This document shows, one piece after another, positions 1 through 64,000 of a stretch of DNA of 64,000 bases (position 1 is the stretch's first letter; each line of letters begins with the position of its first letter). A model generated the notes under the pieces. It was not told the DNA's origin, did no database searches, and worked only from the letters and a program-made list of their open reading frames with translations. The DNA comes from Bacillus sp. AFS055030 (lineage in GTDB: Bacteria; Bacillota; Bacilli; Bacillales; Bacillaceae_G). The position numbers and the translations under genes are program-made. The DNA is taken from positions 62,001 to 126,000 of the forward strand of contig NZ_NUGT01000031.1 of NCBI RefSeq assembly GCF_002574545.1. The letters run 5' to 3'.

Positions 1-1238
1 GTTAGTAGATGATAAGTCCCTTCGATTTCAACATATATGCGTTGCCCAGAAGTTTTCATGACATTTAAACTATTTCTTGTATTAGACATCATTTTATTCA
101 TAGATGTATTCCCAACGACTACTTGCGCATTAAATACACCATACATATATGAAGTTGACGTAATGATTTCTTCATTAATGACTAAGTTTTCACCGCTTAA
201 TATGATATGACCGTGAGATCTTTCAACTAATCTTTCTTTTTCCTTTAAAACAACATGCTCATGTGTATCTGTAAAAAACGATAATAGTGTCTCTCCATCA
301 TATTCCTCATGAGAGCGGCATGGAAAGTATTGAGAAATCTCTTCTTTTTCCATCGATAAGGTTTGTAGTGGTGAACCAAATTTTGGATTCGGTGTTAATT
401 GACCAACCACTTCTAATTCACTCTGACCTTCGATTTGTTTCCAAGCTTCTTCGATTTCCTGCTCGTAATCTAATTTTGCAATTGCCGATTCTTGATTTTC
501 CTTTGTTAACCCATAAAATACGATATTAGCTTTTTTATTTAAAAGCATCTTTTCAGATTGTAACGCAATATATGCAAATTCATATTGGTAAATTTCATTT
601 GCAAGAGTTTCTTTATATAATGCCTCAGGTAGATCTGTTTCTTTATAAGATAATCCAAAAAATTGATATCCATCTGTAGAAAATCCTTTGACTTTAGATA
701 AAGAACCTAATTGCAAGTATGGAAATTTTCCATCTTGAGGCTGATTTTGTCTTGAACATACAATATATCCTTTATCTTCAGTATTAAATACAGAATGACC
801 AACGTATTGACTTACATACGCTTCATTTGATTGGACCATACCTTGATTTGCAAGGCCAACATCCTGACCATAAATGATATCGAACTCAATTTCTGACCCT
901 TGAATTTCTACATCCCAGAACCAGATTGATTTGTCTGTTAATGTAAAAGTGACTCTGTATTTTACATTTGCTACTTTTCCTTCCCAAACAGCTTCTGTTT
1001 TTGAAAATTTAACTTTACTATTTGAACGAATGCCTAATAGTGGATAAACTTGTAAACCATCCTGTAAATAAAGTCGTAAATATAGATTACTAGCTGCACC
1101 ATCAATTGGATTTGAACGTAGTTGGTTAATCATTATGGTACCATTTTTCATTTCAAATAAATCACCACTATTTAAAAATGAAACTGTCGTATTACCTGCT
1201 TTTAAAAGATATTTATCTTTAACTTTCAAGTTAATCAT
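1..1238 (-). CDS. Probable 1,2-beta-oligoglucan phosphorylase (GH94-like), 5' part only
   Basis: Reading the minus strand from an ATG at 1238, the frame stays open for 412 codons to the window edge, so the 3' end is missing. The start has a strong ribosome site (GGGGAGG about 9 bases upstream). The N-terminal pattern (LNSGDLFEM, then a Y-L-R-L-Y stretch and YPLLGIRSNS) resembles what I remember of the beta-sandwich N-domain of 1,2-beta-oligoglucan phosphorylase from Listeria. That enzyme releases glucose-1-phosphate from beta-1,2-glucans with phosphate. The gene lies 30 bp downstream of a GH3 beta-glucosidase on the same strand, the arrangement known in Listeria innocua. No signal peptide is visible, so it is cytoplasmic. 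The catalytic (alpha/alpha)6 domain is outside the window, so the assignment rests on the N-domain and on context. Confidence 0.7.
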   Translation of the reverse strand, partial: MINLKVKDKYLLKAGNTTVSFLNSGDLFEMKNGTIMINQLRSNPIDGAASNLYLRLYLQDGLQVYPLLGIRSNSKVKFSKTEAVWEGKVANVKYRVTFTLTDKSIWFWDVEIQGSEIEFDIIYGQDVGLANQGMVQSNEAYVSQYVGHSVFNTEDKGYIVCSRQNQPQDGKFPYLQLGSLSKVKGFSTDGYQFFGLSYKETDLPEALYKETLANEIYQYEFAYIALQSEKMLLNKKANIVFYGLTKENQESAIAKLDYEQEIEEAWKQIEGQSELEVVGQLTPNPKFGSPLQTLSMEKEEISQYFPCRSHEEYDGETLLSFFTDTHEHVVLKEKERLVERSHGHIILSGENLVINEEIITSTSYMYGVFNAQVVVGNTSMNKMMSNTRNSLNVMKTSGQRIYVEIEGTYHLL

Positions 1239-1268
1239 ACTAATCCTCCCCTATTTTGATTATGTAGC

Positions 1269-3419
1269 TTATTTAATCAGTTTAAATTTTTCGGTTAAAA
1301 CATTTTCACTATTTGTACCGACATACAGCTCAAATAGACCGGAATCACTTTTAAATTCTAAATTAGCATGATAGTATCGTAATTGTTCTTCTTTTAAAGT
1401 AAACGTAACTTTACATGTTTCACCTGGATCTAATTTTACTTTCTTGAAGTCTTTTAATTCTTTTACTGGTCGCACAACATCCCCAGAAAGATCTCGAACA
1501 TAAAGTTGCACAATTTCTTCCCCTGTATAATTTCCAGTATTCTTAATATTGATTGAAATTTCTAATGGTTTCTCCATTTCTATGACATCAGTAGATAAAT
1601 TTAAATCACTATAGGTAAAGTTTGTATAACTTAAACCAAAACCAAATGGTAAAAGCGGTTCATTAGGAATATCCAAATACTTAGAAACATAATGATCAGG
1701 ACTAAACTCATTAAAAGGGCGTCCTGTATTAAATGAATTGTAATATACCGGAATCTGACCAACTGAAAATGGGAATGACATCGTCAATTTTCCAGAAGGA
1801 TTCACATCTCCGAAAAGAATATTTGAAACTGCTGTAGCTCCTTCAGTTCCAGGAAACCATGCTTCTAAGACAGCATCCGCTTCATCTAACACACCATATA
1901 AATCTAGTGGACGCCCATTAAATAAAACAATTACCATTGGTTTATTTAATTTTTTAATATGCGATATTAATTCTAACTGAGCATTTGGTAATCGAATATC
2001 AGAGCGGCAACAAGCTTCTCCACTCATCGAAGCGTACTCACCAACTGCTAATACAACAACATCTGAGTTTTTTGCAACATTAATTGCCTCTTCAAGTTGT
2101 TCTGCAGTAATTTTTTCTATATCACTCCCCTTACAAACTGTAAGATTAGGCGATTTCAACTTCATTGCATCAAATAATTGCATTGTATTTTCTACTTGAC
2201 CTTTCCAAGACCAAGCACCCAATAAGTCACCACTTTGAGCTAATGGACCAATTAATGCAATTTTTTGATTTGCTTTAAGTGGAAGGACATTTTCATTTTT
2301 TAATAAAACACAGGATTTTTCTGCTAGTTTTCTAGAGATTGTTCGATGCTCTTCACAAAGGATCATCTCTTTTTCTTTCTCTACGTTTGCACCTCGGTAA
2401 GGGTTTTCAAATAATCCTAGCTTAGATTTTAGCTTTAAGATTCGAAGTACTGCTTCATCAATTAAAGCTTCATTCACTTCTCCATTCTCTACTAAACTTT
2501 TTAATTCATGGACATAACATGCTGTCATCATTTCTAAATCAACACCAGCATTAATAGCTTTATAAGCTGCTTGTGCTTCATCTTCAGCAACTCCATGAGG
2601 GATCATTTCTTTAACAGAACCCCAGTCAGAAATTAAAACACCTTCAAATCCCCATTCGTTCCGAAGGACATCTCTCATTAACCATTTATTTCCTGTTGCT
2701 GGAATACCATCAATTGTATTAAAGGACGTCATAACCATCTCGCAACCTTCATCTAATGCTGCTTTATAAGCTGGAAGATAAGATTCTCTAAGTTGTCGTT
2801 CAGACATATTTACTGTGTTATAATCACGTCCACCTTCAGGGGCACCATATGCTGCAAAATGCTTTACGCAAGCTGCAACCCTTTTTGTATCATTCGTTAA
2901 ATCATTACCTTGAAAGCCTCGTACGAAAGCTTTCGCAAATAAACTATTCAAATAAGGGTCTTCACCTGTTGTTTCTAACACACGCCCCCATCTTGGATCA
3001 CGTACTAAATCCACCATTGGAGCAAAGGTTACGTGAACACCTGATACTGAAGCTTCTCGTGCTGCAACTTCTGCACTCTTTTCAGCCAATTCTGTATCCC
3101 AAGAGCAACCAATCGCCAGAGGTATTGGAAAAATCGTTTTATAACCATGTACTACATCAGCCATAAAAACTAAAGGAATTTTGTGTGGATTATTTTTCAA
3201 ATACTCTTCTTGAATTTTGATCACATCTTCTGCACCGGATACACCTAATACGGATCCACTATTATTAATAACCTCATCACTAATCCCCATCTCTGCAAAT
3301 GGTCCTGTAATTTCACCCGCTAATCCATAATAAAAATTTCCCGATAACTGCATTAATTGCGATATTTTTTCATCTAAAGTCATTTCCCTGATAATCGACT
3401 TCATCTGTTCAATATCCAT
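1269..3419 (-). CDS. GH3 family beta-glucosidase
   Basis: This 716-aa cytoplasmic protein has no signal peptide. The layout is a standard GH3: a TIM-barrel domain with the KHFAAYG motif near residue 187, the nucleophile motif VLISDWGS near residue 267, a second alpha/beta sandwich domain (residues ~385-580), and a C-terminal fibronectin III-like domain (~630-716). It hydrolyses terminal beta-glucosyl residues. Next to the GH94-like gene, sophorose and other beta-1,2-glucooligosaccharides are the likeliest substrates, as for the Listeria orthologue. The start has GGGGAGGAAC about 5-8 bases ahead. The gene is first in its transcript, behind a promoter and a palindromic operator at 3481-3536. 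Enzyme class is certain; linkage specificity is inferred. Confidence 0.9.
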   Translation of the reverse strand: MDIEQMKSIIREMTLDEKISQLMQLSGNFYYGLAGEITGPFAEMGISDEVINNSGSVLGVSGAEDVIKIQEEYLKNNPHKIPLVFMADVVHGYKTIFPIPLAIGCSWDTELAEKSAEVAAREASVSGVHVTFAPMVDLVRDPRWGRVLETTGEDPYLNSLFAKAFVRGFQGNDLTNDTKRVAACVKHFAAYGAPEGGRDYNTVNMSERQLRESYLPAYKAALDEGCEMVMTSFNTIDGIPATGNKWLMRDVLRNEWGFEGVLISDWGSVKEMIPHGVAEDEAQAAYKAINAGVDLEMMTACYVHELKSLVENGEVNEALIDEAVLRILKLKSKLGLFENPYRGANVEKEKEMILCEEHRTISRKLAEKSCVLLKNENVLPLKANQKIALIGPLAQSGDLLGAWSWKGQVENTMQLFDAMKLKSPNLTVCKGSDIEKITAEQLEEAINVAKNSDVVVLAVGEYASMSGEACCRSDIRLPNAQLELISHIKKLNKPMVIVLFNGRPLDLYGVLDEADAVLEAWFPGTEGATAVSNILFGDVNPSGKLTMSFPFSVGQIPVYYNSFNTGRPFNEFSPDHYVSKYLDIPNEPLLPFGFGLSYTNFTYSDLNLSTDVIEMEKPLEISINIKNTGNYTGEEIVQLYVRDLSGDVVRPVKELKDFKKVKLDPGETCKVTFTLKEEQLRYYHANLEFKSDSGLFELYVGTNSENVLTEKFKLIK

Positions 3420-3480
3420 TATTAGTTCCTCCCCTATAATCGAATTATTAGTCCCTTAATATGCTTTAAAATTGTTTATC

Positions 3481-3490
3481 GAAACGTTTC
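3481..3490. promoter_or_regulatory. LacI-family operator-like palindrome
   Basis: GAAACGTTTC is a perfect 10-bp palindrome with the central CG typical of LacI-family operators. It lies 18 bp downstream of the -10 box at 3508-3513, so a bound repressor would sit just past the transcription start of the GH3-phosphorylase operon. No LacI gene is in this window. It is too short and too diverged at the flanks to be called a CcpA cre site with confidence. Confidence 0.55.
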
Positions 3491-3507
3491 ACCTGATTAT
3501 ATTTAAA

Positions 3508-3536
3508 ATTATATGCGTTTTCATAAGGTGGGTCAA
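3508..3536 (-). promoter_or_regulatory. Sigma-A promoter of the GH3 operon
   Basis: On the minus strand TTGACC (3531-3536) and TATAAT (3508-3513) are separated by exactly 17 bp, giving 11 of 12 consensus bases. Transcription would run into the GH3 gene starting at 3419. Confidence 0.75.
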
Positions 3537-3597
3537 CCAATTTCAACAAATAAAAGATAGTAAAATTAAAAAATTTTAATCTATCGTGATTCCTTTC

Positions 3598-3648
3598 AAA
3601 AATAAAAAAAAGCAAACAATGTGAACATAACAGTACACATCTTTTGCT
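3598..3648 (-). terminator. Intrinsic terminator of the ThuA/Gfo-Idh cluster
   Basis: The minus strand shows a long stem: AGCAAAAG-ATGTG pairs with CACAT-TG-TTTGCT, with a small internal mismatch and a 12-base loop. It is followed directly by eight T residues and a further T-rich stretch. It starts 37 bp past the last gene of the cluster. Confidence 0.8.
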
Positions 3649-3684
3649 CTTTCTTTTAATCATACGATTAGGGATCTAAATAGT

Positions 3685-4713
3685 TTATAAATAAATCCTC
3701 TCTTTTTTCTTACCTGATTCATAGATTGCACAAATCATTTTTTGAGTTTTCATTGCTTCTTCACCAGTAATATGTATCGGTGAATGGCCATTTAGCGATT
3801 CATAAAAATTATTAATCTGTTTTACATGACTAACGCCCCAATATCCTTTTGCACCATTGCCATAATCAAAGGTTTCATTTGGATTGTTATCAGCAACAAA
3901 CTCCCTTCCATCTTTTAAAGAGACAACTCCACGGTCAGCAACCATTTTAGCTAGCCCATTTTCACAATGTAGCTCAATTGTGACTGGTGCATCATAAGAA
4001 TAATAGTTTATTGTATGAAAGGCAGTAACTACACCACTTCTATACTTAATAACACCTTCTGCACAATCCTCAACTTCAATGATTTCATGTGCACGATTAC
4101 TGATTGTAGCGTCAACATATTCAATTTCATCATCTACGAACCATCGCATTAAATCCATCGTATGAATAGCTTGATCAATGACTACCCCGCCACCTTCTTT
4201 TTCCCATGTCCCTTTCCAATCACTAGTCAAATAGTATTCGTCAGATCGATCCCATGTTACGGATAGTTTTCCAGATTTTATTTTTCCTAAAGTACCATTT
4301 TGTAACATTTCTTTAATCAAAACTGATCCTGGATTATACCTATTTTGAAAAATGACACCTAATGTAACTCCATTATTTTTTGCTGTTTCGATCATTTCTT
4401 GAGCATCAGAATAATGAATAGACATTGGCTTTTCAGTAAGAACATGTATTTTTCGCTTTGCAGCTTCAATTGCAACCGGCGCATGTAAATAATGTGGTAA
4501 GCAAATATGGATAACATCCAAATCTTCTTTCTCAAAAAGCTCTAAATAATTTGTATAATAAGTACAATTGAATTGTTTAGCTTTCTCTTTTGCTCGCTCT
4601 TCTTTACGATCACAAACCGCTACTAATTCGACATCTTCTCTAATGAAAGCAGGTTGTGCATGCATTAAAAAAATATTTCCACAACCAATTATCGCGACTT
4701 TTAATTTTTCCAT
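3685..4713 (-). CDS. Gfo/Idh/MocA family oxidoreductase
   Basis: This 342-aa NAD(P)-dependent sugar dehydrogenase has an N-terminal Rossmann fold with the dinucleotide motif VAIIGCGNI at residues 6-14. The family EKP motif (LTEKPMSIH) is near residue 92, and a C-terminal alpha/beta domain carries a GGGVVIDQAIHTMD segment near 175 that supplies the usual substrate-binding histidine. Members oxidise a sugar hydroxyl, often at C3, or reduce a keto-sugar. It is the last gene of a minus-strand cluster with two xylose-isomerase-like proteins, a ThuA protein and a second oxidoreductase, and sits 43 bp after the preceding gene. This context points to a keto-sugar pathway. The exact substrate is unknown. 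Confidence 0.85.
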   Translation of the reverse strand: MEKLKVAIIGCGNIFLMHAQPAFIREDVELVAVCDRKEERAKEKAKQFNCTYYTNYLELFEKEDLDVIHICLPHYLHAPVAIEAAKRKIHVLTEKPMSIHYSDAQEMIETAKNNGVTLGVIFQNRYNPGSVLIKEMLQNGTLGKIKSGKLSVTWDRSDEYYLTSDWKGTWEKEGGGVVIDQAIHTMDLMRWFVDDEIEYVDATISNRAHEIIEVEDCAEGVIKYRSGVVTAFHTINYYSYDAPVTIELHCENGLAKMVADRGVVSLKDGREFVADNNPNETFDYGNGAKGYWGVSHVKQINNFYESLNGHSPIHITGEEAMKTQKMICAIYESGKKKERIYL

Positions 4714-4756
4714 TTTTTCACCAACTTATTTTTGGATTGGTTATCTATTTTCTTTA

Positions 4757-5725
4757 TTAAGTCCACCACATTTGTGAAGGCTCTTCATTTATTAATACGG
4801 ACTGTAAGTTTTTAACGGCACGTGAAAAACCTTCTTCTATTGACATGATAGGGTCCTCGTGTTCAATACTAACAACATAATCATATCCGAACGTACGTAG
4901 TGCACTCATCATATCGGACCAATCTTTCAAACTATGTCCACATCCTACTGATCGGAATGTCCAAGCTCTAGTTTGAACTTCTCCATAAGGTTGCATATCA
5001 GTTAAACCATACATATTTACATTATCTTGATCGATATAAGTATCCTTTGCATGGAAATGGTGAATTGCATTTTCTTTTCCAAGTATTTTAATCGCGGCTA
5101 CAGGATCAATCCCTTGCCACCAAAGATGACTAGGATCCAAGTTAGCGCCAATTGCAGTACTAGTTTCTTTACGCAACTTTAATAATGTATATGGAGTGTG
5201 AACTAAAAAGCCACCATGTAGTTCTAACCCAATTTTTACTTGATGATCCTCAGCAAATTTCCCCATTTCCTTCCAATATGGTATTAGCTTTTCTTCCCAT
5301 TGCCAATTTAGTACATCTCTATATTCATTTGGCCATGCTGTAACAGGCCAACTAGGAAACTTTGCTTCTTCATGATCACCACTTGTTCCAGAAAAACAAT
5401 TTACTACAGGTACACGTAATAAAGAAGCGAGTTTAATCGTTTTAGCAAGAACATCATGAGATTCTTTCGCAAACTCTTTATCAGGCGATAATGGATTACC
5501 ATGACAACTAAAAGCACTTATTGTTAATCCACGTTTTTCAACTTTTTCAATATACTCTCTTCTAAGTTGCTCACTTTCTAATAAACGATCTAACGGACAA
5601 TGAGCGTTCCCAGGGTAACAACCAGTACCTATTTCAACAGCCTTTAATCCGGAGTGTGCAACTTTATCAAGCATTTCTTCAAATGATTGATCCGCAAATA
5701 ATACCGTGAATACTCCTAATTTCAT
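4757..5725 (-). CDS. Sugar phosphate isomerase/epimerase (xylose isomerase-like TIM barrel)
   Basis: This 322-aa single-domain TIM barrel belongs to the AP-endonuclease-2/xylose-isomerase-like superfamily. Likely metal-site segments are EIGTGCYPG near residue 36, GLELHGGF near 167, NLDPSHLWW near 196, HFHAKDTY near 224 and SIEHEDP near 288. The conserved Glu, Asp and His residues would hold a divalent cation. Homologues in ThuA and 3-keto-glycoside clusters act as epimerases, isomerases or lyases on keto-sugars. It is cytoplasmic and 24 bp downstream of the ThuA gene. It differs clearly from the other barrel protein of the cluster at 6509-7255, so the two probably do different steps. Confidence 0.8.
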   Translation of the reverse strand: MKLGVFTVLFADQSFEEMLDKVAHSGLKAVEIGTGCYPGNAHCPLDRLLESEQLRREYIEKVEKRGLTISAFSCHGNPLSPDKEFAKESHDVLAKTIKLASLLRVPVVNCFSGTSGDHEEAKFPSWPVTAWPNEYRDVLNWQWEEKLIPYWKEMGKFAEDHQVKIGLELHGGFLVHTPYTLLKLRKETSTAIGANLDPSHLWWQGIDPVAAIKILGKENAIHHFHAKDTYIDQDNVNMYGLTDMQPYGEVQTRAWTFRSVGCGHSLKDWSDMMSALRTFGYDYVVSIEHEDPIMSIEEGFSRAVKNLQSVLINEEPSQMWWT

Positions 5726-5749
5726 TGTTTCCTCGCTCCAATCTACTAT

Positions 5750-6466
5750 TTACGTTAATGCTTCTATAGCATCTTTATATCCATATGAAGGATAAGTTCT
5801 TTTTGATTTATTCGCCCAATTTACAGCATTAATGATAATTTTTTGAACTTCTTTATGATGATAAGTTGGATAAGTTTCATGACCTGGTCTGAAATAAAAG
5901 ATTTTTCCATTTCCTCTTTTAAATGTACAACCACTTCTAAATACTTCCCCACCTTTAAACCAACTAACTAAAACTAGCTCATCCGGAGTTGGAATATCAA
6001 AATGTTCGCCATACATTTCTTCTTGGTCAATCTCGATATATTCCCCTATACCATCTACTATTGGATGAGACGGATCGACAACCCAAAGTCTTTCTGTTTC
6101 CGCTTTTTCTCGCCATTTCAAATCGCAGCTAGTCCCCATCAATTTTTTAAAAATCTTCGAAAAATGTCCGGAATGTAGTACGATTAACCCCATTCCTTGC
6201 AGAACTTTTTCATAAACTTTTTCAACAATTGGATCTTCCACATCATTATGAGCGATATGTCCCCACCAAATTAATACATCAGTATTTGCTAGCACTTCAT
6301 CTGTTAATCCGTGTTCAGCTTGCTCTAAAGTAGTCGTCGTAGTATCATACCCTGCTTCATTTAAGAATGTAGCAATGGTTGTGTGTATTCCGCTAGGATA
6401 AATGTTTTTTACATCTGGATTAATTTGTTCATGTCGATTTTCATTCCAAATCGTTACTTTTACCAT
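5750..6466 (-). CDS. ThuA-like domain protein (trehalose utilisation)
   Basis: This 238-aa protein is one ThuA domain, a class-I glutamine-amidotransferase-like fold. It begins [10 protein letters not shown] and carries [11 protein letters not shown] near residue 65, [14 protein letters not shown] near 94 and a [14 protein letters not shown] motif near 200, all typical of the family. ThuA proteins accompany Gfo/Idh/MocA dehydrogenases and take part in catabolism of trehalose and related disaccharides through 3-keto intermediates. The catalytic role is not fully settled. It is central in the five-gene cluster, with short spacing on both sides. Confidence 0.85.
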
Positions 6467-6508
6467 ATGACTCTCCCATCTTTTATTTTTTACAAGTTTA
6501 ATAGTTTC

Positions 6509-7255
6509 TTAAGCTTTTGCTAGAATCATTTTTAAGTTATTCAATCCAATCTCGACACTTTCTAATTGAGGTTTAGTAAAAGCTTCTTGCTCAATAATTA
6601 ACCATTCTGCAGAATTTAGTTTAGCTTGTTGTACAATTCCTCTTATATTCATGATTCCATTGCCTACTTCTGTACTTTCTTCTTTGGATGGAGCCATATC
6701 CTTCACATGAATTAATGGAGTCCTTCCTTTATACTTACTCATAAATTCAACCGGATCTACACCAGCAAATTCTAACCAGTAAGTATCCAACTCTGCTTTT
6801 AAGAGATTAGTTGGAACCGAGTTGAGTAAAATATCGAGAATACACTCATTTTCAAATGTAACTAATTCATGAGCATGATTATGATAGACTAAAGATATTC
6901 CTTCTTTTGCTAGCTTCTTTCCTGACTGTTGTAAATGTTCTGCAAATTCTTTCCATTCTTCTAAACTAGTAAAATTAGCCCAAGGGCATACAACATATTT
7001 GTTTCCTAATTCTTTTTCGAAAGCAATTACGTCATCGATATGATGAATAATTTGTTCTGCACTTATATGGGACCCTGCTACTTTTAGTCCTAGTTTGTTT
7101 AAAGCAGTTTTTATTTCCAAAGCAGTTTTACCATAGTATCCCGCTAACTCAACACCGTCATAACCCATTTTCGCTACTTTTTCTAAAGTACCGAAAAAAT
7201 CGATTTCTACATCTTCTTTTACACTCCATAATTGTAGAGCAATTGGTAGTGTCAT
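6509..7255 (-). CDS. Sugar phosphate isomerase/epimerase (second TIM-barrel paralogue)
   Basis: This 248-aa TIM barrel of the xylose-isomerase-like superfamily is shorter than the 322-aa one in the same cluster. Characteristic segments are IALQLWSVKED at the N-terminus, YDGVELAGYYG near 32, SLVYHNHAHE near 120, KAELDTYW near 150, LIHVKDMAP near 179 and IIEQE near 222. The acidic and histidine residues would form the metal centre. Small barrels of this type in keto-sugar clusters are often described as epimerases or 3-keto-glycoside-processing enzymes. It lies 20 bp downstream of the larger dehydrogenase gene, so the two are very probably co-translated. Confidence 0.82.
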   Translation of the reverse strand: MTLPIALQLWSVKEDVEIDFFGTLEKVAKMGYDGVELAGYYGKTALEIKTALNKLGLKVAGSHISAEQIIHHIDDVIAFEKELGNKYVVCPWANFTSLEEWKEFAEHLQQSGKKLAKEGISLVYHNHAHELVTFENECILDILLNSVPTNLLKAELDTYWLEFAGVDPVEFMSKYKGRTPLIHVKDMAPSKEESTEVGNGIMNIRGIVQQAKLNSAEWLIIEQEAFTKPQLESVEIGLNNLKMILAKA

Positions 7256-7274
7256 TGATCCATCTCCTATACGA

Positions 7275-8351
7275 TTAGTTAAAATATACTGGTTTCTTTG
7301 ATTTTGATGATTCGTAGATTGCCTCTAAAATTTGAGTTACAACTAATGCTTGTTCAGGTTTAACGGTTGGTTCTGTATCATTTATAATACTGTCGATCCA
7401 TTGTCTTGCTTCTAGTACTTCAGGAGAATCAGTGGTACCTTCATAAAAAGCTACACCGCCAGTATGGATATCAATTTTTTTATCGTAAAGTCGCCCATAT
7501 GCTTCTCCATTTATTCGGAGACCATCTCTCATATCAGCTCCACCTTCAGTACCACAAAGTGTAGTTTGGGCTTCTCCTACTTCCAGCGTATTTAAAGCCC
7601 AGCTCGATTCTAGGATAACAGTTGCACCATTTTCCATTGTAATAAAACCAAATGCAGAGTCTTCTACATTAAATTCCTTAGGATCCCAAGGCCCAAAAGC
7701 ATTTGCAGCATTTTCTTTATGTGATAATTCGTGGTAAACGTTTCCAACTACAAACTTGGGTTTATAATTATCCATTAGCCATAACGTTAAATCTAAAGCA
7801 TGTGTACCAATATCAATTAATGGTCCGCCACCTTGCTCTTCTTCATTTAAAAATACGCCCCAAGTAGGTACCGCTCTTCTTCTAATCGCATGTGCTTTTG
7901 CGAAATAAATTTCTCCTAATTCATTATTTTTACAAACTTCACTTAAATATTGTGAATCGTTTCGAAAACGATTCTGATAGCCAATTGTTAATTTTTTTCC
8001 TGTGCGTTTAGAAGCTTCTACCATCGCTTTTGCTTCTGCTGCAGTTTTTGCCATTGGCTTTTCACACATAACATGTTTACCTGCTTCTAAAGAATCAATC
8101 GTAATAAATGAATGCGATTTATTAGGTGTACAAACGTGAATGACATCAATTGATTTGTCTTTTAATAATTCCATGTAATCTGTATATGTCTTTGCTTCCT
8201 CAACCCCAAATAGTTCTTTAGCTTTAACAGCTCGTTCTTCAATAATGTCACAAAAAGCTACCATCTCGACTTGATCTAATGCTGCTAAACTTGGCATATG
8301 TTTACCATTAGCTATTCCGCCACAACCGATAATTCCTACTTTTAATTTCAT
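7275..8351 (-). CDS. Gfo/Idh/MocA family oxidoreductase (first gene of the cluster)
   Basis: This 358-aa protein has a Rossmann motif VGIIGCGGIANG at residues 5-16, the EKP motif (MCEKPMAKT) near 97, and GGGPLIDIGTHALDL near 175 in the C-terminal domain. It is a probable NAD(P)-dependent sugar or cyclitol dehydrogenase that would make or use a keto-sugar for the downstream barrel and ThuA proteins. The start has a good ribosome site (GGAGG about 8 bases ahead). It follows the AraC-type regulator by 76 bp on the same strand. That interval has a short inverted repeat (GGAAAT/ATTTCC, around 8363-8383) that may be regulatory. Confidence 0.87.
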   Translation of the reverse strand: MKLKVGIIGCGGIANGKHMPSLAALDQVEMVAFCDIIEERAVKAKELFGVEEAKTYTDYMELLKDKSIDVIHVCTPNKSHSFITIDSLEAGKHVMCEKPMAKTAAEAKAMVEASKRTGKKLTIGYQNRFRNDSQYLSEVCKNNELGEIYFAKAHAIRRRAVPTWGVFLNEEEQGGGPLIDIGTHALDLTLWLMDNYKPKFVVGNVYHELSHKENAANAFGPWDPKEFNVEDSAFGFITMENGATVILESSWALNTLEVGEAQTTLCGTEGGADMRDGLRINGEAYGRLYDKKIDIHTGGVAFYEGTTDSPEVLEARQWIDSIINDTEPTVKPEQALVVTQILEAIYESSKSKKPVYFN

Positions 8352-8427
8352 TAAGAAAACCTCCGGAAATAGTATTTACATTTCCAGTTTATAGAAATAT
8401 TCTAATTGAGTCTTCCTTACACCTTGC

Positions 8428-9291
8428 CTAAAACTTCTCAAATATTGTCTTTTTTTTATATTGTGTTGGAGATAAACCAACTTCATTTTTAAATAATCTG
8501 TTAAACGTTTTCACATTGATGAAACCAACATTATAGGCAATTTCTGTAATAGGTAAATCTTCATTAAATAAATACCATTGAGCCTTCGTTATTCGGTATT
8601 GATTTACAAAATGACAAAAAGTAGAACCAGTGTATTTTTTAAAAAACTTTGCAAAATATGAATTCGTAAAACCAATATAATGTGCAACATCATTCAATGT
8701 AATATCATTCATATAATTCTCTTCTATAAAATGAAATATTTTTTCTAATTTTAAAAGACTAGCTTTTCTATTAGGGTACTTAAGCTTATGATTTTCTGTA
8801 TGAGGTAGTTCTCGATAAATAAGAAGTAATAGATCATATAATCTAGCTCTAATCGCCAATTCATAGCCTTCTTTTTTATCGATATACTCTCTTTCAAGCT
8901 CTTTTAAATAGGAAATCATTTTCTGTTTAACTTCTACATTCCAATAAACACTAGATTTTTGAATACAATTAAACAATTCAATTAGTTCCATATTATTTTT
9001 TTTCAAGAACTGTACATCTTCGAAAATACTAAAATCAAATTGCACGACCAATCTCATACTATTTGGAGAAGATAAAAAATAATGAATATCACCACTATTA
9101 ATGATATAAAATTCTCCTTCTTTTAATTGAAGTAAATCATCATTTACACCAATCTTTAAGATCCCTTTTTGTACATAAATGATTTCAACGAGTTTATGCC
9201 AATGATGACCAACTAACGTCAATCCATCATTTGAAAATAAACAAAATGGAAAATTCCGATCTAATCTCCTTACTTCAAGAGTGGCTCCCAT
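8428..9291 (-). CDS. AraC family transcriptional regulator
   Basis: This 287-aa protein has an N-terminal cupin-like sensor (residues ~15-100; HHWHKLVEIIYVQKG and INSGDIHYF are typical). It ends in a double helix-turn-helix DNA-binding domain (~185-285) with ITEIAYNVGFINVKTFNRLFKNEVGLSP, the AraC signature. The family binds a sugar through the cupin and activates adjacent catabolic genes. Being directly upstream of and co-directional with the five-gene cluster, it most likely controls it. The start has a G-rich ribosome site (GGGGGATTAGGT). Confidence 0.88.
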   Translation of the reverse strand: MGATLEVRRLDRNFPFCLFSNDGLTLVGHHWHKLVEIIYVQKGILKIGVNDDLLQLKEGEFYIINSGDIHYFLSSPNSMRLVVQFDFSIFEDVQFLKKNNMELIELFNCIQKSSVYWNVEVKQKMISYLKELEREYIDKKEGYELAIRARLYDLLLLIYRELPHTENHKLKYPNRKASLLKLEKIFHFIEENYMNDITLNDVAHYIGFTNSYFAKFFKKYTGSTFCHFVNQYRITKAQWYLFNEDLPITEIAYNVGFINVKTFNRLFKNEVGLSPTQYKKKTIFEKF

Positions 9292-9384
9292 ACCTAATCC
9301 CCCTTGTAAAACTTTTCTTACTATGTATATTTTACATTAACATCAATGATCGTTTTTTTCATCGAATACAATCTTAAAGCTACA

Positions 9385-9425
9385 AAATTAAAAGATGCTT
9401 ATACCGTCTAAAAAGTATAAACATC
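9385..9425 (-). terminator. Intrinsic terminator after the DUF1992 gene
   Basis: On the minus strand GATGTTTATAC (9425-9415) pairs with GTATAAGCATC (9404-9394) with one G-T wobble, followed by TTTTAATTTT. Confidence 0.7.
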
Positions 9426-9457
9426 GATTTAATAAAATCGTTCATTTTTTCACAAGC

Positions 9458-9844
9458 TTATTTCCAATAAATCAATTGGTTCTCAAGATTTTCCTTATTT
9501 ACATAATTTCTCTGCATCGGAAAAGGACAGCCTAGGTTATACTTCTTAATTTCATCATTCACTTCCGAGATCATTTTCGCTATTTCTTTACTATTTTCAT
9601 TAGAATTTAACTTCTTCAAAATCGTTTCAAGTTTTTCAAATATTTTCTTTTGCTGTATTACCCAATCAGGTTTATAGCCCGATTTCTTAATAACAGTAGT
9701 TAATAGATCATCTTTTAAAAGCTCTTTCGGTAATGGTTTACCTAATCCAGGTAGATCTTCAAATCCACCTTCTTTTTCATGCCGCTTAACAATCTCACTT
9801 AACCAATCTACATATTTCCCATTATTCGCCATCGTTTTAGCCAC
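9458..9844 (-). CDS. DUF1992 (DnaJC28-like) protein
   Basis: This is a 128-aa cytoplasmic protein. The diagnostic segment is near the N-terminus, where GGFEDLPGLGKPL (residues ~26-38) matches the FDNLPGKGKPL hallmark of DUF1992, also called the DnaJ homologue subfamily C member 28 conserved domain. A short helical region with many charged residues follows. The molecular function of bacterial members is unknown. The gene stands alone, with a terminator downstream and another gene's terminator upstream, so it is monocistronic. Confidence 0.75.
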   Translation of the reverse strand: MAKTMANNGKYVDWLSEIVKRHEKEGGFEDLPGLGKPLPKELLKDDLLTTVIKKSGYKPDWVIQQKKIFEKLETILKKLNSNENSKEIAKMISEVNDEIKKYNLGCPFPMQRNYVNKENLENQLIYWK

Positions 9845-9954
9845 CTTTTTGGTTAGTCCTATACTATATAGTATTCGGAACTTTTTTTCTATTTCCTTTC
9901 TATATTATGCAATCATATGTTTAAAGTAAGTTTGTAACTTTATCCAAATTATGA

Positions 9955-9993
9955 ACTTTTAAAAAAAGAGAAACTAATTAACTAGTTCCTCTT
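9955..9993 (-). terminator. Intrinsic terminator after the duplicated-domain gene
   Basis: On the minus strand AAGAGGAACTA pairs with TAGTTTCTCTT around a six-base loop, followed by a run of T. It sits 57 bp past the stop of the 10050-10733 gene. Confidence 0.75.
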
Positions 9994-10049
9994 AGATTTA
10001 CTATGTATTTTTAAAACAAAAATCCTTCGTTTAGGTTAAATGATAAAAC

Positions 10050-10733
10050 TTATGCGCGATGTCTTTGAATAAACACATTCTCTTTATAATTTTTTAACAA
10101 GCCTCTTTCTCTCAAATATTCCTTAAAATACAAATTCGCTTCTTTTCGCTCATCATAAGGATTCTTAGAAAGGACAAACCCTAACTTATCTTCTTTTTGA
10201 AGTTCAACACCTGACATATATAAATGAATTTTATTTTGATGATAAATTTCTTTTAACGGTTCCATGAAATGAATTGCGAAAGCAGAAAGTAACTTCATTT
10301 CTGCATCAAATGTAAACCTTGTAATATAGGATAAATCCACAAAAATCACGCCAATAAATCCGGTATTTGAAATTTCAGCCCTTATCGTTTTATCATTATT
10401 TAAGTGACCAATCTCACGAAGATATTCTATAAAATAAAGAATTCCTTCTTTTTTTTCGAACGGCTTTTTTGATAAAATTAAGCCAATTTTCTTTTCATCA
10501 CGTAAATATTCACATGTTATATATGCTGGAATACTTTGTTTCTGAAATAATGCACATGCAGCTTGTAATAAACCATTTAATACCTCATGTATAATTAAAG
10601 GATGCTTCCTTGTGAAATAATATTGATTTTCTTGTAACTCTTCCAGATCAATAAAACTTGCTCCGATAAAACCTGTATTGGATATAATAGGTGTTTTTGA
10701 CTTCCTTTTAGTTACTCCATTTCTTTTCATCAT
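10050..10733 (-). CDS. Unknown protein made of two tandem copies of a ~100-aa domain
   Basis: I do not recognise this 227-aa protein. It has an obvious internal duplication. Copy 1 starts at residue ~17 with ISNTGFIGASFIDL and copy 2 at residue ~121 with ISNTGFIGVIFVDL. Each copy later repeats the pattern [KL]GLILSKKPFEKKEG / LGFVLSKNPYDERKE and ends YFIEYLREIG / YFKEYLRERG. The first 15 residues are basic (MMKRNGVTKRKSK). No signal peptide or membrane segment is seen. The repeat unit looks like a compact alpha/beta fold. It has its own terminator and no co-directional partner, so context gives no clue to function. Confidence 0.7.
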   Translation of the reverse strand: MMKRNGVTKRKSKTPIISNTGFIGASFIDLEELQENQYYFTRKHPLIIHEVLNGLLQAACALFQKQSIPAYITCEYLRDEKKIGLILSKKPFEKKEGILYFIEYLREIGHLNNDKTIRAEISNTGFIGVIFVDLSYITRFTFDAEMKLLSAFAIHFMEPLKEIYHQNKIHLYMSGVELQKEDKLGFVLSKNPYDERKEANLYFKEYLRERGLLKNYKENVFIQRHRA

Positions 10734-10831
10734 GCAAGTTCCTTTCCTTCTAATATCTATGTACAGAACACTAGTTCGCCTTTTATATTTTAATCATACA
10801 CAATAAATTTTAAAATGTAAATCTCAAAAAT

Positions 10832-10861
10832 GAAAAAAGGATACGAAAATTTTTCGTATCC
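10832..10861 (-). terminator. Intrinsic terminator after a 30-aa ORF
   Basis: GGATACGAAAA pairs perfectly with TTTTCGTATCC. On the minus strand this is followed by TTTTTTCATTTTTG. It lies 29 bp downstream of the small ORF ending at 10891, the only candidate gene upstream of it. Confidence 0.8.
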
Positions 10862-10890
10862 TTACAATAATTCATATTAAGATTGGCAGC

Positions 10891-10983
10891 TTAAGAAACC
10901 GTTTCTTCCTCTATTTCTACATAACAATCCATTGTATATACTTCTTTGTCTTCATGATTTCCAAAGTAAATAGTGAAATTCAT
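10891..10983 (-). CDS. Putative 30-aa microprotein
   Basis: A short minus-strand ORF from ATG at 10983 encodes 30 residues (begins MNFTIYFGNHEDKEV, ends EIEEETVS). It has a ribosome site-like AAAGGGTG 7-8 bases upstream and a strong dedicated terminator 29 bp after its stop. The peptide is strongly acidic and has no membrane segment. I do not recognise it. The terminator shows that something here is transcribed; that it is translated is inferred. Confidence 0.5.
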   Translation of the reverse strand: MNFTIYFGNHEDKEVYTMDCYVEIEEETVS

Positions 10984-11157
10984 AGTGTAACACCCTTTCA
11001 CAAAGGATATAATTTTTATTTATATTCTGTTTCATTATATTCTTATTTCCAAGAAATAACAATAGTTACCTTATATATGAAAGAAGATGTTTAGGTTAAT
11101 AGAAAATCATTTTAATTTTTTACTAATTTTATCTAGTAATATTCTAAAAAAACTTTT

Positions 11158-11640
11158 TTAAGTCCGCTTTTTAACTGGTACATATAAATGAACTTTAGCT
11201 TTTCCATCTGGATCTTCGGCAGGATTATTCATATTAAATTCTAGATTATAACGATCATAATCAGGTTCAAAATCACTATTGGGTAACCATTGTTCGTACA
11301 TATATTGATAAGCGCTATTTAACAAACTAGGAGAATCATAATATTGATACAAAACATACAGCCCACCATCTAATTTTCTAAATTGCATATTTTCATGTTG
11401 CTCCTTATCAAAACCTTCAGGAATAGTAACACAGGCATCATGACGACAATTATGACTTTCTACCAATTCTGGATTATCTAAAGAAATTCCAATGAATGAT
11501 TGATGAGGTGGAAACAGTCCATTATTTATTGCCCAATTTAACAGCTTCTCCCAATGTTTTCCATTTTCATCAAAATATGATCCAACGCGCCTAATATACG
11601 CAACTTCATATTCAGGTAGTTCTCTAATTAAAATATTCAT
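11158..11640 (-). CDS. Stand-alone GyrI-like / AraC effector-binding domain protein
   Basis: This 160-aa protein starts with the beta-strand pattern IRELPEYEVAYIRRVGSY, typical of the GyrI-like small-molecule-binding domain (effector-binding domain of the SOUL/BacMR superfamily). It continues with HDACVTIPEGF and FRKLDGGLYVLYQYYDS, as in AraC-linked versions, and ends with a strand motif KVHLYVPVK. No helix-turn-helix is attached, so it is a free-standing sensor or hydrolase-like domain rather than a regulator. The start has GGAGTTGAGAAA ahead of the ATG. The ligand is unknown. Confidence 0.8.
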   Translation of the reverse strand: MNILIRELPEYEVAYIRRVGSYFDENGKHWEKLLNWAINNGLFPPHQSFIGISLDNPELVESHNCRHDACVTIPEGFDKEQHENMQFRKLDGGLYVLYQYYDSPSLLNSAYQYMYEQWLPNSDFEPDYDRYNLEFNMNNPAEDPDGKAKVHLYVPVKKRT

Positions 11641-11837
11641 TTTCTCAACTCCTAATTAGTAATAAAGTCCTCTATTCTATATTTAGATTCAAAATTGTTT
11701 TCTTACAATAAGGAAAATAAACCGACAATGATCATGCTCATTGAAAACATTGTTTATTAATTCTTTTGTCCAATACCTTTCTTTTCAATGGAATATATTA
11801 ATACGTACTAAATTAAAAGGAGGACTTAGTTAAAACA

Positions 11838-12605
11838 TTGAACGTACCAATAAGTTATTTAGAAACATTGCAAGGTAAAGCTGCACATTTATTTTTGTTT
11901 AGTAATGGTAAACGTTATGCAGTTAAATGTAAAAATAATTTCCATGGAACAAGGGAGCTTGTTAACGAATATGTTGTCGGTAAATTAGGTCAACTGCTTA
12001 ATTTGCCTATTGTACCATTTGAAATTGTAAATATGTCTGAAAAGGAAATTCAACAAATACCAAAGAAATTTTCTTCTCAATATCAGCCTGGTAGCCAGTT
12101 TGCTAGTCTTTTTATTGAAAACTGTACTGGCCTTGCGAAAAAACCTCCTCATCCGACGATAAACGAGATAAATAATCCTGATGTACTGGCTGGAATTCTT
12201 GTTTTCGATTATTGGGTGCATGGTTCAGACCGTACTAAAAGTAATATTCTATTAAAACGACAACCAGATGGAAAAATTGATATTTTTATGATTGATCATG
12301 GAAAATGTTTTCCAGGAGGATACAAATGGAATAAAGAAAAGCTACAAAAATCCAAAAAGTTTAAAAAGGATTCAGTCGTTCATATTTGGACGGTCGACAT
12401 ATTAAATGACTTAAACATAGCGTCTTATATTGAAAAAATACAGGCATTAAAAGAAGATTCAATCGTAGAAGTGATCCAAAATATCCCTGTAGACTGGAAT
12501 GTTACACACGAAGAAAAAGAAGCCCTTTTTAATTATCTTAAAGAACGCAAAAAAACTCTTGCTGATTCAGTTTATACATTTATAAAAAAATATTCGGACG
12601 AATGA
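11838..12605 (+). CDS. HipA-like kinase domain protein (HipA_2 type)
   Basis: This 255-aa protein has the features of the small HipA-like kinase family of Bacillus. There is an N-terminal strand pair ending in KRYAVKCKNN (the ATP-binding lysine, residues ~25-34) and GTRELVNEYVVGKLGQLL. A catalytic region near residues 128-135 carries DYWVHGSDRTKSNILL (HxxDRxxxN-like), and IFMIDHGKCF (~152) gives the metal-binding Asp. The start codon is TTG at 11838, 14 bases after a strong AAAGGAGG; no ATG is available. Unlike true HipA it has no N-terminal extension and no adjacent hipB, so it is not an obvious toxin-antitoxin pair. It is the only plus-strand gene for several kilobases. Confidence 0.75.
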   Translation: MNVPISYLETLQGKAAHLFLFSNGKRYAVKCKNNFHGTRELVNEYVVGKLGQLLNLPIVPFEIVNMSEKEIQQIPKKFSSQYQPGSQFASLFIENCTGLAKKPPHPTINEINNPDVLAGILVFDYWVHGSDRTKSNILLKRQPDGKIDIFMIDHGKCFPGGYKWNKEKLQKSKKFKKDSVVHIWTVDILNDLNIASYIEKIQALKEDSIVEVIQNIPVDWNVTHEEKEALFNYLKERKKTLADSVYTFIKKYSDE

Positions 12606-12710
12606 CGCACGAAGTTATTTATTATTTGCTTAAAAAAATTGATTAAATACTATTGGAAACCCAAAAATTAAGAGAAAGTTCTATAAACTAAATCATTGTA
12701 TTCAAGGATA

Positions 12711-13136
12711 TTAAAACTCTATATAAAAGGGATGTTTTTCTTCATTCAAACAATATTCAATTCGCTGCTTGAAATTGTTCCAAGTTACCATCAATAAAGC
12801 TTCCTCAATAGGAAAATAGCCCACTTCTATACTTTCTGAAGAAGTTGTCAACTTTCCCCCAATTGGTTTAGCTAAAAATAAAGTGTTACAAATAGAAGCA
12901 GCGACATTTTGAAATACTCCACAAAATTTCAAAACTTCGATATCAATTCCACTTTCTTCTTTTGTTTCCCTAATTGCAGCTTCCTTCAAGGATTCTCCTT
13001 CTTCAACTTGCCCACCTGGCATTTCCCAACCTCGACGTGGACCTTTAATTAATAAAATTTGATTTTGTTCATTCATTACAACTGTCGCAGCTGAAATGAT
13101 ATGTTTGGGTGGCAAGTAAATTTCCTTAGACTGCAA
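12711..13136 (-). CDS. NUDIX hydrolase
   Basis: This is a 141-aa single-domain protein. The complete Nudix box runs from GGQVEEGE to REtkEESGI at residues ~41-63, matching GX5EX7REUXEEXGU, so the Mg2+-binding glutamates are present. Substrates of such enzymes are nucleoside diphosphate derivatives; specificity cannot be read here. The start codon is TTG at 13136, about 8 bases after AAAGGGG. It is cytoplasmic. Confidence 0.88.
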   Translation of the reverse strand: MQSKEIYLPPKHIISAATVVMNEQNQILLIKGPRRGWEMPGGQVEEGESLKEAAIRETKEESGIDIEVLKFCGVFQNVAASICNTLFLAKPIGGKLTTSSESIEVGYFPIEEALLMVTWNNFKQRIEYCLNEEKHPFYIEF

Positions 13137-13234
13137 AATAATTCCCCTTTCTATACTAATAAATAAATCTTTTTATTTATTCAATTTAACTTGTGGTATT
13201 GGTGAACTAAAAAGCCAAATATAGAACATCTGTA

Positions 13235-14083
13235 CTATAATTTCAATTTATGTAAGATATTTTTTTTGTGAGAATCAAAGTCAAACTCAGAATTATCGAC
13301 TTTGAACTTTTTCATTTTGATTATGTCAAAAATTTTAGATTCCAATTGCCTTCTTGATTCTAGAACAGTTAATGTTCCTTCCAACCCATTGACTCCATGA
13401 AATTTTCCATAGACTTGGTTATTGTAATAATCTAAAAAACTAGTGAACCACTCTTTTGATCTTTCTTGAATAGCCTTTTTAAATGACTTTTGGATATCTT
13501 TTTGTTCTACGTAAATAAGAATTGGGTTTAATGGTTCAATAATGCTAGCTAATCGATTGACAAAGCTCATTACAATCTCATCAGAAGCTCCATATTTTAC
13601 CATTCCTATTGTTACAGGATTTTGAATGAAACAGCATTCAAAAATATAAGTATCCTCGCTATTTACAGCTTTTTCACAAAAACTTTTCCATTTTTCAGTG
13701 ATTAATTCAATATGTTTATCTAGTGGAAGTTCATAAACATCTTTATCCCACAATTTTTTCTCAAGAGGTTCTGGCAATAGTAAATCTCCCAATCCCTTTC
13801 GTATTCTATACGAAGATAGAAAATATCCATTCGCTTGCTCTTCTGTATGCTTAATTAGTAATTCCTTAAAATCATTAAACTGGTCTAATATATGATTAAA
13901 TTCCTCTTTTGTAAAATAAGAAATAGCATCATAATCAGCGGGGTGATCTTTGTTCCCCTCTAAAAACAACTGAGTATTAATATTCATTTCACTAAGGATA
14001 TCATTCGTCAGTTGGGCTGTCGTCGATTTACCAGACCCAGGCAAACCTTCAACTAAAATTAATTTTGTATTTGCCAATTCCAA
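13235..14083 (-). CDS. P-loop nucleotide kinase-like protein
   Basis: This 282-aa protein has an N-terminal Walker A motif (LVEGLPGSGKSTTAQ, residues ~10-24), as in nucleoside, shikimate or zeta-toxin-type kinases. A hydrophobic strand ending in FECCFIQNP (~150) may contain the acidic base. The remainder is helical, and the last ~40 residues are Lys/Asp-rich. I do not recognise a named family. It lies in a run of small minus-strand accessory genes (Nudix, GNATs, another P-loop kinase) typical of resistance or modification functions, but a substrate cannot be assigned. Confidence 0.7.
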   Translation of the reverse strand: MELANTKLILVEGLPGSGKSTTAQLTNDILSEMNINTQLFLEGNKDHPADYDAISYFTKEEFNHILDQFNDFKELLIKHTEEQANGYFLSSYRIRKGLGDLLLPEPLEKKLWDKDVYELPLDKHIELITEKWKSFCEKAVNSEDTYIFECCFIQNPVTIGMVKYGASDEIVMSFVNRLASIIEPLNPILIYVEQKDIQKSFKKAIQERSKEWFTSFLDYYNNQVYGKFHGVNGLEGTLTVLESRRQLESKIFDIIKMKKFKVDNSEFDFDSHKKNILHKLKL

Positions 14084-14223
14084 TCACCTTTCTTCCACCA
14101 ACTAAATAATCAATCTATGTTTCTATTCAACAACCATTAATACTTTTCCTTTTTATAGCATTAAACAGTATTTAGCTCCAATGCTACTTCATCTGATTAT
14201 AAAAATTTTAAGGAAAAGATATT

Positions 14224-14480
14224 TTAATCTAGTATGTTTATCATTGGTGTTTGTTCTAGTGGATTCTTTTCAAAATACTCCTGTTGTAGAATCCCATAGA
14301 TTCCACAATCCTTATATTGATTATTTTTTCGAACCATATGCCTAATAATGCCTCCGCTTTTCATCCCTACTTTTAACAAAATTTTACCACATGCAGGTTT
14401 ATCAATATTATGTGTCGCTGATATTTTATGAATATTCATAAAACGGAATGCAAATTCAACAACTGCATTAAATTGATCTA
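14224..14480 (-). pseudogene. GNAT (RimJ/RimL-type) acetyltransferase, C-terminal relic
   Basis: The open frame reads FAFRFMNIHKISATHNIDKPACGK, then LLKVGMKSGGIIRH and CGIYGILQQEY. These are the last ~75 residues of a RimJ/RimL-like N-acetyltransferase, starting at the acetyl-CoA-binding helix. The N-terminal half is absent: upstream the frame runs directly into the 3' end of the complete GNAT gene at 14468-14905. A deletion has apparently fused the tail of one acetyltransferase gene behind another. Any product starting at ATG 14439 would be 71 aa and lack the catalytic core. Confidence 0.7.
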
Positions 14481-14905
14481 CCCATTGTAAGGGTTCTATT
14501 TATGAATCCTAACTTTTCATATAGTTTAATAGCGTGATTACCTGCATATACATTTAAACGAACTTCTGAATATCCATCCTGTTTAAGATGTTCCATACCC
14601 GATTCGATCAATCGTTTTGAAATTCCATTCCCTCTAAATTCTTCTAAAACATATAATTCGTAAATAAAACCATATTTCTTTTCAGTTAATTGGTCTTTAC
14701 TCGTTCCAATAAGAATCCAACCAAGCAAAATATCCTCTTTTTTTGCTATTAAATAGTAACATCCTTTCTGCAGAAGAGGATCAATAAGTTGTTTGATTTT
14801 TTCATCCGTTGGTATTACTTCACCTAATGTACCCTCGAATAAGGCTTTTGGAGAAAGTGATAAGATCATTCTATACTCCGAATCGTTTGGTTTTCTTATG
14901 TCCAT
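14468..14905 (-). CDS. GNAT family N-acetyltransferase
   Basis: This is a complete 145-aa single-domain GNAT. The central beta-strand IYELYVLEEFRGNGISKRLIESGM (residues ~81-104) contains the acetyl-CoA pyrophosphate loop (R-G-N-G-I). LNVYAGNHAIKLYEKLGF near 117-134 is the typical C-terminal motif. The substrate is unknown. The ribosome site is GGGGAG about 10 bases upstream. Its stop overlaps the start of a truncated second GNAT frame (14224-14480). Confidence 0.85.
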   Translation of the reverse strand: MDIRKPNDSEYRMILSLSPKALFEGTLGEVIPTDEKIKQLIDPLLQKGCYYLIAKKEDILLGWILIGTSKDQLTEKKYGFIYELYVLEEFRGNGISKRLIESGMEHLKQDGYSEVRLNVYAGNHAIKLYEKLGFINRTLTMGRSI

Positions 14906-14998
14906 AAATGCTGTTCTCCCCTATCATTTTTTACAAAAAATAAAATTCATTCTCTTTTTATCAGCTTTAGAGTTCGTAATGAGCAATTGTTTTTTGAA

Positions 14999-15562
14999 TT
15001 ATTTATCTTTACTTTGCACGAATTGAAATTTTTCATATGATTTTTTAAAACCATTAAGCGGTGTACTACTATTCAATCTGTCTTTAATATCTTTTGCACA
15101 TTCATGCATAGTTTTTGTATAGGTGTTAACTTCTACGTCATAAATTTCGTTTTTATGTACAAATGTGAGCTGAGAGATTGCTAGACCAATTTTGCGGTCG
15201 CCTCTTGATTGTTCTCTCCGATTAAGCTCATCCTTTTGACAATGCACTCCCACAAGTAATATAGGATATGATTTTAGATTTTCATAGAATATTTGTAATG
15301 TTGTATGGTCATGCAGAATCTGATCAAGAATTAAATTAACACCTCGATCTGCAAACAATGCAACATTTTTATAATAAAAATATTCTGTTTCAATTGGAAT
15401 TAACCTCTGTCTACCTCTTTCTTCCATCTTATCTATAACTAAATCATAATCATCAATGCTAAAAGCAAAAAAGTTAGGTAGTAACTTAGTTAACTCCTTA
15501 GCTAAAGTTGATTTTCCTGAACTTGAAACACCGTTTAGTACAATGATCGTACCTTTTTCCAT
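14999..15562 (-). CDS. Chloramphenicol phosphotransferase-like P-loop protein
   Basis: This 187-aa protein has Walker A LNGVSSSGKSTLAKEL at residues ~8-23, SIDDYD (~35) as the likely catalytic and substrate-contact acid, and GVHCQKDELNRREQSRGDRKIGLA (~124-147). That last segment closely resembles the LID region of the CPT family (chloramphenicol 3-O-phosphotransferase of Streptomyces). In Bacillus such proteins are common and mostly uncharacterised; resistance is not implied. The start region is odd. A 10-bp tandem duplication (15561-15580) places the in-frame ATG 16 bases from the Shine-Dalgarno, while a better-spaced ATG at 15572 is out of frame. Confidence 0.75.
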   Translation of the reverse strand: MEKGTIIVLNGVSSSGKSTLAKELTKLLPNFFAFSIDDYDLVIDKMEERGRQRLIPIETEYFYYKNVALFADRGVNLILDQILHDHTTLQIFYENLKSYPILLVGVHCQKDELNRREQSRGDRKIGLAISQLTFVHKNEIYDVEVNTYTKTMHECAKDIKDRLNSSTPLNGFKKSYEKFQFVQSKDK

Positions 15563-15733
15563 CTTTTTCCATCTTTTTCTCCTTTTATATAAATACTTAT
15601 CGTAAATTGTGAGAATTTTCCTTCTTATTACATTCTAGCAGTATAAGTATAAATTTTGTATAAATTCTTAGTGCCGATTTGTAAGACCATTCGTAACAAA
15701 AATTCTTGTAAAACTTTTCAATCATTTTGGCAC

Positions 15734-15771
15734 AGAAAAACGCTTGAATCTTTTGGATGACTCGAAGCGTT
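15734..15771 (-). terminator. Intrinsic terminator after the secreted-protein gene
   Basis: On the minus strand AACGCTT (15771-15765) pairs with AAGCGTT (15745-15739), with a partly paired extension, followed by TTTTTCTG. It serves the gene ending at 15831. Confidence 0.65.
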
Positions 15772-15830
15772 CTATGATTTATTTTGTTGAAAAGAACCAG
15801 GACCCATTACTCATTAATCCCCATACAACA

Positions 15831-16259
15831 TTAATGATATTGAAACCAAGGAATCCAGCCTTTTTTTAGTTCTTTTACAATATATATTTCTCCAAGAGAT
15901 GCACTTTGTGCTGGCAAAAGCTTTGGAAATCTTAATCTAACAAACCAAGAGTAATTAGCCACTTTTTTACCACAAAATGTTACTGCTATACCATAGTAGT
16001 TTTTCTCAAATCCAGTCAAACTAGAAGCAGGTTCAATTTTCTCAATTTGCCATTCATTATAATTAGGATCTGTTCCATATACTTTAGGGATTATTTTACT
16101 CAAAGCACTTATTAATTCTTTTTTATCTTTACTATTAGGCTTTACTAAATTCTCGGTTTGAGGACATTTTGGATTTGCGATACTTGTAATACTTTCACTG
16201 AAAACGGCGTTTGGGATGGTAAATAATAGGATTAATGTTACAATTAATATTCTTTTCAT
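15831..16259 (-). CDS. Small secreted protein of unknown function
   Basis: This 142-aa protein has a clear signal peptide: KR, then a hydrophobic core LIVTLILLFTIPNAVFS, with likely cleavage near residue 22. The mature part has two cysteines (in NPKCPQTE and VTFCGKKV) that could form a disulfide. I do not recognise a domain. The ATG at 16259 is preferred over the TTG at 16262 because AGGTG lies 5-6 bases ahead. It sits between the ABC permease pair and the CPT-like gene, with its own terminator. Confidence 0.7.
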   Translation of the reverse strand: MKRILIVTLILLFTIPNAVFSESITSIANPKCPQTENLVKPNSKDKKELISALSKIIPKVYGTDPNYNEWQIEKIEPASSLTGFEKNYYGIAVTFCGKKVANYSWFVRLRFPKLLPAQSASLGEIYIVKELKKGWIPWFQYH

Positions 16260-16309
16260 CAATTCACCTCAATACAATTATTCCCTAAATAGTAGAATAC
16301 CTTCCCAAA

Positions 16310-16353
16310 ACCAAAAATAAAAACCTTTATTCTCTATTTAGAACAAAGGTTTT
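16310..16353 (-). terminator. Intrinsic terminator of the lipoprotein-permease operon
   Basis: AAAACCTTT and AAAGGTTTT form a perfect 9-bp stem with a 16-base loop. On the minus strand it is followed by TTATTTTTGG. It starts 9 bp after the stop of the second permease. Confidence 0.75.
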
Positions 16354-16361
16354 CGATTGCT

Positions 16362-17420
16362 TTATAATCTTGTTAGAAGCTTTCCACTTGATTTAGACTC
16401 TTCATCTACTATACTACTAACTTCATTTAATTTTTCCTTCTTCACAAAATCAAAATCATTAAATCCTTGATATGACCCTTCGTTTGTTATAAGTTGCTTC
16501 TTTTTTTGCCCAGTTTGATTTTCAATTAAGCGCTCAATGCCCAATTTAATAAGGTTAAAAGCAAATATTGATACAACAAAAGCTATACTCGGTCCGATGA
16601 TTACCCATGAATCAATCGATAACTCGATGTAATTAGCACCAATCATTGCTGACCATTCATTAGCTTCTGACATCGGGCGATCGACTCCAATATCTAAATA
16701 AAGAACTTTAACACCACCAATAAATAGTTTAAAAACGCCTAATTGGGTTAGTAAAAATAAAGTTTGAATAGTTTGTTGTACAAATAATAAAAGAATACGG
16801 CTTCGTAAATATGGTATAACATGTTTACGACGGATCCAGCCATTTCTTGCACCAATGATTCTAGAACTAGTAATGAAATCATTTTTTAAAAAAGCTCTAA
16901 CTTCATCACCGATTGAATTCATCAATACAGGTATCGAAATAATGATTAGTAAAGATATTTGTAGGGCAATTGTTTTTTCTTTTGCAGCTTCTGGAACGTA
17001 ATTTAATTTCTCAAAAAATGGAAAAATAATGATTACAGCAGGGACAAAACGAAAAGCATTCAAAATTGGTTCAATTATTTTTAATAATTTTTGATTCATA
17101 AATCCGAAAAATGTGCCTAATAAACCGCCAAATATGACTCTTATTAATCCGACAACTATGGCGATGGATAAAGTGTATTTAGCACCATCCATTACCATCC
17201 AAAATACATCTCTTCCAAATCGGTCAACACCAAAAAGATATTTCCAACTTGGAGGATAACCATATGTATCAATCAATTTACCTTCTGCATTATATAACAA
17301 AGCAGGGGCTGGTTTTATTGTATCCTTTATAAAGTAAGTATAAATAAAACTAAAGGTGATTAAGCCAAGTATGATAAAGCTTCCAATTATGATCGGCAAA
17401 TACTTTTTAAGATTGATCAT
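16362..17420 (-). CDS. ABC transporter permease, DppC/OppC-like
   Basis: This 352-aa integral membrane protein has about six hydrophobic segments and the domain order of DppC-type permeases. An N-terminal membrane anchor is followed by the LFGVDRFGRDVFWMVMDGAKY entry motif near residues 62-82, as in the OppC/DppC consensus. The permease EAA-like loop (SRIIGARNGWIRRKHVIPYL, ~183-202) contacts an ATPase. A cytoplasmic tail of ~60 residues is hydrophilic. It overlaps the upstream permease by 4 bp (ATGA), so the two are translationally coupled. No ATPase or substrate-binding protein gene is adjacent; the substrate is unknown. Confidence 0.8.
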   Translation of the reverse strand: MINLKKYLPIIIGSFIILGLITFSFIYTYFIKDTIKPAPALLYNAEGKLIDTYGYPPSWKYLFGVDRFGRDVFWMVMDGAKYTLSIAIVVGLIRVIFGGLLGTFFGFMNQKLLKIIEPILNAFRFVPAVIIIFPFFEKLNYVPEAAKEKTIALQISLLIIISIPVLMNSIGDEVRAFLKNDFITSSRIIGARNGWIRRKHVIPYLRSRILLLFVQQTIQTLFLLTQLGVFKLFIGGVKVLYLDIGVDRPMSEANEWSAMIGANYIELSIDSWVIIGPSIAFVVSIFAFNLIKLGIERLIENQTGQKKKQLITNEGSYQGFNDFDFVKKEKLNEVSSIVDEESKSSGKLLTRL

Positions 17421-18295
17421 ACAGCTTGTCCACCTTTCATTCTATTAACTATCTGTTTAAACAGAATCTCAAGCAAAAAGAACGGTATAAATAGTAAAAC
17501 TAGCGCCATAAAAAAGATTTCTGGCGAACTACTATTATTAAATAAAAATGAAAAATAGCCCTTCATATTAAAGAACTTTTCTACTATTAACAAATTTGAA
17601 ATCATCATCCAAAATATTAGCTTCGTATTACTTAATAAAGTAATCGTAACATTCCGCAATATATGACGGATCATAATCCAAGAATTAGAAAGACCCTTTG
17701 CTTTTGCGTACTCAACATATTCTCTAATCTTTTCTTCCTGTATTGCTAGAAATAACATTTGGAAAAGTTGAATCGTTGGAATAATCGATACAAGGAAGAT
17801 CGGTAATACGTAAGCTTTGGATTCAAAGCCACTGATTGGATCAACTATTTTAACGCCGGTTTTATTAAAAATCCATAAAAAGAAAATTTGAAAAGCACAA
17901 ATCATTACTACATCTGGTATAGATTGCAAGAAAAATAGGATACTATTCATCCCTTTTCTAAATGAATTTGGGCCTATATATACTAGATAAGAAATTAATA
18001 AAGCGACGAAAATTGAGAGTAAAAATGATGAAAAGAGAATCGTAAAAGTATAAATATATGGCTCTAAAAATACAGAAGAAAAAGGAACATATTGAAATTC
18101 TTTTAAGTAAACTTCTAAGTTATCGAAGTAAAAAAAACTCCAAAAAAAGATTTGTAATTGATTCCAAAACTCAGCCAGTCGCTCTCCTTTTGGTAAAAAT
18201 AGAGTAAAAGAAGTAGCTGTAATTAAACCAATTCCGAATACAGTTAAACAAAACTGAAAAAGATATTTAGATATAATTCTACTTGTTTGGATCAT
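17417..18295 (-). CDS. ABC transporter permease, DppB/OppB-like
   Basis: This 292-aa membrane protein has about six transmembrane segments. The cytoplasmic coupling loop EYVEYAKAKGLSNSWIMIRHILRN (residues ~191-214) matches the EAA loop of DppB/OppB permeases (E-Y-x-x-x-A-x-A-K-G-L). It would pair with the following DppC-like protein in a heterodimeric channel. The start at 18295 has no clear Shine-Dalgarno. An 8-9 bp hairpin (ATACACAAT/ATTGTGTAT, 18301-18331) lies between it and the lipoprotein gene and may lower or couple its translation. Confidence 0.8.
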   Translation of the reverse strand: MIQTSRIISKYLFQFCLTVFGIGLITATSFTLFLPKGERLAEFWNQLQIFFWSFFYFDNLEVYLKEFQYVPFSSVFLEPYIYTFTILFSSFLLSIFVALLISYLVYIGPNSFRKGMNSILFFLQSIPDVVMICAFQIFFLWIFNKTGVKIVDPISGFESKAYVLPIFLVSIIPTIQLFQMLFLAIQEEKIREYVEYAKAKGLSNSWIMIRHILRNVTITLLSNTKLIFWMMISNLLIVEKFFNMKGYFSFLFNNSSSPEIFFMALVLLFIPFFLLEILFKQIVNRMKGGQAV

Positions 18296-18300
18296 GATTT

Positions 18301-18331
18301 ATACACAATCTTATTAAGTCTTATTGTGTAT
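18301..18331. repeat. Intergenic hairpin between lipoprotein and permease genes
   Basis: ATACACAAT (18301-18309) and ATTGTGTAT (18323-18331) are perfect inverted repeats with a 13-base loop. There is no T-run, so it is not a clear terminator. It fills nearly all of the space between the two genes and overlaps the end of the lipoprotein stop codon region. Confidence 0.6.
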
Positions 18332-18852
18332 TACTTCCCCTCCTTTTCTTGCTTGATCTTGTCTTTACTAAATACTAAAAATCCTCCATCACTTAATTTA
18401 CCGAATTTCCAAAATGTCCCGTATTGTTTAATATACATATATTTTTTGTTATTCTTTTTCCCTACTCTATAACCTTCTGTAGTGGGTCTAATATTTTCTC
18501 CGTATTTCCCAAATTTTTCTTGAATCTTTTTTGGTTGTTCTTCAGGCTTAAATAATAAGAAGCCAGTTAAGTTTTTATTTTTTGAGTCTAATAAAATCTT
18601 CTTATTTGCAGTGCCATTTTCATCCGTTTTTATAGTAGTTTCGTAGATTACTTTCTTTGTATCATCATCTTTAAACAGAATATTAAATTTAGCATTTTTA
18701 GGAAGTGATGATTCGATTTTAATCCCAATCGTTTTTAAATCAAAAGTACCTTGTCCTTTAATAGCTAAATTTTGAGGAGGTTTTTTAATTGTACATGCTG
18801 ATAGTGCAACAGTTGTCAAAGTTAGTAAACAGACCATTTTAAGTTTTTTCAT
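18331..18852 (-). CDS. Small lipoprotein of unknown function
   Basis: This 173-aa protein has a lipoprotein signal: MKKLKMV, a hydrophobic core, then the lipobox LSAC with Cys-20. The mature part is Lys-rich and predicted mostly beta, with the segment IESSLPKNAKFNILFKDDD near 50-68. It is too small to be a standard oligopeptide-binding protein (usually >500 aa). It is the first gene of an operon with two DppBC-like permeases, so it may be an accessory or alternative capture protein. No family is recognised. Confidence 0.75.
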   Translation of the reverse strand: MKKLKMVCLLTLTTVALSACTIKKPPQNLAIKGQGTFDLKTIGIKIESSLPKNAKFNILFKDDDTKKVIYETTIKTDENGTANKKILLDSKNKNLTGFLLFKPEEQPKKIQEKFGKYGENIRPTTEGYRVGKKNNKKYMYIKQYGTFWKFGKLSDGGFLVFSKDKIKQEKEGK

Positions 18853-19016
18853 TCGCTCTAAAAAAACTCCTTTCTATGGAATAAAATTAATTCTAAATAT
18901 TGAAATTTTTAACCAAATTCAATTAATTTTATCAAAATAATGACGGATTGTGCAGTTTAATTGTTAAAATTTTCAATTTTATCGAATAATTTCACCATTA
19001 AACTGTTTTTATACAG

Positions 19017-19022
19017 TATAAT
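19017..19022 (+). promoter_or_regulatory. -10 box of the first M3 peptidase gene
   Basis: A perfect TATAAT lies about 37 bp before the ATG at 19059. No good -35 hexamer is seen at 16-18 bp. A short inverted repeat (ACTGT/ACAGT) overlaps its upstream edge and could be an operator. Confidence 0.5.
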
Positions 19023-19058
19023 AGACTCGTACCAACTACTACTAAAGGAGGCAATTTG

Positions 19059-20870
19059 ATGGAAAAAATGTTAGTAAAACGTTTAACACGTGCTGAAGTT
19101 CCAACAGAAATGACGTGGAAATTAGAGGACCTATATCCGACTCGTGCAGAGTGGCTACTTGCTTTAGAACTTATTGAAAATGATTTAGTAGAGGCGAAAT
19201 CGTTGAAAGGTTCTGTTCTTAAGTCTGCGGAATCTTTAAAAAAAGCATTATTAACTTATGAATCGATTATGCTTCAATTAATTCGTTGTGGTACATATGT
19301 AAGCTTGCGTCAGTCTGGAGATGGTTCAGATTCTCAAAATCAATCTGATAGTCTACAATTTTCAAGCTTAAGTACAAAAGTAAATACTACTTTAACATTT
19401 ATTCAGTCAGAGCTTTTACATTTAAATAATGAAATGTTAGAAGTCTTTATTAAGGAAGAAAATGAAATTGAGGTTTTTAAATTATTATTAGAAGAAATTA
19501 TTGCATCTAAAAAACATCGATTACTCCCTGAAACTGAAGAGGTTTTAGCTGCACTTGGTGAAGTTACCTCTGCCCCATATCGAATTTACCAAACAAGTAA
19601 GGCCGCTGATTTAAAATTCGATTCCTTTGAAGATGAAAATGGAAAAGAATTAGAAAATTCCTTTGCCATGTTTGAAAACTTATATGAATTCTCACCAAAT
19701 CGAACAGTACGTAAACAAGCGTATGAATCTTTTACAAAAACACTTACTCAATACAAAAATACATATGCTTCGATATATGCCACACAAGTTAAAAAGGAAG
19801 TTGCTTTAAGTAAATTAAGGAATTATGATTCTGTTACACAAATGCTACTTGAAGATCATAAAGTATCTTTAGACATGTATCATAATCAATTAAATATCAT
19901 CTTTAAGGAACTCGCTCCACATATGCGTAGACTAGCTAACTTAAAGAAAAAGCAACTTGGACTTGATACGATTCATTTCTATGACTTAAAAGCTCCTCTA
20001 GATCCAGATTTTAACCCAAGCACTACTTATGAAGAAGCAAAAGAAACGATTTTAAAATCACTAGAAATTATGGGACCTGATTATGTTTCCATTATGGAAA
20101 AAGCGTTTGATGAGCGCTGGATTGATTATTCCGATAATATCGGTAAATCAACAGGTGCATTTTGCTCTAGTCCGTACGGTGTGCATCCTTATATTTTAAT
20201 TAGTTGGCAAGATACTATGAGAAATGCATTTGTACTTGCTCATGAGCTTGGACATGCTGGTCATTTTTATTATGCAAATAAATATCAACGAGTTGTAAAT
20301 ACTCGCCCATCTATGTATTTCGTAGAAGCTCCATCAACATTTAACGAAATGTTATTAGGCCAATATTTATTAAAACAAACGAATGATCCAAAAATGAAGC
20401 GCTGGGTCATCCTTCAATTATTAGGTACTTATTATCATAATTTTGTAACTCATTTACTTGAAGGTGAGTTCCAAAGAAGAGTATATGAACTTGCCGAAAA
20501 AGGTACGCCTCTTACAGCGACATCATTCTGTGAAGTTAAAGGGAATGTTTTAAAAGAATTTTGGGGTGATTCTGTTGAACTAGATGAAGGTGCAAGTTTA
20601 ACTTGGATGCGCCAGCCGCACTATTATATGGGTCTTTATCCATATACTTATTCTGCTGGATTAACTGCATCTACTGCTATTTCACGAAGAATTGCAAAAG
20701 AGGGTCAGCCTGTTATTGATGCATGGATTGAAGTATTAAAAACAGGTGGATCAAAAAAACCAGTTGACCTATTAAAAATGGCTGGTGTTGATTTAACAAC
20801 AAGTGCACCAATAAAAGAAGCTGTTGAATATGTCGGTTCATTAGTTACTGAATTAGAGTCACTTTTCTAA
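19059..20870 (+). CDS. pepF: Oligoendopeptidase F-type M3 metallopeptidase
   Basis: This 603-aa cytoplasmic zinc peptidase has the catalytic motif AHELGHAGHF (HExxH) near residue 390. A downstream glutamate sits in APSTFNEMLLGQ about 25 residues later, and LYPYTYSAGLTAS lies near the C-terminus, as in the M3B PepF family. It hydrolyses short peptides of about 7-17 residues. ATG 19059 is preferred to TTG 19056 because AAAGGAGG is 7 bases ahead. It has its own -10 box and a strong terminator. A second, only distantly similar M3 peptidase is at 25301-27082. Confidence 0.9.
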   Translation: MEKMLVKRLTRAEVPTEMTWKLEDLYPTRAEWLLALELIENDLVEAKSLKGSVLKSAESLKKALLTYESIMLQLIRCGTYVSLRQSGDGSDSQNQSDSLQFSSLSTKVNTTLTFIQSELLHLNNEMLEVFIKEENEIEVFKLLLEEIIASKKHRLLPETEEVLAALGEVTSAPYRIYQTSKAADLKFDSFEDENGKELENSFAMFENLYEFSPNRTVRKQAYESFTKTLTQYKNTYASIYATQVKKEVALSKLRNYDSVTQMLLEDHKVSLDMYHNQLNIIFKELAPHMRRLANLKKKQLGLDTIHFYDLKAPLDPDFNPSTTYEEAKETILKSLEIMGPDYVSIMEKAFDERWIDYSDNIGKSTGAFCSSPYGVHPYILISWQDTMRNAFVLAHELGHAGHFYYANKYQRVVNTRPSMYFVEAPSTFNEMLLGQYLLKQTNDPKMKRWVILQLLGTYYHNFVTHLLEGEFQRRVYELAEKGTPLTATSFCEVKGNVLKEFWGDSVELDEGASLTWMRQPHYYMGLYPYTYSAGLTASTAISRRIAKEGQPVIDAWIEVLKTGGSKKPVDLLKMAGVDLTTSAPIKEAVEYVGSLVTELESLF

Positions 20871-20894
20871 TTACATTTTGAGATTCTTTTGTAA

Positions 20895-20935
20895 AACAAA
20901 AAAGCCCACGAATATTTTTCGTGGGCTACTTTATT
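20895..20935 (+). terminator. Bidirectional terminator between pepF and the nitroreductase gene
   Basis: AGCCCACGAA pairs with TTCGTGGGCT (20903-20927). It is flanked by an A-rich stretch on the left and a T-rich stretch on the right, so it can end both converging transcripts. Confidence 0.85.
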
Positions 20936-20937
20936 TA

Positions 20938-21585
20938 TTAATCTACGTAACGAATAATGTCCGAAACTTCTTTACGTGCAAGTTTTTTTGCTGGTTCAGA
21001 AGGATATCCAAGTGAAATGACCATGTTAATTTCGCGGTCTTCTTCGATTTCTAAATACGTTCTAAGTTTATCTTGAGCTAATAGGACTGGACCTGTCATT
21101 GGACATGTTCCTAAACCTAATGCATGTGCTGCTAACATTAAGTTTTGTGATGCTAAGCAACTACTTTTAATTCCTTCTTCTTTCCAAACTTCATTTTCAA
21201 CAAAGCCAATTGGATCAAATATTTTTGTTCTGAATTTTGATTCATAAGGTGTTGCTAAACAAATAATTAAAACTGGTGCATCTCTAAATGCTGTTGCATA
21301 AGGACCAAAAGAGCGAACTAATAATTTACCTTCTTTTTCTAATCCTTTTTCTTTTGCTTTTTCAGCTACTTCATGTAGTGAATCCCATGTCATCTCTTCA
21401 ATTTTTTTAATTTTGTCAGTGTTTTTAATAATGATAAACTCCCAAGTTTGTGAGTTTGTATCACTTGGAGCATAACGTGCGCAGTCGATAACTTCTTCAA
21501 TTATTTCATTTGAAACTGCTTGATCAGTAAATTTTCGAATACTTCTTCTTCCGTGAATAATTTCTTTAAATGAATTGTAATCCAT
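20938..21585 (-). CDS. Nitroreductase family protein
   Basis: This 215-aa FMN-dependent oxidoreductase has an N-terminal signature IIHGRRSIRKFTD (residues ~9-21; the arginines bind the FMN phosphate). CARYAPSDTNSQTWEFIII follows near 36-54, and ALGLGTCPMTGP is near 155. The family reduces nitro groups, quinones or enones with NAD(P)H. The start has AAGGGTGG 5-6 bases upstream. It is 14 bp downstream of the ABC exporter genes on the same strand, so it is likely the last gene of that operon. Confidence 0.88.
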   Translation of the reverse strand: MDYNSFKEIIHGRRSIRKFTDQAVSNEIIEEVIDCARYAPSDTNSQTWEFIIIKNTDKIKKIEEMTWDSLHEVAEKAKEKGLEKEGKLLVRSFGPYATAFRDAPVLIICLATPYESKFRTKIFDPIGFVENEVWKEEGIKSSCLASQNLMLAAHALGLGTCPMTGPVLLAQDKLRTYLEIEEDREINMVISLGYPSEPAKKLARKEVSDIIRYVD

Positions 21586-21599
21586 GCTTCCACCCTTTA

Positions 21600-23432
21600 T
21601 TATATATGCTGATCTTCATTCATCCCCTGATGTTTTACTAATTCATAGTAAAAACCTTGTTTATCAATTAGTTCTTCATGTGAACCTCTCTCTATACACA
21701 TTCCATTTTTCAAAACAAGTATTTGATTAGCATTTTTAATTGTATTAAGTCGATGAGCAATCACAAAGCTTGTTCGGCCTTGCATTAGTCTTTGTAAAGC
21801 TTCTTGAATTTTAATTTCAGTAATTGTATCAATGCTACTTGTTGCTTCATCTAAAATTAAAATTGCGGGATTTGCTAGAATTGCTCGAGCAATTGAGAGA
21901 AGTTGCTTTTGACCTTGACTAATTTGCTGATCATCTTGTTGTAAAATTGTATCATATCCTTTTGTAGTTTTCATAATAAAACTATGTGCATTGGCAAGTT
22001 TTGCAGCCTCTTCTACTTCTTCATCTGTTGCATCTAAACGACCATATCGAATATTTTCTCGAATTGTTCCTTTAAATAAAAATGAATCTTGTAAAACAAA
22101 TGCCATTTGCTGTCTCAAGTTTTTTCTAGAATATTGTCCAATACTTACACCATCTATGAGTATATCACCACTATTGATTTGATAAAAGCGTGAAAGTAAA
22201 TTTACGACTGTTGTTTTACCTGCACCAGTTGGCCCAATTAATGCGATTGTTTCACCTTGTGATACTTTGAATGAAACATTTGTTAATGTATTTGTATCTT
22301 TCCCATATGAAAAATTAACATTTTTATATTCAACTTCACCTTGAATAACTTTTTCATCGTTAATAATGTGGGATTCATCAATTGCTTCAATATCTTCATC
22401 GATGATTGAGAATACTCTCTCAGCACCAGCGATTGCAGAAAGTAATGTATTAAACTGATTTGATAAATCATTTAGTGGTCGTGTAAATTGTCTTGAATAC
22501 TCCGTAAAAACAACAATTGTACCAATAGAGATATGTCCTTTATAGGCAAAGTAACCACCAATCCCTGCGATGATTGCATAACTTACATTGTTTAATACAT
22601 TCATAAATTTAGGAATAAATCCGGCAAAGATAAATGCCCAGAATCCTGAGTTTTTCAATTTTTCATTTTTATTTAAAAAATCTCGAATCATTTTATCTTC
22701 TTGAGAAAAAGTCTTGATGATTCTCTGTCCGGAAACTGTTTCTTCAATAAAGCCATTTAACTCGCCTAGGTTACGTTGTTGGATTTTATAAAGCTGGCCA
22801 GTTCGGTGCGTAATCCATTTTATTCCAATTATTAAAACTGGTACAATTGATAAAGTCAATAAAGTTAAGATTGGACTATACCAAAGCATCACTGAAATCG
22901 TACCAATTAAAGTTAAAACACTTGAAAATACTTGAATCACTGAAGTATTTAAAGTCGAACTTACATTTTCCAAGTCATTTGTTACGCGGCTCATTAATTC
23001 TCCATGTTGTCTTTTTTCAAAAAATGACATAGGTAATTTATGAAACATATTAAATAGTTCTGTTCTCATTTTTGTTACAGTGTTTTGAGCAATATCGATC
23101 ATCCAAAAATTTTGTAAAAACAATGATGCTGAATAACCTAAGTAAATAAACACTAAAGCAACGATTAACAAACTTAAACCACTTAAATTATTTTTTAAAA
23201 TATAATGGTCGATTGAATAACCAACTAGTACTGGTCCTAATAAACCGAGTACGGAGCTTGCTAAAACCATTAAAAGAACGAAAGCTAATTTCCCTTTCAT
23301 TAATGCTAGGTAAGACCATATTCTTTTCAATGTTGAGGAAACATTATCTGCTCTAGCAGCATCTTTTTTCTTCTTATTCTTTGATAATTGTAAATGCTTA
23401 TATCGGAAGGGTTTAGTTAGCTCCTTTAACAT
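21600..23432 (-). CDS. Heterodimeric ABC exporter subunit with the intact ATPase site (YfiC-like)
   Basis: This 610-aa half-transporter has six membrane segments (residues ~35-310) and an ABC domain (~355-590). The domain shows Walker A GPTGAGKTT, signature ISQGQKQ, Walker B ILILDEAT with the catalytic Glu, and an H-loop (VIAHRLN). ATG 23432 is preferred over 23453: it has AAGGAGGA at the right distance, and the upstream ATG lies inside that site. The start overlaps the partner gene by 20 bp, so the two are co-translated. Together they resemble YfiB/YfiC and LmrCD-type multidrug or lipid exporters. The substrate is unknown. Confidence 0.85.
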   Translation of the reverse strand: MLKELTKPFRYKHLQLSKNKKKKDAARADNVSSTLKRIWSYLALMKGKLAFVLLMVLASSVLGLLGPVLVGYSIDHYILKNNLSGLSLLIVALVFIYLGYSASLFLQNFWMIDIAQNTVTKMRTELFNMFHKLPMSFFEKRQHGELMSRVTNDLENVSSTLNTSVIQVFSSVLTLIGTISVMLWYSPILTLLTLSIVPVLIIGIKWITHRTGQLYKIQQRNLGELNGFIEETVSGQRIIKTFSQEDKMIRDFLNKNEKLKNSGFWAFIFAGFIPKFMNVLNNVSYAIIAGIGGYFAYKGHISIGTIVVFTEYSRQFTRPLNDLSNQFNTLLSAIAGAERVFSIIDEDIEAIDESHIINDEKVIQGEVEYKNVNFSYGKDTNTLTNVSFKVSQGETIALIGPTGAGKTTVVNLLSRFYQINSGDILIDGVSIGQYSRKNLRQQMAFVLQDSFLFKGTIRENIRYGRLDATDEEVEEAAKLANAHSFIMKTTKGYDTILQQDDQQISQGQKQLLSIARAILANPAILILDEATSSIDTITEIKIQEALQRLMQGRTSFVIAHRLNTIKNANQILVLKNGMCIERGSHEELIDKQGFYYELVKHQGMNEDQHI

Positions 23433-25152
23433 GATGAATTTCCTCCTTCCCATATTGAGAATAGTAGATTGCTTTATATAGTTTTGAATCTTTTAATAAA
23501 GATTCATGTGTTCCCTCTTCTACAAGTTCACCTTCATCTATAATTAATATTTTATCTGCATTTTTAGCAGTGCTGATTTTTTGAGTGATGATTAGTGTCG
23601 TACACTCATAATTTTTTAAAGCTTCAATCAAACTAGCTTCAGTTTTTAGATCTAATGCACTCGTACTATCATCAAGTAATAAAATACTAGGATTTCGAAG
23701 GATTGCTCTTGCAATAGAAAGTCTTTGTTTTTGACCACCTGATAGGTTAACACCTTTTTGACCTATTAAACTTTCATATCCATCAGGAAAACTCAAAATT
23801 GAATCGTGAATTTGCGCATGTTTAGCAGCTAAATAAACTTCCTCATCGGTTGCATTTTCTCGACCCATTAGTAAGTTTTCTTTAATTGTTCCTGTAAAGA
23901 GGAGCGCTTCTTGCGGTACATATCCAATCTGTCCTCTTAGTTGCTTACTGTTTATTTTTCGGATATCTTGATCATCAATTAATATTGTTCCAGATTGAAC
24001 ATCGTATAAACGAGGGATTAATTGGAATAAAGATGTTTTTCCAGAACCTGTTGAACCAAGTATCGCAATTGTTTGTTCTGGGTATGCAACAAATGAAATA
24101 TTTTTTAACACTTCTTTTTCAGAATTCGGATAACTGAAAGAAACTTGATGGAATTGAATTTTTCCTTCTAATCGATTTGCTAGATGGTTCCCTTCATTTT
24201 TTTCTACGAAGTCTTCTTCAATCGTTAATATTTCATCGATTCGTTCAGAAGAAGCTCTCATTCTTGAAAACGCACTAATAATAAATGAAAAAACAGTAAA
24301 AGATGAAGTAATTCGAGAAATATAATTTACGATTGCAACAATATCTCCTATATTTGTTTCATGTGAATGTACTTTACTATTTCCAAACCACAAGACAATT
24401 AATATGGCAGCATTCATAAATAGAAGCATGACTGGCATCGTAATTTCCATTGTTCTCAGAGCAATAGAAGTTTTTTGTTTTAAATTTTGATTTATCTGTT
24501 TAAATCGATTATTTTCATGGTCATTTCGTACAAAGGCTTTAATTAATTTCATTCCGACTAAATTTTCTCTTAGCACACTATTTACAATATCCACATTATC
24601 CTGGACCGTCTTAAAAAGCCTTCTACCTTTTTTAACCATCCAATTTAGGAACATAAACAAGAAAGGTAAAATTAAAAATAGAATAAATGAAAGTTTCCAA
24701 TTTAAAATTAATGCCATTACGACACTACCAGTTACGATTAATGGCGCTCTCAAAATAATCCTTAAACTCATAAATACTGCACTTTGTAATTGTGATACGT
24801 CATTTGTCAATCTAGTAATAATGGATGAAGTTGGTAAATAACTAAATGTCGTAAAAGAAAAAGTTTGCACTTTCTCAAATAGTGTTTTCCTTAACGTAAA
24901 TGAATAGCTTTGAGCAATATGTGTAGCATAAAATGTATTCAATACTCCTCCAATAAATGCAACGATCGAAAGCACGATCATGACAATTCCCCATTTTGTA
25001 ACATAAGCCATGTCTTTTTGAACGATTCCATTATTAATGATATTAGATAGAATATATGGTTGAAATAATTCAACTATTAGTTCTAAAAGTAAAAAGAAGA
25101 TTGCCGCAAAAATTGTTATTTTATATGGTTTTAAAAATTTAAAACTATTCAC
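23413..25152 (-). CDS. Heterodimeric ABC exporter subunit with the degenerate ATPase site (YfiB-like)
   Basis: This half-transporter of about 579 aa has six membrane segments and an ABC domain (Walker A GSTGSGKTS, canonical signature LSGGQKQ). In Walker B the catalytic glutamate is replaced by aspartate (ILLLDDST), and the H-loop histidine is Gln (LIITQKIS). This is the typical non-hydrolysing partner of a heterodimeric exporter, and its intact LSGGQ completes the partner's active site. The frame opens at GTG 25161. GTG 25152 has better spacing from AGGGGAG (8 bases) and gives MNSFKFLKPYK, so it is preferred here. Confidence 0.83.
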   Translation of the reverse strand: MNSFKFLKPYKITIFAAIFFLLLELIVELFQPYILSNIINNGIVQKDMAYVTKWGIVMIVLSIVAFIGGVLNTFYATHIAQSYSFTLRKTLFEKVQTFSFTTFSYLPTSSIITRLTNDVSQLQSAVFMSLRIILRAPLIVTGSVVMALILNWKLSFILFLILPFLFMFLNWMVKKGRRLFKTVQDNVDIVNSVLRENLVGMKLIKAFVRNDHENNRFKQINQNLKQKTSIALRTMEITMPVMLLFMNAAILIVLWFGNSKVHSHETNIGDIVAIVNYISRITSSFTVFSFIISAFSRMRASSERIDEILTIEEDFVEKNEGNHLANRLEGKIQFHQVSFSYPNSEKEVLKNISFVAYPEQTIAILGSTGSGKTSLFQLIPRLYDVQSGTILIDDQDIRKINSKQLRGQIGYVPQEALLFTGTIKENLLMGRENATDEEVYLAAKHAQIHDSILSFPDGYESLIGQKGVNLSGGQKQRLSIARAILRNPSILLLDDSTSALDLKTEASLIEALKNYECTTLIITQKISTAKNADKILIIDEGELVEEGTHESLLKDSKLYKAIYYSQYGKEEIHHVKGAN

Positions 25153-25254
25153 TTTAGTCACTCCCCTACTAAAGAGGTAATGATTAAAAACCCCTCCGTA
25201 TTTTTTTATCTTTTTTTAATAAATCTACAATAATCTTAATAAAGTCAATTAAAA

Positions 25255-25284
25255 CAGGAAAAGAACTCGTAATTAAACGAGTCC
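25255..25284 (-). terminator. Intrinsic terminator after the second M3 peptidase
   Basis: On the minus strand GGACTCGT pairs with ACGAGTTC (one G-T pair) around a six-base loop, followed by TTTTCCTGTTTT. It starts 17 bp after the stop codon. Confidence 0.75.
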
Positions 25285-25300
25285 TCCTCATAAAAAGTTA

Positions 25301-27082
25301 TCATTCGGTGATCGATAAAAATTCCTCAACATCTTTAAGAGATAGTTTTACTGCCTTCTCCCAGAAATCGCGTTTTGTTAAATCGACACCTAAATGTTTT
25401 TGAGCTAATTCTTCAACTGTCATAGAAGCTGTATCTTTTAAAAGAGCAATATATTTCTGTTCATAGCTCTTACCTTCTTCCAGTGCTTTTGCATAAATTC
25501 CTAATGAGAATAAGTATCCAAAAGTGTATGGGAAGTTATAAAACGGCACACTTGTGATATAAAAGTGAAGTTTTGATGCCCAGAAATGTGGATGATATTC
25601 TTCTAAAGCCCCACAATACGCTTCTTTTTGAGCTTCTTCCATCAATTCATTTATTTTATTTTTACTTACAACACCATTTTTACGCTCTTCGTAAAAACGT
25701 GTTTCAAACAAGAAACGAGCATGAATATTCATATAAAATGCTACACTACGTTGTATTTTGTCTTCCAGTAGAGCTAACCGCTCTTGATCAGAACTCGCAT
25801 TTTTAACAGCTGCATCAGCTACAATCATTTCTGCAAATGTAGAAGCTGTTTCGGCAACATTCATTGCATAATACTTATTAAGCGTATGAACATCCTTCAT
25901 CGCAAATGAATGGAAAGCATGACCTAATTCATGTGCTAATGTTGAAACATTCGAAGGTGTACCTGAATATGTCATGAATATACGAGATTGACTACTTTCA
26001 GGAAATCCTGTACAGAAACCGCCTGGACGTTTTCCTGCACGATCCTCTGCTTCAATCCAAGAGTCTTCGAAAGCCATCTTTGTAAAACTAGTTAATTCAT
26101 CACCAAATTTACCAAATTGATTTAATATAAATTCTGCACCTTCAGAATATGAAACCGAGGAATCAATATCAGCAACAGGCGCATCTAAATCATACCAACT
26201 TAATTTCTCTACGCCTAGTAATTTAGCTTTTCTCTCTAAATAATCAACAAATGGAGCCTTATTGTCGATGATTGCACCCCACATTGAATCAAGTGTTTCT
26301 TGACTCATACGATTGATCGATAATGGTTCTTTTAATACATTATTCCATCCACGTTGTCCGTATACACTTAAACGAAAACCTGCAAGATGGTTTAAGATTT
26401 TAGCGAAATAATCTGACTCCTCACCCCATGTTTCTTCCCATTTCTCAAAAATCTCTTTACGCACATTGCGATCTTTTGAAGAAAAGAGATTTGAAGCTTG
26501 ACCAACAGATAAAACTTTATCATCATGTTCAATCTGCATTTTCCCTACAACAGTATCGTACATTTGGCCCCAACCATGATATCCATCAACTGAAAGAGCA
26601 GTAATTAATGCCTCTTGATCAACTGATAATAATTCACTAGCTTTTTGACGACGCTCGTTTAATGCGAAAGAAATTTCCTTAAATTCATCAGTTTCTAACA
26701 TATCTTTCCAAACAGAATCTTCAATTTTAGTTAATTGATTATGGAATTTTGTTAAGGAAGTAGAAAATGTTGCATAAAGCTGCGTTAAAGTTCCTCTTAA
26801 TAAATTAGCCTTTTGATCAGCCATATTTTGAGCTTGTAAACAACTAACAAACCCACCAGCTTGTGATAATTTTTTACCTATTACTTCAATATTACCTATG
26901 ATATCAGCTAATTCCTCAATTTCATCACTACTTTTAGGTGCAGAAAACAAAGAAACTTTTCTTTCTAATCTTTCTACTAAACTAGTAATTTCATTTATGT
27001 ATGTTGCGAATGCAGGAGATTCACTGCCTCCTTTAAAGAAAACATCTAAATCCCATGTAAGTGAATATGTATTAGTTGACAT
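25301..27082 (-). CDS. M3 family oligoendopeptidase
   Basis: This is a 593-aa cytoplasmic zinc peptidase. The motif LAHELGHAFHSF is near residue 380, the downstream metal-ligand Glu is in AETASTFAEMIV (~405), and FPYTFGYLFSLGIYA near 530 is typical of the PepF/M3 oligoendopeptidase subfamily. ATG 27082 is preferred over the longer frame from 27127 because AAAGGTGGGG lies just ahead and the family starts near this point. It is monocistronic with its own terminator. It shares little beyond the active site with the M3 peptidase at 19059-20870, so this is not a recent duplication. Confidence 0.88.
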   Translation of the reverse strand: MSTNTYSLTWDLDVFFKGGSESPAFATYINEITSLVERLERKVSLFSAPKSSDEIEELADIIGNIEVIGKKLSQAGGFVSCLQAQNMADQKANLLRGTLTQLYATFSTSLTKFHNQLTKIEDSVWKDMLETDEFKEISFALNERRQKASELLSVDQEALITALSVDGYHGWGQMYDTVVGKMQIEHDDKVLSVGQASNLFSSKDRNVRKEIFEKWEETWGEESDYFAKILNHLAGFRLSVYGQRGWNNVLKEPLSINRMSQETLDSMWGAIIDNKAPFVDYLERKAKLLGVEKLSWYDLDAPVADIDSSVSYSEGAEFILNQFGKFGDELTSFTKMAFEDSWIEAEDRAGKRPGGFCTGFPESSQSRIFMTYSGTPSNVSTLAHELGHAFHSFAMKDVHTLNKYYAMNVAETASTFAEMIVADAAVKNASSDQERLALLEDKIQRSVAFYMNIHARFLFETRFYEERKNGVVSKNKINELMEEAQKEAYCGALEEYHPHFWASKLHFYITSVPFYNFPYTFGYLFSLGIYAKALEEGKSYEQKYIALLKDTASMTVEELAQKHLGVDLTKRDFWEKAVKLSLKDVEEFLSITE

Positions 27083-27127
27083 ACGACCCCACCTTTTGGT
27101 TTTATAAGTACATTTGTTATTATACAT

Positions 27128-27638
27128 TATTCAAAATATTTAGTCTAATCATACTACTTTTAACAATATTAAAATCCTACACAAGCTTGTTGAAATATGC
27201 TGAAATCGTACATTTTGTCTACTATGAAAGAAGAATGGTATGTTTGTTTCTGATGAAAGGTGTCTTTAGTAAATTTTAGTAATACATAAATCTAATTTCA
27301 TGGCTGAAAAACTTTATCAAATATTACAAAACCGCACGAATTGTTACATTGTTTTTTAATTTCAAATTAAGAAAACTCATTATTTTGTGGAAAAAAATTC
27401 GTTTTTCTAAACTTTTAAATACATAATTGAAAATTTTTTACTGTTTAACTTTCCCCATTCACCATATCATTTCAACTCTCTAACCCAATAAAATCAAGCA
27501 TCCTAGTTCATATTTAGGGGATCGACATTTTAAATTGGAACCATGTCGAAATAACCTGTAACAATTATGCAGAATTTATAGAAAATTATAAAAATAAGTA
27601 ATATATTTGTAATATAAAATAAAACCACTGAAATCTTA
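27128..27638. other. Intergenic region, 510 bp, no supported gene
   Basis: Very AT-rich. It contains an inverted repeat TCGACAT (27522-27528) / ATGTCGA (27543-27549). TGTAAC at 27558-27563 is compatible with one half of a WalR-type box ahead of the LysM-3D gene, but the second half is poor. No credible coding frame is seen. Confidence 0.5.
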
Positions 27639-27666
27639 TTGTCATATTGCCATGGTAAAGTATTAT
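27639..27666 (+). promoter_or_regulatory. Promoter of the LysM-3D gene
   Basis: TTGTCA (27639-27644) and TATTAT (27661-27666) are spaced by 16 bp and lie 28 bp ahead of the start codon. Confidence 0.6.
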
Positions 27667-27693
27667 ACATAGAAGATGAACAGGAGCGGAAAT

Positions 27694-28263
27694 ATGAAAA
27701 AATTAATGACATGTTTTGTTACTACTGTTATTCTAACAATGGGATTTACGACAAATACATATGCAGCAACTTATAAAGTTAAATCTGGGGATACTTTATC
27801 TGCTATCGCAAAAAAACAAAAGGTAACAGTTTCTCAAATCAAATCTTGGAATCATTTAAAATCAGACCTTATTAGAGTAAATCAAGTATTGCAAATTAAA
27901 CCTGCAACTAAGAAAACAACGACTAAAAAATCAACAGCTAAAAAAACAACGGCTAAAGCTGCTAAACCTTATAAAGTAATTAAAATGAAAGCTACAGCTT
28001 ACACTGGTAGCTGCAAAGGATGTAGTGGTATAACAGCTACTGGCATAAATTTAAAAAAGAATCCAAAAGCAAAAGTTATTTCTGTGGATCCAAAAGTTAT
28101 TCCACTAGGCTCTAAAGTATATGTTGAAGGTTATGGCTATGCCATTGCTGGAGATACTGGCGGTTCACTAAAAGGAAATAAAATTGATGTATTTATCCCA
28201 AGTCAGAAAAATGCCCTAAAATGGGGAGTTAAAACAGTTACTGTAAAAGTTTATAAAAAATAA
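27694..28263 (+). CDS. Secreted LysM and 3D domain cell-wall protein (YocH-like)
   Basis: This 189-aa protein has a signal peptide (MKKLMTCFVTTVILTMGF, cleavage near AYA-A at ~25). One LysM peptidoglycan-binding repeat follows (YKVKSGDTLSAIAKKQKVT, ~26-70), then a Thr/Lys-rich linker (~75-95). A C-terminal 3D domain (~98-189) carries the three conserved aspartates, in SVDPKVIPLGS, AGDTGG and KIDVF, as in MltA-like lytic enzymes. It probably cleaves or remodels peptidoglycan. ATG 27694 follows AGGAG by 7 bases; the ATG at 27676 is upstream of that site. In B. subtilis YocH is a WalRK target; regulation here is inferred only. Confidence 0.88.
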   Translation: MKKLMTCFVTTVILTMGFTTNTYAATYKVKSGDTLSAIAKKQKVTVSQIKSWNHLKSDLIRVNQVLQIKPATKKTTTKKSTAKKTTAKAAKPYKVIKMKATAYTGSCKGCSGITATGINLKKNPKAKVISVDPKVIPLGSKVYVEGYGYAIAGDTGGSLKGNKIDVFIPSQKNALKWGVKTVTVKVYKK

Positions 28264-28293
28264 GACGAGCCGTTCTATGGGCTCGTTTTTTTA
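28264..28293 (+). terminator. Intrinsic terminator of the LysM-3D gene
   Basis: ACGAGCC (28265-28271) and GGCTCGT (28280-28286) form a short GC-rich stem directly followed by seven T residues. Confidence 0.88.
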
Positions 28294-28555
28294 TTTCTAA
28301 TTACATTCTGATCTAAATCATATGAGAATTCATTTCTATTTTCATTTCATTGAATTTCTAACTTCTTTTTCTCGATTAATTTGCAATATATTTTCTATGT
28401 GAAATTTCCAATTTATTTTATCCCCTATTCCTAATCTTACCAATAATTTTATCTTTTTTTAGCTTCATTTTAATTACAAAAACTTTATCTAGCATATTTT
28501 CCGTATAAGTAATAAATAATAAGATTAACTATTATATTTCGGAGATGAAGCTAAA

Positions 28556-28690
28556 ATGAATGATAAACGTTTTTCGATAACTGGAACCGACATAGATGAA
28601 GTGAAAAGAAAAAATGCAAATTCTGGTTTAACCTATAATCAAGTTAAGCAATTACTTGCTGAAAAATATCGAAAAGAAAGGGGAAAATAA
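28556..28690 (+). CDS. Putative 44-aa small protein
   Basis: An ATG at 28556, preceded by CGGAGATGAAGCTAAA, opens a 44-codon frame (starts MNDKRFSITGTDIDEVKRKN, ends LLAEKYRKERGK). Its composition is hydrophilic and mixed-charge, likely helical in the second half (LTYNQVKQLLAEKY). A strong bidirectional terminator follows about 50 bp after the stop. It looks like a real small gene of the kind common in spore-formers, but I do not recognise a family. Confidence 0.6.
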   Translation: MNDKRFSITGTDIDEVKRKNANSGLTYNQVKQLLAEKYRKERGK

Positions 28691-28742
28691 ACTCTATTAA
28701 TATTTGGACATTAATAGAAATTATTTGTACCTCCTCTTTAAA

Positions 28743-28784
28743 AAAATAAACCACTCAACGATTCCTTGTTGAGTGGTTTATTTT
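28743..28784 (+). terminator. Bidirectional terminator (small ORF / thrB)
   Basis: A long stem in which AAATAAACCACTCAAC pairs with GTTGAGTGGTTTATTT around an eight-base loop, with A-rich and T-rich flanks. It ends the hom-thrC-thrB operon on the minus strand and the small ORF on the plus strand. Confidence 0.9.
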
Positions 28785-29692
28785 TAATTTGAGTGGATTG
28801 AATGTTTAACTGTTGCACCTTTGTTTTCTATTTTCAATTCACTTACATCACAATTTGGAAATAATCGTGTAAAGTAGTTTATTGCTTCAGTACAACTTTC
28901 AATTGAAACAAAGGCAAGTACTGTAGGGCCGGCACCACTTAATACAAAACCATGTACGTATTTTGGTAATTGGATTTGTTTTAAAGTGTCGAGCTCTTTT
29001 ACAATTTTGCATCGATATGGTTCGTGGAACAGATCTCGTTTCATCATATCGCCTGCTAAAGCCCAATTTTCTGTTAATAATGCTAATACTAATAGATTAC
29101 TGTAGCTGCTAGATTGTATAGCGTCCTTAAAAGGAATCGTTGATGGTAATATATTTCTTGCATGGACAGTTTCTAATTCGTATTTTGGTATAATTGCAAC
29201 AACTGACACCTTATTTAATGTCGAGTGTTGGATATATGCTTTTCCATCTATAAAAGTCCCAATAACTAAACCGCCATAAAGTGATGCACCTACATTATCC
29301 ATATGACCTTCAAGTTTCGTTGCGATTTGAAGCTGTTGTTCTAGAGATAATTGAAGATTACAAAGTTCATTCGCTAGTATAATGCCACCTACTATTGCTG
29401 AGGCACTACTGCCTAAACCTCTTGTTAACGGAATATTACTTTCAAGCTTTAAATGACAAGTTGGCAACTGCTTATGATATGCTTTTGCCACATCAATAGC
29501 TGTTTTTAAGATTAAATTTGTTTGATCAAGTGGGATATCTTTCAAGTATTCACTAAATCCCTCACAGCTATATTGATCGTGATCAAATACTTCAATCGTT
29601 AAGTATCGATCTAAAGCGATACCAATTGAATCAAAACCAGGTCCTACATTTGCAGTGCTTGCAGGAACTGTTATTTGGAAAAGTTTTTTCAT
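28784..29692 (-). CDS. thrB: Homoserine kinase
   Basis: This 302-aa GHMP-family kinase phosphorylates homoserine to O-phosphohomoserine with ATP, the next-to-last step to threonine. The GHMP motifs are clear: [15 protein letters not shown] (residues ~10-24), the ATP loop [16 protein letters not shown] (~87-102) and [12 protein letters not shown] (~250). The start overlaps the thrC stop by 4 bp (ATGA), so it is translationally coupled. It is the third gene of hom-thrC-thrB, the same order as in B. subtilis. Confidence 0.95.
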
Positions 29693-30747
29693 ATCGAAAC
29701 CACACCTTGTAAATGTTCTAATACAGTCTTTTCTTCATTCGGTAACAATATTGGTTCAATTTTACTTGATTGAATGGCGATATCTGGATCCTTTAATCCA
29801 TTACCCGTTAAAATGGCTACTACTTTTGAGCCTTTTTTAATTACACCAGACTGAACTTGTTTAAATACTCCAGCAACACTTGCACATGAACCTGGTTCTG
29901 CAAAAACGCCTTCTTTTGATGCAATCCATTTATATGCTTGTAGGATTTCCTCATCAGATACACTATCGATTGCACCGTTTGATTGCTCAATTGCATTTAC
30001 TGCGTGTTCCCAACTTGCTGGGTTACCAATTCGAATAGCTGTTGCAATTGTTTCAGGATTTTCAATCTTTTTATTGTTAACAATTGGTGCTGCACCTTCT
30101 GCTTGAAATCCATGCATTTTCGGTAATTGATAACCTTTTGATGTATTGTATTCATTAAATCCTTTCCAATAAGCTGTAATATTCCCTGCATTTCCGACTG
30201 GAATTGCTAATATATCTGGAGCTTCTTCCAATTGCTCACAAATTTCAAAGGCAGCTGTTTTTTGGCCTTCGATTCGATATGGATTTACGGAATTTACTAA
30301 TGTAATTGGTTCAGACTCACTTATTTTTCTTACCATTTGTAAAGCGTGATCAAAATTCCCATCAATACTAATAATATGAGCTCCATACATGACTGCCTGC
30401 GCAAGTTTACCATATGCAATTTTGCCATTAGGAATAATAACAAAACATTTCATACCAGCTCTTGCAGCATAAGCAGCAGCTGCAGCAGATGTATTACCTG
30501 TTGATGCACAAATAATCGCTGAACTTCCTGCTTCCTTTGCCTTAGCAACAGCCATTACCATCCCACGATCTTTAAATGAACCTGTAGGGTTTAGCCCTTC
30601 TAATTTTACAAATAACTCAATTCCCCACTCCTGTGATAAGCGAGGTAAAAACAGTAATGGCGTATTTCCTTCATTTAAAGTTAATTTCGGTGTTTCTTCA
30701 TTGATTGGTAAGAAATTTGAATATTTATCGATTAATCCATTATACAT
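29689..30747 (-). CDS. thrC: Threonine synthase
   Basis: This 352-aa fold-type II PLP enzyme converts O-phosphohomoserine to threonine and phosphate. The PLP lysine is in [11 protein letters not shown] (residues ~51-61), and the phosphate-cradling Gly/Ser loop is [18 protein letters not shown] (~78). ATG 30747 ([14 protein letters not shown]) is chosen over a frame-extending start at 30789. It matches the short Bacillus N-terminus, has AGGTG ahead and overlaps the hom stop by 8 bp. Confidence 0.95.
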
Positions 30748-32044
30748 CGTGATCTTCACCTGCAATTCGATAATAGCTACGTACTTCATCGACTACATCA
30801 GAAATTTCAAGGCTTTCAATTACTTTTTTGTAAGATGAATATGATGCTTGGTGTGTTACTAAAATGATTTCAGCAAGACCTTTATGCTTTAATGGAACTT
30901 GAATAATTTTCTCAAAACTGATATCAGATTCAGTAAAAATAGACGTAATTTCAGCAAACGAACCTAATTGATCTTTAACTGTAAAGCGGAAGAAAGATTT
31001 AAAATAAATTTCATGATCTTCTTTTATTTCTTTTGGATATTGTGGTAAAACAGCACTTGTACCGTTTACTCCTAATCGCATGTTTTTCATTACTGCTACT
31101 AAATCTGAAACGATTGCAGTTGCAGTTGGTAAACTACCTGCACCTGGTCCATAGAACATCGTTTCTCCAACAGCTTCACCATATACATAAACTGCATTAA
31201 ATTCATTGCTAACAGAAGCTAATGGATGATTATGTGCAATTAAAGTTGGTCCAACACTCACTTCAATTCGATTATCATTTCTCTTCGCATAACCGATAAG
31301 TTTCATAGTATAACCGAAGTATTTAGCAAAATCAATGTCTTCTGAGGATACTGAACTAATTCCACGTACTTGCACGTCTTCTAGTTCAACATCCATTGAA
31401 AAACCTAATTTAGCTAAAATTGTCATTTTTCTCGCAGCATCTAATCCTTCAACGTCAGATGTTGGATCTGCTTCTGCAAAGCCGAGTTCCTGAGCTTCTT
31501 TTAACACATCTTCATATGCTTTTCCTTCATTGCTCATCTTTGTAAGAATAAAGTTTGTTGTTCCATTTACAATTCCCATTAATTTATTTACGCGGTCTGA
31601 GGCTAAACCATCTACTAAACTACGAATAATCGGGATCCCACCAGCAACGCTAGCCTCATAAAATAAATCGCATTTATTTTCATTTGCTACACGGAGTAAT
31701 TCAGTACCGTATAAAGCCATTAAATCTTTATTAGCTGTGACAACATGTTTTTTATTGCGCAGAGCATGGAGTATGTATTTTCTTGCATCTTCAATTCCAC
31801 CCATTACCTCTACAACAACATCTACTTCAGCATCATCTAAAATTTCATATGCATTTGTTGTTAATAAATCCTTTTGAATTGAAATTGAACGTTCCTTTTC
31901 AAGGTCCTTTACAAGAACCTTTTTTACTTGAACAGAACAACCGATTTGATGGGCTAATCTGTCCTGATGATCTTCAACAATTTTTACAACACCACTTCCA
32001 ACAGTTCCAAGTCCTAATAGGCCGATAGATATACAGTCCTTCAT
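30740..32044 (-). CDS. hom: Homoserine dehydrogenase
   Basis: This 434-aa enzyme, the usual Bacillus length, reduces aspartate semialdehyde to homoserine, the branch point of threonine and methionine synthesis. It has a Rossmann motif [12 protein letters not shown] (residues ~6-17), the catalytic central domain ([11 protein letters not shown] ~170; [16 protein letters not shown] ~205-220) and a C-terminal ACT domain (~350-434) for feedback control. ATG 32044 follows GGAGGAGATCAT and is preferred over 32080. It is the first gene of hom-thrC-thrB, behind its own promoter. Confidence 0.95.
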
Positions 32045-32078
32045 ATGATCTCCTCCGTTAAAATTTGATATTATTTCC

Positions 32079-32107
32079 ATTATGGGAATGTTTTATGAAA
32101 ATAGCAA
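32079..32107 (-). promoter_or_regulatory. Promoter of hom-thrC-thrB
   Basis: On the minus strand TTGCTA (32102-32107) and CATAAT (32079-32084) are separated by 17 bp, and the start codon of hom is 35 bp further. It separates the threonine genes from the methionine genes upstream. Confidence 0.6.
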
Positions 32108-32176
32108 ACACTTTTTTTAATTTTCCAATTATTTTTTTTTAGTATTTGACAAAATTATGAAACTTAAAATATAACA

Positions 32177-33082
32177 TTATAAATTGTAAGGGGTTTCTTG
32201 ATAAACGTAATAATTTAACCAATTAGAGAAAAGTAGATTCGCATGACTTCTCCAACGTACAATTGGTGGTTGTTTCGGATTATCATTTCGGAAATAGTTT
32301 TTTGGAATAGCAATTTCCGCTCCTCTTTGTACATCTCTTTCATATTCTGATTTTAAAGTATTTATACAATATTCATGATGTCCAGTTGCAAAAATTTGCT
32401 TTCCATCCTCATTAGTAACAAGATGGACACCTGCATCGTCTGATAAACTCAAAATCTTCAATTCTCCTATTTGATCGATGTCTTCCTTCCTAACTTCAGT
32501 ATGTCTTGAATGAGGTACATAATACTCGTCATCAAAGCCACGCACTAGTTTCACAAAGCGATCCTCTACTGAGTGTGGGAAAACACCAAACATTTTTTGA
32601 TCTAATGTATATTTAGGAACACCGTAGTGATGATAAAGACCTGCTTGTGCACCCCAACATATATGCAATGTAGAAGTTACATTTTCTTTTGTATAGTCCA
32701 TGATTTCTTTAAGCTCCGACCAATACTCAACTTCTTCATACTCCATTGTCTCAACCGGTGCACCGGTAATAATAAAGCCATCATATTTTGAATTTTGAAT
32801 TTGTGAAATTGTTTTATAAAAGCTTGAAACATGCTCCTCTGAAACATTTTTAGGTTTATACGATTCCGTACCGATTAAATCGACCTCTACTTGTAAAGGG
32901 GAATTAGCAATTAAACGTAATAATTGTGTTTCCGTTTCAATTTTAGTTGGCATTAAATTTAAAATGCCTATTTGAAGCGGCCTAATATCTTGTGACTCCG
33001 CTCGCTCTTTCGTCATATAAAAAACATTTTCTTTTGTTAGTATTTCAGTAGCAGGTAAATCTTGATTAATAATTACAGGCAT
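32177..33082 (-). CDS. metA: Homoserine O-acetyltransferase, MetA type
   Basis: This 301-aa enzyme acylates homoserine in the first committed step of methionine synthesis. The catalytic Cys-142 is in HICWGAQAG, with the His/Glu pair in ATGHHEY. Residue 111 is Glu (GAPVETMEY), not the Gly of E. coli MetA. In characterised MetA enzymes Glu-111 goes with acetyl-CoA rather than succinyl-CoA, so O-acetylation is predicted. ATG 33082 is chosen (GGAGTGG ahead, [11 protein letters not shown] as in the family); the frame from 33130 is too long. It lies downstream of metH, separated by a hairpin terminator. Confidence 0.92.
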
Positions 33083-33103
33083 TTTTTCCACTCCTCTTTT
33101 TCT

Positions 33104-33150
33104 TAGGAAAAAGGTAGTAGATTGATGCATGAATTATTTCTACTACCTTT
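33104..33150 (-). terminator. Terminator or attenuator between metH and metA
   Basis: On the minus strand AAAGGTAGTAG pairs perfectly with CTACTACCTTT (33150-33140 with 33120-33110), followed by TTCC. It begins 45 bp after metH and ends about 25 bp before the metA start codon, so metA is expressed either by read-through or from a promoter hidden in the loop region. Confidence 0.7.
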
Positions 33151-33194
33151 AAATTTTTGTTTTATTGATTCAAATGAATAATTATTCTTTCTTT

Positions 33195-36100
33195 TTAAAC
33201 CGAAAAATATCTTCCATCTTTATGCGAGAATACCATTGCAGTTACAGATGCTTCTGGTAACATCATAAATCCTTCTGTCAGATTAATCCCAATTTCATTT
33301 GGGTTAATTAACTTAAATAGCTTTTCTTGATCTTCTAGATTTGGACAAGCAGGATAACCAAATGACACCCTGATTCCTTGATATCTTGCTTTAAAACGCT
33401 CAGACATCGTGAAATCTGGACGATCTGGGAATCCCCATTTTTCTCTCATCAGCATATGCGTTTTCTCAGCTAAACCTTCTGCTAATTCTAGCGCTAATGA
33501 GAATAAAACATGACTCTTTAAATATTCCCCTTCTTGTTTCAATCTTTCAGCAATATTTCTTACTCGTGGGCCTGATGTTACAGAGAAGAACCCAACATAA
33601 TCCATCTCTTCACCAACCGGATTTAAAAAGTCGCTTATACAAAGGTTTGGCTCTTTTCTTTGTCTTGGAAATTGAAAGCGCTCAATTGTTTTTTTCGTTT
33701 CAGAATCATAGATAATGACATCATTGCCATCACTTTGAGCAGGGAAAAATTGATAGATTACTTTACAGTCAAAATATTCATTTCCATCTTTTAAGAATTC
33801 TTGAACTAACTCGTATAACTCTTGGCCACGTTCTTGATTTTCCCATTTACCTTTTACTCCTAAATGATGACCAATTAGCATTTGGTAATTAATAAACGGT
33901 GCCACTTGAGCTACTGGAATATTTTTTATAACCGTTTTACTTAAAGATGAAGGAACAAGACAATCCGACTTTTGTATGGCTGATCTCTTTGTACTAATTT
34001 CAGGAACAGGCACTTCAATTATGTTGTCTATTTTTTTAATTGCCTTTTTCTTTTCTTCTAATGCTTTTAATTCAATAGGATTAACAATTTTATTTGCAAA
34101 ATCTAATCCAGTCATTGCGTCATTTGAGTAAACAACTAATCCATCGTAAATTGGCTGAATACGGTTTTCAGTAAATTTTCTAGTTAATGCAGCGCCTCCA
34201 ACTAATATAGGTGTGTTTATTCCTGCACTTTTTAAGTCACCTGCTGTAATAACCATTTGTTGCGCAGATTTTACTAATAAGCCCGATAATCCAATAATGT
34301 CTGGTTTGTTTTCACGAATCTTTGTAATTAAATCATCTGGTCGAATATTAATGCCTAAATTGACAACATCAAACCCGTTATTTGTCAAAATAATATCAAC
34401 TAAGTTCTTTCCGATATCATGAACATCACCTTTTACTGTTGCTAAAATGACTTTTCCTTTTCGAGAGCTTTCAGTTTTCTCCATAAACTGCTCTAAAAAG
34501 TTTACAGATGCCTTCATTACTTCAGCACTTTGTAATACTTCAGCAACGATTAGCTCATTATTATTAAAAAGTCTTCCAACTTCATCCATTCCAGTCATAA
34601 GTGGGCCATTAATAATATTTAACGGTGTGTCACCACGATCGAGACAAGCTTGAAGATCTTCTATTAACCCTTGCTTTGATCCTTCAACTACACACGCGGC
34701 TAATCTTTCTTCAATTGGAAGTTGTTCTTTTGGTTTTTCTTCTTTCTTTACTGAATTTCTAAAATGCTCTACAAATTTATCTAATGTTTCTTGTGACGTA
34801 TGAAATAATAAATTCTCAGCTAGCTCACGTTCTATAGCAGGAATTGAAGCAAATCGTTCTAGTTTCTCAGTATTTACGATCGCGTAATCAAGTCCAGCTT
34901 TTGTAGAATGATATAAGAAAACTGCATTTAACACTTCACGCCCAGCATTTGGTAATCCGAATGAAATATTACTTAAACCTAAAATCGTTAAACACTCAGG
35001 AAATGCATCCTTAATTAGTTTAATGCCATCAATTGTCGCTTTTGCTGAACCGATATATTGCGTATCACCTGTTCCAACAGGGAAAACAAGCGGATCAAAG
35101 ATAATGTCTGTTGCACGAATTTTATATTTTTGAGTTAATAGTTGATAACTTCTTTTTGCAACTTCCAATTTTCTCTCTGCCGATACAGCCATCCCATCTT
35201 CATCAATCGTACCAACAACGACTGCAGCACCATATTTATGAATGAGAGGTATAATTTTCTCAAATCGTTCCTCTCCGTCTTCAAGATTTATCGAATTAAT
35301 AATAGCTTTACCTTGAATATAAGTAAGTGCTAACTCAATTACTTTTTCATCAGTTGAATCAATCATGATAGGTACTTTTACTTTATTAACTAGCTGCTTT
35401 AGGAAATTTTCCATATCTTCAACTTCATCACGATCAGGATCTGCCATACATACGTCGATGACATGGGCACCCTTTTTCACTTGAGCTCTAGCAATCTCTG
35501 AAGCTTCTTCAAATTTTCCATCAGCTATTAAATTTTTAAATTTACGAGATCCAATAACATTTGTTCTTTCACCGACGAAAAGTGGTCTCATACTATCGTC
35601 ATAACAAAGTGATTCTAAACCACTAACCGCATGTTCTTCTCTTTTTTTAGGTTGACGAGGCGTTATGCCACTCACTGCTTCTTTCATTGCTCTAATATGA
35701 TCAGGTGTCGTTCCACAGCACCCACCTATAATATTGATCCAACCTTGTTCAGCAAAATCACGTACTTTGTGCGCTAAAGATTCTGGTGATTCATGGTAAT
35801 GTCCATCTTCATCTGGTAAACCAGCATTTGGATAACATGAAACAAATGTCTCAGATAGCTCTGACAAGGAACGAACATGATCCCTCATAAATTCAGGTCC
35901 TGTTGCACAGTTTAATCCAACTGAAATTGGAGAAATATGTTCAATTGCTAAGTAAAAAGCATCAATTGTTTGACCTGCTAATGTTGTCCCCATCGGTTCA
36001 ATCGTTCCTGAGATCATAACTGGTAATTTTTTATTTAATTCGTTAAATGCATTACTAATTCCGATACAAGCTGCTTTCACATTTCTCATATCTTGACAAG

Positions 36101-36572
36101 TTTCAACTAATAAAACATCTACACCACCGTTAATTAAGCCAGTTGCTTGACGTTTATATGCAGTAATTAATTCATCAAAAGTCACACCACCTGTTACGCT
36201 GATTGCTTTTGTTGTTGGACCCATCGCACCTGCTACATATACCTCTTTACCAGATGCTAAAACTGCTTGCTTTGCAATCTTTGCCGCAATTTCATTTAGT
36301 TCAATATCTAAATGTTGCAAATTATAATCAGATAAAACAATATTTGTTGCTCCAAAAGTGTTTGTTTCGATAATGTCAGACCCAGCGGCTATATACTCCT
36401 CATGAATTTCTTGTATTACATCCGGTCTTGTAACAACTAAATATTCGTTACAGCCTTCGTATTCTTCTCCACCAAAGTCTTCTGCTGTTAAGTCTCTTTG
36501 CTGGATCATCGTTCCCATTGCTCCATCAAGAAGTAATATTTTTTCTTTTAATGCTACATCTAAAGTTTTCAT
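33195..36572 (-). CDS. metH: Cobalamin-dependent methionine synthase
   Basis: This is a 1125-aa multi-domain enzyme. The homocysteine-binding domain (residues 1-~300) carries the zinc motif IIGGCCGTTPDHI near 285. Next come the pterin-binding domain (~325-600), the cap domain (~615-700), the B12-binding domain with the cobalt-ligand motif KGDVHDIGKNL (~715), and the C-terminal SAM activation domain (~850-1125; GIRVSFGYPACPNLEDQ near 1070). It transfers a methyl group from methyl-THF to homocysteine. It overlaps the upstream yitJ-like gene by 4 bp (ATGA), with GGAG 8 bases ahead. Expression should follow the S-box upstream of that operon. Confidence 0.95.
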   Translation of the reverse strand: MKTLDVALKEKILLLDGAMGTMIQQRDLTAEDFGGEEYEGCNEYLVVTRPDVIQEIHEEYIAAGSDIIETNTFGATNIVLSDYNLQHLDIELNEIAAKIAKQAVLASGKEVYVAGAMGPTTKAISVTGGVTFDELITAYKRQATGLINGGVDVLLVETCQDMRNVKAACIGISNAFNELNKKLPVMISGTIEPMGTTLAGQTIDAFYLAIEHISPISVGLNCATGPEFMRDHVRSLSELSETFVSCYPNAGLPDEDGHYHESPESLAHKVRDFAEQGWINIIGGCCGTTPDHIRAMKEAVSGITPRQPKKREEHAVSGLESLCYDDSMRPLFVGERTNVIGSRKFKNLIADGKFEEASEIARAQVKKGAHVIDVCMADPDRDEVEDMENFLKQLVNKVKVPIMIDSTDEKVIELALTYIQGKAIINSINLEDGEERFEKIIPLIHKYGAAVVVGTIDEDGMAVSAERKLEVAKRSYQLLTQKYKIRATDIIFDPLVFPVGTGDTQYIGSAKATIDGIKLIKDAFPECLTILGLSNISFGLPNAGREVLNAVFLYHSTKAGLDYAIVNTEKLERFASIPAIERELAENLLFHTSQETLDKFVEHFRNSVKKEEKPKEQLPIEERLAACVVEGSKQGLIEDLQACLDRGDTPLNIINGPLMTGMDEVGRLFNNNELIVAEVLQSAEVMKASVNFLEQFMEKTESSRKGKVILATVKGDVHDIGKNLVDIILTNNGFDVVNLGINIRPDDLITKIRENKPDIIGLSGLLVKSAQQMVITAGDLKSAGINTPILVGGAALTRKFTENRIQPIYDGLVVYSNDAMTGLDFANKIVNPIELKALEEKKKAIKKIDNIIEVPVPEISTKRSAIQKSDCLVPSSLSKTVIKNIPVAQVAPFINYQMLIGHHLGVKGKWENQERGQELYELVQEFLKDGNEYFDCKVIYQFFPAQSDGNDVIIYDSETKKTIERFQFPRQRKEPNLCISDFLNPVGEEMDYVGFFSVTSGPRVRNIAERLKQEGEYLKSHVLFSLALELAEGLAEKTHMLMREKWGFPDRPDFTMSERFKARYQGIRVSFGYPACPNLEDQEKLFKLINPNEIGINLTEGFMMLPEASVTAMVFSHKDGRYFSV

Positions 36573-38395
36573 AGTTGGATCTCCTCTTTATTGCTGCTTT
36601 TAGTAAATTGAATTAAGTCCTCTGTTATTTCATACTTCAAAAATGGAGTGATAAAATAAATCCCGTTAAATTTATCCTTAACATAATCAATTAGCTCTTT
36701 CGCAATTTGTTTACCTTCATCAACTGCTCTTTCTGGTTCAACTGATGAAATTCTATTTCTTACCTCTTCTGATAAAGTAATTCCTGGTACTTCATAATGG
36801 ATAAAATCAGCATTTTTCTTACTAACTAGTGGCATAATTCCAATAAAAATTGGCTGTTTTATATGACGTGTTGCCTCATATAATTTATCAATCGTTTCAA
36901 AATCATATATTGGCTGTGTTAAAAAATAATCCGCACCCGCCTCGACCTTTTTCTCAAGCCTTTTAATTGCTGCATCAAATTTTCGGACATTCGGATTAAA
37001 AGCAGCAGCGACTGAAAATCTTGTTCCATTTCCTAAGCTCTTACCGGAATAAAGTCTACCTTCATTCATTTCTTTAATCATTCGAATCAGTTCAAGTGAT
37101 GCTACATCATAAACTGAAGTTGCACCTGGAAAATCTCCTACCCTTGCTGGATCACCTGTTATAGCTAGAACCTCATTTAATCCTAAAGTTGCTAACCCCA
37201 TTAAATGAGATTGGAGTCCAATCATATTCCGATCTCTACAAGTTAGATGCGTCAAGACCGGTACATCCAGTCTTTGAAGCAGGGATGCCATCGCCACATT
37301 CGAAATTCTAGGTGAAGCTAAAGGATTATCTGCTAAGGTGATTGCATCAGCCCCTGCTCTATGTAATGCCTTCGCTCCTTCAAAAAACTTTCTTGTTTGT
37401 AATGTTTTTGGCGGATCTAGCTCTGCAATGATTGTCGTTTTATTTTTTGCCTTTTCTGCTAGCGTTTCATTCTTTTGCTCTACTTGCTTTGGAATTGTAA
37501 TTTTAATTGCTCTGTTTTTCACTTCTTTTTTTGTAACAGGCTGTAAAGTATCAATCTTACTTCGTAAAGCAGCGATATGCGCTGGTGTTGTACCGCAGCA
37601 TCCACCGATTAATCTTACACCTTGTTCAATAAATGGTTTTGCCATATCTTCAAAATATTCTGGATTCGATTTGTATACGTATTTCCCCTCAGTGTATAGC
37701 GGTAATCCTGAATTTGGGAATGCCGATAAATAACCATTTGTCGGTAATGAAACTGTATTTAATGACTCCAGCATATGAAGAGGTCCAAGATGACAATTGA
37801 TTCCGACTACATCTGCACCTAAATCTACTAAATTAGGAAGAATTTTTTCAATATATTGCCCACTTTGCATGACGCCAATTTCTTGTAGTGTTACTTGGGC
37901 AATGATTGGTAAATCGGTTCTTCCTCTTAATAGATTGACAGCATCATATAATTCATTTTCATCATAAAATGTTTCAAGCATAATCCCATCTACGCCTTCT
38001 TCTAGTAAGGCTGAAGCTTGCTCAAGTATCATCATCTCACGTTCTAAAGCTGTCGTAAAAGTAGAACCTACATATTTCATTCCACCGATCCCACCAATTA
38101 CTAAAGCTCTTCCTTTTGAAGCCGCTCTAGCATTTCTAACAGCCATTTGATTGATTTGCTTAACAAGCTTCTCCAAACCATATTGTCTCAGTTTTCCGGC
38201 ATTAGCACCGTATGAATTAGTTTGAATCACTTCTGCGCCAGCATCTATATATTGTTCATGTATATGAATGATCCGATCACGCTCAGTAATATTAAGTTCT
38301 TCAAAACAACTGTGAAGTCCGCCAGAGTACAAAAGTGTTCCCATTGCGCCATCACCTAAAACAATTCCATCCTTTAACTTTTCCAATAAGCCCAT
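36569..38395 (-). CDS. yitJ: Bifunctional homocysteine S-methyltransferase / methylenetetrahydrofolate reductase
   Basis: This 608-aa fusion has an N-terminal homocysteine-binding barrel with GDGAMGTLLY at residues ~15-24 and the zinc motif LIGGCCGTTPAHI near 265. A C-terminal MTHFR domain (~325-595) carries ITGDPARVGDFPGATSVYD near 410 and YFLTQPIYDF near 485. It makes methyl-THF for the adjacent metH; the N-half may methylate homocysteine or methionine precursors. It equals B. subtilis YitJ in length and architecture. It is preceded by a complete SAM riboswitch and followed by metH with a 4-bp overlap. Confidence 0.93.
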   Translation of the reverse strand: MGLLEKLKDGIVLGDGAMGTLLYSGGLHSCFEELNITERDRIIHIHEQYIDAGAEVIQTNSYGANAGKLRQYGLEKLVKQINQMAVRNARAASKGRALVIGGIGGMKYVGSTFTTALEREMMILEQASALLEEGVDGIMLETFYDENELYDAVNLLRGRTDLPIIAQVTLQEIGVMQSGQYIEKILPNLVDLGADVVGINCHLGPLHMLESLNTVSLPTNGYLSAFPNSGLPLYTEGKYVYKSNPEYFEDMAKPFIEQGVRLIGGCCGTTPAHIAALRSKIDTLQPVTKKEVKNRAIKITIPKQVEQKNETLAEKAKNKTTIIAELDPPKTLQTRKFFEGAKALHRAGADAITLADNPLASPRISNVAMASLLQRLDVPVLTHLTCRDRNMIGLQSHLMGLATLGLNEVLAITGDPARVGDFPGATSVYDVASLELIRMIKEMNEGRLYSGKSLGNGTRFSVAAAFNPNVRKFDAAIKRLEKKVEAGADYFLTQPIYDFETIDKLYEATRHIKQPIFIGIMPLVSKKNADFIHYEVPGITLSEEVRNRISSVEPERAVDEGKQIAKELIDYVKDKFNGIYFITPFLKYEITEDLIQFTKSSNKEEIQL

Positions 38396-38414
38396 TCAAT
38401 CACTTCCCGTTTAT

Positions 38415-38580
38415 ATAAAATAAAAAACGCCATTCTCTCAACAAAATGAGAGAATGACGTTAAAGTACAGATTACGCCTTATCTCTCATGTTTTAAACAT
38501 GCTGGATTTAGCACTTTTTAGCTTTCGCTAAAGTTGCCGGGTTTCATAGGGCCAGTCCCTCCACCGCTCTCGATAAGGAT
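38415..38580 (-). promoter_or_regulatory. SAM-I (S-box) riboswitch with terminator, controlling yitJ-metH
   Basis: The minus strand carries the S-box consensus: CTTATCGAGAGCGGTGGAGG, then GACTGGCCC, TGAAACCCGGCAAC, and a closing GATAAGG at 38483-38477. This gives the P1 to P4 aptamer at 38477-38578. An intrinsic terminator follows: AACGTCATTCTCTCA pairs with TGAGAGAATGGCGTT (38461-38447 / 38440-38426), then TTTTTATTTT. By the known mechanism, SAM binding favours the terminator and shuts off the methionine genes. The yitJ start is 20 bp past the T-run. Confidence 0.95.
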
Positions 38581-38694
38581 TATTTAGTTGTTATATTGAA
38601 TATAAAACAGTTTACTATATTTATATGTTAAAGAAAAGACATTTATGGAAAGATTTTCAAAAATAAATATATTTTGTTAACATAATAGTATTAT

Positions 38695-40560
38695 TTAACT
38701 ATTTTTATAATGTGCTAGTGCTAATAGCGGATAAATTTCATTATAGCTATGATAGTGGATATAAAACTGACCGGGTAAGCCTAATCCTGTTGGGTAAGTT
38801 AATGCTTTATTAGTCAAATCAGTTTGATTCGTTAAAAATTTAATTCCTTTTCTAATTACTTCATCTTCTTTATTGCGAATTGAAAGTAAAGCATCAACTG
38901 CCCAGGCTGTTTGACTAGGAGTACTATATTTTAAAGGAACATATTTATTTTTAACAGCTGAAAGACCCGATTCTCCCCACCCTCCGTCTTCGTTTTGAAT
39001 ACTAACTAACCATTTCTCAGCTTTTTTAATTGCCTCATGATTTTTAGGAATCCCTACTGCTCTAAGACCAGTAATCGCTGCCCAAGTTCCATAAATATAA
39101 CAAATTCCCCACCTACCATACCAGCTGCCATTTCTTTTTTGGTTTTTTAAAAGCCAATCAACTGCCTTTTTCACAATCGGGTCATCGTTTGAAATGGACG
39201 TATAATATCCAATAAATTCTAAAATGCGACCTGTTAAATCTGCAGTGGAAGGATCAATGATTGCATCTTTTGCATTTTCAATTGGCACAAATGTTAGCCA
39301 CTTATTCGTTACATTTTTTTCAAATGCTCCCCAACCACCATCTTCATTTTGAAGTCCAAGTAAAAAATGTACCCCTCTTAACCAACGATCATGAATTGTG
39401 GATTGATCTAAAGCGCTTCTTGCTAATGCCCTTAAAGCAGCACCAGTATCATCATTATCTGGGATAAAAGAATTAACATCGGAAAAACCCCAACCACCAG
39501 GACTTACATTTTTAGCATGAATCTTCCAATCACCAATACTATTCTGTTGTTTTTTAATTAAGTAACTTATCGATTTCGATACAATCGGATCACTTACTTT
39601 GTAACCAGCTTCTTGTATGGCATATGACAATAATGCAGTATCCCAAACTTTTGATGGCGAATTTTGAATATGAATTCCTGCTTCAGTATCAGCTGCATAT
39701 GAAAGAAGTCCCTGTAGCGCATTTTGAATAACAGATGAAGTAGTTTCATAGCCTAAAGCCATTAAGGCATAAATCATATAAAACGTCGAAGTAGCATAGC
39801 TATAAAAAGTTCCATTTGTTTCAATACGATCAAGCATAAAGTTCTTTGCCTTTTCATATCCCTTTTGCTGAAAATAAAGAGGATATGAAGCTAACTTCTT
39901 TCCTTCTTCAAGTAAAAATTGATAAAAACTCCCTCGTTCTTCATAAAACCAATCTACCTCACTAGTTTCCATAAGATGATCGATATTTAGATCGTCATCC
40001 AATTTCACTTTAAATCGCTTATTTATACAAATGATCATTGGAACTAAATGAACTCTAGCATAATTGCTTAAATCAAATAAACTTAACGGTATTTTATCTG
40101 GCAGTAAAAAATAACTCATCGGAAAGTAAAATAATTTGGGATACTCAATCAAACCATGAGTAGCCAGAATCACCTTTAACATAAAATGTGTTTTTTTAAT
40201 ACCACCGTTTTCACGAATAAATTTTTCAGCTTTTTTCATACTTAAATGTTCTTTTGTATACTTTTTTGAGATTAATAAAGCTATGTAAGCTTGTACCGTT
40301 GCATTTAAGTTTCCTTCTTTTTCATCTTCGTATAATTTCCAGGCTCCATTTGGATATTGAAGATTGATGATTCGATCAATAATCCCGTCCATTACCTTTT
40401 GATTTTTGTATTCAAGATCATTCATTAATAAAATCATAAAACTATCCGTCATTAATGAACCTTCAAAACAAAATTCCCAAGTTCCATCTTCATCTTGTTT
40501 TGTTCTTAATCGTTTGATCCGCTCATCAATATTTCGTAAAACAATATTTTCGAGGTCCAT
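38695..40560 (-). CDS. sqhC: Squalene-hopene cyclase family terpene cyclase (sporulenol synthase-like)
   Basis: This 621-aa (alpha/alpha)6 double-barrel cyclase has the catalytic DxDD motif in IPDNDDTGAALRAL (near residue 363). Several QW repeats are seen (QNEDGGWG twice, QKRNGSWYGRWG). Length and divergence fit the Bacillus SqhC type, which cyclises tetraprenyl-beta-curcumene to sporulenol in spores, rather than the squalene enzyme. Substrate choice cannot be proved here. It lies 14 bp downstream of a 95-aa membrane protein gene and probably forms an operon with it. The protein is a peripheral membrane enzyme. Confidence 0.87.
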   Translation of the reverse strand: MDLENIVLRNIDERIKRLRTKQDEDGTWEFCFEGSLMTDSFMILLMNDLEYKNQKVMDGIIDRIINLQYPNGAWKLYEDEKEGNLNATVQAYIALLISKKYTKEHLSMKKAEKFIRENGGIKKTHFMLKVILATHGLIEYPKLFYFPMSYFLLPDKIPLSLFDLSNYARVHLVPMIICINKRFKVKLDDDLNIDHLMETSEVDWFYEERGSFYQFLLEEGKKLASYPLYFQQKGYEKAKNFMLDRIETNGTFYSYATSTFYMIYALMALGYETTSSVIQNALQGLLSYAADTEAGIHIQNSPSKVWDTALLSYAIQEAGYKVSDPIVSKSISYLIKKQQNSIGDWKIHAKNVSPGGWGFSDVNSFIPDNDDTGAALRALARSALDQSTIHDRWLRGVHFLLGLQNEDGGWGAFEKNVTNKWLTFVPIENAKDAIIDPSTADLTGRILEFIGYYTSISNDDPIVKKAVDWLLKNQKRNGSWYGRWGICYIYGTWAAITGLRAVGIPKNHEAIKKAEKWLVSIQNEDGGWGESGLSAVKNKYVPLKYSTPSQTAWAVDALLSIRNKEDEVIRKGIKFLTNQTDLTNKALTYPTGLGLPGQFYIHYHSYNEIYPLLALAHYKNS

Positions 40561-40574
40561 TTTACCACCTCAGT

Positions 40575-40862
40575 TCAATTTTTTTCTAGCTGATGGTATT
40601 TCCCCATCCTTGTTGAATGGTCCATTTTAATTTCTTCTTGTTCAACATTACCTTCCATGTTTATTTTTTTACTAAAATAAACAATCGAAATAATAAATGC
40701 TAGAAAGCTAAATGGTAAAACAATTATTTTAAATCCGAACCACGTAAAAGAATGTAAAATATGAAAATAACTACCTAATAATAAGCAATAAGTAAGTAAT
40801 ATCAGGTCGAACACAATTACACCCAAAAATGATTTTACTATTTTTATTAAAAAAGGATTCAT
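40575..40862 (-). CDS. Small membrane protein upstream of sqhC
   Basis: This 95-aa protein has two hydrophobic segments (residues ~11-34 and ~43-63) and a hydrophilic, charged C-terminal tail (~66-95). No family is recognised. Because it precedes sqhC by only 14 bp on the same strand, a role in the same membrane or spore-lipid process is possible, but this is inference from position alone. Confidence 0.65.
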   Translation of the reverse strand: MNPFLIKIVKSFLGVIVFDLILLTYCLLLGSYFHILHSFTWFGFKIIVLPFSFLAFIISIVYFSKKINMEGNVEQEEIKMDHSTRMGKYHQLEKN

Positions 40863-40963
40863 CTAGATCACACTCCTTTACTAATCTATGATTTAAATGT
40901 GAAATAATACGAATTTTTCTGTGTAATTAGTACCTGTTACTCTGGAAAACTACAATTTATTAT

Positions 40964-41000
40964 GGGAATTTCATGAAAAAAATTTACTATAAAAATTCCC
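40964..41000. repeat. Inverted repeat in the divergent sqhC / 41101 intergenic region
   Basis: GGGAATTT (40964-40971) and AAATTCCC (40993-41000) are perfect inverted repeats in the 238-bp region between two divergent genes. They could be an operator or a leader hairpin. No consensus sigma-A promoter is obvious on either strand here. Confidence 0.45.
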
Positions 41001-41100
41001 CCCTAAATTATTTAAATCTGAGAAATCTATTTAATGTCTAATCAAAATCTATTAAAAGTGAATATAGTGAGAGTAATGATAGAAAGGAGTGTTTTATACG

Positions 41101-41550
41101 ATGGCAGCAGAATTTAATGATTTTAAAGAATTAATAGAAGAAATTCAAGAGATGATTGCAGCAGCTAATCTAGATGGCTCAATCAATTTTAATTTTTTCA
41201 ACATTGAAATCAAAAAGAATCGCGTCCAAGTCGAACAAAGAGCTGAAGGCGGAGGACAAATTAATCGAAACGTTGGCATGAATGCAAATCAAGGCGGTCA
41301 AAACGCTAGAAACAATAGCCAAACATCAAATGACCATTCGCAATTTGCAGATGGAAATGGTAGAAGCGGTATTGCTGGTAAAAATAATGATGAATTAGGC
41401 GGACAACAAGGAATTAAAATCAGAGACAGCAAAATAAAAAGAAGCAAAATCAGAACAGATTCCGAACACAACGAAGGTTCAGAACCTGAAGAAGCAAACG
41501 GTGAACAATTCCAATTGCCAAGATTAAATAGACTAAATAGGACAGAATAA
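41101..41550 (+). CDS. Low-complexity hydrophilic protein of unknown function
   Basis: This is a 149-aa protein. The first ~45 residues look folded (helical FKELIEEIQEMIAAAN, then a strand INFNFFNIEIKKNRVQV). The rest (46-149) is a polar, Asn/Gln/Gly/Lys/Glu-rich tail without hydrophobic core, with a repeated basic element (IKIRDSKIKRSKIRTDS). I do not recognise it. Such tails occur in spore-coat and other surface proteins of Bacillus, but no motif proves this. ATG 41101 follows AAAGGAG by 11 bases; GTG 41089 is inside that site. Confidence 0.65.
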   Translation: MAAEFNDFKELIEEIQEMIAAANLDGSINFNFFNIEIKKNRVQVEQRAEGGGQINRNVGMNANQGGQNARNNSQTSNDHSQFADGNGRSGIAGKNNDELGGQQGIKIRDSKIKRSKIRTDSEHNEGSEPEEANGEQFQLPRLNRLNRTE

Positions 41551-41644
41551 ATGACTTTCTGACTTACCTTAAGTTCAAAAAGCCATCGCTTTATATTGAA
41601 TTTTTAAAGTGTGGACAAGCTTTAGGTGACGAATGAGTGAATCA

Positions 41645-41693
41645 AGTAAAAAACCCACAAGGATCATTAATTCCCTAGTGGGTTTACTTTTTT
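41645..41693 (+). terminator. Bidirectional terminator between 41101 and DUF3892 genes
   Basis: AAACCCAC (41651-41658) pairs with GTGGGTTT (41678-41685), with an inner GG/CC pair. A-rich and T-rich flanks serve both converging transcripts. Confidence 0.75.
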
Positions 41694-41710
41694 ATGTATA
41701 CGATTTCAGT

Positions 41711-42022
41711 TTAAAATTCTGGTAGATTACTCAAATTATTGTCTGCAATACCATCCGGTTCACTTCTTAAGATGTCACGACCATACTTATGGATTACGTC
41801 AACATGTGCTAAATTTCCACTCTTTGCTTCTTGTAATGCTTGAAGATAATCTAGTTCACGATTTAAATTTGTTTTGAAACCAATTAAATCACCATCTTTA
41901 TTTTTGCGAACTGCAACAATATGTTCCTTGTCTTGGTTAACTGTTTCGTCTACGTGCATTTGTTCGTCATCACTTTGATTTCTATACATTTCATATGCTT
42001 CTTCAAATCGATCTTGAGTCAC
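41711..42022 (-). CDS. DUF3892 domain protein
   Basis: This 103-aa protein's C-terminal two thirds match the DUF3892 pattern: IVAVRKNKDGDLIGFKT (residues ~35-51), LDYLQALQEAKSG and HVDVIHKYGRDILRSEPDG up to NNLSNLPEF at the end. The function of this small cytoplasmic family is unknown. The start codon is GTG at 42022, preceded by AAAGGAGGATA. It stands alone between terminators. Confidence 0.8.
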   Translation of the reverse strand: MTQDRFEEAYEMYRNQSDDEQMHVDETVNQDKEHIVAVRKNKDGDLIGFKTNLNRELDYLQALQEAKSGNLAHVDVIHKYGRDILRSEPDGIADNNLSNLPEF

Positions 42023-42268
42023 TTTTTTTATCCTCCTTTTATCAATAGTTTTGCCATTGATGGTGGATGTAAAACAAATTTGTGTGCCAGATGAAGGAGA
42101 GTTTTAATTTTTAATAAAAAAACTGAATTAATAGTCTATTTATTATAATCGATCTTTATCTTCAAAGAACTGTTTCATAATTGACTTTTTCTTCAACTAA
42201 TCCTTTATTTTGTAATATTTTAGAAACTTCCATTGACCTACATTCACTCAAATAAATGCCCACTCAAT

Positions 42269-42769
42269 CTATTTTAACAGTTCGTTACATATATTTTTTA
42301 CCCATTCATGTTGATGATTCCAACATTTCCACACGTCATTCATCCATTTAATAAGCATTTTGTCGCGATTTTCTCCTGGTTGTTCTTTCATTACATCATA
42401 TACAGTCAATGAATAGGCTGAATTGTCTGGCGATTGCAATGCATCCCAATTATATTTTTGACGACTGAGAAGTGTATGGACACGTTGTACTTGTTTTCCG
42501 TTGAAATCATGTACTATAGCATAATACAATCCTATTACTGAAAAACTCGCGGTAATGTTTTTCATATTATTCCCTGAATGCTGAGCAGCGTAAGTATCGA
42601 TGGCATGCTGATGTATAAAATTAGTATCTTGTTTTTCTAATGTATAACTACTTAAATCACTAAAGCAATCATCTGTGGCATTGTATTTCCTTGTCAATTT
42701 GTTTTGTTGATCATCGAGGCTTAAACCACATCCTGGGCACTTTATTATCTTTTCACTCGATTTTTTCAT
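42269..42769 (-). CDS. DUF5946 family protein
   Basis: This 166-aa protein has an N-terminal zinc-ribbon-like CPGCG (residues ~11-15), then a helical domain with HQHAIDTYAAQHSG (~53-66) and FSVIGLYYAIVHDFNGKQVQRVHTLL, typical of DUF5946. It ends WCWNHQHEW-like (KCWNHQHEWVK). Function is unknown; the conserved histidines suggest metal binding. It is cytoplasmic and has no operon partner. Confidence 0.7.
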   Translation of the reverse strand: MKKSSEKIIKCPGCGLSLDDQQNKLTRKYNATDDCFSDLSSYTLEKQDTNFIHQHAIDTYAAQHSGNNMKNITASFSVIGLYYAIVHDFNGKQVQRVHTLLSRQKYNWDALQSPDNSAYSLTVYDVMKEQPGENRDKMLIKWMNDVWKCWNHQHEWVKNICNELLK

Positions 42770-42869
42770 ACTTTTTCTCTCATCTCCATTTTAGAACACT
42801 TTTGTTATCGCTTACATTTCAAGATACCGTAAATTATACTCCTTTAATACATCTAGCCATTTAGCGCAT

Positions 42870-42895
42870 TAAAAAAGAGACTAATAAATAGTCCC
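42870..42895 (-). terminator. Weak intrinsic terminator after the peptidase E gene
   Basis: On the minus strand GACTA pairs with TAGTC around a short loop, followed by CTTTTTT. The stem is only 5-6 bp. Confidence 0.5.
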
Positions 42896-42955
42896 AAGTT
42901 GTTTAGCTATTGGAGTTTGCATTAGGATATGCAACAGTTTCCTAAAGGTGTAGCG

Positions 42956-43624
42956 TCAGGGCGAATATAGTTTCCAATGACCTTCGGAGACCACTTCAAC
43001 CTTTCCATCGATTACTTTGATGGCGGTTTGATCGTCAATCGCATACGCCGGTCCAAGCATCCCGGCTGCCCATCTCTCTGCGGCAGCAATGGTATTTCCC
43101 GGTAGCATCTCGTGATCTAGGTGCGGAAAGATTGAAAAATCAACCAATCTCAGTGCTTCATCACCACCGTCTGGTGGAGTCCAGCCAACGAAGTATTCCC
43201 CTATGTTAGGTGACATCACCATACTCCCAGCACTCATTCCCACATAGACTGATTTTAGTGAGGGTAAAAGGTCTGCCAAGCCGGATTGACGCATCCAGTA
43301 GCACAGGTAAAGGGCATCACCGCCTGACACCAGTAATACATCTGTATCCTCAACAAGTGGTTTCCAGCGTTTTTCGTCGATGCTTGGCAATGCTGTTAAC
43401 TCCAAAACGCCGACAGACTTCCAACCTAGGCTTACCATGGGATTTTCTTCTTTTCCACTAATGAACTCCCAAGCTTTGACGCCAGGGCCAACCCAAGGGT
43501 GTCCATACATCGCAGTGGGGATACACAGGGCGTTGGAGTCAGCTATCGGTTTGCCTAACATGTCAACCAGCGCATCGTGTATGCTTTTGTTAATGATGCC
43601 TCCAGATGTAAGCAGAAATTTCAT
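42956..43624 (-). CDS. Peptidase S51 / peptidase E-like (type 1 glutamine amidotransferase-like)
   Basis: This 222-aa protein has a class-I glutamine-amidotransferase-like fold. VLLVSGGDALYLCYW (~95-109) and the nucleophile elbow VYVGMSAGSMVMSP (~125-138, catalytic Ser) fit the S51 dipeptidase E family, and IFPHLDHEMLPG (~164-175) supplies the histidine. It would cleave Asp-X dipeptides or act on a related small substrate. Its DNA is visibly richer in G and C than its neighbours (many CCG/GCC/GGC codons), which suggests recent acquisition. The start has GGAGTGAAG just ahead. Confidence 0.8.
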   Translation of the reverse strand: MKFLLTSGGIINKSIHDALVDMLGKPIADSNALCIPTAMYGHPWVGPGVKAWEFISGKEENPMVSLGWKSVGVLELTALPSIDEKRWKPLVEDTDVLLVSGGDALYLCYWMRQSGLADLLPSLKSVYVGMSAGSMVMSPNIGEYFVGWTPPDGGDEALRLVDFSIFPHLDHEMLPGNTIAAAERWAAGMLGPAYAIDDQTAIKVIDGKVEVVSEGHWKLYSP

Positions 43625-43826
43625 AACTTCACTCCTTGTCTTTGTTCCGTACTGTCAAGTTTTTTCATACTTCTATAATAGCAATCCTAGCATTTATGTA
43701 TGATAAAACACTTCGATTGTATTATTAGCAAAATTATCTATTTGAATACTGGTGAAACTCATTCTGTCTTATACTTTAATTCTACAAAACCTATATAAAT
43801 CCTTGTACAACTATCTTTCCAAAAAC

Positions 43827-43976
43827 TTCAATAGCCACAGCGGAGACACATGATCTTTATCTAATGGACTGCGTTTGTTTTCTACAACATGTTCCAGAAA
43901 AAAATCTTGTAAATCTCCATTTAAAAATTCTTCTTTCCGGTTAATTTTATATTCATAAAAAAATCTATTAAACAGT
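43827..43976 (-). pseudogene. Decayed coding remnant (C-terminal fragment)
   Basis: On the minus strand an open frame of about 50 codons without a start ends in a plausible C-terminus (…DLQDFFLEHVVENKRS, then PLDKDHVSPLWLLKFLER and stop). Composition looks like real protein, but it begins after a stop codon and just inside a 16-bp hairpin. I do not recognise the parent family. Confidence 0.4.
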
Positions 43977-43978
43977 TA

Positions 43979-44024
43979 ATCTTGTTGTTGAACTAAATGC
44001 AACTTTTAAGTTTAACAACAAGAT
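43979..44024. repeat. 16-bp perfect-length inverted repeat (transposon-end-like hairpin)
   Basis: ATCTTGTTGTTGAACT (43979-43994) and AGTTTAACAACAAGAT (44009-44024) pair over 16 bp with a single G-T wobble and a 14-base loop. There is no adjacent T-run, so it is not an obvious terminator. It abuts the decayed coding remnant. Confidence 0.6.
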
Positions 44025-44081
44025 CGACTATTTGATAGAGAGGTTTTTGGAACTATTTATAAATACCTGGAAAAATAGGCT

Positions 44082-44786
44082 TTATAGGTTTACCAAATTT
44101 CCAAATAAAAGTAATTTAATCTCGACTAATGACTTAATACTATCTATTTTATGATTATGTTCAATTTCGTCATAAGACCATGAATCTCTAATAATATGAA
44201 TTGCTTTCATCCCCGCATCTATAGCAGGTACAATATCACTTCTAAGTGAGTTTCCAATCATTACGGGATTATTTAATTTTTCCTGTAACTCAAGATACGT
44301 ATTTACATCTTTTTTATTTGTAATAAATACATTATCAAAATGATGAACTAAGCCCGTTTCCATCACTCGCTTTGATTGCACGTCTTTTTCACCTAAAGTC
44401 AATATCGTCATACTTGCTACATCTTTGTGATTTGATAATTCTTCTATTATAAATGTGTCACTTTGCAATGGAATATTTACTTTAAATATCGTTTTTGCTA
44501 ATGATTGTAATTGATCATTGACAATACTTGAAATCTCAATATTAAATCGTGTTGCCAATAAATCTAAAGTTGATTCCCAAGCATAAGGATACCTGGTTTT
44601 ACTGAAACCCATCTCTTTAATTAGTTCCAAATCTATTCTATTAAAAACTTCTTTAATTTCATTTATGAGTACTTTTTCATCTAGCGCTTGATGTACTAGA
44701 TTCGAACATAAATCTATATTATTTAAAAATGCGGCTTGGGTCTGAATTAATGTATCGTCTAAATCAAAAATTAAATCATATTTCAT
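44082..44786 (-). CDS. HAD family hydrolase
   Basis: This 234-aa haloacid dehalogenase-like phosphatase has motif I YDLIFDLDDTLIQT (residues ~3-16; nucleophile Asp-8 and general acid Asp-10). Motif II is MTILTLGEK (~131) and motif III/IV is KNP-like NPVMIGNSLRSDIVPAIDAGM (~173-193). The long helical cap between motifs I and II is typical of subfamily I. The substrate is a small phosphorylated metabolite of unknown identity. Confidence 0.82.
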   Translation of the reverse strand: MKYDLIFDLDDTLIQTQAAFLNNIDLCSNLVHQALDEKVLINEIKEVFNRIDLELIKEMGFSKTRYPYAWESTLDLLATRFNIEISSIVNDQLQSLAKTIFKVNIPLQSDTFIIEELSNHKDVASMTILTLGEKDVQSKRVMETGLVHHFDNVFITNKKDVNTYLELQEKLNNPVMIGNSLRSDIVPAIDAGMKAIHIIRDSWSYDEIEHNHKIDSIKSLVEIKLLLFGNLVNL

Positions 44787-45028
44787 AATTAATTTATCTC
44801 ACTTTCCAACTGAACCTAATTGTTATTTAATTTCACAGAGTTTATTGATCCAGCTTTACTAATTATATATGCTATTGTACCAAGTGTCCTTATTTTATTC
44901 TTTTAAAAAAAGAGTTACTTCCTCATAACAAGTTCAAGTCGTAATATTCCTTCATAATTTTGAATATTACTTCCTCATAATAGGCATTAATTAAAATAAA
45001 CCCAAAATTGGCGAATAGTAGACAAACT
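44787..45028. other. Intergenic repeats ahead of the HAD gene
   Basis: No gene is seen. The 14-bp sequence TTACTTCCTCATAA occurs twice (44915-44928 and 44967-44980). Between and overlapping them is a perfect inverted repeat GTAATATTC (44941-44949) / GAATATTAC (44962-44970). Confidence 0.55.
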
Positions 45029-45072
45029 CATTTTCAACGTGTTGAAAATGCCACGAAAATTTCGTGGCATTT
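45029..45072. terminator. Two overlapping hairpins after the DHFR-like gene
   Basis: CATTTTCAAC/GTTGAAAATG (45029-45050) and AAATGCCACGAAA/TTTCGTGGCATTT (45046-45072) share the segment AAATG, so only one can form fully. On the minus strand the 13-bp stem would end the transcript from 45720, though its T-run is short (TTTTC). Confidence 0.55.
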
Positions 45073-45150
45073 ACTTGACGAATTCTTTTTTCAACAGTAT
45101 GTAATTAATGACCTTTTATGAAACTTATGCAAATAAAACACTAAGCAAAC

Positions 45151-45720
45151 TTATTCTTCATTCAAATGATAAATTACCTGCACAACACCAGATGAAAACG
45201 TTCTAGTACTCACCAAAATTAGATTCTTTCTCTGTTTTATGTCAACAAATAAAGGTTTTCCTTCACCCAATATTACCGGATGAATTGATAATCTGAATTC
45301 ATCTACTAGGCCAAGATTTATAAATGATGTAATAAGGCTAGATCCGCCATACAACCAAATATCTTTACCGGGCATTTTCTTTAATTTAGCTACTTCTTCA
45401 ATTATATTTTCATTAATATATATTGCTTTGTTTTCAGAATTTGTTTGAGTTCTGGAAAACACATATTTTTCCTTGCTATGAACTAAATTCCACATTTCTT
45501 TATCAGTTTCAGAGTCTTCTATGCTTGGATGATAATTTCCCCACAAATCATAGCTTTTTCGACCATATAAAATAGTATCTATTTGATTCAAGAAATTTGT
45601 GAATTCCATTTCGGGATCCATTATGCACCAATCAACTTCTCCATTTTTTCCTTCGATAAAACCATCCAATGTAACTGCTAGATCTAAGATTATTTTTCTT
45701 TGCTTTATGCTATTTGACAA
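45151..45720 (-). CDS. Dihydrofolate reductase family protein (RibD C-terminal domain)
   Basis: This 189-aa protein begins with KIILDLAVTLDGFIEG (residues ~7-22), the N-terminal strand of the RibD-C/DHFR-like fold. DTILYGRKSYDLWG (~57-70), KDIWLYGGSSLITSFINLGLVDEFRLSIHP (~123-152) and ILGEGKPLF are typical of YyaP/YwjB-like NADPH reductases of unknown substrate. The start is taken as TTG 45720, 7 bases after AGGAGG; the longer frame from GTG 45741 includes this ribosome site in its coding part. Confidence 0.8.
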   Translation of the reverse strand: MSNSIKQRKIILDLAVTLDGFIEGKNGEVDWCIMDPEMEFTNFLNQIDTILYGRKSYDLWGNYHPSIEDSETDKEMWNLVHSKEKYVFSRTQTNSENKAIYINENIIEEVAKLKKMPGKDIWLYGGSSLITSFINLGLVDEFRLSIHPVILGEGKPLFVDIKQRKNLILVSTRTFSSGVVQVIYHLNEE

Positions 45721-45837
45721 AAGTGTTCCTCCTACTTTCACTTAGACATTTTTTAATTTTGTAATCCTCACCGAATATTTGTTCTTATTTTGATTATAGC
45801 AAGAACGCTTGATGGTATCAAATCTACCCCGCGAAAC

Positions 45838-45873
45838 AAAAAACTCGCAAACAACAAAGTTTACGAGTTTTAC
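45838..45873 (-). terminator. Intrinsic terminator of the hut operon
   Basis: On the minus strand AAAACTCG-TA-AAC pairs with TTT-G-CGAGTTTT, followed by TTGTTTCG. It begins a few bases after the hutG stop. Confidence 0.75.
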
Positions 45874-45876
45874 ATT

Positions 45877-48094
<2,218 letters not shown>

Positions 48095-49753
48095 CTACTT
48101 CATCATTGGGATGTTTACGCCTTTTGCTTTCGCAGTTTCAACAGCTAAATCATAACCTGCATCAACGTGACGAACTACACCCATTCCTGGATCTGACGTT
48201 AATACTCTTTCAATACGTTTTGCAGCTGCATCAGTACCATCAGCAACAATTACCATACCAGCATGTAGAGAGTAACCCATACCTACTCCACCACCGTGGT
48301 GTACACTTACCCAGCTTGCGCCATTTACACCATTAATCAGTGCATTTAGGATTGGCCAGTCAGCTACTGCATCACTACCATCTTTCATGCTTTCTGTTTC
48401 ACGATTTGGAGATGCAACTGATCCACAATCTAAATGGTCACGACCGATTACGATTGGAGCTTTTAATTCGCCATTTTTAACCATTTCGTTAATGATTTTA
48501 CCGAATTTAGCACGCTCACCATAGCCTAACCAACAAATACGTGATGGTAAGCCTTGGAATGCAACCTTTTCACGAGCCATACGGATCCAGTTACATAAAT
48601 GCTCGTTATCAGCAAATTCACGTAAAATAACTTCGTCTGTTTTGTAAATATCCTCTGGATCACCAGAAAGTGCTACCCAACGGAAAGGACCTTTACCTTC
48701 ACAGAATAATGGACGGATAAATGCAGGTACAAAACCAGGGAAATCAAATGCATTTTTCACGCCTTCATCTAATGCAACTTGACGAATATTATTACCGTAA
48801 TCAAATGCGATTGCACCACGTTGTTGCATCGCTAAAATTGCTTCAACATGAACTGCCATACTATGTTTTGCACGTTTAATTACTTCCTCTGGATTTTCGA
48901 CACGAAGTTTCTTTCCTTCTTCCATTGTCATTCCGATTGGTAAATAACCATTTAATGGATCATGTGCTGAAGTTTGGTCAGTAATTAAATCTGGTACAAA
49001 ATTACGTTCAACTAATTGAGGTAAAATTTCAGCAGCATTACCGACTAAACCGATTGCTAAAGCTCTTCCTTCATTTTTCGCTTCCGTTGCAAGTCGTAAA
49101 GCTTCCTCTAAATCGTGAGTTAATACGTCACAATATCTAGTGTCAATACGACGTTGAATTCTTGTTTCATCAACATCAATACCGATTACAACCCCACCAT
49201 TCATTGTGACAGCAAGAGGTTGAGCTCCACCCATACCGCCAAGTCCTGCAGTAATTGTAATAGTCCCTTTTAGGCTTCCACCGAAATGTTGTTTAGCAGC
49301 TTCACCAAATGTTTCATAAGTACCTTGTAAGATCCCTTGAGTACCGATGTAAATCCAGCTACCAGCAGTCATTTGGCCGTACATCATTAAGCCTTTTTCA
49401 TCTAATTCGCGGAAATGTTCCCAAGTTGCCCATTTTGGAACTAAGTTTGAGTTTGCTAATAAAACACGTGGTGCATCTTCGTGTGATTTAAAAACGGCAA
49501 CTGGTTTACCTGATTGTACTAATAATGTTTCATCGCTCTCTAATTTTTTTAATGATTCAATAATTGCATCAAAGCTTTCCCAGTTTCTTGCAGCTTTACC
49601 GATTCCACCGTATACAACTAAATCTTCAGGTCTTTCTGCTACTTCTTCGTCTAAATTGTTTAATAACATACGAAGTGCTGCTTCTTGAATCCAACCTTTT
49701 GTATTTAATTCAGTACCTCTTGGCGCTTTTAAAGATCCTTTAGTGATTTCCAT
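48095..49753 (-). CDS. hutU: Urocanate hydratase (urocanase)
   Basis: This 552-aa enzyme with tightly bound NAD+ converts urocanate to imidazolonepropionate. Family landmarks are [18 protein letters not shown] (residues ~47-64), [22 protein letters not shown] (~168-189; NAD-binding Gly-rich loop) and [12 protein letters not shown] (~410; conserved catalytic Cys region). Length is standard. It lies 17 bp downstream of hutH with AAGAGGTGG ahead of the start. Confidence 0.95.
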
Positions 49754-49770
49754 ATTTATTCCACCTCTTC

Positions 49771-51279
49771 TTATATTTGTGTTTGTTTTGTATAGTTTCT
49801 TGCTAAGAAATTTTCTTTTAAATAAGTTGTTAGTTTTTCAATGTCTTTTGAGAAAACGCGATCTCTAGTAATTGATGGAACAGTTTTACGAACATCTTCC
49901 ATAAATTTTCTAGTTGTTTCAGACATTTTTTCAATTCCTTTATATTCAACACCTTGCATTGCACAAATACATTCTATTGCTAAAACTCTTCTAGCATTTT
50001 GTAAAATTTGGTATGCATGACGCGCACCGATTGTTCCCATACTTACATGGTCTTCTTGGTTTGCTGAAGAAGGAATAGAATCCACACTTGCTGGATGTGC
50101 TAAAGTTTTATTTTCAGAAACTAAAGCGGCTGCCACGTATTGCATAATCATTGCACCAGATTGTAATCCTGGTTCTGGACTTAAAAATGGTGGTAAATCA
50201 TTTAATTGTGGGTTAACTAAACGCTCAATACGTCTTTCAGAAATATTCGCAAGCTCTGCAACACCTAATTTAAAGAAGTCCATTGCAAATGCGATTGGTT
50301 GACCATGGAAATTCCCACCAGAGAATACATCATCACCAAATAATAATGGGTTATCAGTAGCTGCATTCATTTCGATTTCTAATTTCTCTTTTGCATAGTT
50401 CAGAACTTGCCAGCTTGCTCCATGAACTTGAGGGATACATCTTAATGTATAAGCGTCTTGAACTCGGATTTCACCTTGTCTAGTCGTTAACTTACTTGTT
50501 GCTAAAATATTGCGGTAACGTTCTGCCACTTCAATTTGTTCTTTATATCCACGAGCAATATGAATTCTTTCATCAAAAACATCAGTAATACCATTTAATG
50601 CTTCGAATGTAATCGAAGAAATTAATTCACTTTGATAAGCTAATTCTTCACCTTCAAGGTAAGTAAGAATGCCCATTGCTGTCATTGCTTGAGTACCATT
50701 AATTAAAGCTAATCCTTCTTTAGCTTCTAGCGTAATTGGTAAAATTCCTTCTTTTGCTAGTGCTTCTGCTGTTTCCATACGTTTTCCTTTATAGAAAACT
50801 TCGCCTTCACCAAGTAAAACTAGAGCTAAATGAGATAAAGGAGCTAAGTCTCCGCTTGCACCTAATGATCCTTGAGATGGGATAACTGGATGAATTTGAG
50901 CATTAATTAATGAAAGTAATTTTTCAACTACTACTAAACGCACACCAGAGTGACCTTTTAACATTGTATTTGCACGAAGTACTAACATCGCTCTTGAAAC
51001 TAATTCAGGGAATGGTTCACCAACACCACATGCATGTGAAGCGATTAAGTTATATTGAAGTGTTGAAACATTTTCTTTTTCAATTAATACATCACTAAAT
51101 TTTCCAAAACCTGTTGTGATCCCATATACGACTTTGCCATTATTTACGATTTCTTCAACCTTTTCTCTACATGCTTTTACCGCAACTAAGCTCTCTTCAC
51201 TCGCTTTTACATATGCCATATCGAATAAAATACTTTTCATTTGTTCCATTGTTAAGCTATTACCAGTTAAAGTTACCAT
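49771..51279 (-). CDS. hutH: Histidine ammonia-lyase
   Basis: This 502-aa enzyme deaminates histidine to urocanate. The MIO prosthetic group forms from the Ala-Ser-Gly triad in [14 protein letters not shown] (residues ~138-151). The family signature GITTGFGKF with the catalytic tyrosine is near 52-60. ATG 51279 follows GGAGGTG and gives [13 protein letters not shown]; the longer open frame to 51357 runs back through the HutP-controlled terminator and is not coding. It is the first structural gene after hutP. Confidence 0.95.
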
Positions 51280-51301
51280 TAAAAAACACCTCCGAATTTT
51301 G

Positions 51302-51381
51302 TCAAAAAAAACACAGAAAGAGGCTATGAGACGTAAATATAAAAACTTACGAATCATAGCCCCCTATCATCTAATAAACTA
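51302..51381 (-). promoter_or_regulatory. HutP-responsive terminator and UAG-triplet binding site
   Basis: Between hutP and hutH the minus strand has three UAG triplets at 51379-51381, 51371-51373 and 51364-51366. A terminator stem follows: GGCTATGA plus CGTAA pair with TTACG plus TCATAGCC (51361-51354 / 51329-51322), then TTTTTTTT near 51304-51311. By the mechanism known for B. subtilis, histidine- and Mg-bound HutP hexamer binds the UAG repeats and prevents the terminator from forming. Confidence 0.85.
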
Positions 51382-51388
51382 TGGGCGA

Positions 51389-51820
51389 TTATATGTGATT
51401 AATGCCAAGTCCTGCTGATTCATGCTCCGATCCTTTAATAGGAGCACCAATCGTTCCGTATAGTGCAACTGCTATCCAGTCACCCTCGTTCACATTTTTA
51501 TAAGGCTTTCCTCTTACAATAGCAAATCTAAGTCCTACTGTTCTAAGAACATCACCTAATTGAACATGACCTCTTGTAACGCCTTGAATTGCTTCAAGTG
51601 TTGCATGATATAATGAATGAACTTCTCTATATAGAGCTCCATTGATTACACCATTTTGTTTGGCAGCGGTTTCAATCGCAGCAACGACCTTTTGAGCATC
51701 CATTGTACCGACCTTACCTACACACCATACAACGTTTTCATTTTTCATTAATTCTTCTTCATGATCGGTCAAAGCAAGCATCATAGCTGTTCGACCAATT
51801 CGTTGACTTTGCTCTGCCAT
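51389..51820 (-). CDS. hutP: HutP, RNA-binding antiterminator of the hut operon
   Basis: This 143-aa protein contains [20 protein letters not shown] (residues ~32-51), [16 protein letters not shown] (~70-85), [13 protein letters not shown] (~92-104) and ends [30 protein letters not shown]. That tail is nearly identical to the RNA- and histidine-binding core of B. subtilis HutP, including the histidines that bind Mg2+ and L-histidine. It works as a hexamer on the nascent leader between hutP and hutH. It is the first gene of the operon, behind a good sigma-A promoter. Confidence 0.95.
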
Positions 51821-51870
51821 ATCGCTAATACCTCTTACTTACTTTCTCTAATAAACTAGTATCTGATTAC

Positions 51871-51899
51871 ATTATATGCCAACAATTAGTAAACTTCAA
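51871..51899 (-). promoter_or_regulatory. hutP: Sigma-A promoter of the hut operon
   Basis: On the minus strand TTGAAG (51894-51899) and TATAAT (51871-51876) are spaced by 17 bp, 51 bp upstream of the hutP start codon. Confidence 0.75.
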
Positions 51900-52056
51900 T
51901 ATATTCAGATTATTATTTTTAAAAAATATTTTTTTATTAAAACTTGCAGGAATATTCAAACTATTTACCAGTAAATTATTATTTAAGAAAACTTGTCCAT
52001 TTTTCATTTATTAAGAACAAAATTAACATGATGAATAACGAAAGATTAGCCGATTT

Positions 52057-52491
52057 TTAAGATTTTTTTCTTAATACTAGCTGCCAAGTAACACCAAAAT
52101 AATCAGTCACCCATGTAACCTTACTAAAATCATTCATTTCTACTGGCCCCATCAGTACTTTTCCATCACTCTTCAAGCCACCAAAGATTAATTCGAACTC
52201 CGCATCATCTTTGCATTCTAAATAAAATGAAACAGCCCAAGTAAAATCAGGACAATGTTCTTTTTCCATATCCAATACCATAAAAGATTGTCCTAAAATT
52301 TCAATGATCCCATTTAAGATTTTTCCTTCTACACCTGGGTCTTGTTTCGTATATCTTCGAAGAGAAACAAGTTTTGAATTCGGAAAAGTACGAACATAAT
52401 AATTCATTGCTTCCTCTGCATTACCGCTAAACGTAAGAAATGGCGTAATCCTTTGCCCTGAAACAACCGGTATTACCTGTTCATTTGTCAT
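52057..52491 (-). CDS. VOC / PhnB-like glyoxalase-fold protein
   Basis: This 144-aa protein begins with RITPFLTFSGNAEEAMNYYVRTFPNSKL (residues ~14-41), the standard first half of the PhnB / 3-demethylubiquinone-methyltransferase-like VOC family. It has a typical VTWVTDYFGVTWQLV ending. Such proteins are often uncharacterised and metal-independent. The ribosome site is GGAGGGTTT. There is no operon partner. Confidence 0.82.
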   Translation of the reverse strand: MTNEQVIPVVSGQRITPFLTFSGNAEEAMNYYVRTFPNSKLVSLRRYTKQDPGVEGKILNGIIEILGQSFMVLDMEKEHCPDFTWAVSFYLECKDDAEFELIFGGLKSDGKVLMGPVEMNDFSKVTWVTDYFGVTWQLVLRKKS

Positions 52492-52753
52492 CTTTGAAAC
52501 CCTCCAAACAATTTGTAATTACCTAATTATAGAACTTTGAACAAACCAGAACTAATCATCTATTTCCACTGTTAAAATGATCATATAAGAAATTGTACCA
52601 TATTTTTACAGAACAAAAAAAATCAACCTTATTTCAAAGTGAAGCCCTCTTCCAAATACTCAATCCAATAAACTGATCTTGTGGAATATTTGTAAAAAGT
52701 CCGCATTATTTCCTAATTTTAACAATTTTCTTCTTTTGTTTACTCTTTAAATA

Positions 52754-52759
52754 TATAAT
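52754..52759 (+). promoter_or_regulatory. -10 box ahead of the Ser/His/Cys-tail gene
   Basis: TATAAT at 52754-52759, 31 bp before the ATG. The -35 region (TTCTTT at 17 bp) is weak. Confidence 0.45.
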
Positions 52760-52789
52760 TGTATTAAAACTAAGTAAAAGGACGTTTAT

Positions 52790-53710
52790 ATGAAAAAAAT
52801 ATTCGGTAGATTTTTTAAAAAGAATTTTAAAAATGATAATGAATTCTATAACAATCTTTATGATCAGTTTAATACAAACGAATTAATGTTAAATTCAAAC
52901 CTCGCTGATTTATCGTTAGTTTCTAAATTAGAAAACGCATGGAAAATGGATTTCCTTGTTCATGTTAAAGAAAGAGTAATGGAAAAGGAAGATTGGAGCG
53001 ATAAAAAGTATTCTTTTATTGAGAAAGAATTAAAGCGCTTCTTCTTAATGGCAGCAATCTTTGAAAACGTTCCAATGTACAGTCAAGATGTAGATAAAAT
53101 CTGGCACGAAATGATTTTATTTACGAAAAGTTATCAAAACTTTTGCAAGACTTTTTGTGGTGAAATGATTCATCATGAACCAACTATTCAAAAAGCTGAA
53201 GTCGATGGAAATGATGATCGAGCTGTTTACAATTTGTTATATAATACTTTGTTTGAAACAACTTCTGTTAATACCCATATTTTAGGAAATTTAGTTGTTA
53301 ATTTTAAAAATAATAAGGTTCAAGAATATTTATCGAGCAAAACTATTCAAACAAAACGTTTCATATCTCATTTAAACTCACAAACCAAAAATAAGATTTT
53401 AAATGAGTTTGCTAGCATTCAAAAAAATTTAGTCGAAAAAGAAAATGAAGATGCAAGAAATAAGCACGATCAAAAATCATTCCCAAGATCTACAAATCGT
53501 TCAGCTTCTAGTAAAAAATCAGATGATGACCAGATCAGTTCGACATTTTTAGCTACAAATACTTTTTTTGCAATAAATGAAAGTTCAAATGACAGTAATC
53601 ATCACCATAACTCGCATAATTCATGCTCTAGTTCGACCCATTCCACATGTTCTAGTAGTTCTCACTCTTCATGTTCTAGTTCGAGTTGCTCAAGTGGTTG
53701 TTCAAGTTAA
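52790..53710 (+). CDS. Protein with WHEMI/HH domain and a Ser/His/Cys-rich C-terminal tail
   Basis: This is a 306-aa protein without signal peptide. Residues ~85-135 contain VDKIWHEMILFTKSYQNFCK and a following GEMIHHEPT. That pattern (V-D-x-x-W-H-x-x-I-L-x-T, then I-H-H-x-P) resembles, to my memory, the core of glycine-rich-domain (GRDP/DUF1399-related) proteins. Residues ~240-270 are polar. The last ~35 residues are almost only Ser, His, Cys, Asn and Thr, in short repeats (SCSSSTHSTCSSSSHSSC and on to CSSGCSS). Nine or so cysteines at regular spacing suggest metal binding or modification. Function is unknown. Confidence 0.7.
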   Translation: MKKIFGRFFKKNFKNDNEFYNNLYDQFNTNELMLNSNLADLSLVSKLENAWKMDFLVHVKERVMEKEDWSDKKYSFIEKELKRFFLMAAIFENVPMYSQDVDKIWHEMILFTKSYQNFCKTFCGEMIHHEPTIQKAEVDGNDDRAVYNLLYNTLFETTSVNTHILGNLVVNFKNNKVQEYLSSKTIQTKRFISHLNSQTKNKILNEFASIQKNLVEKENEDARNKHDQKSFPRSTNRSASSKKSDDDQISSTFLATNTFFAINESSNDSNHHHNSHNSCSSSTHSTCSSSSHSSCSSSSCSSGCSS

Positions 53711-53721
53711 TTACTTATTTG

Positions 53722-53782
53722 AAAAAATAATCCACCAAGAAGACAATTAGCCAAATCAAAGGCTTTCTGACTCCTTGGTGGA
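53722..53782 (-). terminator. Intrinsic terminator of the ABC-F gene
   Basis: On the minus strand CCACCAAG (53781-53774) pairs with CTTGGTGG (53739-53732), enclosing a smaller AGCC/GGCT hairpin, followed by ATTATTTTTTC. Confidence 0.75.
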
Positions 53783-53824
53783 GTAGTAAATTAACATAAA
53801 GTTATCGATGATTATCTTGAGTAC

Positions 53825-55738
53825 TTACAACGCTAACCAAAATTCCATTAGCGATTCTAAATCTTTATCTAATTCAATTTTCCTGCAATATAAATCATTC
53901 AGCTTATTGTAATCTTCCTCTCTATTCATCGCTAGATCAATCTCATTAATATCCTTTTCAAGTCGTTCAATTTTTTCTAGAGCTTCAGCTTTAATTGATT
54001 CATGATCAGCATTAATTTTAACTTTTTTCCGAATTCCTTTTTTTTCAACCCGTTCTTTCGTTTCTTTTAAACGATTTTCTTCTTTTATACTTTTATAATC
54101 ATCATAATTGCCAAGATAGCTTTTAAATTCATAATCCTCAATAGCGATTACTCGTTGACTCATTTTATTAATAAAATATCTGTCATGGGAAATAAAGAAA
54201 ATTGTGCCTTTAAAATCATCAAGTGCCTCTTCAAGCGTTTCGATTGAATCAATATCAAGATGATTTGTAGGTTCATCAAGAATTAACAAATTGATATCTT
54301 TGAATAATAACATACCTAATTTCAGCCTAATTCTCTCTCCACCTGATAAGAATTTTACTTTTTTAAATACACTTTGTTTATAAAACATAAATTTTGAAAG
54401 ATATTCCCTTGCTTTGCCTTCTGGTATCGAGATATCCTCTCTAAAACATTCAAGTACTGTCATTTCTTCGTTATTAAAGTTTATTTTCTGAGGTAAATAT
54501 GCACTCAGCACATTTGCACCTAGTTTTACCACACCATTATCTGATTTTTCTTCACTTAATAGCATCTTTAAGAAAGTAGTTTTTCCACTTCCATTAGGAC
54601 CGATAAGACCAACTCTTTCCCCATAATTAACCAATAAATCCGCATCTTTAAATAGCAATTTTTCTTCATAAGATTTCGAAATCGCCATTGCTTTAATTGT
54701 TTCATTTCCAGATCGTTTGGATCCCTTAAATTCTAATTTCATATTTTCTTTTTCAAAAACTGGTTTTTCAATTCTATTTAACTTATCAAGTTTTTTCTGT
54801 ATACTTGCAGCTCTTTTAAAAAATTTGTTATTATCAGCCCGCATTGCCCAATCTCTCAAATTGGTTACCGTATTTTCCATCGATTTTATCTTTTTTTGTT
54901 GTTCTTTAAAATGTTCAAATTGAATCTGTAAGTTTTTTTCTTTTTGCTCTACAAAAGATGAATAATTACCCTTATACGTAACTGATTCCATTTCTTCAAT
55001 TTCTACAATTTTTGTTACGACTTTATCTAAAAAATATCGATCATGGGAAACAATCAAGACAATTCCTTTATAATTTTTTAGAAAGTCTTCTAACCATTCA
55101 ACTGAGTCCATATCTAGATGATTTGTAGGTTCATCAAGTAATAATATATCCGGGCTATTGATTAAAAGTTTACCAAGTAATACAGTCGTTTTTTCACCAC
55201 CACTTAACAAATCAAACTCTCTGTTTAAAAAACTTTCTTCAAATTTAAGTCCCGTACAAACCTTTCCTAATTTTTCTTCTCTTTCGTATCCACCTTTTAC
55301 TTCAAATAATTGTACTAATTCGCTATATTTTAACATTGCTTTTTCTAGTGCTCTGTTTTCTAGCACTTTCATTTGTTCTTCTAAGTCACGCATTTGATTT
55401 TCTAATTGAATCACTTCATCAAAAGCCATATTTAAAACATCAATTACTTTTAAGCCAGTAGGGTAGACTGGCGTTTGTTCTAAATATGCAGTTGTGAGTC
55501 CTTTTGGAATGAAACTAATTAACCCTTCATCATATCCATAGCTAGAAGTTTGAGGATAACCAGGATAATAATGCATCGGCACAATTCCAGCTATACTCTT
55601 CAGAATGGTACTTTTACCACTCCCATTGATTCCAATAATACCGATTTTATCACCTTCATAAGCTTCAAATGTTATATTTTTAAGCACTAAAGTTGCATCC
55701 ATATATTTTTTAAGACCATTTATTTTTAATTCGAACAT
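53825..55738 (-). CDS. ABC-F family ATPase (possible ribosome-protection / antibiotic resistance type)
   Basis: This 637-aa soluble protein has two ABC domains and no membrane segment. Domain 1 has Walker A GINGSGKST, signature LSGGEKTT and Walker B ILLLDEPTNHLD. Domain 2 has GPNGSGKTT, LSGGERIRL and LLILDEPTNHLD. They are joined by a helical interdomain linker (residues ~255-325), and the C-terminal ~60 residues are a charged coiled coil. Domain 1 has an unusual insertion after Walker A (YYPGYPQTSSYGYDEG). ABC-F proteins act on the ribosome E-site. ATG 55738 follows AAGGA by 7 bases. The long attenuator leader upstream favours an inducible resistance-type role; drug class cannot be told. Confidence 0.85.
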   Translation of the reverse strand: MFELKINGLKKYMDATLVLKNITFEAYEGDKIGIIGINGSGKSTILKSIAGIVPMHYYPGYPQTSSYGYDEGLISFIPKGLTTAYLEQTPVYPTGLKVIDVLNMAFDEVIQLENQMRDLEEQMKVLENRALEKAMLKYSELVQLFEVKGGYEREEKLGKVCTGLKFEESFLNREFDLLSGGEKTTVLLGKLLINSPDILLLDEPTNHLDMDSVEWLEDFLKNYKGIVLIVSHDRYFLDKVVTKIVEIEEMESVTYKGNYSSFVEQKEKNLQIQFEHFKEQQKKIKSMENTVTNLRDWAMRADNNKFFKRAASIQKKLDKLNRIEKPVFEKENMKLEFKGSKRSGNETIKAMAISKSYEEKLLFKDADLLVNYGERVGLIGPNGSGKTTFLKMLLSEEKSDNGVVKLGANVLSAYLPQKINFNNEEMTVLECFREDISIPEGKAREYLSKFMFYKQSVFKKVKFLSGGERIRLKLGMLLFKDINLLILDEPTNHLDIDSIETLEEALDDFKGTIFFISHDRYFINKMSQRVIAIEDYEFKSYLGNYDDYKSIKEENRLKETKERVEKKGIRKKVKINADHESIKAEALEKIERLEKDINEIDLAMNREEDYNKLNDLYCRKIELDKDLESLMEFWLAL

Positions 55739-55861
55739 AAAATTTCCTTCTTTCATCCATAAATTTCGTTATACATATATGGACAAGGTAAAGAAGTGAA
55801 CTTACGATTTAATTATTAAAATACGACTCATATTTTTTAATTTTGTTAAGAGGAACAAAAG

Positions 55862-55905
55862 CCAAATAAAAAAGACTATAAGAAGAAAGTATCTTCTCAC
55901 AGTCT
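55862..55905 (-). terminator. Leader terminator (attenuator) 130 bp upstream of the ABC-F gene
   Basis: On the minus strand AGACT-GTG-AGAAGA pairs with TCTTCT-TAT-AGTCT (55905-55892 / 55886-55873), followed by TTTTTATTT. It lies inside the leader of the ABC-F gene. An upstream segment TATAAGAA (55962-55955) is perfectly complementary to TTCTTATA in the 3' arm (55884-55877), so an alternative antiterminator pairing is possible. Confidence 0.8.
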
Positions 55906-55954
55906 AATAAACTTGGTAATTGATCATTTATTTAGAGCAATTTAATCATACAAT

Positions 55955-56056
55955 TTCTTATATGAGCCCCATCAGCTAAAACAAATATCTGATGGAATAC
56001 TAAAAAAATTATCTAGTATTCAATAAATAATCATCTCGTTATCAGTAAAGTAAGTT
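55955..56056 (-). promoter_or_regulatory. Structured leader RNA of the ABC-F gene
   Basis: Between the leader peptide and the terminator the minus-strand RNA can form several hairpins. GAATACTA/TAGTATTC pairs at 56021-55995, and CCATCAG/CTGATGG at 55995-55969. The segment AACTTACTTT (56056-56047) is perfectly complementary to AAAGTAAGTT (56193-56184), which lies between the Shine-Dalgarno and start codon of the leader ORF. A ribosome on the leader ORF would break this 10-bp helix. Confidence 0.6.
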
Positions 56057-56161
56057 ACCTTCTAATTTGCCTTAAATTCCATAAGAGCATAACAAATAAA
56101 CCTAACCATTAGGCAATTTTTAACTCATTAGGAAAACATATTAATTTAAATTAAATTAATA

Positions 56162-56182
56162 TTAGCAATTAGTTGGCATCAT
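56162..56182 (-). CDS. Leader peptide MMPTNC upstream of the ABC-F gene
   Basis: A six-codon ORF (ATG ATG CCA ACT AAT TGC TAA) starts 11 bases after a perfect AAGGAGGA (56194-56201) and lies about 25 bases after the predicted transcription start. Such a strong ribosome site before a tiny ORF, followed by alternative hairpins and a terminator, is the hallmark of ribosome-stalling leaders ahead of ABC-F and other resistance genes. Translation has not been shown. Confidence 0.65.
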   Translation of the reverse strand: MMPTNC

Positions 56183-56213
56183 AAACTTACTTTCCTCCTT
56201 CGAAATTTTCTAT

Positions 56214-56242
56214 ATTATCCCATTTTTTTGATTTTTTGTAAA
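56214..56242 (-). promoter_or_regulatory. Promoter of the ABC-F leader transcript
   Basis: On the minus strand TTTACA (56237-56242) and GATAAT (56214-56219) are spaced by exactly 17 bp, with 10 of 12 consensus bases. Transcription would start near 56207 and give a leader of about 470 bases. Confidence 0.7.
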
Positions 56243-56341
56243 TACCTTCAGCATTTTTTTCTTTCTTATTACCAAATAATTCAAAAAAGTTCGTTCTGTA
56301 TAATCTTGGCATGTATTTTTATATAAATCCGTAATTTATCA

Positions 56342-57052
56342 TTAGTAACTTACATAATTAAACATTCCCTGCACTGAAGCGGTAATTTTAATTTGCCCCT
56401 CTTGAATAGGAGTTGTTTGGCCACTGAATGCAGCTGCAGTCATAGTTAATGATGACATCGGACGTACAATTTGAATCCCTTCTTCAACCAACCAAATTGG
56501 AATGTTATTAATTGATAAACCTAGAGATTTTGCGATGTTTTCTGCATTCATTTTTGCATTTAAAGTAGCCTTTTGTAGTGCCTCTTTGTAATACGGTTCG
56601 GGATTTGATACTTCGAATGTCAGATTCCTAACTTCATTTGCTCCATTTTCAACTGCAACATCAATCACTTTCCCAACATTTGCAAGATCCTTCACGATTA
56701 CTTTGAAAATATGACTCACCCGATATCCCTTAAAAATTTGCTGTGAATCTTGGTAATCAACAATTCGATCGATTGTATATGAATTCGTTTCAATTTCATC
56801 TTGTTTAATTCCTATACCTTTTAATGCTTCTATTATTTTATTCGAAATATTTGCATTCTCTGTCTGCGCTGTTTGTACTTTCATATCTTCAACTACAGAT
56901 CCTAATAATACAAATGACTGGTCGGGCTTGACTGATACTTCACCTTTTCCTGTTGCTTTAATCGTATAATTAGCATTAATATTCCGTGATCGGAAAGCAC
57001 TTTGATATTGAGGCGTTGAATAATAATTATTTAATGGATAAATCTTCCTCAC
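56342..57052 (-). CDS. SIMPL domain (DUF541) protein
   Basis: This 236-aa protein has a SIMPL domain over residues ~28-236. It begins IKATGKGEVSVKPDQSFVLLGSVVED (the family opens G-x-G-x-v-x-x-x-P-D), with the hallmark NANISNKIIEALKGIGIKQDEIETNSYTI near 65-93. It has no signal peptide, unlike many periplasmic members; the basic, Tyr/Asn-rich N-terminus (residues 1-25) is extra. The family's function is poorly known; some members affect signalling or oxidative stress. The start is GTG 57052 with AAAAGGAT unusually close, so the start is uncertain. Confidence 0.8.
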   Translation of the reverse strand: MRKIYPLNNYYSTPQYQSAFRSRNINANYTIKATGKGEVSVKPDQSFVLLGSVVEDMKVQTAQTENANISNKIIEALKGIGIKQDEIETNSYTIDRIVDYQDSQQIFKGYRVSHIFKVIVKDLANVGKVIDVAVENGANEVRNLTFEVSNPEPYYKEALQKATLNAKMNAENIAKSLGLSINNIPIWLVEEGIQIVRPMSSLTMTAAAFSGQTTPIQEGQIKITASVQGMFNYVSY

Positions 57053-57566
57053 ATCCTTTTAAGATGAATAACATTGTATTTATGCCCATTTATTTTATGT
57101 ATTGAAGGCTTTTTCTGTGAGAGATTCTTTTAATATAAATTAATTTTATTTCGGGATGTTTTTGTTTGGAATTATTATGATAAAGGGAATAGACCCTCCT
57201 CTTTTACCTTCGTAAACAGTACAAGACCTCGCTCATACTTCGTAAGATATGCCCGAGGTCTTGTACTACTGGGTGCAGTCGGAGGATCTGAAATAAATTA
57301 TTATATTTTTCACCAAAACTTCCACCATTTTTTTTTAGAGGATGTAGTTGCTGCTGTTTCAATTTGTGCTTGTTGTAACTATGAAAGGATTAGTTTAAGC
57401 TTAATCCGAGGCGTCTGTTTTATCTAGGTGTGCAATATCTACCGCTTACAGATACCTTCTAATAATTCTACACAAATTTATATTTCCACTTAATTGATAA
57501 AAGCCACTATTCGTATAATTTTTTTTACTATGCTGGAAGTTACTCACAATGAGAACTTAATCTACA
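57053..57566. other. Intergenic region, 514 bp, with a strong hairpin and a possible coding relic
   Basis: It contains the hairpin at 57218-57267 described separately. On the minus strand at about 57321-57380, a short frame without a start ends QAQIETAATTSSKKKWWKFW and a stop, which reads like the tail of a lost protein. There is no intact gene. Confidence 0.4.
57218..57267. repeat. 14-bp perfect inverted repeat with structured loop
   Basis: AGTACAAGACCTCG (57218-57231) and CGAGGTCTTGTACT (57254-57267) are perfectly complementary, with a 22-base loop that itself holds CATA/TATG. CTTCGTAA occurs both just upstream and in the loop. No T-run follows on either strand, so this is not a standard terminator. 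It is GC-richer than its surroundings. Confidence 0.65.
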
Positions 57567-58085
57567 TTAGAATTTATATCCATAAGCCTTCAGCATAATT
57601 TTTGTATTTTCAATATTTGTCTGTACAATGTTATCAAGGAATTTAGTATCACTTGTTTCAATTGCATTTTTAAATCTATTTAATTTTTGAAGTTTATCAT
57701 TTAAAAAATGTTGAAATTTATCTTCACTATCAAATTCACTTCTATATGTCTCTGTAAGTGCCATTATGTTTTGTTTTCTGTATGCTTCAATTACTTTTAA
57801 AGCCCCTGAATAATTTCTTAATTTTAAATAGATGTAAAGTTTATTTCGACTAAGTAATCTAACTTCTCCGTACTCTTGTATTTCCCTTTCCTCTTCAAAA
57901 TGTAAAAAATCTTTTTCAGTTTGTACATAATCAAAAATTGGTAATATTTCTTTTTTAAACTGTCGAATGCATTTTTCTAGTTCATTTTTAATACTTTGTA
58001 TACTCTTCGGGTTATATCGAAATTCACCAGACTGATAATCTCCGAAATCATATAATCTATAATATCCTTCTTTTAAGAGACCCTT
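57567..58085 (-). pseudogene. 5'-truncated gene, possible immunity-type protein
   Basis: The credible coding part begins near 58085 with VNDKGLLKEGYYRLYDFG and continues about 170 residues to a stop at 57567. Features are SGEFRYNPKSIQSIKNELEKC, a helical Lys/Glu-rich middle and the C-terminus MLKAYGYKF. The open frame extends to 58193, but that part overlaps the antecedent reading frame of a broken secreted-protein gene and looks like out-of-frame read-through (IWILLILAL). So the true 5' end seems lost by a deletion that joined two genes. Small helical proteins right after RHS-type genes are often immunity proteins; I do not recognise the family. Confidence 0.5.
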
Positions 58086-58086
58086 A

Positions 58087-59345
58087 TCATTTACTGTCTG
58101 TTGTAGTGCTAATATCAACAGGATCCATATTAGTTTCATCTTGAACATATTGAAGTTGATAATGATCGAAATTGTTGTCGGTCGCTGTTCCACTTATCTC
58201 AAGATTACTAGTTGTATCCGTCTTTAGGCTAATTGGTTTCAATTCTGCTTTTGGCATTGTTTCGTCTAAGTATATGGTCTTATAACCTAAATCACTACTA
58301 TTTCCATATTCGCCAGCTAGTCTTACATAAACGTTTTTTAGACCGTCTCAAGGTGGTGTTCTCCATGTTAGACCTTCACTCGATAAGCCTACATATGGTT
58401 CGTAATTGATACTATCAAAAGAAACAGATTCATAAATCGTACCACTATAACCATTTGTAATAGTTGTTTCAATATGTATATCTCGAGAGTTAGTAAAACT
58501 AGCTCCATTATTTATTGTAAAATATCCGGTAGGAGCGACAGTTAATGGTGATACCGATGGAGTATCTGCGTTCTGAGTCGTTGTACTTGCATCATTATCT
58601 GTTTTTTTAACAGCAACGGCTTGTTCAACATTTATACTGATTTTATCTGAATTTCTGACCATGTGCCACTTCGTAGTTTTGGTGGTCTCCGTTTTTCCAG
58701 AGTAAAATGGTAAACCAAACGTTTTCGATTCATTGGTCTTTATATGATCACCAGTATCTAATTGAAATTCATCAGTCCCAGTAAAATAATCTTTTTCGGA
58801 ACTGGCTAGACGATATCCTTTTTCTTTTGTCCAACTTTCAAGACCATCGTTTTTAACTGTAATCGACACAGTTTGATGGCTATCAATATCCATAGATTCC
58901 GGAATTTTACTTGACACTAGGGATGCGGAGTAAACTTTTCGAGCAAATGCGCTATCTGTTGCAATTTCAGTTGATTCTCCAAGCTTATTGATACCTGAAA
59001 TAGACAGATAGTAAGTTAACATTGCAGGCACAGACTTATAATATTTAAATTGACTAGCGTCTGATACTACAGTGTTAACAATCTCTGCCCCTCCTGGTTT
59101 AAGACCAATTTTAATACGTTAGTAAATTCTGAATTTGGCTCCCAAGAGACAACCAGTTTATCTGCATTGAAATCGTTTGGATGATCAGCATCATAACGCT
59201 GAATTTTTGCATTTTCAATTTGAACTGGTGTTGCTGCTTTGATGATTCCAGTGAATTCTTGAATTGGTATTGTACAAATTAAAAGTGCAAAAGCGATCAA
59301 AATGAAAAAACTTCTTCTTAACAATGGATTTCTCCAAATCTTCAT
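58087..59345 (-). pseudogene. Broken secreted repeat protein (N-terminal part of an RHS/adhesin-type gene)
   Basis: The gene starts at 59345 with a signal peptide (SFFILIAFALLICTIPIQ). It reads to about 59110, where an A4 run on the minus strand (59109-59112) seems to have lost one base. The frame then continues as PGGAEIVNTVVSDASQF. Further on it is interrupted by TGA at 58348-58350 (TWRTPP-stop-DGLKNVYVRLAG; TGG would restore it). It ends at a TGA at 58087 after an Ig-like segment (ISGTATDNNFDHYQLQY). So there is one frameshift, one nonsense codon and no 3' end. Domain content fits the N-terminal region of a large wall-anchored RHS or similar protein. Confidence 0.7.
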
Positions 59346-60508
59346 TTACTACATTCTCCCCTATAATTAAAAGATTTTAGCCATTTGTAAAGCTTCTGTA
59401 GTAATACGGTTTTATGAGGCATGGCAAATCTCAAAAAAGGTTCCAAATAAATAGAAACGGTATGTTCCAGAATGTAAAATTAGGAAGCTAAGGTATGCTA
59501 CCAAAGGAACTAGTCGATATCTAATGTCAAGAAATCTTTCACGAAATAGTTTATTCACATCAAAGCACGTATTATAAGGAACTATTCGTTTAACTTGATA
59601 TCAGGCTTTAATAAAAGTCATGAGCTAAAATTTAGGTACCCAGGGTCACCTATTTCTTCTTGACTTTATGCTTTCACCGTTAATCTAATCTATTGATCTA
59701 GTATTAAATAATTTTACTTTAAAGATCGTAGTTGCTATTTTGTAATTATCTTTATATTTAGAATATTACTACAAATAATCATAACTTTATTATAATTTAG
59801 GTATTAAGTGTAGTAAATTGGGGCATTTTTCGTATTAAGCATGAAAAAAAGTGCATTATTTTGATGTTTCTATATTTTACTATTCCATTTTTTGCTATTA
59901 TTTGTTGAGTTTATATGCAGATATAATTTGGGGAAATTTGCAATAATTTATATAAAATTTTAGTGAATTATTAGGATTTTACGTAATAATGTGTTCATCT
60001 AATAAAATCCTCGGAACTGTTCCTAAGTCCTCTAATATCTTAGTTTAACTAAGCTTAAAACTTTCTCTATTTTTTATTACGGTTCACCACTATAATCGTA
60101 ATTCTTCCACAATTTAGCGATTGTTGAGGAGTCTCGTGTAATTAGAATATTCAAGTTTGATTATAATATGGGTTTGTGGTTCCAAACTATCCTGCCATTT
60201 AATTTAAGAGAAAATATTCGCATTCCATATCAAATAGATCTCTATTCCTAAGATTTAAATTTGATACTTTCCACAAGTCTCTAACAGATTTTCTTAACTT
60301 ACCGGCAACATAAGAAGAGATTGATAAAAACAGGTCTTCCATTAATTCTCCAGTTTACTCATATCTCGAAAATAGCCTTTAAAGGGTACTAGAAATATTT
60401 CTAAGCTATTGTTGATGAGGACACCATCATTCTTATTATTCTATCTGCATTTTAATTCCATAAAAAATTAATAACCTAGAATCTTAGCATCTAACTAATT
60501 ATATAATA
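59346..60508. other. AT-rich gene desert, ~1.16 kb
   Basis: No credible intact gene is seen on either strand. One short minus-strand frame (60199-60342; begins MEDLFLSISSYVAGKLRK, 47 codons) reads protein-like but has no ribosome site and no match I recognise. It may be a decayed fragment. The region separates the broken secreted-protein gene from the recombinase and its repeats. Confidence 0.5.
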
Positions 60509-60631
60509 GTTCGTAAAAGTACACTTAAACAAACGCTTGTAAAATACTTATAATCTATTAAAATATTAGTTCGTTATTATATAAAAATGAATTTGCGGAC
60601 GTTCGATGAAATCTTATAGATTTACGAACGT
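60509..60631. repeat. Three tandem inverted repeats upstream of the recombinase (res-like)
   Basis: Half-sites related to GTTCGTAAA occur as imperfect inverted pairs at 60509-60535 (GTTCGT…ACAAACG), 60569-60600 (GTTCGTTATT…TTTGCGGAC) and 60599-60631 (ACGTTCG…AAATCT / AGATTT…CGAACGT). The spacing between units and their lengths of ~27-33 bp resemble the three subsites of a serine-resolvase res site, placed directly ahead of the recombinase gene. Confidence 0.55.
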
Positions 60632-60638
60632 AATTTGG

Positions 60639-60644
60639 TATAAT
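60639..60644 (+). promoter_or_regulatory. -10 box of the recombinase gene
   Basis: A perfect TATAAT 33 bp ahead of ATG 60678. It is enclosed in an inverted repeat AATTTGGTA / TATCAAATT (60632-60658), which could let the recombinase repress itself. No clear -35 box is seen. Confidence 0.5.
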
Positions 60645-60677
60645 TTAGGTATCAAATTGGAAAAAGGAATGAAAATA

Positions 60678-61283
60678 ATGGATAGTCGGAAATTTGGATA
60701 CATTCGAGTAAGTAGTAAGGATCAAAATGAACAAAGACAATTAGATTCCATGAAACAACATGGTATAGATGAGCGTGATCTTTTTATTGATCAACAAAGT
60801 GGTAAAAATTTTTACCGAGAACAATATCAATTGTTGAAACGGATTCTAAGAAAAGGAGACATCCTTTATATCCATTCCCTCGATCGATTCGGAAGAAATA
60901 AAGAAGGCATTTTGGAGGAATGGAACGACATAACGAAAAATATTCAAGCTGACATTGTCGTCTTGGATATGCCATTGTTAGATACGACTCAATATAAAGA
61001 TAGTTTAGGTACATTTATCGCAGATCTTGTTTTGCAAATCTTATCTTGGATGGCTGAAGAGGAACGGGAAAGGATTCGTAAGCGTCAACGAGAGGGAATT
61101 GATGCAGCTCTACGAAATGGGGTTAAATTCGGGAGACCAACTATACAACTTGGTGAAGAATTTGAAACTGTATATAAACGATGGAAGTCAAAAGAAATAA
61201 CAGGGGTTGCTGCAATGAAGGGATTAGGGATGAAGAAAACTACATTTTATAAATTTATAAAACAGTACGAGGAAAGGGTCTAA
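60678..61283 (+). CDS. Serine recombinase (resolvase/invertase family)
   Basis: This 201-aa protein has an N-terminal catalytic domain beginning KFGYIRVSSKDQNEQRQLDSM (residues ~4-24), where the Ser in R-V-S-S is the nucleophile. LYIHSLDRFGRN (~68-79) and EEERERIRKRQREGIDAAL (~128-146, the E helix) follow. A C-terminal Hin-type helix-turn-helix contains TGVAAMKGLGMKKTTFYKFIKQY. Length fits small resolvases/invertases such as TnpR. ATG 60678 has AAGGA 9 bases upstream; the longer frame from 60606 includes the res-like DNA. No transposase gene is adjacent. Confidence 0.9.
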   Translation: MDSRKFGYIRVSSKDQNEQRQLDSMKQHGIDERDLFIDQQSGKNFYREQYQLLKRILRKGDILYIHSLDRFGRNKEGILEEWNDITKNIQADIVVLDMPLLDTTQYKDSLGTFIADLVLQILSWMAEEERERIRKRQREGIDAALRNGVKFGRPTIQLGEEFETVYKRWKSKEITGVAAMKGLGMKKTTFYKFIKQYEERV

Positions 61284-61451
61284 TAGATGATATATAAACT
61301 GTAAAAGAGTATGAGGAAATCACTAATAAATTACATATTTTAAATGGAAGAAACTAGTCACAATATAATCAATTTTTTTCTATTTTGAAAATTGCGAGTT
61401 GCCTAATAGGTCTTTTTTGAAAATAGATGGCAGTTTATTAAATGAAAAACG

Positions 61452-61548
61452 AAACGGCTCCATTTTGTTATCGTAGGTTGCACTTGGCAAGAATGTAGTT
61501 AAAAATTCTGCTAAGACCAAATGTAGTACTAAACAAAAGGAGCCGTTT
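61452..61548. repeat. Inverted repeat sequestering the ribosome site of a short ORF (probable IS remnant)
   Basis: AAACGGCTCC (61452-61461) and GGAGCCGTTT (61539-61548) are perfect inverted repeats, extendable by an A/T-rich TTTTGTT/AACAAAA with one bulge. The right arm contains the GGAG of a perfect ribosome site for the ORF at 61552. Such sequestration is common at the left ends of insertion sequences, where it blocks translation from outside transcripts. Confidence 0.5.
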
Positions 61549-61551
61549 TAC

Positions 61552-61638
61552 ATGAAAATAATCTTTATTGAATCGTCTAACAAAAATTTTTTTCAGTCAT
61601 TCACGTTGTTATTATGTGAAAATTCAATTTTTTCTTAA
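61552..61638 (+). pseudogene. 28-codon fragment, probable transposase start
   Basis: ATG 61552 follows AAAAGGAGCCG at normal spacing. The frame (MKIIFIESSNKNFFQSF…) stops after 28 codons and nothing continues it downstream. With the inverted repeat upstream this looks like the 5' tip of an otherwise deleted insertion-sequence transposase gene. The family is not recognised. Confidence 0.35.
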
Positions 61639-61704
61639 GTAAAATCATACATATGATTTTTTATCCTCTCCACCTTCAACTTTTACTTTTCCCTACTTTT
61701 TAAA

Positions 61705-62181
61705 TTAAGGGTGATCTCGAGTCTCACTGTATTCATCTTTTATATAGTAAGAATAGTTAGTTGCCTGTCTTTCCCGGCCAATGTCTGTTAATGAAATGTC
61801 ATTGATCCACTGAAAATAATGTGTTAATTCATGGGCAATTGTTATTATATAAGCTGTTAACGCCTTACTTTTCCCCCATTTTTTTAATAAATCTTCATAA
61901 TCTCCAGTCGCAATACGGATATACGGCTCAACATTTCTATCAAATGGCTCAAAAAATGTTCCTACAACTATATCCCCATCTAAAGCTTTTATTCTTCTAT
62001 GCGATTTTATATAAATAGGAATTCGGACAGGAAAATAATATTCTCTTCTTAACCACTTGCAAAATTCTTTTATAGCTCTTCTAACTTCCACATCAACTTC
62101 TTTATCAAACTTTAAACGCAGACCGCGGCGACAGTTAACACTATAATATTTAGTCCAATTATCTAAAGTCCATATATGCAT
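61705..62181 (-). CDS. HExxH putative metallopeptidase-like protein coupled to the RHS gene
   Basis: This 158-aa protein has a metallopeptidase motif AHELTHYFQW (residues ~117-126, HExxH) followed by a conserved-looking ERQATNYSYYIKDEY (~137-151) where a third zinc ligand, a Glu, may lie. The N-terminal half is basic and Arg/Tyr-rich with no signal peptide. It begins 15 bp after the RHS stop codon with AAGGGATGAAG ahead, so it is in the same transcript. In RHS loci the next gene is normally the immunity protein. A protease-like protein here is unusual; it could be immunity with a zincin-like fold, a second effector or a processing protease. Confidence 0.65.
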   Translation of the reverse strand: MHIWTLDNWTKYYSVNCRRGLRLKFDKEVDVEVRRAIKEFCKWLRREYYFPVRIPIYIKSHRRIKALDGDIVVGTFFEPFDRNVEPYIRIATGDYEDLLKKWGKSKALTAYIITIAHELTHYFQWINDISLTDIGRERQATNYSYYIKDEYSETRDHP

Positions 62182-62196
62182 TCTTCTTCATCCCTT

Positions 62197-64000
62197 TTAG
62201 TGCTTTCTATGATCTCTATTAGGTGTATGTTTCTTAGGCTTTGGTGGTCCATGGCGTTTATTAGACCTATTTTCAAAATCCTTTGATTTTCTAGCTTTTG
62301 TCTTATTCTCTCGTCCCTGCTTTTTCTGTCCAGGTCTTGCATGTGGATCAGGATTTTTTTCTTTTTTTGCCTTTTTTGCTTTACTTGCCGTAATTTTATG
62401 TCCAACGTAGATTCCTCCACCAACTGCAATAGAAGTACCTACAACAGCACCTGCACCACCTGGTGCATCTAAGTAACCGATAGACGCTTGGTATTCACCA
62501 TCCGTATCAATATATTGTATAGGATTATTACTTACATATGTGTATCCATTTTGAGTAAGAGAATCATCTTCATCCCCGGGTTCCGGATCAAGAGATAAGA
62601 ATACTCCAGTTTCAGGTTGATAATATCTAGCAATCAAGTAATATAACTTTGTTTCTTTATCATACATATAACCTGCATAGCCAAATGGATTATCATTAGC
62701 CAAACCCTGAGCATCTGATTTTACTACATTTCCCCATGCATCATATTCATATGATGCAACAATTTGGCCCGTCTGATCAGTTAATGAAATAACGTCTCCA
62801 TGTGCATTGTAATGGTAATAAAATAGTTGTCCTTGTGTTTTCATCGCTAGACGTTGACCATTAGCTGAATAGATATAGGATCGTAACACGGCCCCCGTAT
62901 TATCAGTTTCATATAATACGTGGATACTATCTCCATCATAAAAATACTTAGTTGTTACACCATCAACCGTCTTCTCAATCCTACGACCTTGCTCATCATA
63001 ACTATATGTCGTAAATGGATTACTTTCTCCGTTTTTCGTAATTGAAATTAGTTGGCCTAATGGATTCCACTTGTAATGATAATCTCCATCATCTGTTCGA
63101 TTACCATCAGAATCATACTGAATTGGGTCATTACCATATTCAGTTAATTGATTTTCATTATTAAATTGGGAGTTTGTTTCAGTTATTACACCATCTTTAG
63201 TTACTTTCATATTTGTACGGTTACCAAAGCCGTCATAACTATAAACCTTTTTTGTTCCATCTGGAAGTTCTTCAGATGTTAATTGATTCAAAGAATCATA
63301 TGCGTAAACAACTTGGCTGCTTGGTAAATTTACTTTTGTACGATTACCATTTTTATCGTACTCATATGATTCATCTAAAAGAATTGAACCATTATCTAAT
63401 TGAATTCGCTCTGTATCAATTAAATTTCTATTATTATATTGATATGATGTATTCGAATTATTACCTGCGGTATAGGAACGCAAGTTTCCAAATTCATCAT
63501 AATTAAATAAAAAGTTCTTGCCACTATTTGAAACAGTTGAATTTTGATTCATATTATTATACGAATAACTTGTTGACTCAGATATTGGCCCTTGGTTAAA
63601 AGTTGTGCTTATTAATTTATCTGAATCAGATGGATACAACCACGTTTGGACCGAGCTTGCCGTTCCTTGCGTTATGGTTTTTTTAGTAATACGGTTGTTA
63701 GTGTCGATTACATCGTTTGTAGTTGTTCGATTTAACTGAGCATCGACAACTTTTGTTTGATTTCCATTTCCATCGTACGTAAAATCATAATAGTTTATAT
63801 GGTTGTAAGCAAATGAAGTTATGCGATCTGAACCATCATAAGTATTTGAAATCGTTGTACCACTTGGCAAAGTTGATTCAATTAATCGTCCATTATCATC
63901 GTACTTATTTGTTGTAATATCATTTAGAGGTCCGGTTATTTTTATTAAATTACCATTGTCATCATAGTCAAAATGGTAGGTCTGATTAAGATTATCTATT
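62197..64000 (-). CDS. RHS/YD-repeat polymorphic toxin, 3' part
   Basis: The minus-strand frame is open from the window edge at 64000, so the start lies outside; 600 codons are visible. It consists of many YD repeats (forms such as YDSLNQLTSEELPDGTKKVY, YKWNPLGQLISITKNG, YDEQGRRIEKTVDG). These end in the RHS core signature GYAGYMYDKETKLYYLIARYYQPETGVFLSLDP up to NNPIQYIDTDGEYQ. The remaining ~95 residues after the core are the variable toxin tip: a Gly-rich hydrophobic stretch (GAVVGTSIAVGGGIYVGH), then a Lys/Arg/His-rich tail ending PPKPKKHTPNRDHRKH. The basic tail could bind nucleic acid; its activity is not recognised. The shell would deliver this tip to neighbouring cells. Confidence 0.88.
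   Translation of the reverse strand, partial: IDNLNQTYHFDYDDNGNLIKITGPLNDITTNKYDDNGRLIESTLPSGTTISNTYDGSDRITSFAYNHINYYDFTYDGNGNQTKVVDAQLNRTTTNDVIDTNNRITKKTITQGTASSVQTWLYPSDSDKLISTTFNQGPISESTSYSYNNMNQNSTVSNSGKNFLFNYDEFGNLRSYTAGNNSNTSYQYNNRNLIDTERIQLDNGSILLDESYEYDKNGNRTKVNLPSSQVVYAYDSLNQLTSEELPDGTKKVYSYDGFGNRTNMKVTKDGVITETNSQFNNENQLTEYGNDPIQYDSDGNRTDDGDYHYKWNPLGQLISITKNGESNPFTTYSYDEQGRRIEKTVDGVTTKYFYDGDSIHVLYETDNTGAVLRSYIYSANGQRLAMKTQGQLFYYHYNAHGDVISLTDQTGQIVASYEYDAWGNVVKSDAQGLANDNPFGYAGYMYDKETKLYYLIARYYQPETGVFLSLDPEPGDEDDSLTQNGYTYVSNNPIQYIDTDGEYQASIGYLDAPGGAGAVVGTSIAVGGGIYVGHKITASKAKKAKKEKNPDPHARPGQKKQGRENKTKARKSKDFENRSNKRHGPPKPKKHTPNRDHRKH

Follow-up and report, generated by a model that had tools for sequence, protein, structure and literature searches.

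In the window, a 64,000-nucleotide stretch of Bacillus sp. AFS055030 DNA, an ABC-F ATPase gene is preceded by a promoter, a six-codon open reading frame (ORF) encoding MMPTNC, a structured RNA core, an intrinsic terminator and a hairpin over the gene's own Shine–Dalgarno (SD) sequence (Table 1), an arrangement that, judged from its sequence and conservation, is a real, conserved leader-peptide attenuator. We consider it very probable that the MMPTNC leader serves as a translation-monitoring attenuator of the ABC-F gene. A preliminary description of this DNA had placed a ribosome-sensing leader-peptide attenuator here and had made the idea hinge on conservation of the ORF and its pairings; both persist across Bacilli and Clostridia, and paired bases of the RNA have changed in a compensatory way, which supports it. 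The description had not picked out the pause signal, the hairpin sequestering the ABC-F SD or the wider family of scaffolds.

Table 1. Features of the ABC-F leader region in window coordinates
Feature	Positions	Strand	Sequence, pairing or basis
Promoter	56214..56242	-	TTTACA (-35, from 56242), 17-nt spacer, TG-extended GATAAT (-10, ending at 56214)
Leader SD	56193..56200	-	AAGGAGGA; sequence and ortholog alignment
Conserved structured core	56034..56198	-	covariance-model match
Helix P1	56048..56192	-	56192-56185 (AAGTAAGT) with 56055-56048 (ACTTACTT); closes the core, masks the leader spacer
Leader ORF	56162..56182	-	ATG ATG CCA ACT AAT TGC TAA (MMPTNC and stop)
Helix P2	56067..56168	-	56168-56164 (last leader codon and stop) with 56071-56067
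Helix P3	56138..56163	-	AT-rich hairpin directly after the leader stop
Helix P4	56077..56134	-	56134-56123 with 56088-56077
Candidate RNA polymerase pause signal	56089..56114	-	hairpin P5 (GCCTAA...TTAGGT), then TTATTT (56099-56094)
Intrinsic terminator	55873..55905	-	5' arm AGACTGTGAGAAGA; sequence and orthologs
Hairpin covering the ABC-F SD	55747..55796	-	CTTCTTT...TCCATA / TATGGA..AAAGAAG
ABC-F ATPase	53825..55738	-	637 aa from ATG 55738

Several parts that had been read from the letters alone are confirmed: the -35 and -10 boxes with 17-bp spacing, which align in all 11 orthologs with variants (the -35 of L008 is TTTGCC); a perfect SD sequence; the MMPTNC ORF, which recurs in 11/11 orthologs; the downstream complement of the leader start region, which forms helix P1; and the terminator, likewise found in 11/11 orthologs, 135 nt before the ABC-F start. 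Taken alone, neither promoter nor terminator is above chance (7 promoter-like sites vs 10.0 in shuffles; 1 terminator vs 0.5), but the fold of the leader RNA reaches -122.2 kcal/mol vs -82.0 (sd 5.2) for shuffled sequences, a z of -7.7, with 0/100 shuffles as good. The leader start lies 444 nt from the ABC-F start at 55738, and the preceding ORF on the same strand ends at 56342. An alternative ABC-F start in the ORF list, ATG 55756, falls within the SD hairpin, which is itself conserved, and 55738 is for that reason the better start.

A search of 40 genomes gave 11 (the window's own included) with an ABC-F of 64–100% identity. Leader ORF, core and terminator accompany the gene in every one of them, and most also show the SD hairpin clearly, with a departure in L011. 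When 397 genomes of the order were sampled with a covariance model built from these 11 leaders (R1), 45 of them, from 16 of 135 genera, yielded 46 copies in total, of which 45 stand before an ABC-F gene or what is left of one. In a scan of named genomes by ABC-F alignment, in which the best 80 of 154 relatives were kept (Gottfriedia, Neobacillus, Peribacillus, Rossellomorea, Metabacillus, Mesobacillus, Clostridium, Alkaliphilus and others), 78 of the 80 loci carry the element, Clostridium included, and it is absent at L175 and L176, the latter with an upstream stretch of 1,040 bases. In L094 the leader (truncated) and the ABC-F gene have decayed together. A terminator was recovered in 46/46 order-level copies, in most of which the 5' arm resembles GACTGTAAGAAG; it is this shared arm that counts as evidence, since the scan always returns a best hairpin. 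The SD hairpin fits a strict pattern in 30/46 order-level copies, and the ABC-F SD could be located in 107 of 124 rows, with most of it base-paired in 64 of those 107. Wider draws led nowhere, with matches in just 3/398 genomes across the phylum and 9/398 across the class, apart from a copy before a GNAT gene in G1136. Rfam 15 contains no family that matches the leader at gathering score (best sub-threshold, mir-1 at 22.8 of 45.6 bits), and the same holds for 13 relative loci. The uup motif has been published previously, and the scaffold was compared with it through Rfam scans only.

The one order-level copy outside the ABC-F setting, L095, has the leader MKPTNC before a GNAT gene, which is not a known phenicol enzyme; its nearest solved relative is a nourseothricin acetyltransferase (E 6e-5), and upstream of a 70% homologue in G022 the stretch examined shows no leader of this type.

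The two later hairpins noted in the preliminary description lie in a variable region, and what is conserved is a larger core of several helices. The alignment of the 11 orthologs alone gives this core no covariation support (term +0.75; two-sided changes in 3/42 pairs), because the sequences are too alike to test pairing. With the 46 order-level copies, 95.7% of cells are paired and two-sided changes occur in 16/42 pairs, vs 3.7 in shuffled and at most 9 in slid alignments; with 94 copies, the figures are 96.2% and 17/42, vs 3.4 and at most 12; and with relatives of the scaffold (41 rows), 94.5% and 31/42, vs 11.2 and at most 18. All three alignments were made to fit the structure of the model, which biases them towards it; the stronger evidence for pairing is the slid control together with the changes in distant relatives.

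Within the core, P5 ends immediately 5' of TTATTT, with a predicted pause 3' end at 56089, and the combination matches the NusG pause geometry as published in PMC12288461. A hairpin followed by TTNTTT is found in 73 of 80 distinct Bacilli-type elements vs 3–4% of shuffled elements and in 31 of 47 relatives of the scaffold; of 21 clostridial ABC-F elements, one has both parts and 20 do not. The motif alone, with no hairpin criterion, is present in 42/46 order-level copies.

The part of the preliminary description that fails is its 8-bp antiterminator candidate, TATAAGAA, which stands at that place in just 3/11 orthologs (L001, L002 and L004) and is not conserved. A weakly supported candidate to replace it is a duplex in which the P1 3' strand pairs with the 5' arm of the terminator. 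At least six such pairs can form in 92/121 ABC-F segments vs 43% in shuffles and in 37/43 relative segments vs 48%, counts that leave aside the 3/124 ABC-F and 4/47 relative rows with no good terminator and that retain near-duplicates. Against shuffled arms the mean z is just -0.60, -0.75 and -1.09; the pairing appears in the fold of L009 but in neither that of L005 nor that of the segment from the window itself.

The course of events, from pausing through stalling to antitermination, can be predicted from this layout. Transcription would start a few bases past the -10, near 56207, and RNA polymerase would pause past P5 and TTATTT, which would give a ribosome time to load on MMPTNC. A ribosome that completes the six codons and departs would allow P1–P4 to close and the terminator to form, ending transcription, and any read-through transcripts would be kept silent by the hairpin over the ABC-F SD. 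A drug acting at the peptidyl-transferase centre would instead stall the ribosome with T4 as the penultimate residue, N5 in the P site and C6 in the A site, so that it would sit on the 5' side of the core helices, leaving the P1 3' strand free and the terminator unformed. The ABC-F protein would then be expressed and relieve the stall.

The leader peptide itself bears on which drug this might be. The set comprises 101 distinct elements of the 124 ABC-F-set rows, L095 and L063 included, in which MEPTNC (33), MEPTSNC (10), MTPANC (9) and MMPTNC (8) are the commonest leaders; residue counts leave out the truncated L094 and refer to 100 distinct leaders. The consensus is M-x-P-[T/S/A]-N-C, with Ala, Ser or Thr two before the last motif residue (C, Y or F) in 98/100 (Ile in L009 and L177) and Pro3 in 99/100 (Gln in L179), and codon 2 is unconstrained. 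The leader's SD, start, frame and stop are maintained across elements: seven-codon leaders have one added codon (3 nt) and retain [S/T]-N-C, and leaders that have lost the stop have another two codons later. Because P2 includes the TGC codon and the final base of AAT, the constancy of N and C may reflect a demand of the RNA. Codon 4, by contrast, is unpaired and reads TAT, TGT or GTA in related scaffolds, meaning that the RNA makes no demand for that codon, and the A/S/T rule therefore looks like selection on the peptide. A further 13 elements before ABC-F relatives or remains follow the rule in 11 cases, the two departures, L215 (Val) and L216 (Tyr), both being clostridial.

The class of the ABC-F protein is relevant here as well. 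Its best family model is the general ribosomal protection-like ABC-F model NF000355 (451.4 bits vs a cut-off of 380), and it falls short of the curated models for OptrA (309.7 bits vs 1450) and for Vga, Lsa, Msr, Sal and CplR (264–336 bits vs cut-offs of 680–780). A rough comparison of aligned spans makes it 17–24 residues shorter than LsaA (7nhk), ExpZ/VmlR (6ha8) and Lmo0919/VgaL (7nhn) and two shorter than PoxtA (7p7q), as it also is relative to EttA (7msc, query 183–560 aligned to chain 159–538). The linker between its domains thus looks short, in a rough way that would fit PoxtA and equally the housekeeping factor EttA. A search of plasmids gave no close relative of the gene among 589 records, all below 60% identity.

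Chloramphenicol and linezolid are described as arresting best with a penultimate Ala and less well with Ser or Thr (PMC8987054, PMC11505993), and short linkers are reported for PoxtA and OptrA (PMC8987054). The published uORFs of PLSA-type ABC-F genes, as given in PMC10201436, are MIN, MR[I/M], MK[L/Q] and MAGN, three to four codons whose brevity the authors attribute to drugs with little context specificity, and macrolide leaders carry an R/K-x-R/K motif (PMC6851288). From the A/S/T rule, the apparently short linker and the contrast with the 3–4-codon PLSA uORFs, we tentatively predict a phenicol- or oxazolidinone-type inducer for MMPTNC, at somewhat less than even chances. The lincosamides, pleuromutilins, streptogramins and macrolides put forward for trial in the preliminary description are doubtful on the same grounds, as the leader end [T/S/A]-N-C is unlike the published PLSA or macrolide leaders and the linker, roughly judged, looks short. 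It is nevertheless quite conceivable, though we would not bet on it, that the attenuator works as proposed and answers to another A-site or peptidyl-transferase inhibitor (nucleoside type, lincosamide or pleuromutilin) with a context rule of its own. The pairing of MKPTNC with a GNAT near nourseothricin acetyltransferase in L095 speaks for such an inducer, whereas the fit of the A/S/T set to the phenicol/oxazolidinone rule and the length of the ABC-F protein, shorter than the LsaA, ExpZ/VmlR and Lmo0919/VgaL proteins and close to PoxtA, speak against it.

The scaffold extends beyond ABC-F genes. A second covariance model (R2, 94 rows) matched in 19 of 20 clostridial genomes searched, with up to four copies each, and gave one weak copy (E 0.004) in the class-wide draw; a third, R3, run on 206 genomes of a clostridial family, matched 69 times in 46 of them and, in the order sample, recovered the same 46 copies in 45/397 genomes. 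We examined 47 extra elements, namely the second or weaker copies that make up 44 of the 69 R3 matches, L218 and L221 (R2), and L191; the other 25 R3 matches, mostly the strongest, lie outside this tally, which is accordingly no measure of frequency. Twelve stand before ABC-F relatives (54–66% identity) and one (L241) before an ABC-F remnant, and the remainder precede genes that are SnoaL-like (9), MutS2-like (8), RlmA-like (5), N6-adenine methyltransferase-like (3), MATE-like (2), GNAT (2), S4-domain (2), or a nucleotidyltransferase, a beta-lactamase-fold protein and an ABC exporter (1 each), classes that rest on family models for 1–3 members each and, for the others, on N-terminal likeness. 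Five R3 matches at E 0.001–0.01 could individually be due to chance, and they precede RlmA-like (L266, L268) or MutS2-like genes (L267, L269, L270), as stronger matches do. The links of L221 and L255, which have no clear ATG leader, and of five of the eight MutS2-like genes, which lie 0.75–1.05 kb downstream of the element, are looser.

What changes along with the downstream gene is the leader peptide. All five RlmA-like leaders contain R-x-R (three from ATG, two in frame from GTG), the motif reported to sense tylosin before tlrB (PMC6851288); leaders before SnoaL-like and nucleotidyltransferase genes are mostly [I/T]-T-T-C, and those before MutS2-like genes mostly ..EVSN or ..VVLN. On balance we favour the view that P1–P5 with the pause signal form a plug-in attenuator common to Bacilli and Clostridia, in which sensor peptide and output gene are swapped together and the peptide reads out the ribosome stall relevant to each gene. 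If that is true, leader sequences could allow inducers to be predicted for resistance and rescue genes that are as yet unstudied.

This wider family also bears on the unlikely alternative that the gene regulates itself with no drug involved. A leader that is slow by nature, with its start-proximal Pro and its N-C-stop end, would normally be resolved by a housekeeping-type ABC-F, and a shortage of that protein or of elongation capacity would leave a lingering ribosome that induces the gene. An ABC-F linker region of about EttA-like length (7msc), the general ribosomal protection-like model as best family match and the nearly invariant Pro3 are all consistent with this. The patchy distribution (45/397 genomes) is unlike that of a housekeeping factor, and the same scaffold stands before RlmA-like genes with macrolide-type leaders and before efflux and modifying-enzyme genes.

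A riboswitch or protein-binding RNA, with a core that itself binds a ligand and an ORF of no consequence, could also have a conserved core of this size, compensatory changes and so many conserved unpaired bases; we regard this as very improbable, for the translation signals of the leader are maintained and its peptide constrained, its codons belong to core helices, which translation must therefore open, relatives alter the peptide together with the gene, and the pause motif explains part of the conserved unpaired bases. Least credible of all is a sensor of charged tRNA responding to Cys, Asn or Pro starvation, where the constancy of TGC (103/107 rows) and AAT (99/107), counted with near-duplicates, has to be set against a single Cys codon, in whose place L011, L172, L247 and L249 encode F or Y, against helix P2, which can explain TGC and the last AAT base, and against downstream genes outside amino-acid metabolism.

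A drug-responsive, translation-monitoring attenuator thus being the preferred reading, the element would add to the known leaders a widely conserved, structured, peptide-containing example with no Rfam 15 match, and would point to a probable function in drug response for an ABC-F lineage not yet characterised. It also suggests that SnoaL-like, S4-domain, MutS2-like and N6-adenine methyltransferase-like genes respond to stalled ribosomes, and, with leader peptides acting as natural reporters of drug context rules, the predicted drug–peptide pairs are directly testable.

Stalling on a short leader that depends on a drug and a small penultimate residue, as proposed for MMPTNC, is familiar from the chloramphenicol leaders of cat-86 and cmlA, which differ in acting on an acetyltransferase or efflux gene through translation attenuation and in their peptides (MVKTD and MSTSKNAD). 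Attenuators of the present kind are themselves already known from vmlR, tlrB and cplR. The scaffold family and its peptides are undescribed as far as our searches reach: no description was found in the literature, mostly at the level of titles and abstracts, RNA-motif discovery papers and an attenuator survey included. The uORFC-6-1 motif upstream of hflX, as presented in PMC8632094, likewise joins a structured RNA to a drug-type leader peptide in Bacillales, but its structure lies wholly after the start codon, its peptide is RLR and its gene is another one. In the account given in PMC10201436, the cplR leader of C. difficile shares uORF-controlled transcription and translation attenuation of an ABC-F gene and differs in its uORF (MR[I/M]), its two-hairpin leader and its induction by retapamulin and lincomycin. 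Dual control of transcription and translation is reported for both tlrB (PMC6851288) and vmlR (PMC9226507). By its description, the tlrB (yxjB) leader of B. subtilis is alike in having a leader peptide, a NusG pause, a terminator and an SD hairpin, and the present scaffold has clostridial relatives whose R-x-R leaders stand before RlmA-like genes; tlrB differs in that MIIQFIRYR, within a 177-nt leader, senses tylosin and the stalled ribosome itself blocks the base of the terminator (PMC6851288). The vmlR leader of B. subtilis, again by description (PMC9226507), shares an ABC-F target, a uORF within an anti-antiterminator stem, the NusG motif UUAUUU with a putative pause hairpin, a terminator and an SD-sequestering hairpin; lincomycin induces it, its uORF is the tripeptide MIN, where the present leader encodes MMPTNC, and its pause hairpin is a separate stem-loop, whereas that of the present scaffold is nested inside P1–P4.

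In many relatives the hairpin over the Shine-Dalgarno (SD) sequence of the ABC-F gene keeps sequence that looks unpaired (see table), and this conservation exceeds what a simple SD mask would need. The ABC-F protein itself (P0001) carries a conserved insertion of the form YYPGYPQTSS.GYDEG, as seen in an alignment of eight orthologs.

Features in the window and in P0001
Feature	Position	Strand	Remarks
SD hairpin	55796-55747	minus	unpaired-looking sequence kept in many relatives: CCTTGTCC, GCGTAAC-like
SAM riboswitch (RF00162)	38476-38579	minus	other RNA element in the window
P0001 insertion	residues ~58-80		first ATPase domain, between Walker A and next motif

At some other loci the ABC-F gene is lost, in pieces or perhaps interrupted. 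At L063 it is lost after 17 codons and at L241 only a start remnant is left; both loci are orphan leaders, with scaffold and terminator still present. At L192, in genome G1034, the leader and first ABC-F codons are followed by a different first long ORF (407 aa, within the scanned stretch), and the ABC-F gene there may be interrupted. The leader of L094 is shortened to MEPTN and lacks P3, the AT-rich hairpin after the leader stop, and the downstream ABC-F is in pieces; the two decay in step here.

L175, from a Ruminiclostridium MAG, is an ABC-F locus without the scaffold. About 200 nt before its ABC-F start stand GGAGG and a three-codon ORF (ATG CAT TTT TGA), overlapped by the terminator-like GACTGTAAG...CTTACAGTTTTTTT; together these perhaps form a minimal leader that replaces the scaffold.

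Related scaffolds also precede other genes. Leaders reading MTPSNC and MEPSNC (L214 and L238) lie before genes for small S4-domain proteins (domain match in L214), which may act in ribosome rescue in response to the same signal. Before GNAT genes, the leader reading ends in IIAN at L191 and, ambiguously, in LLLAN at L255, whose GNAT is weakly similar to the kasugamycin acetyltransferase AAC(2')-IIb.
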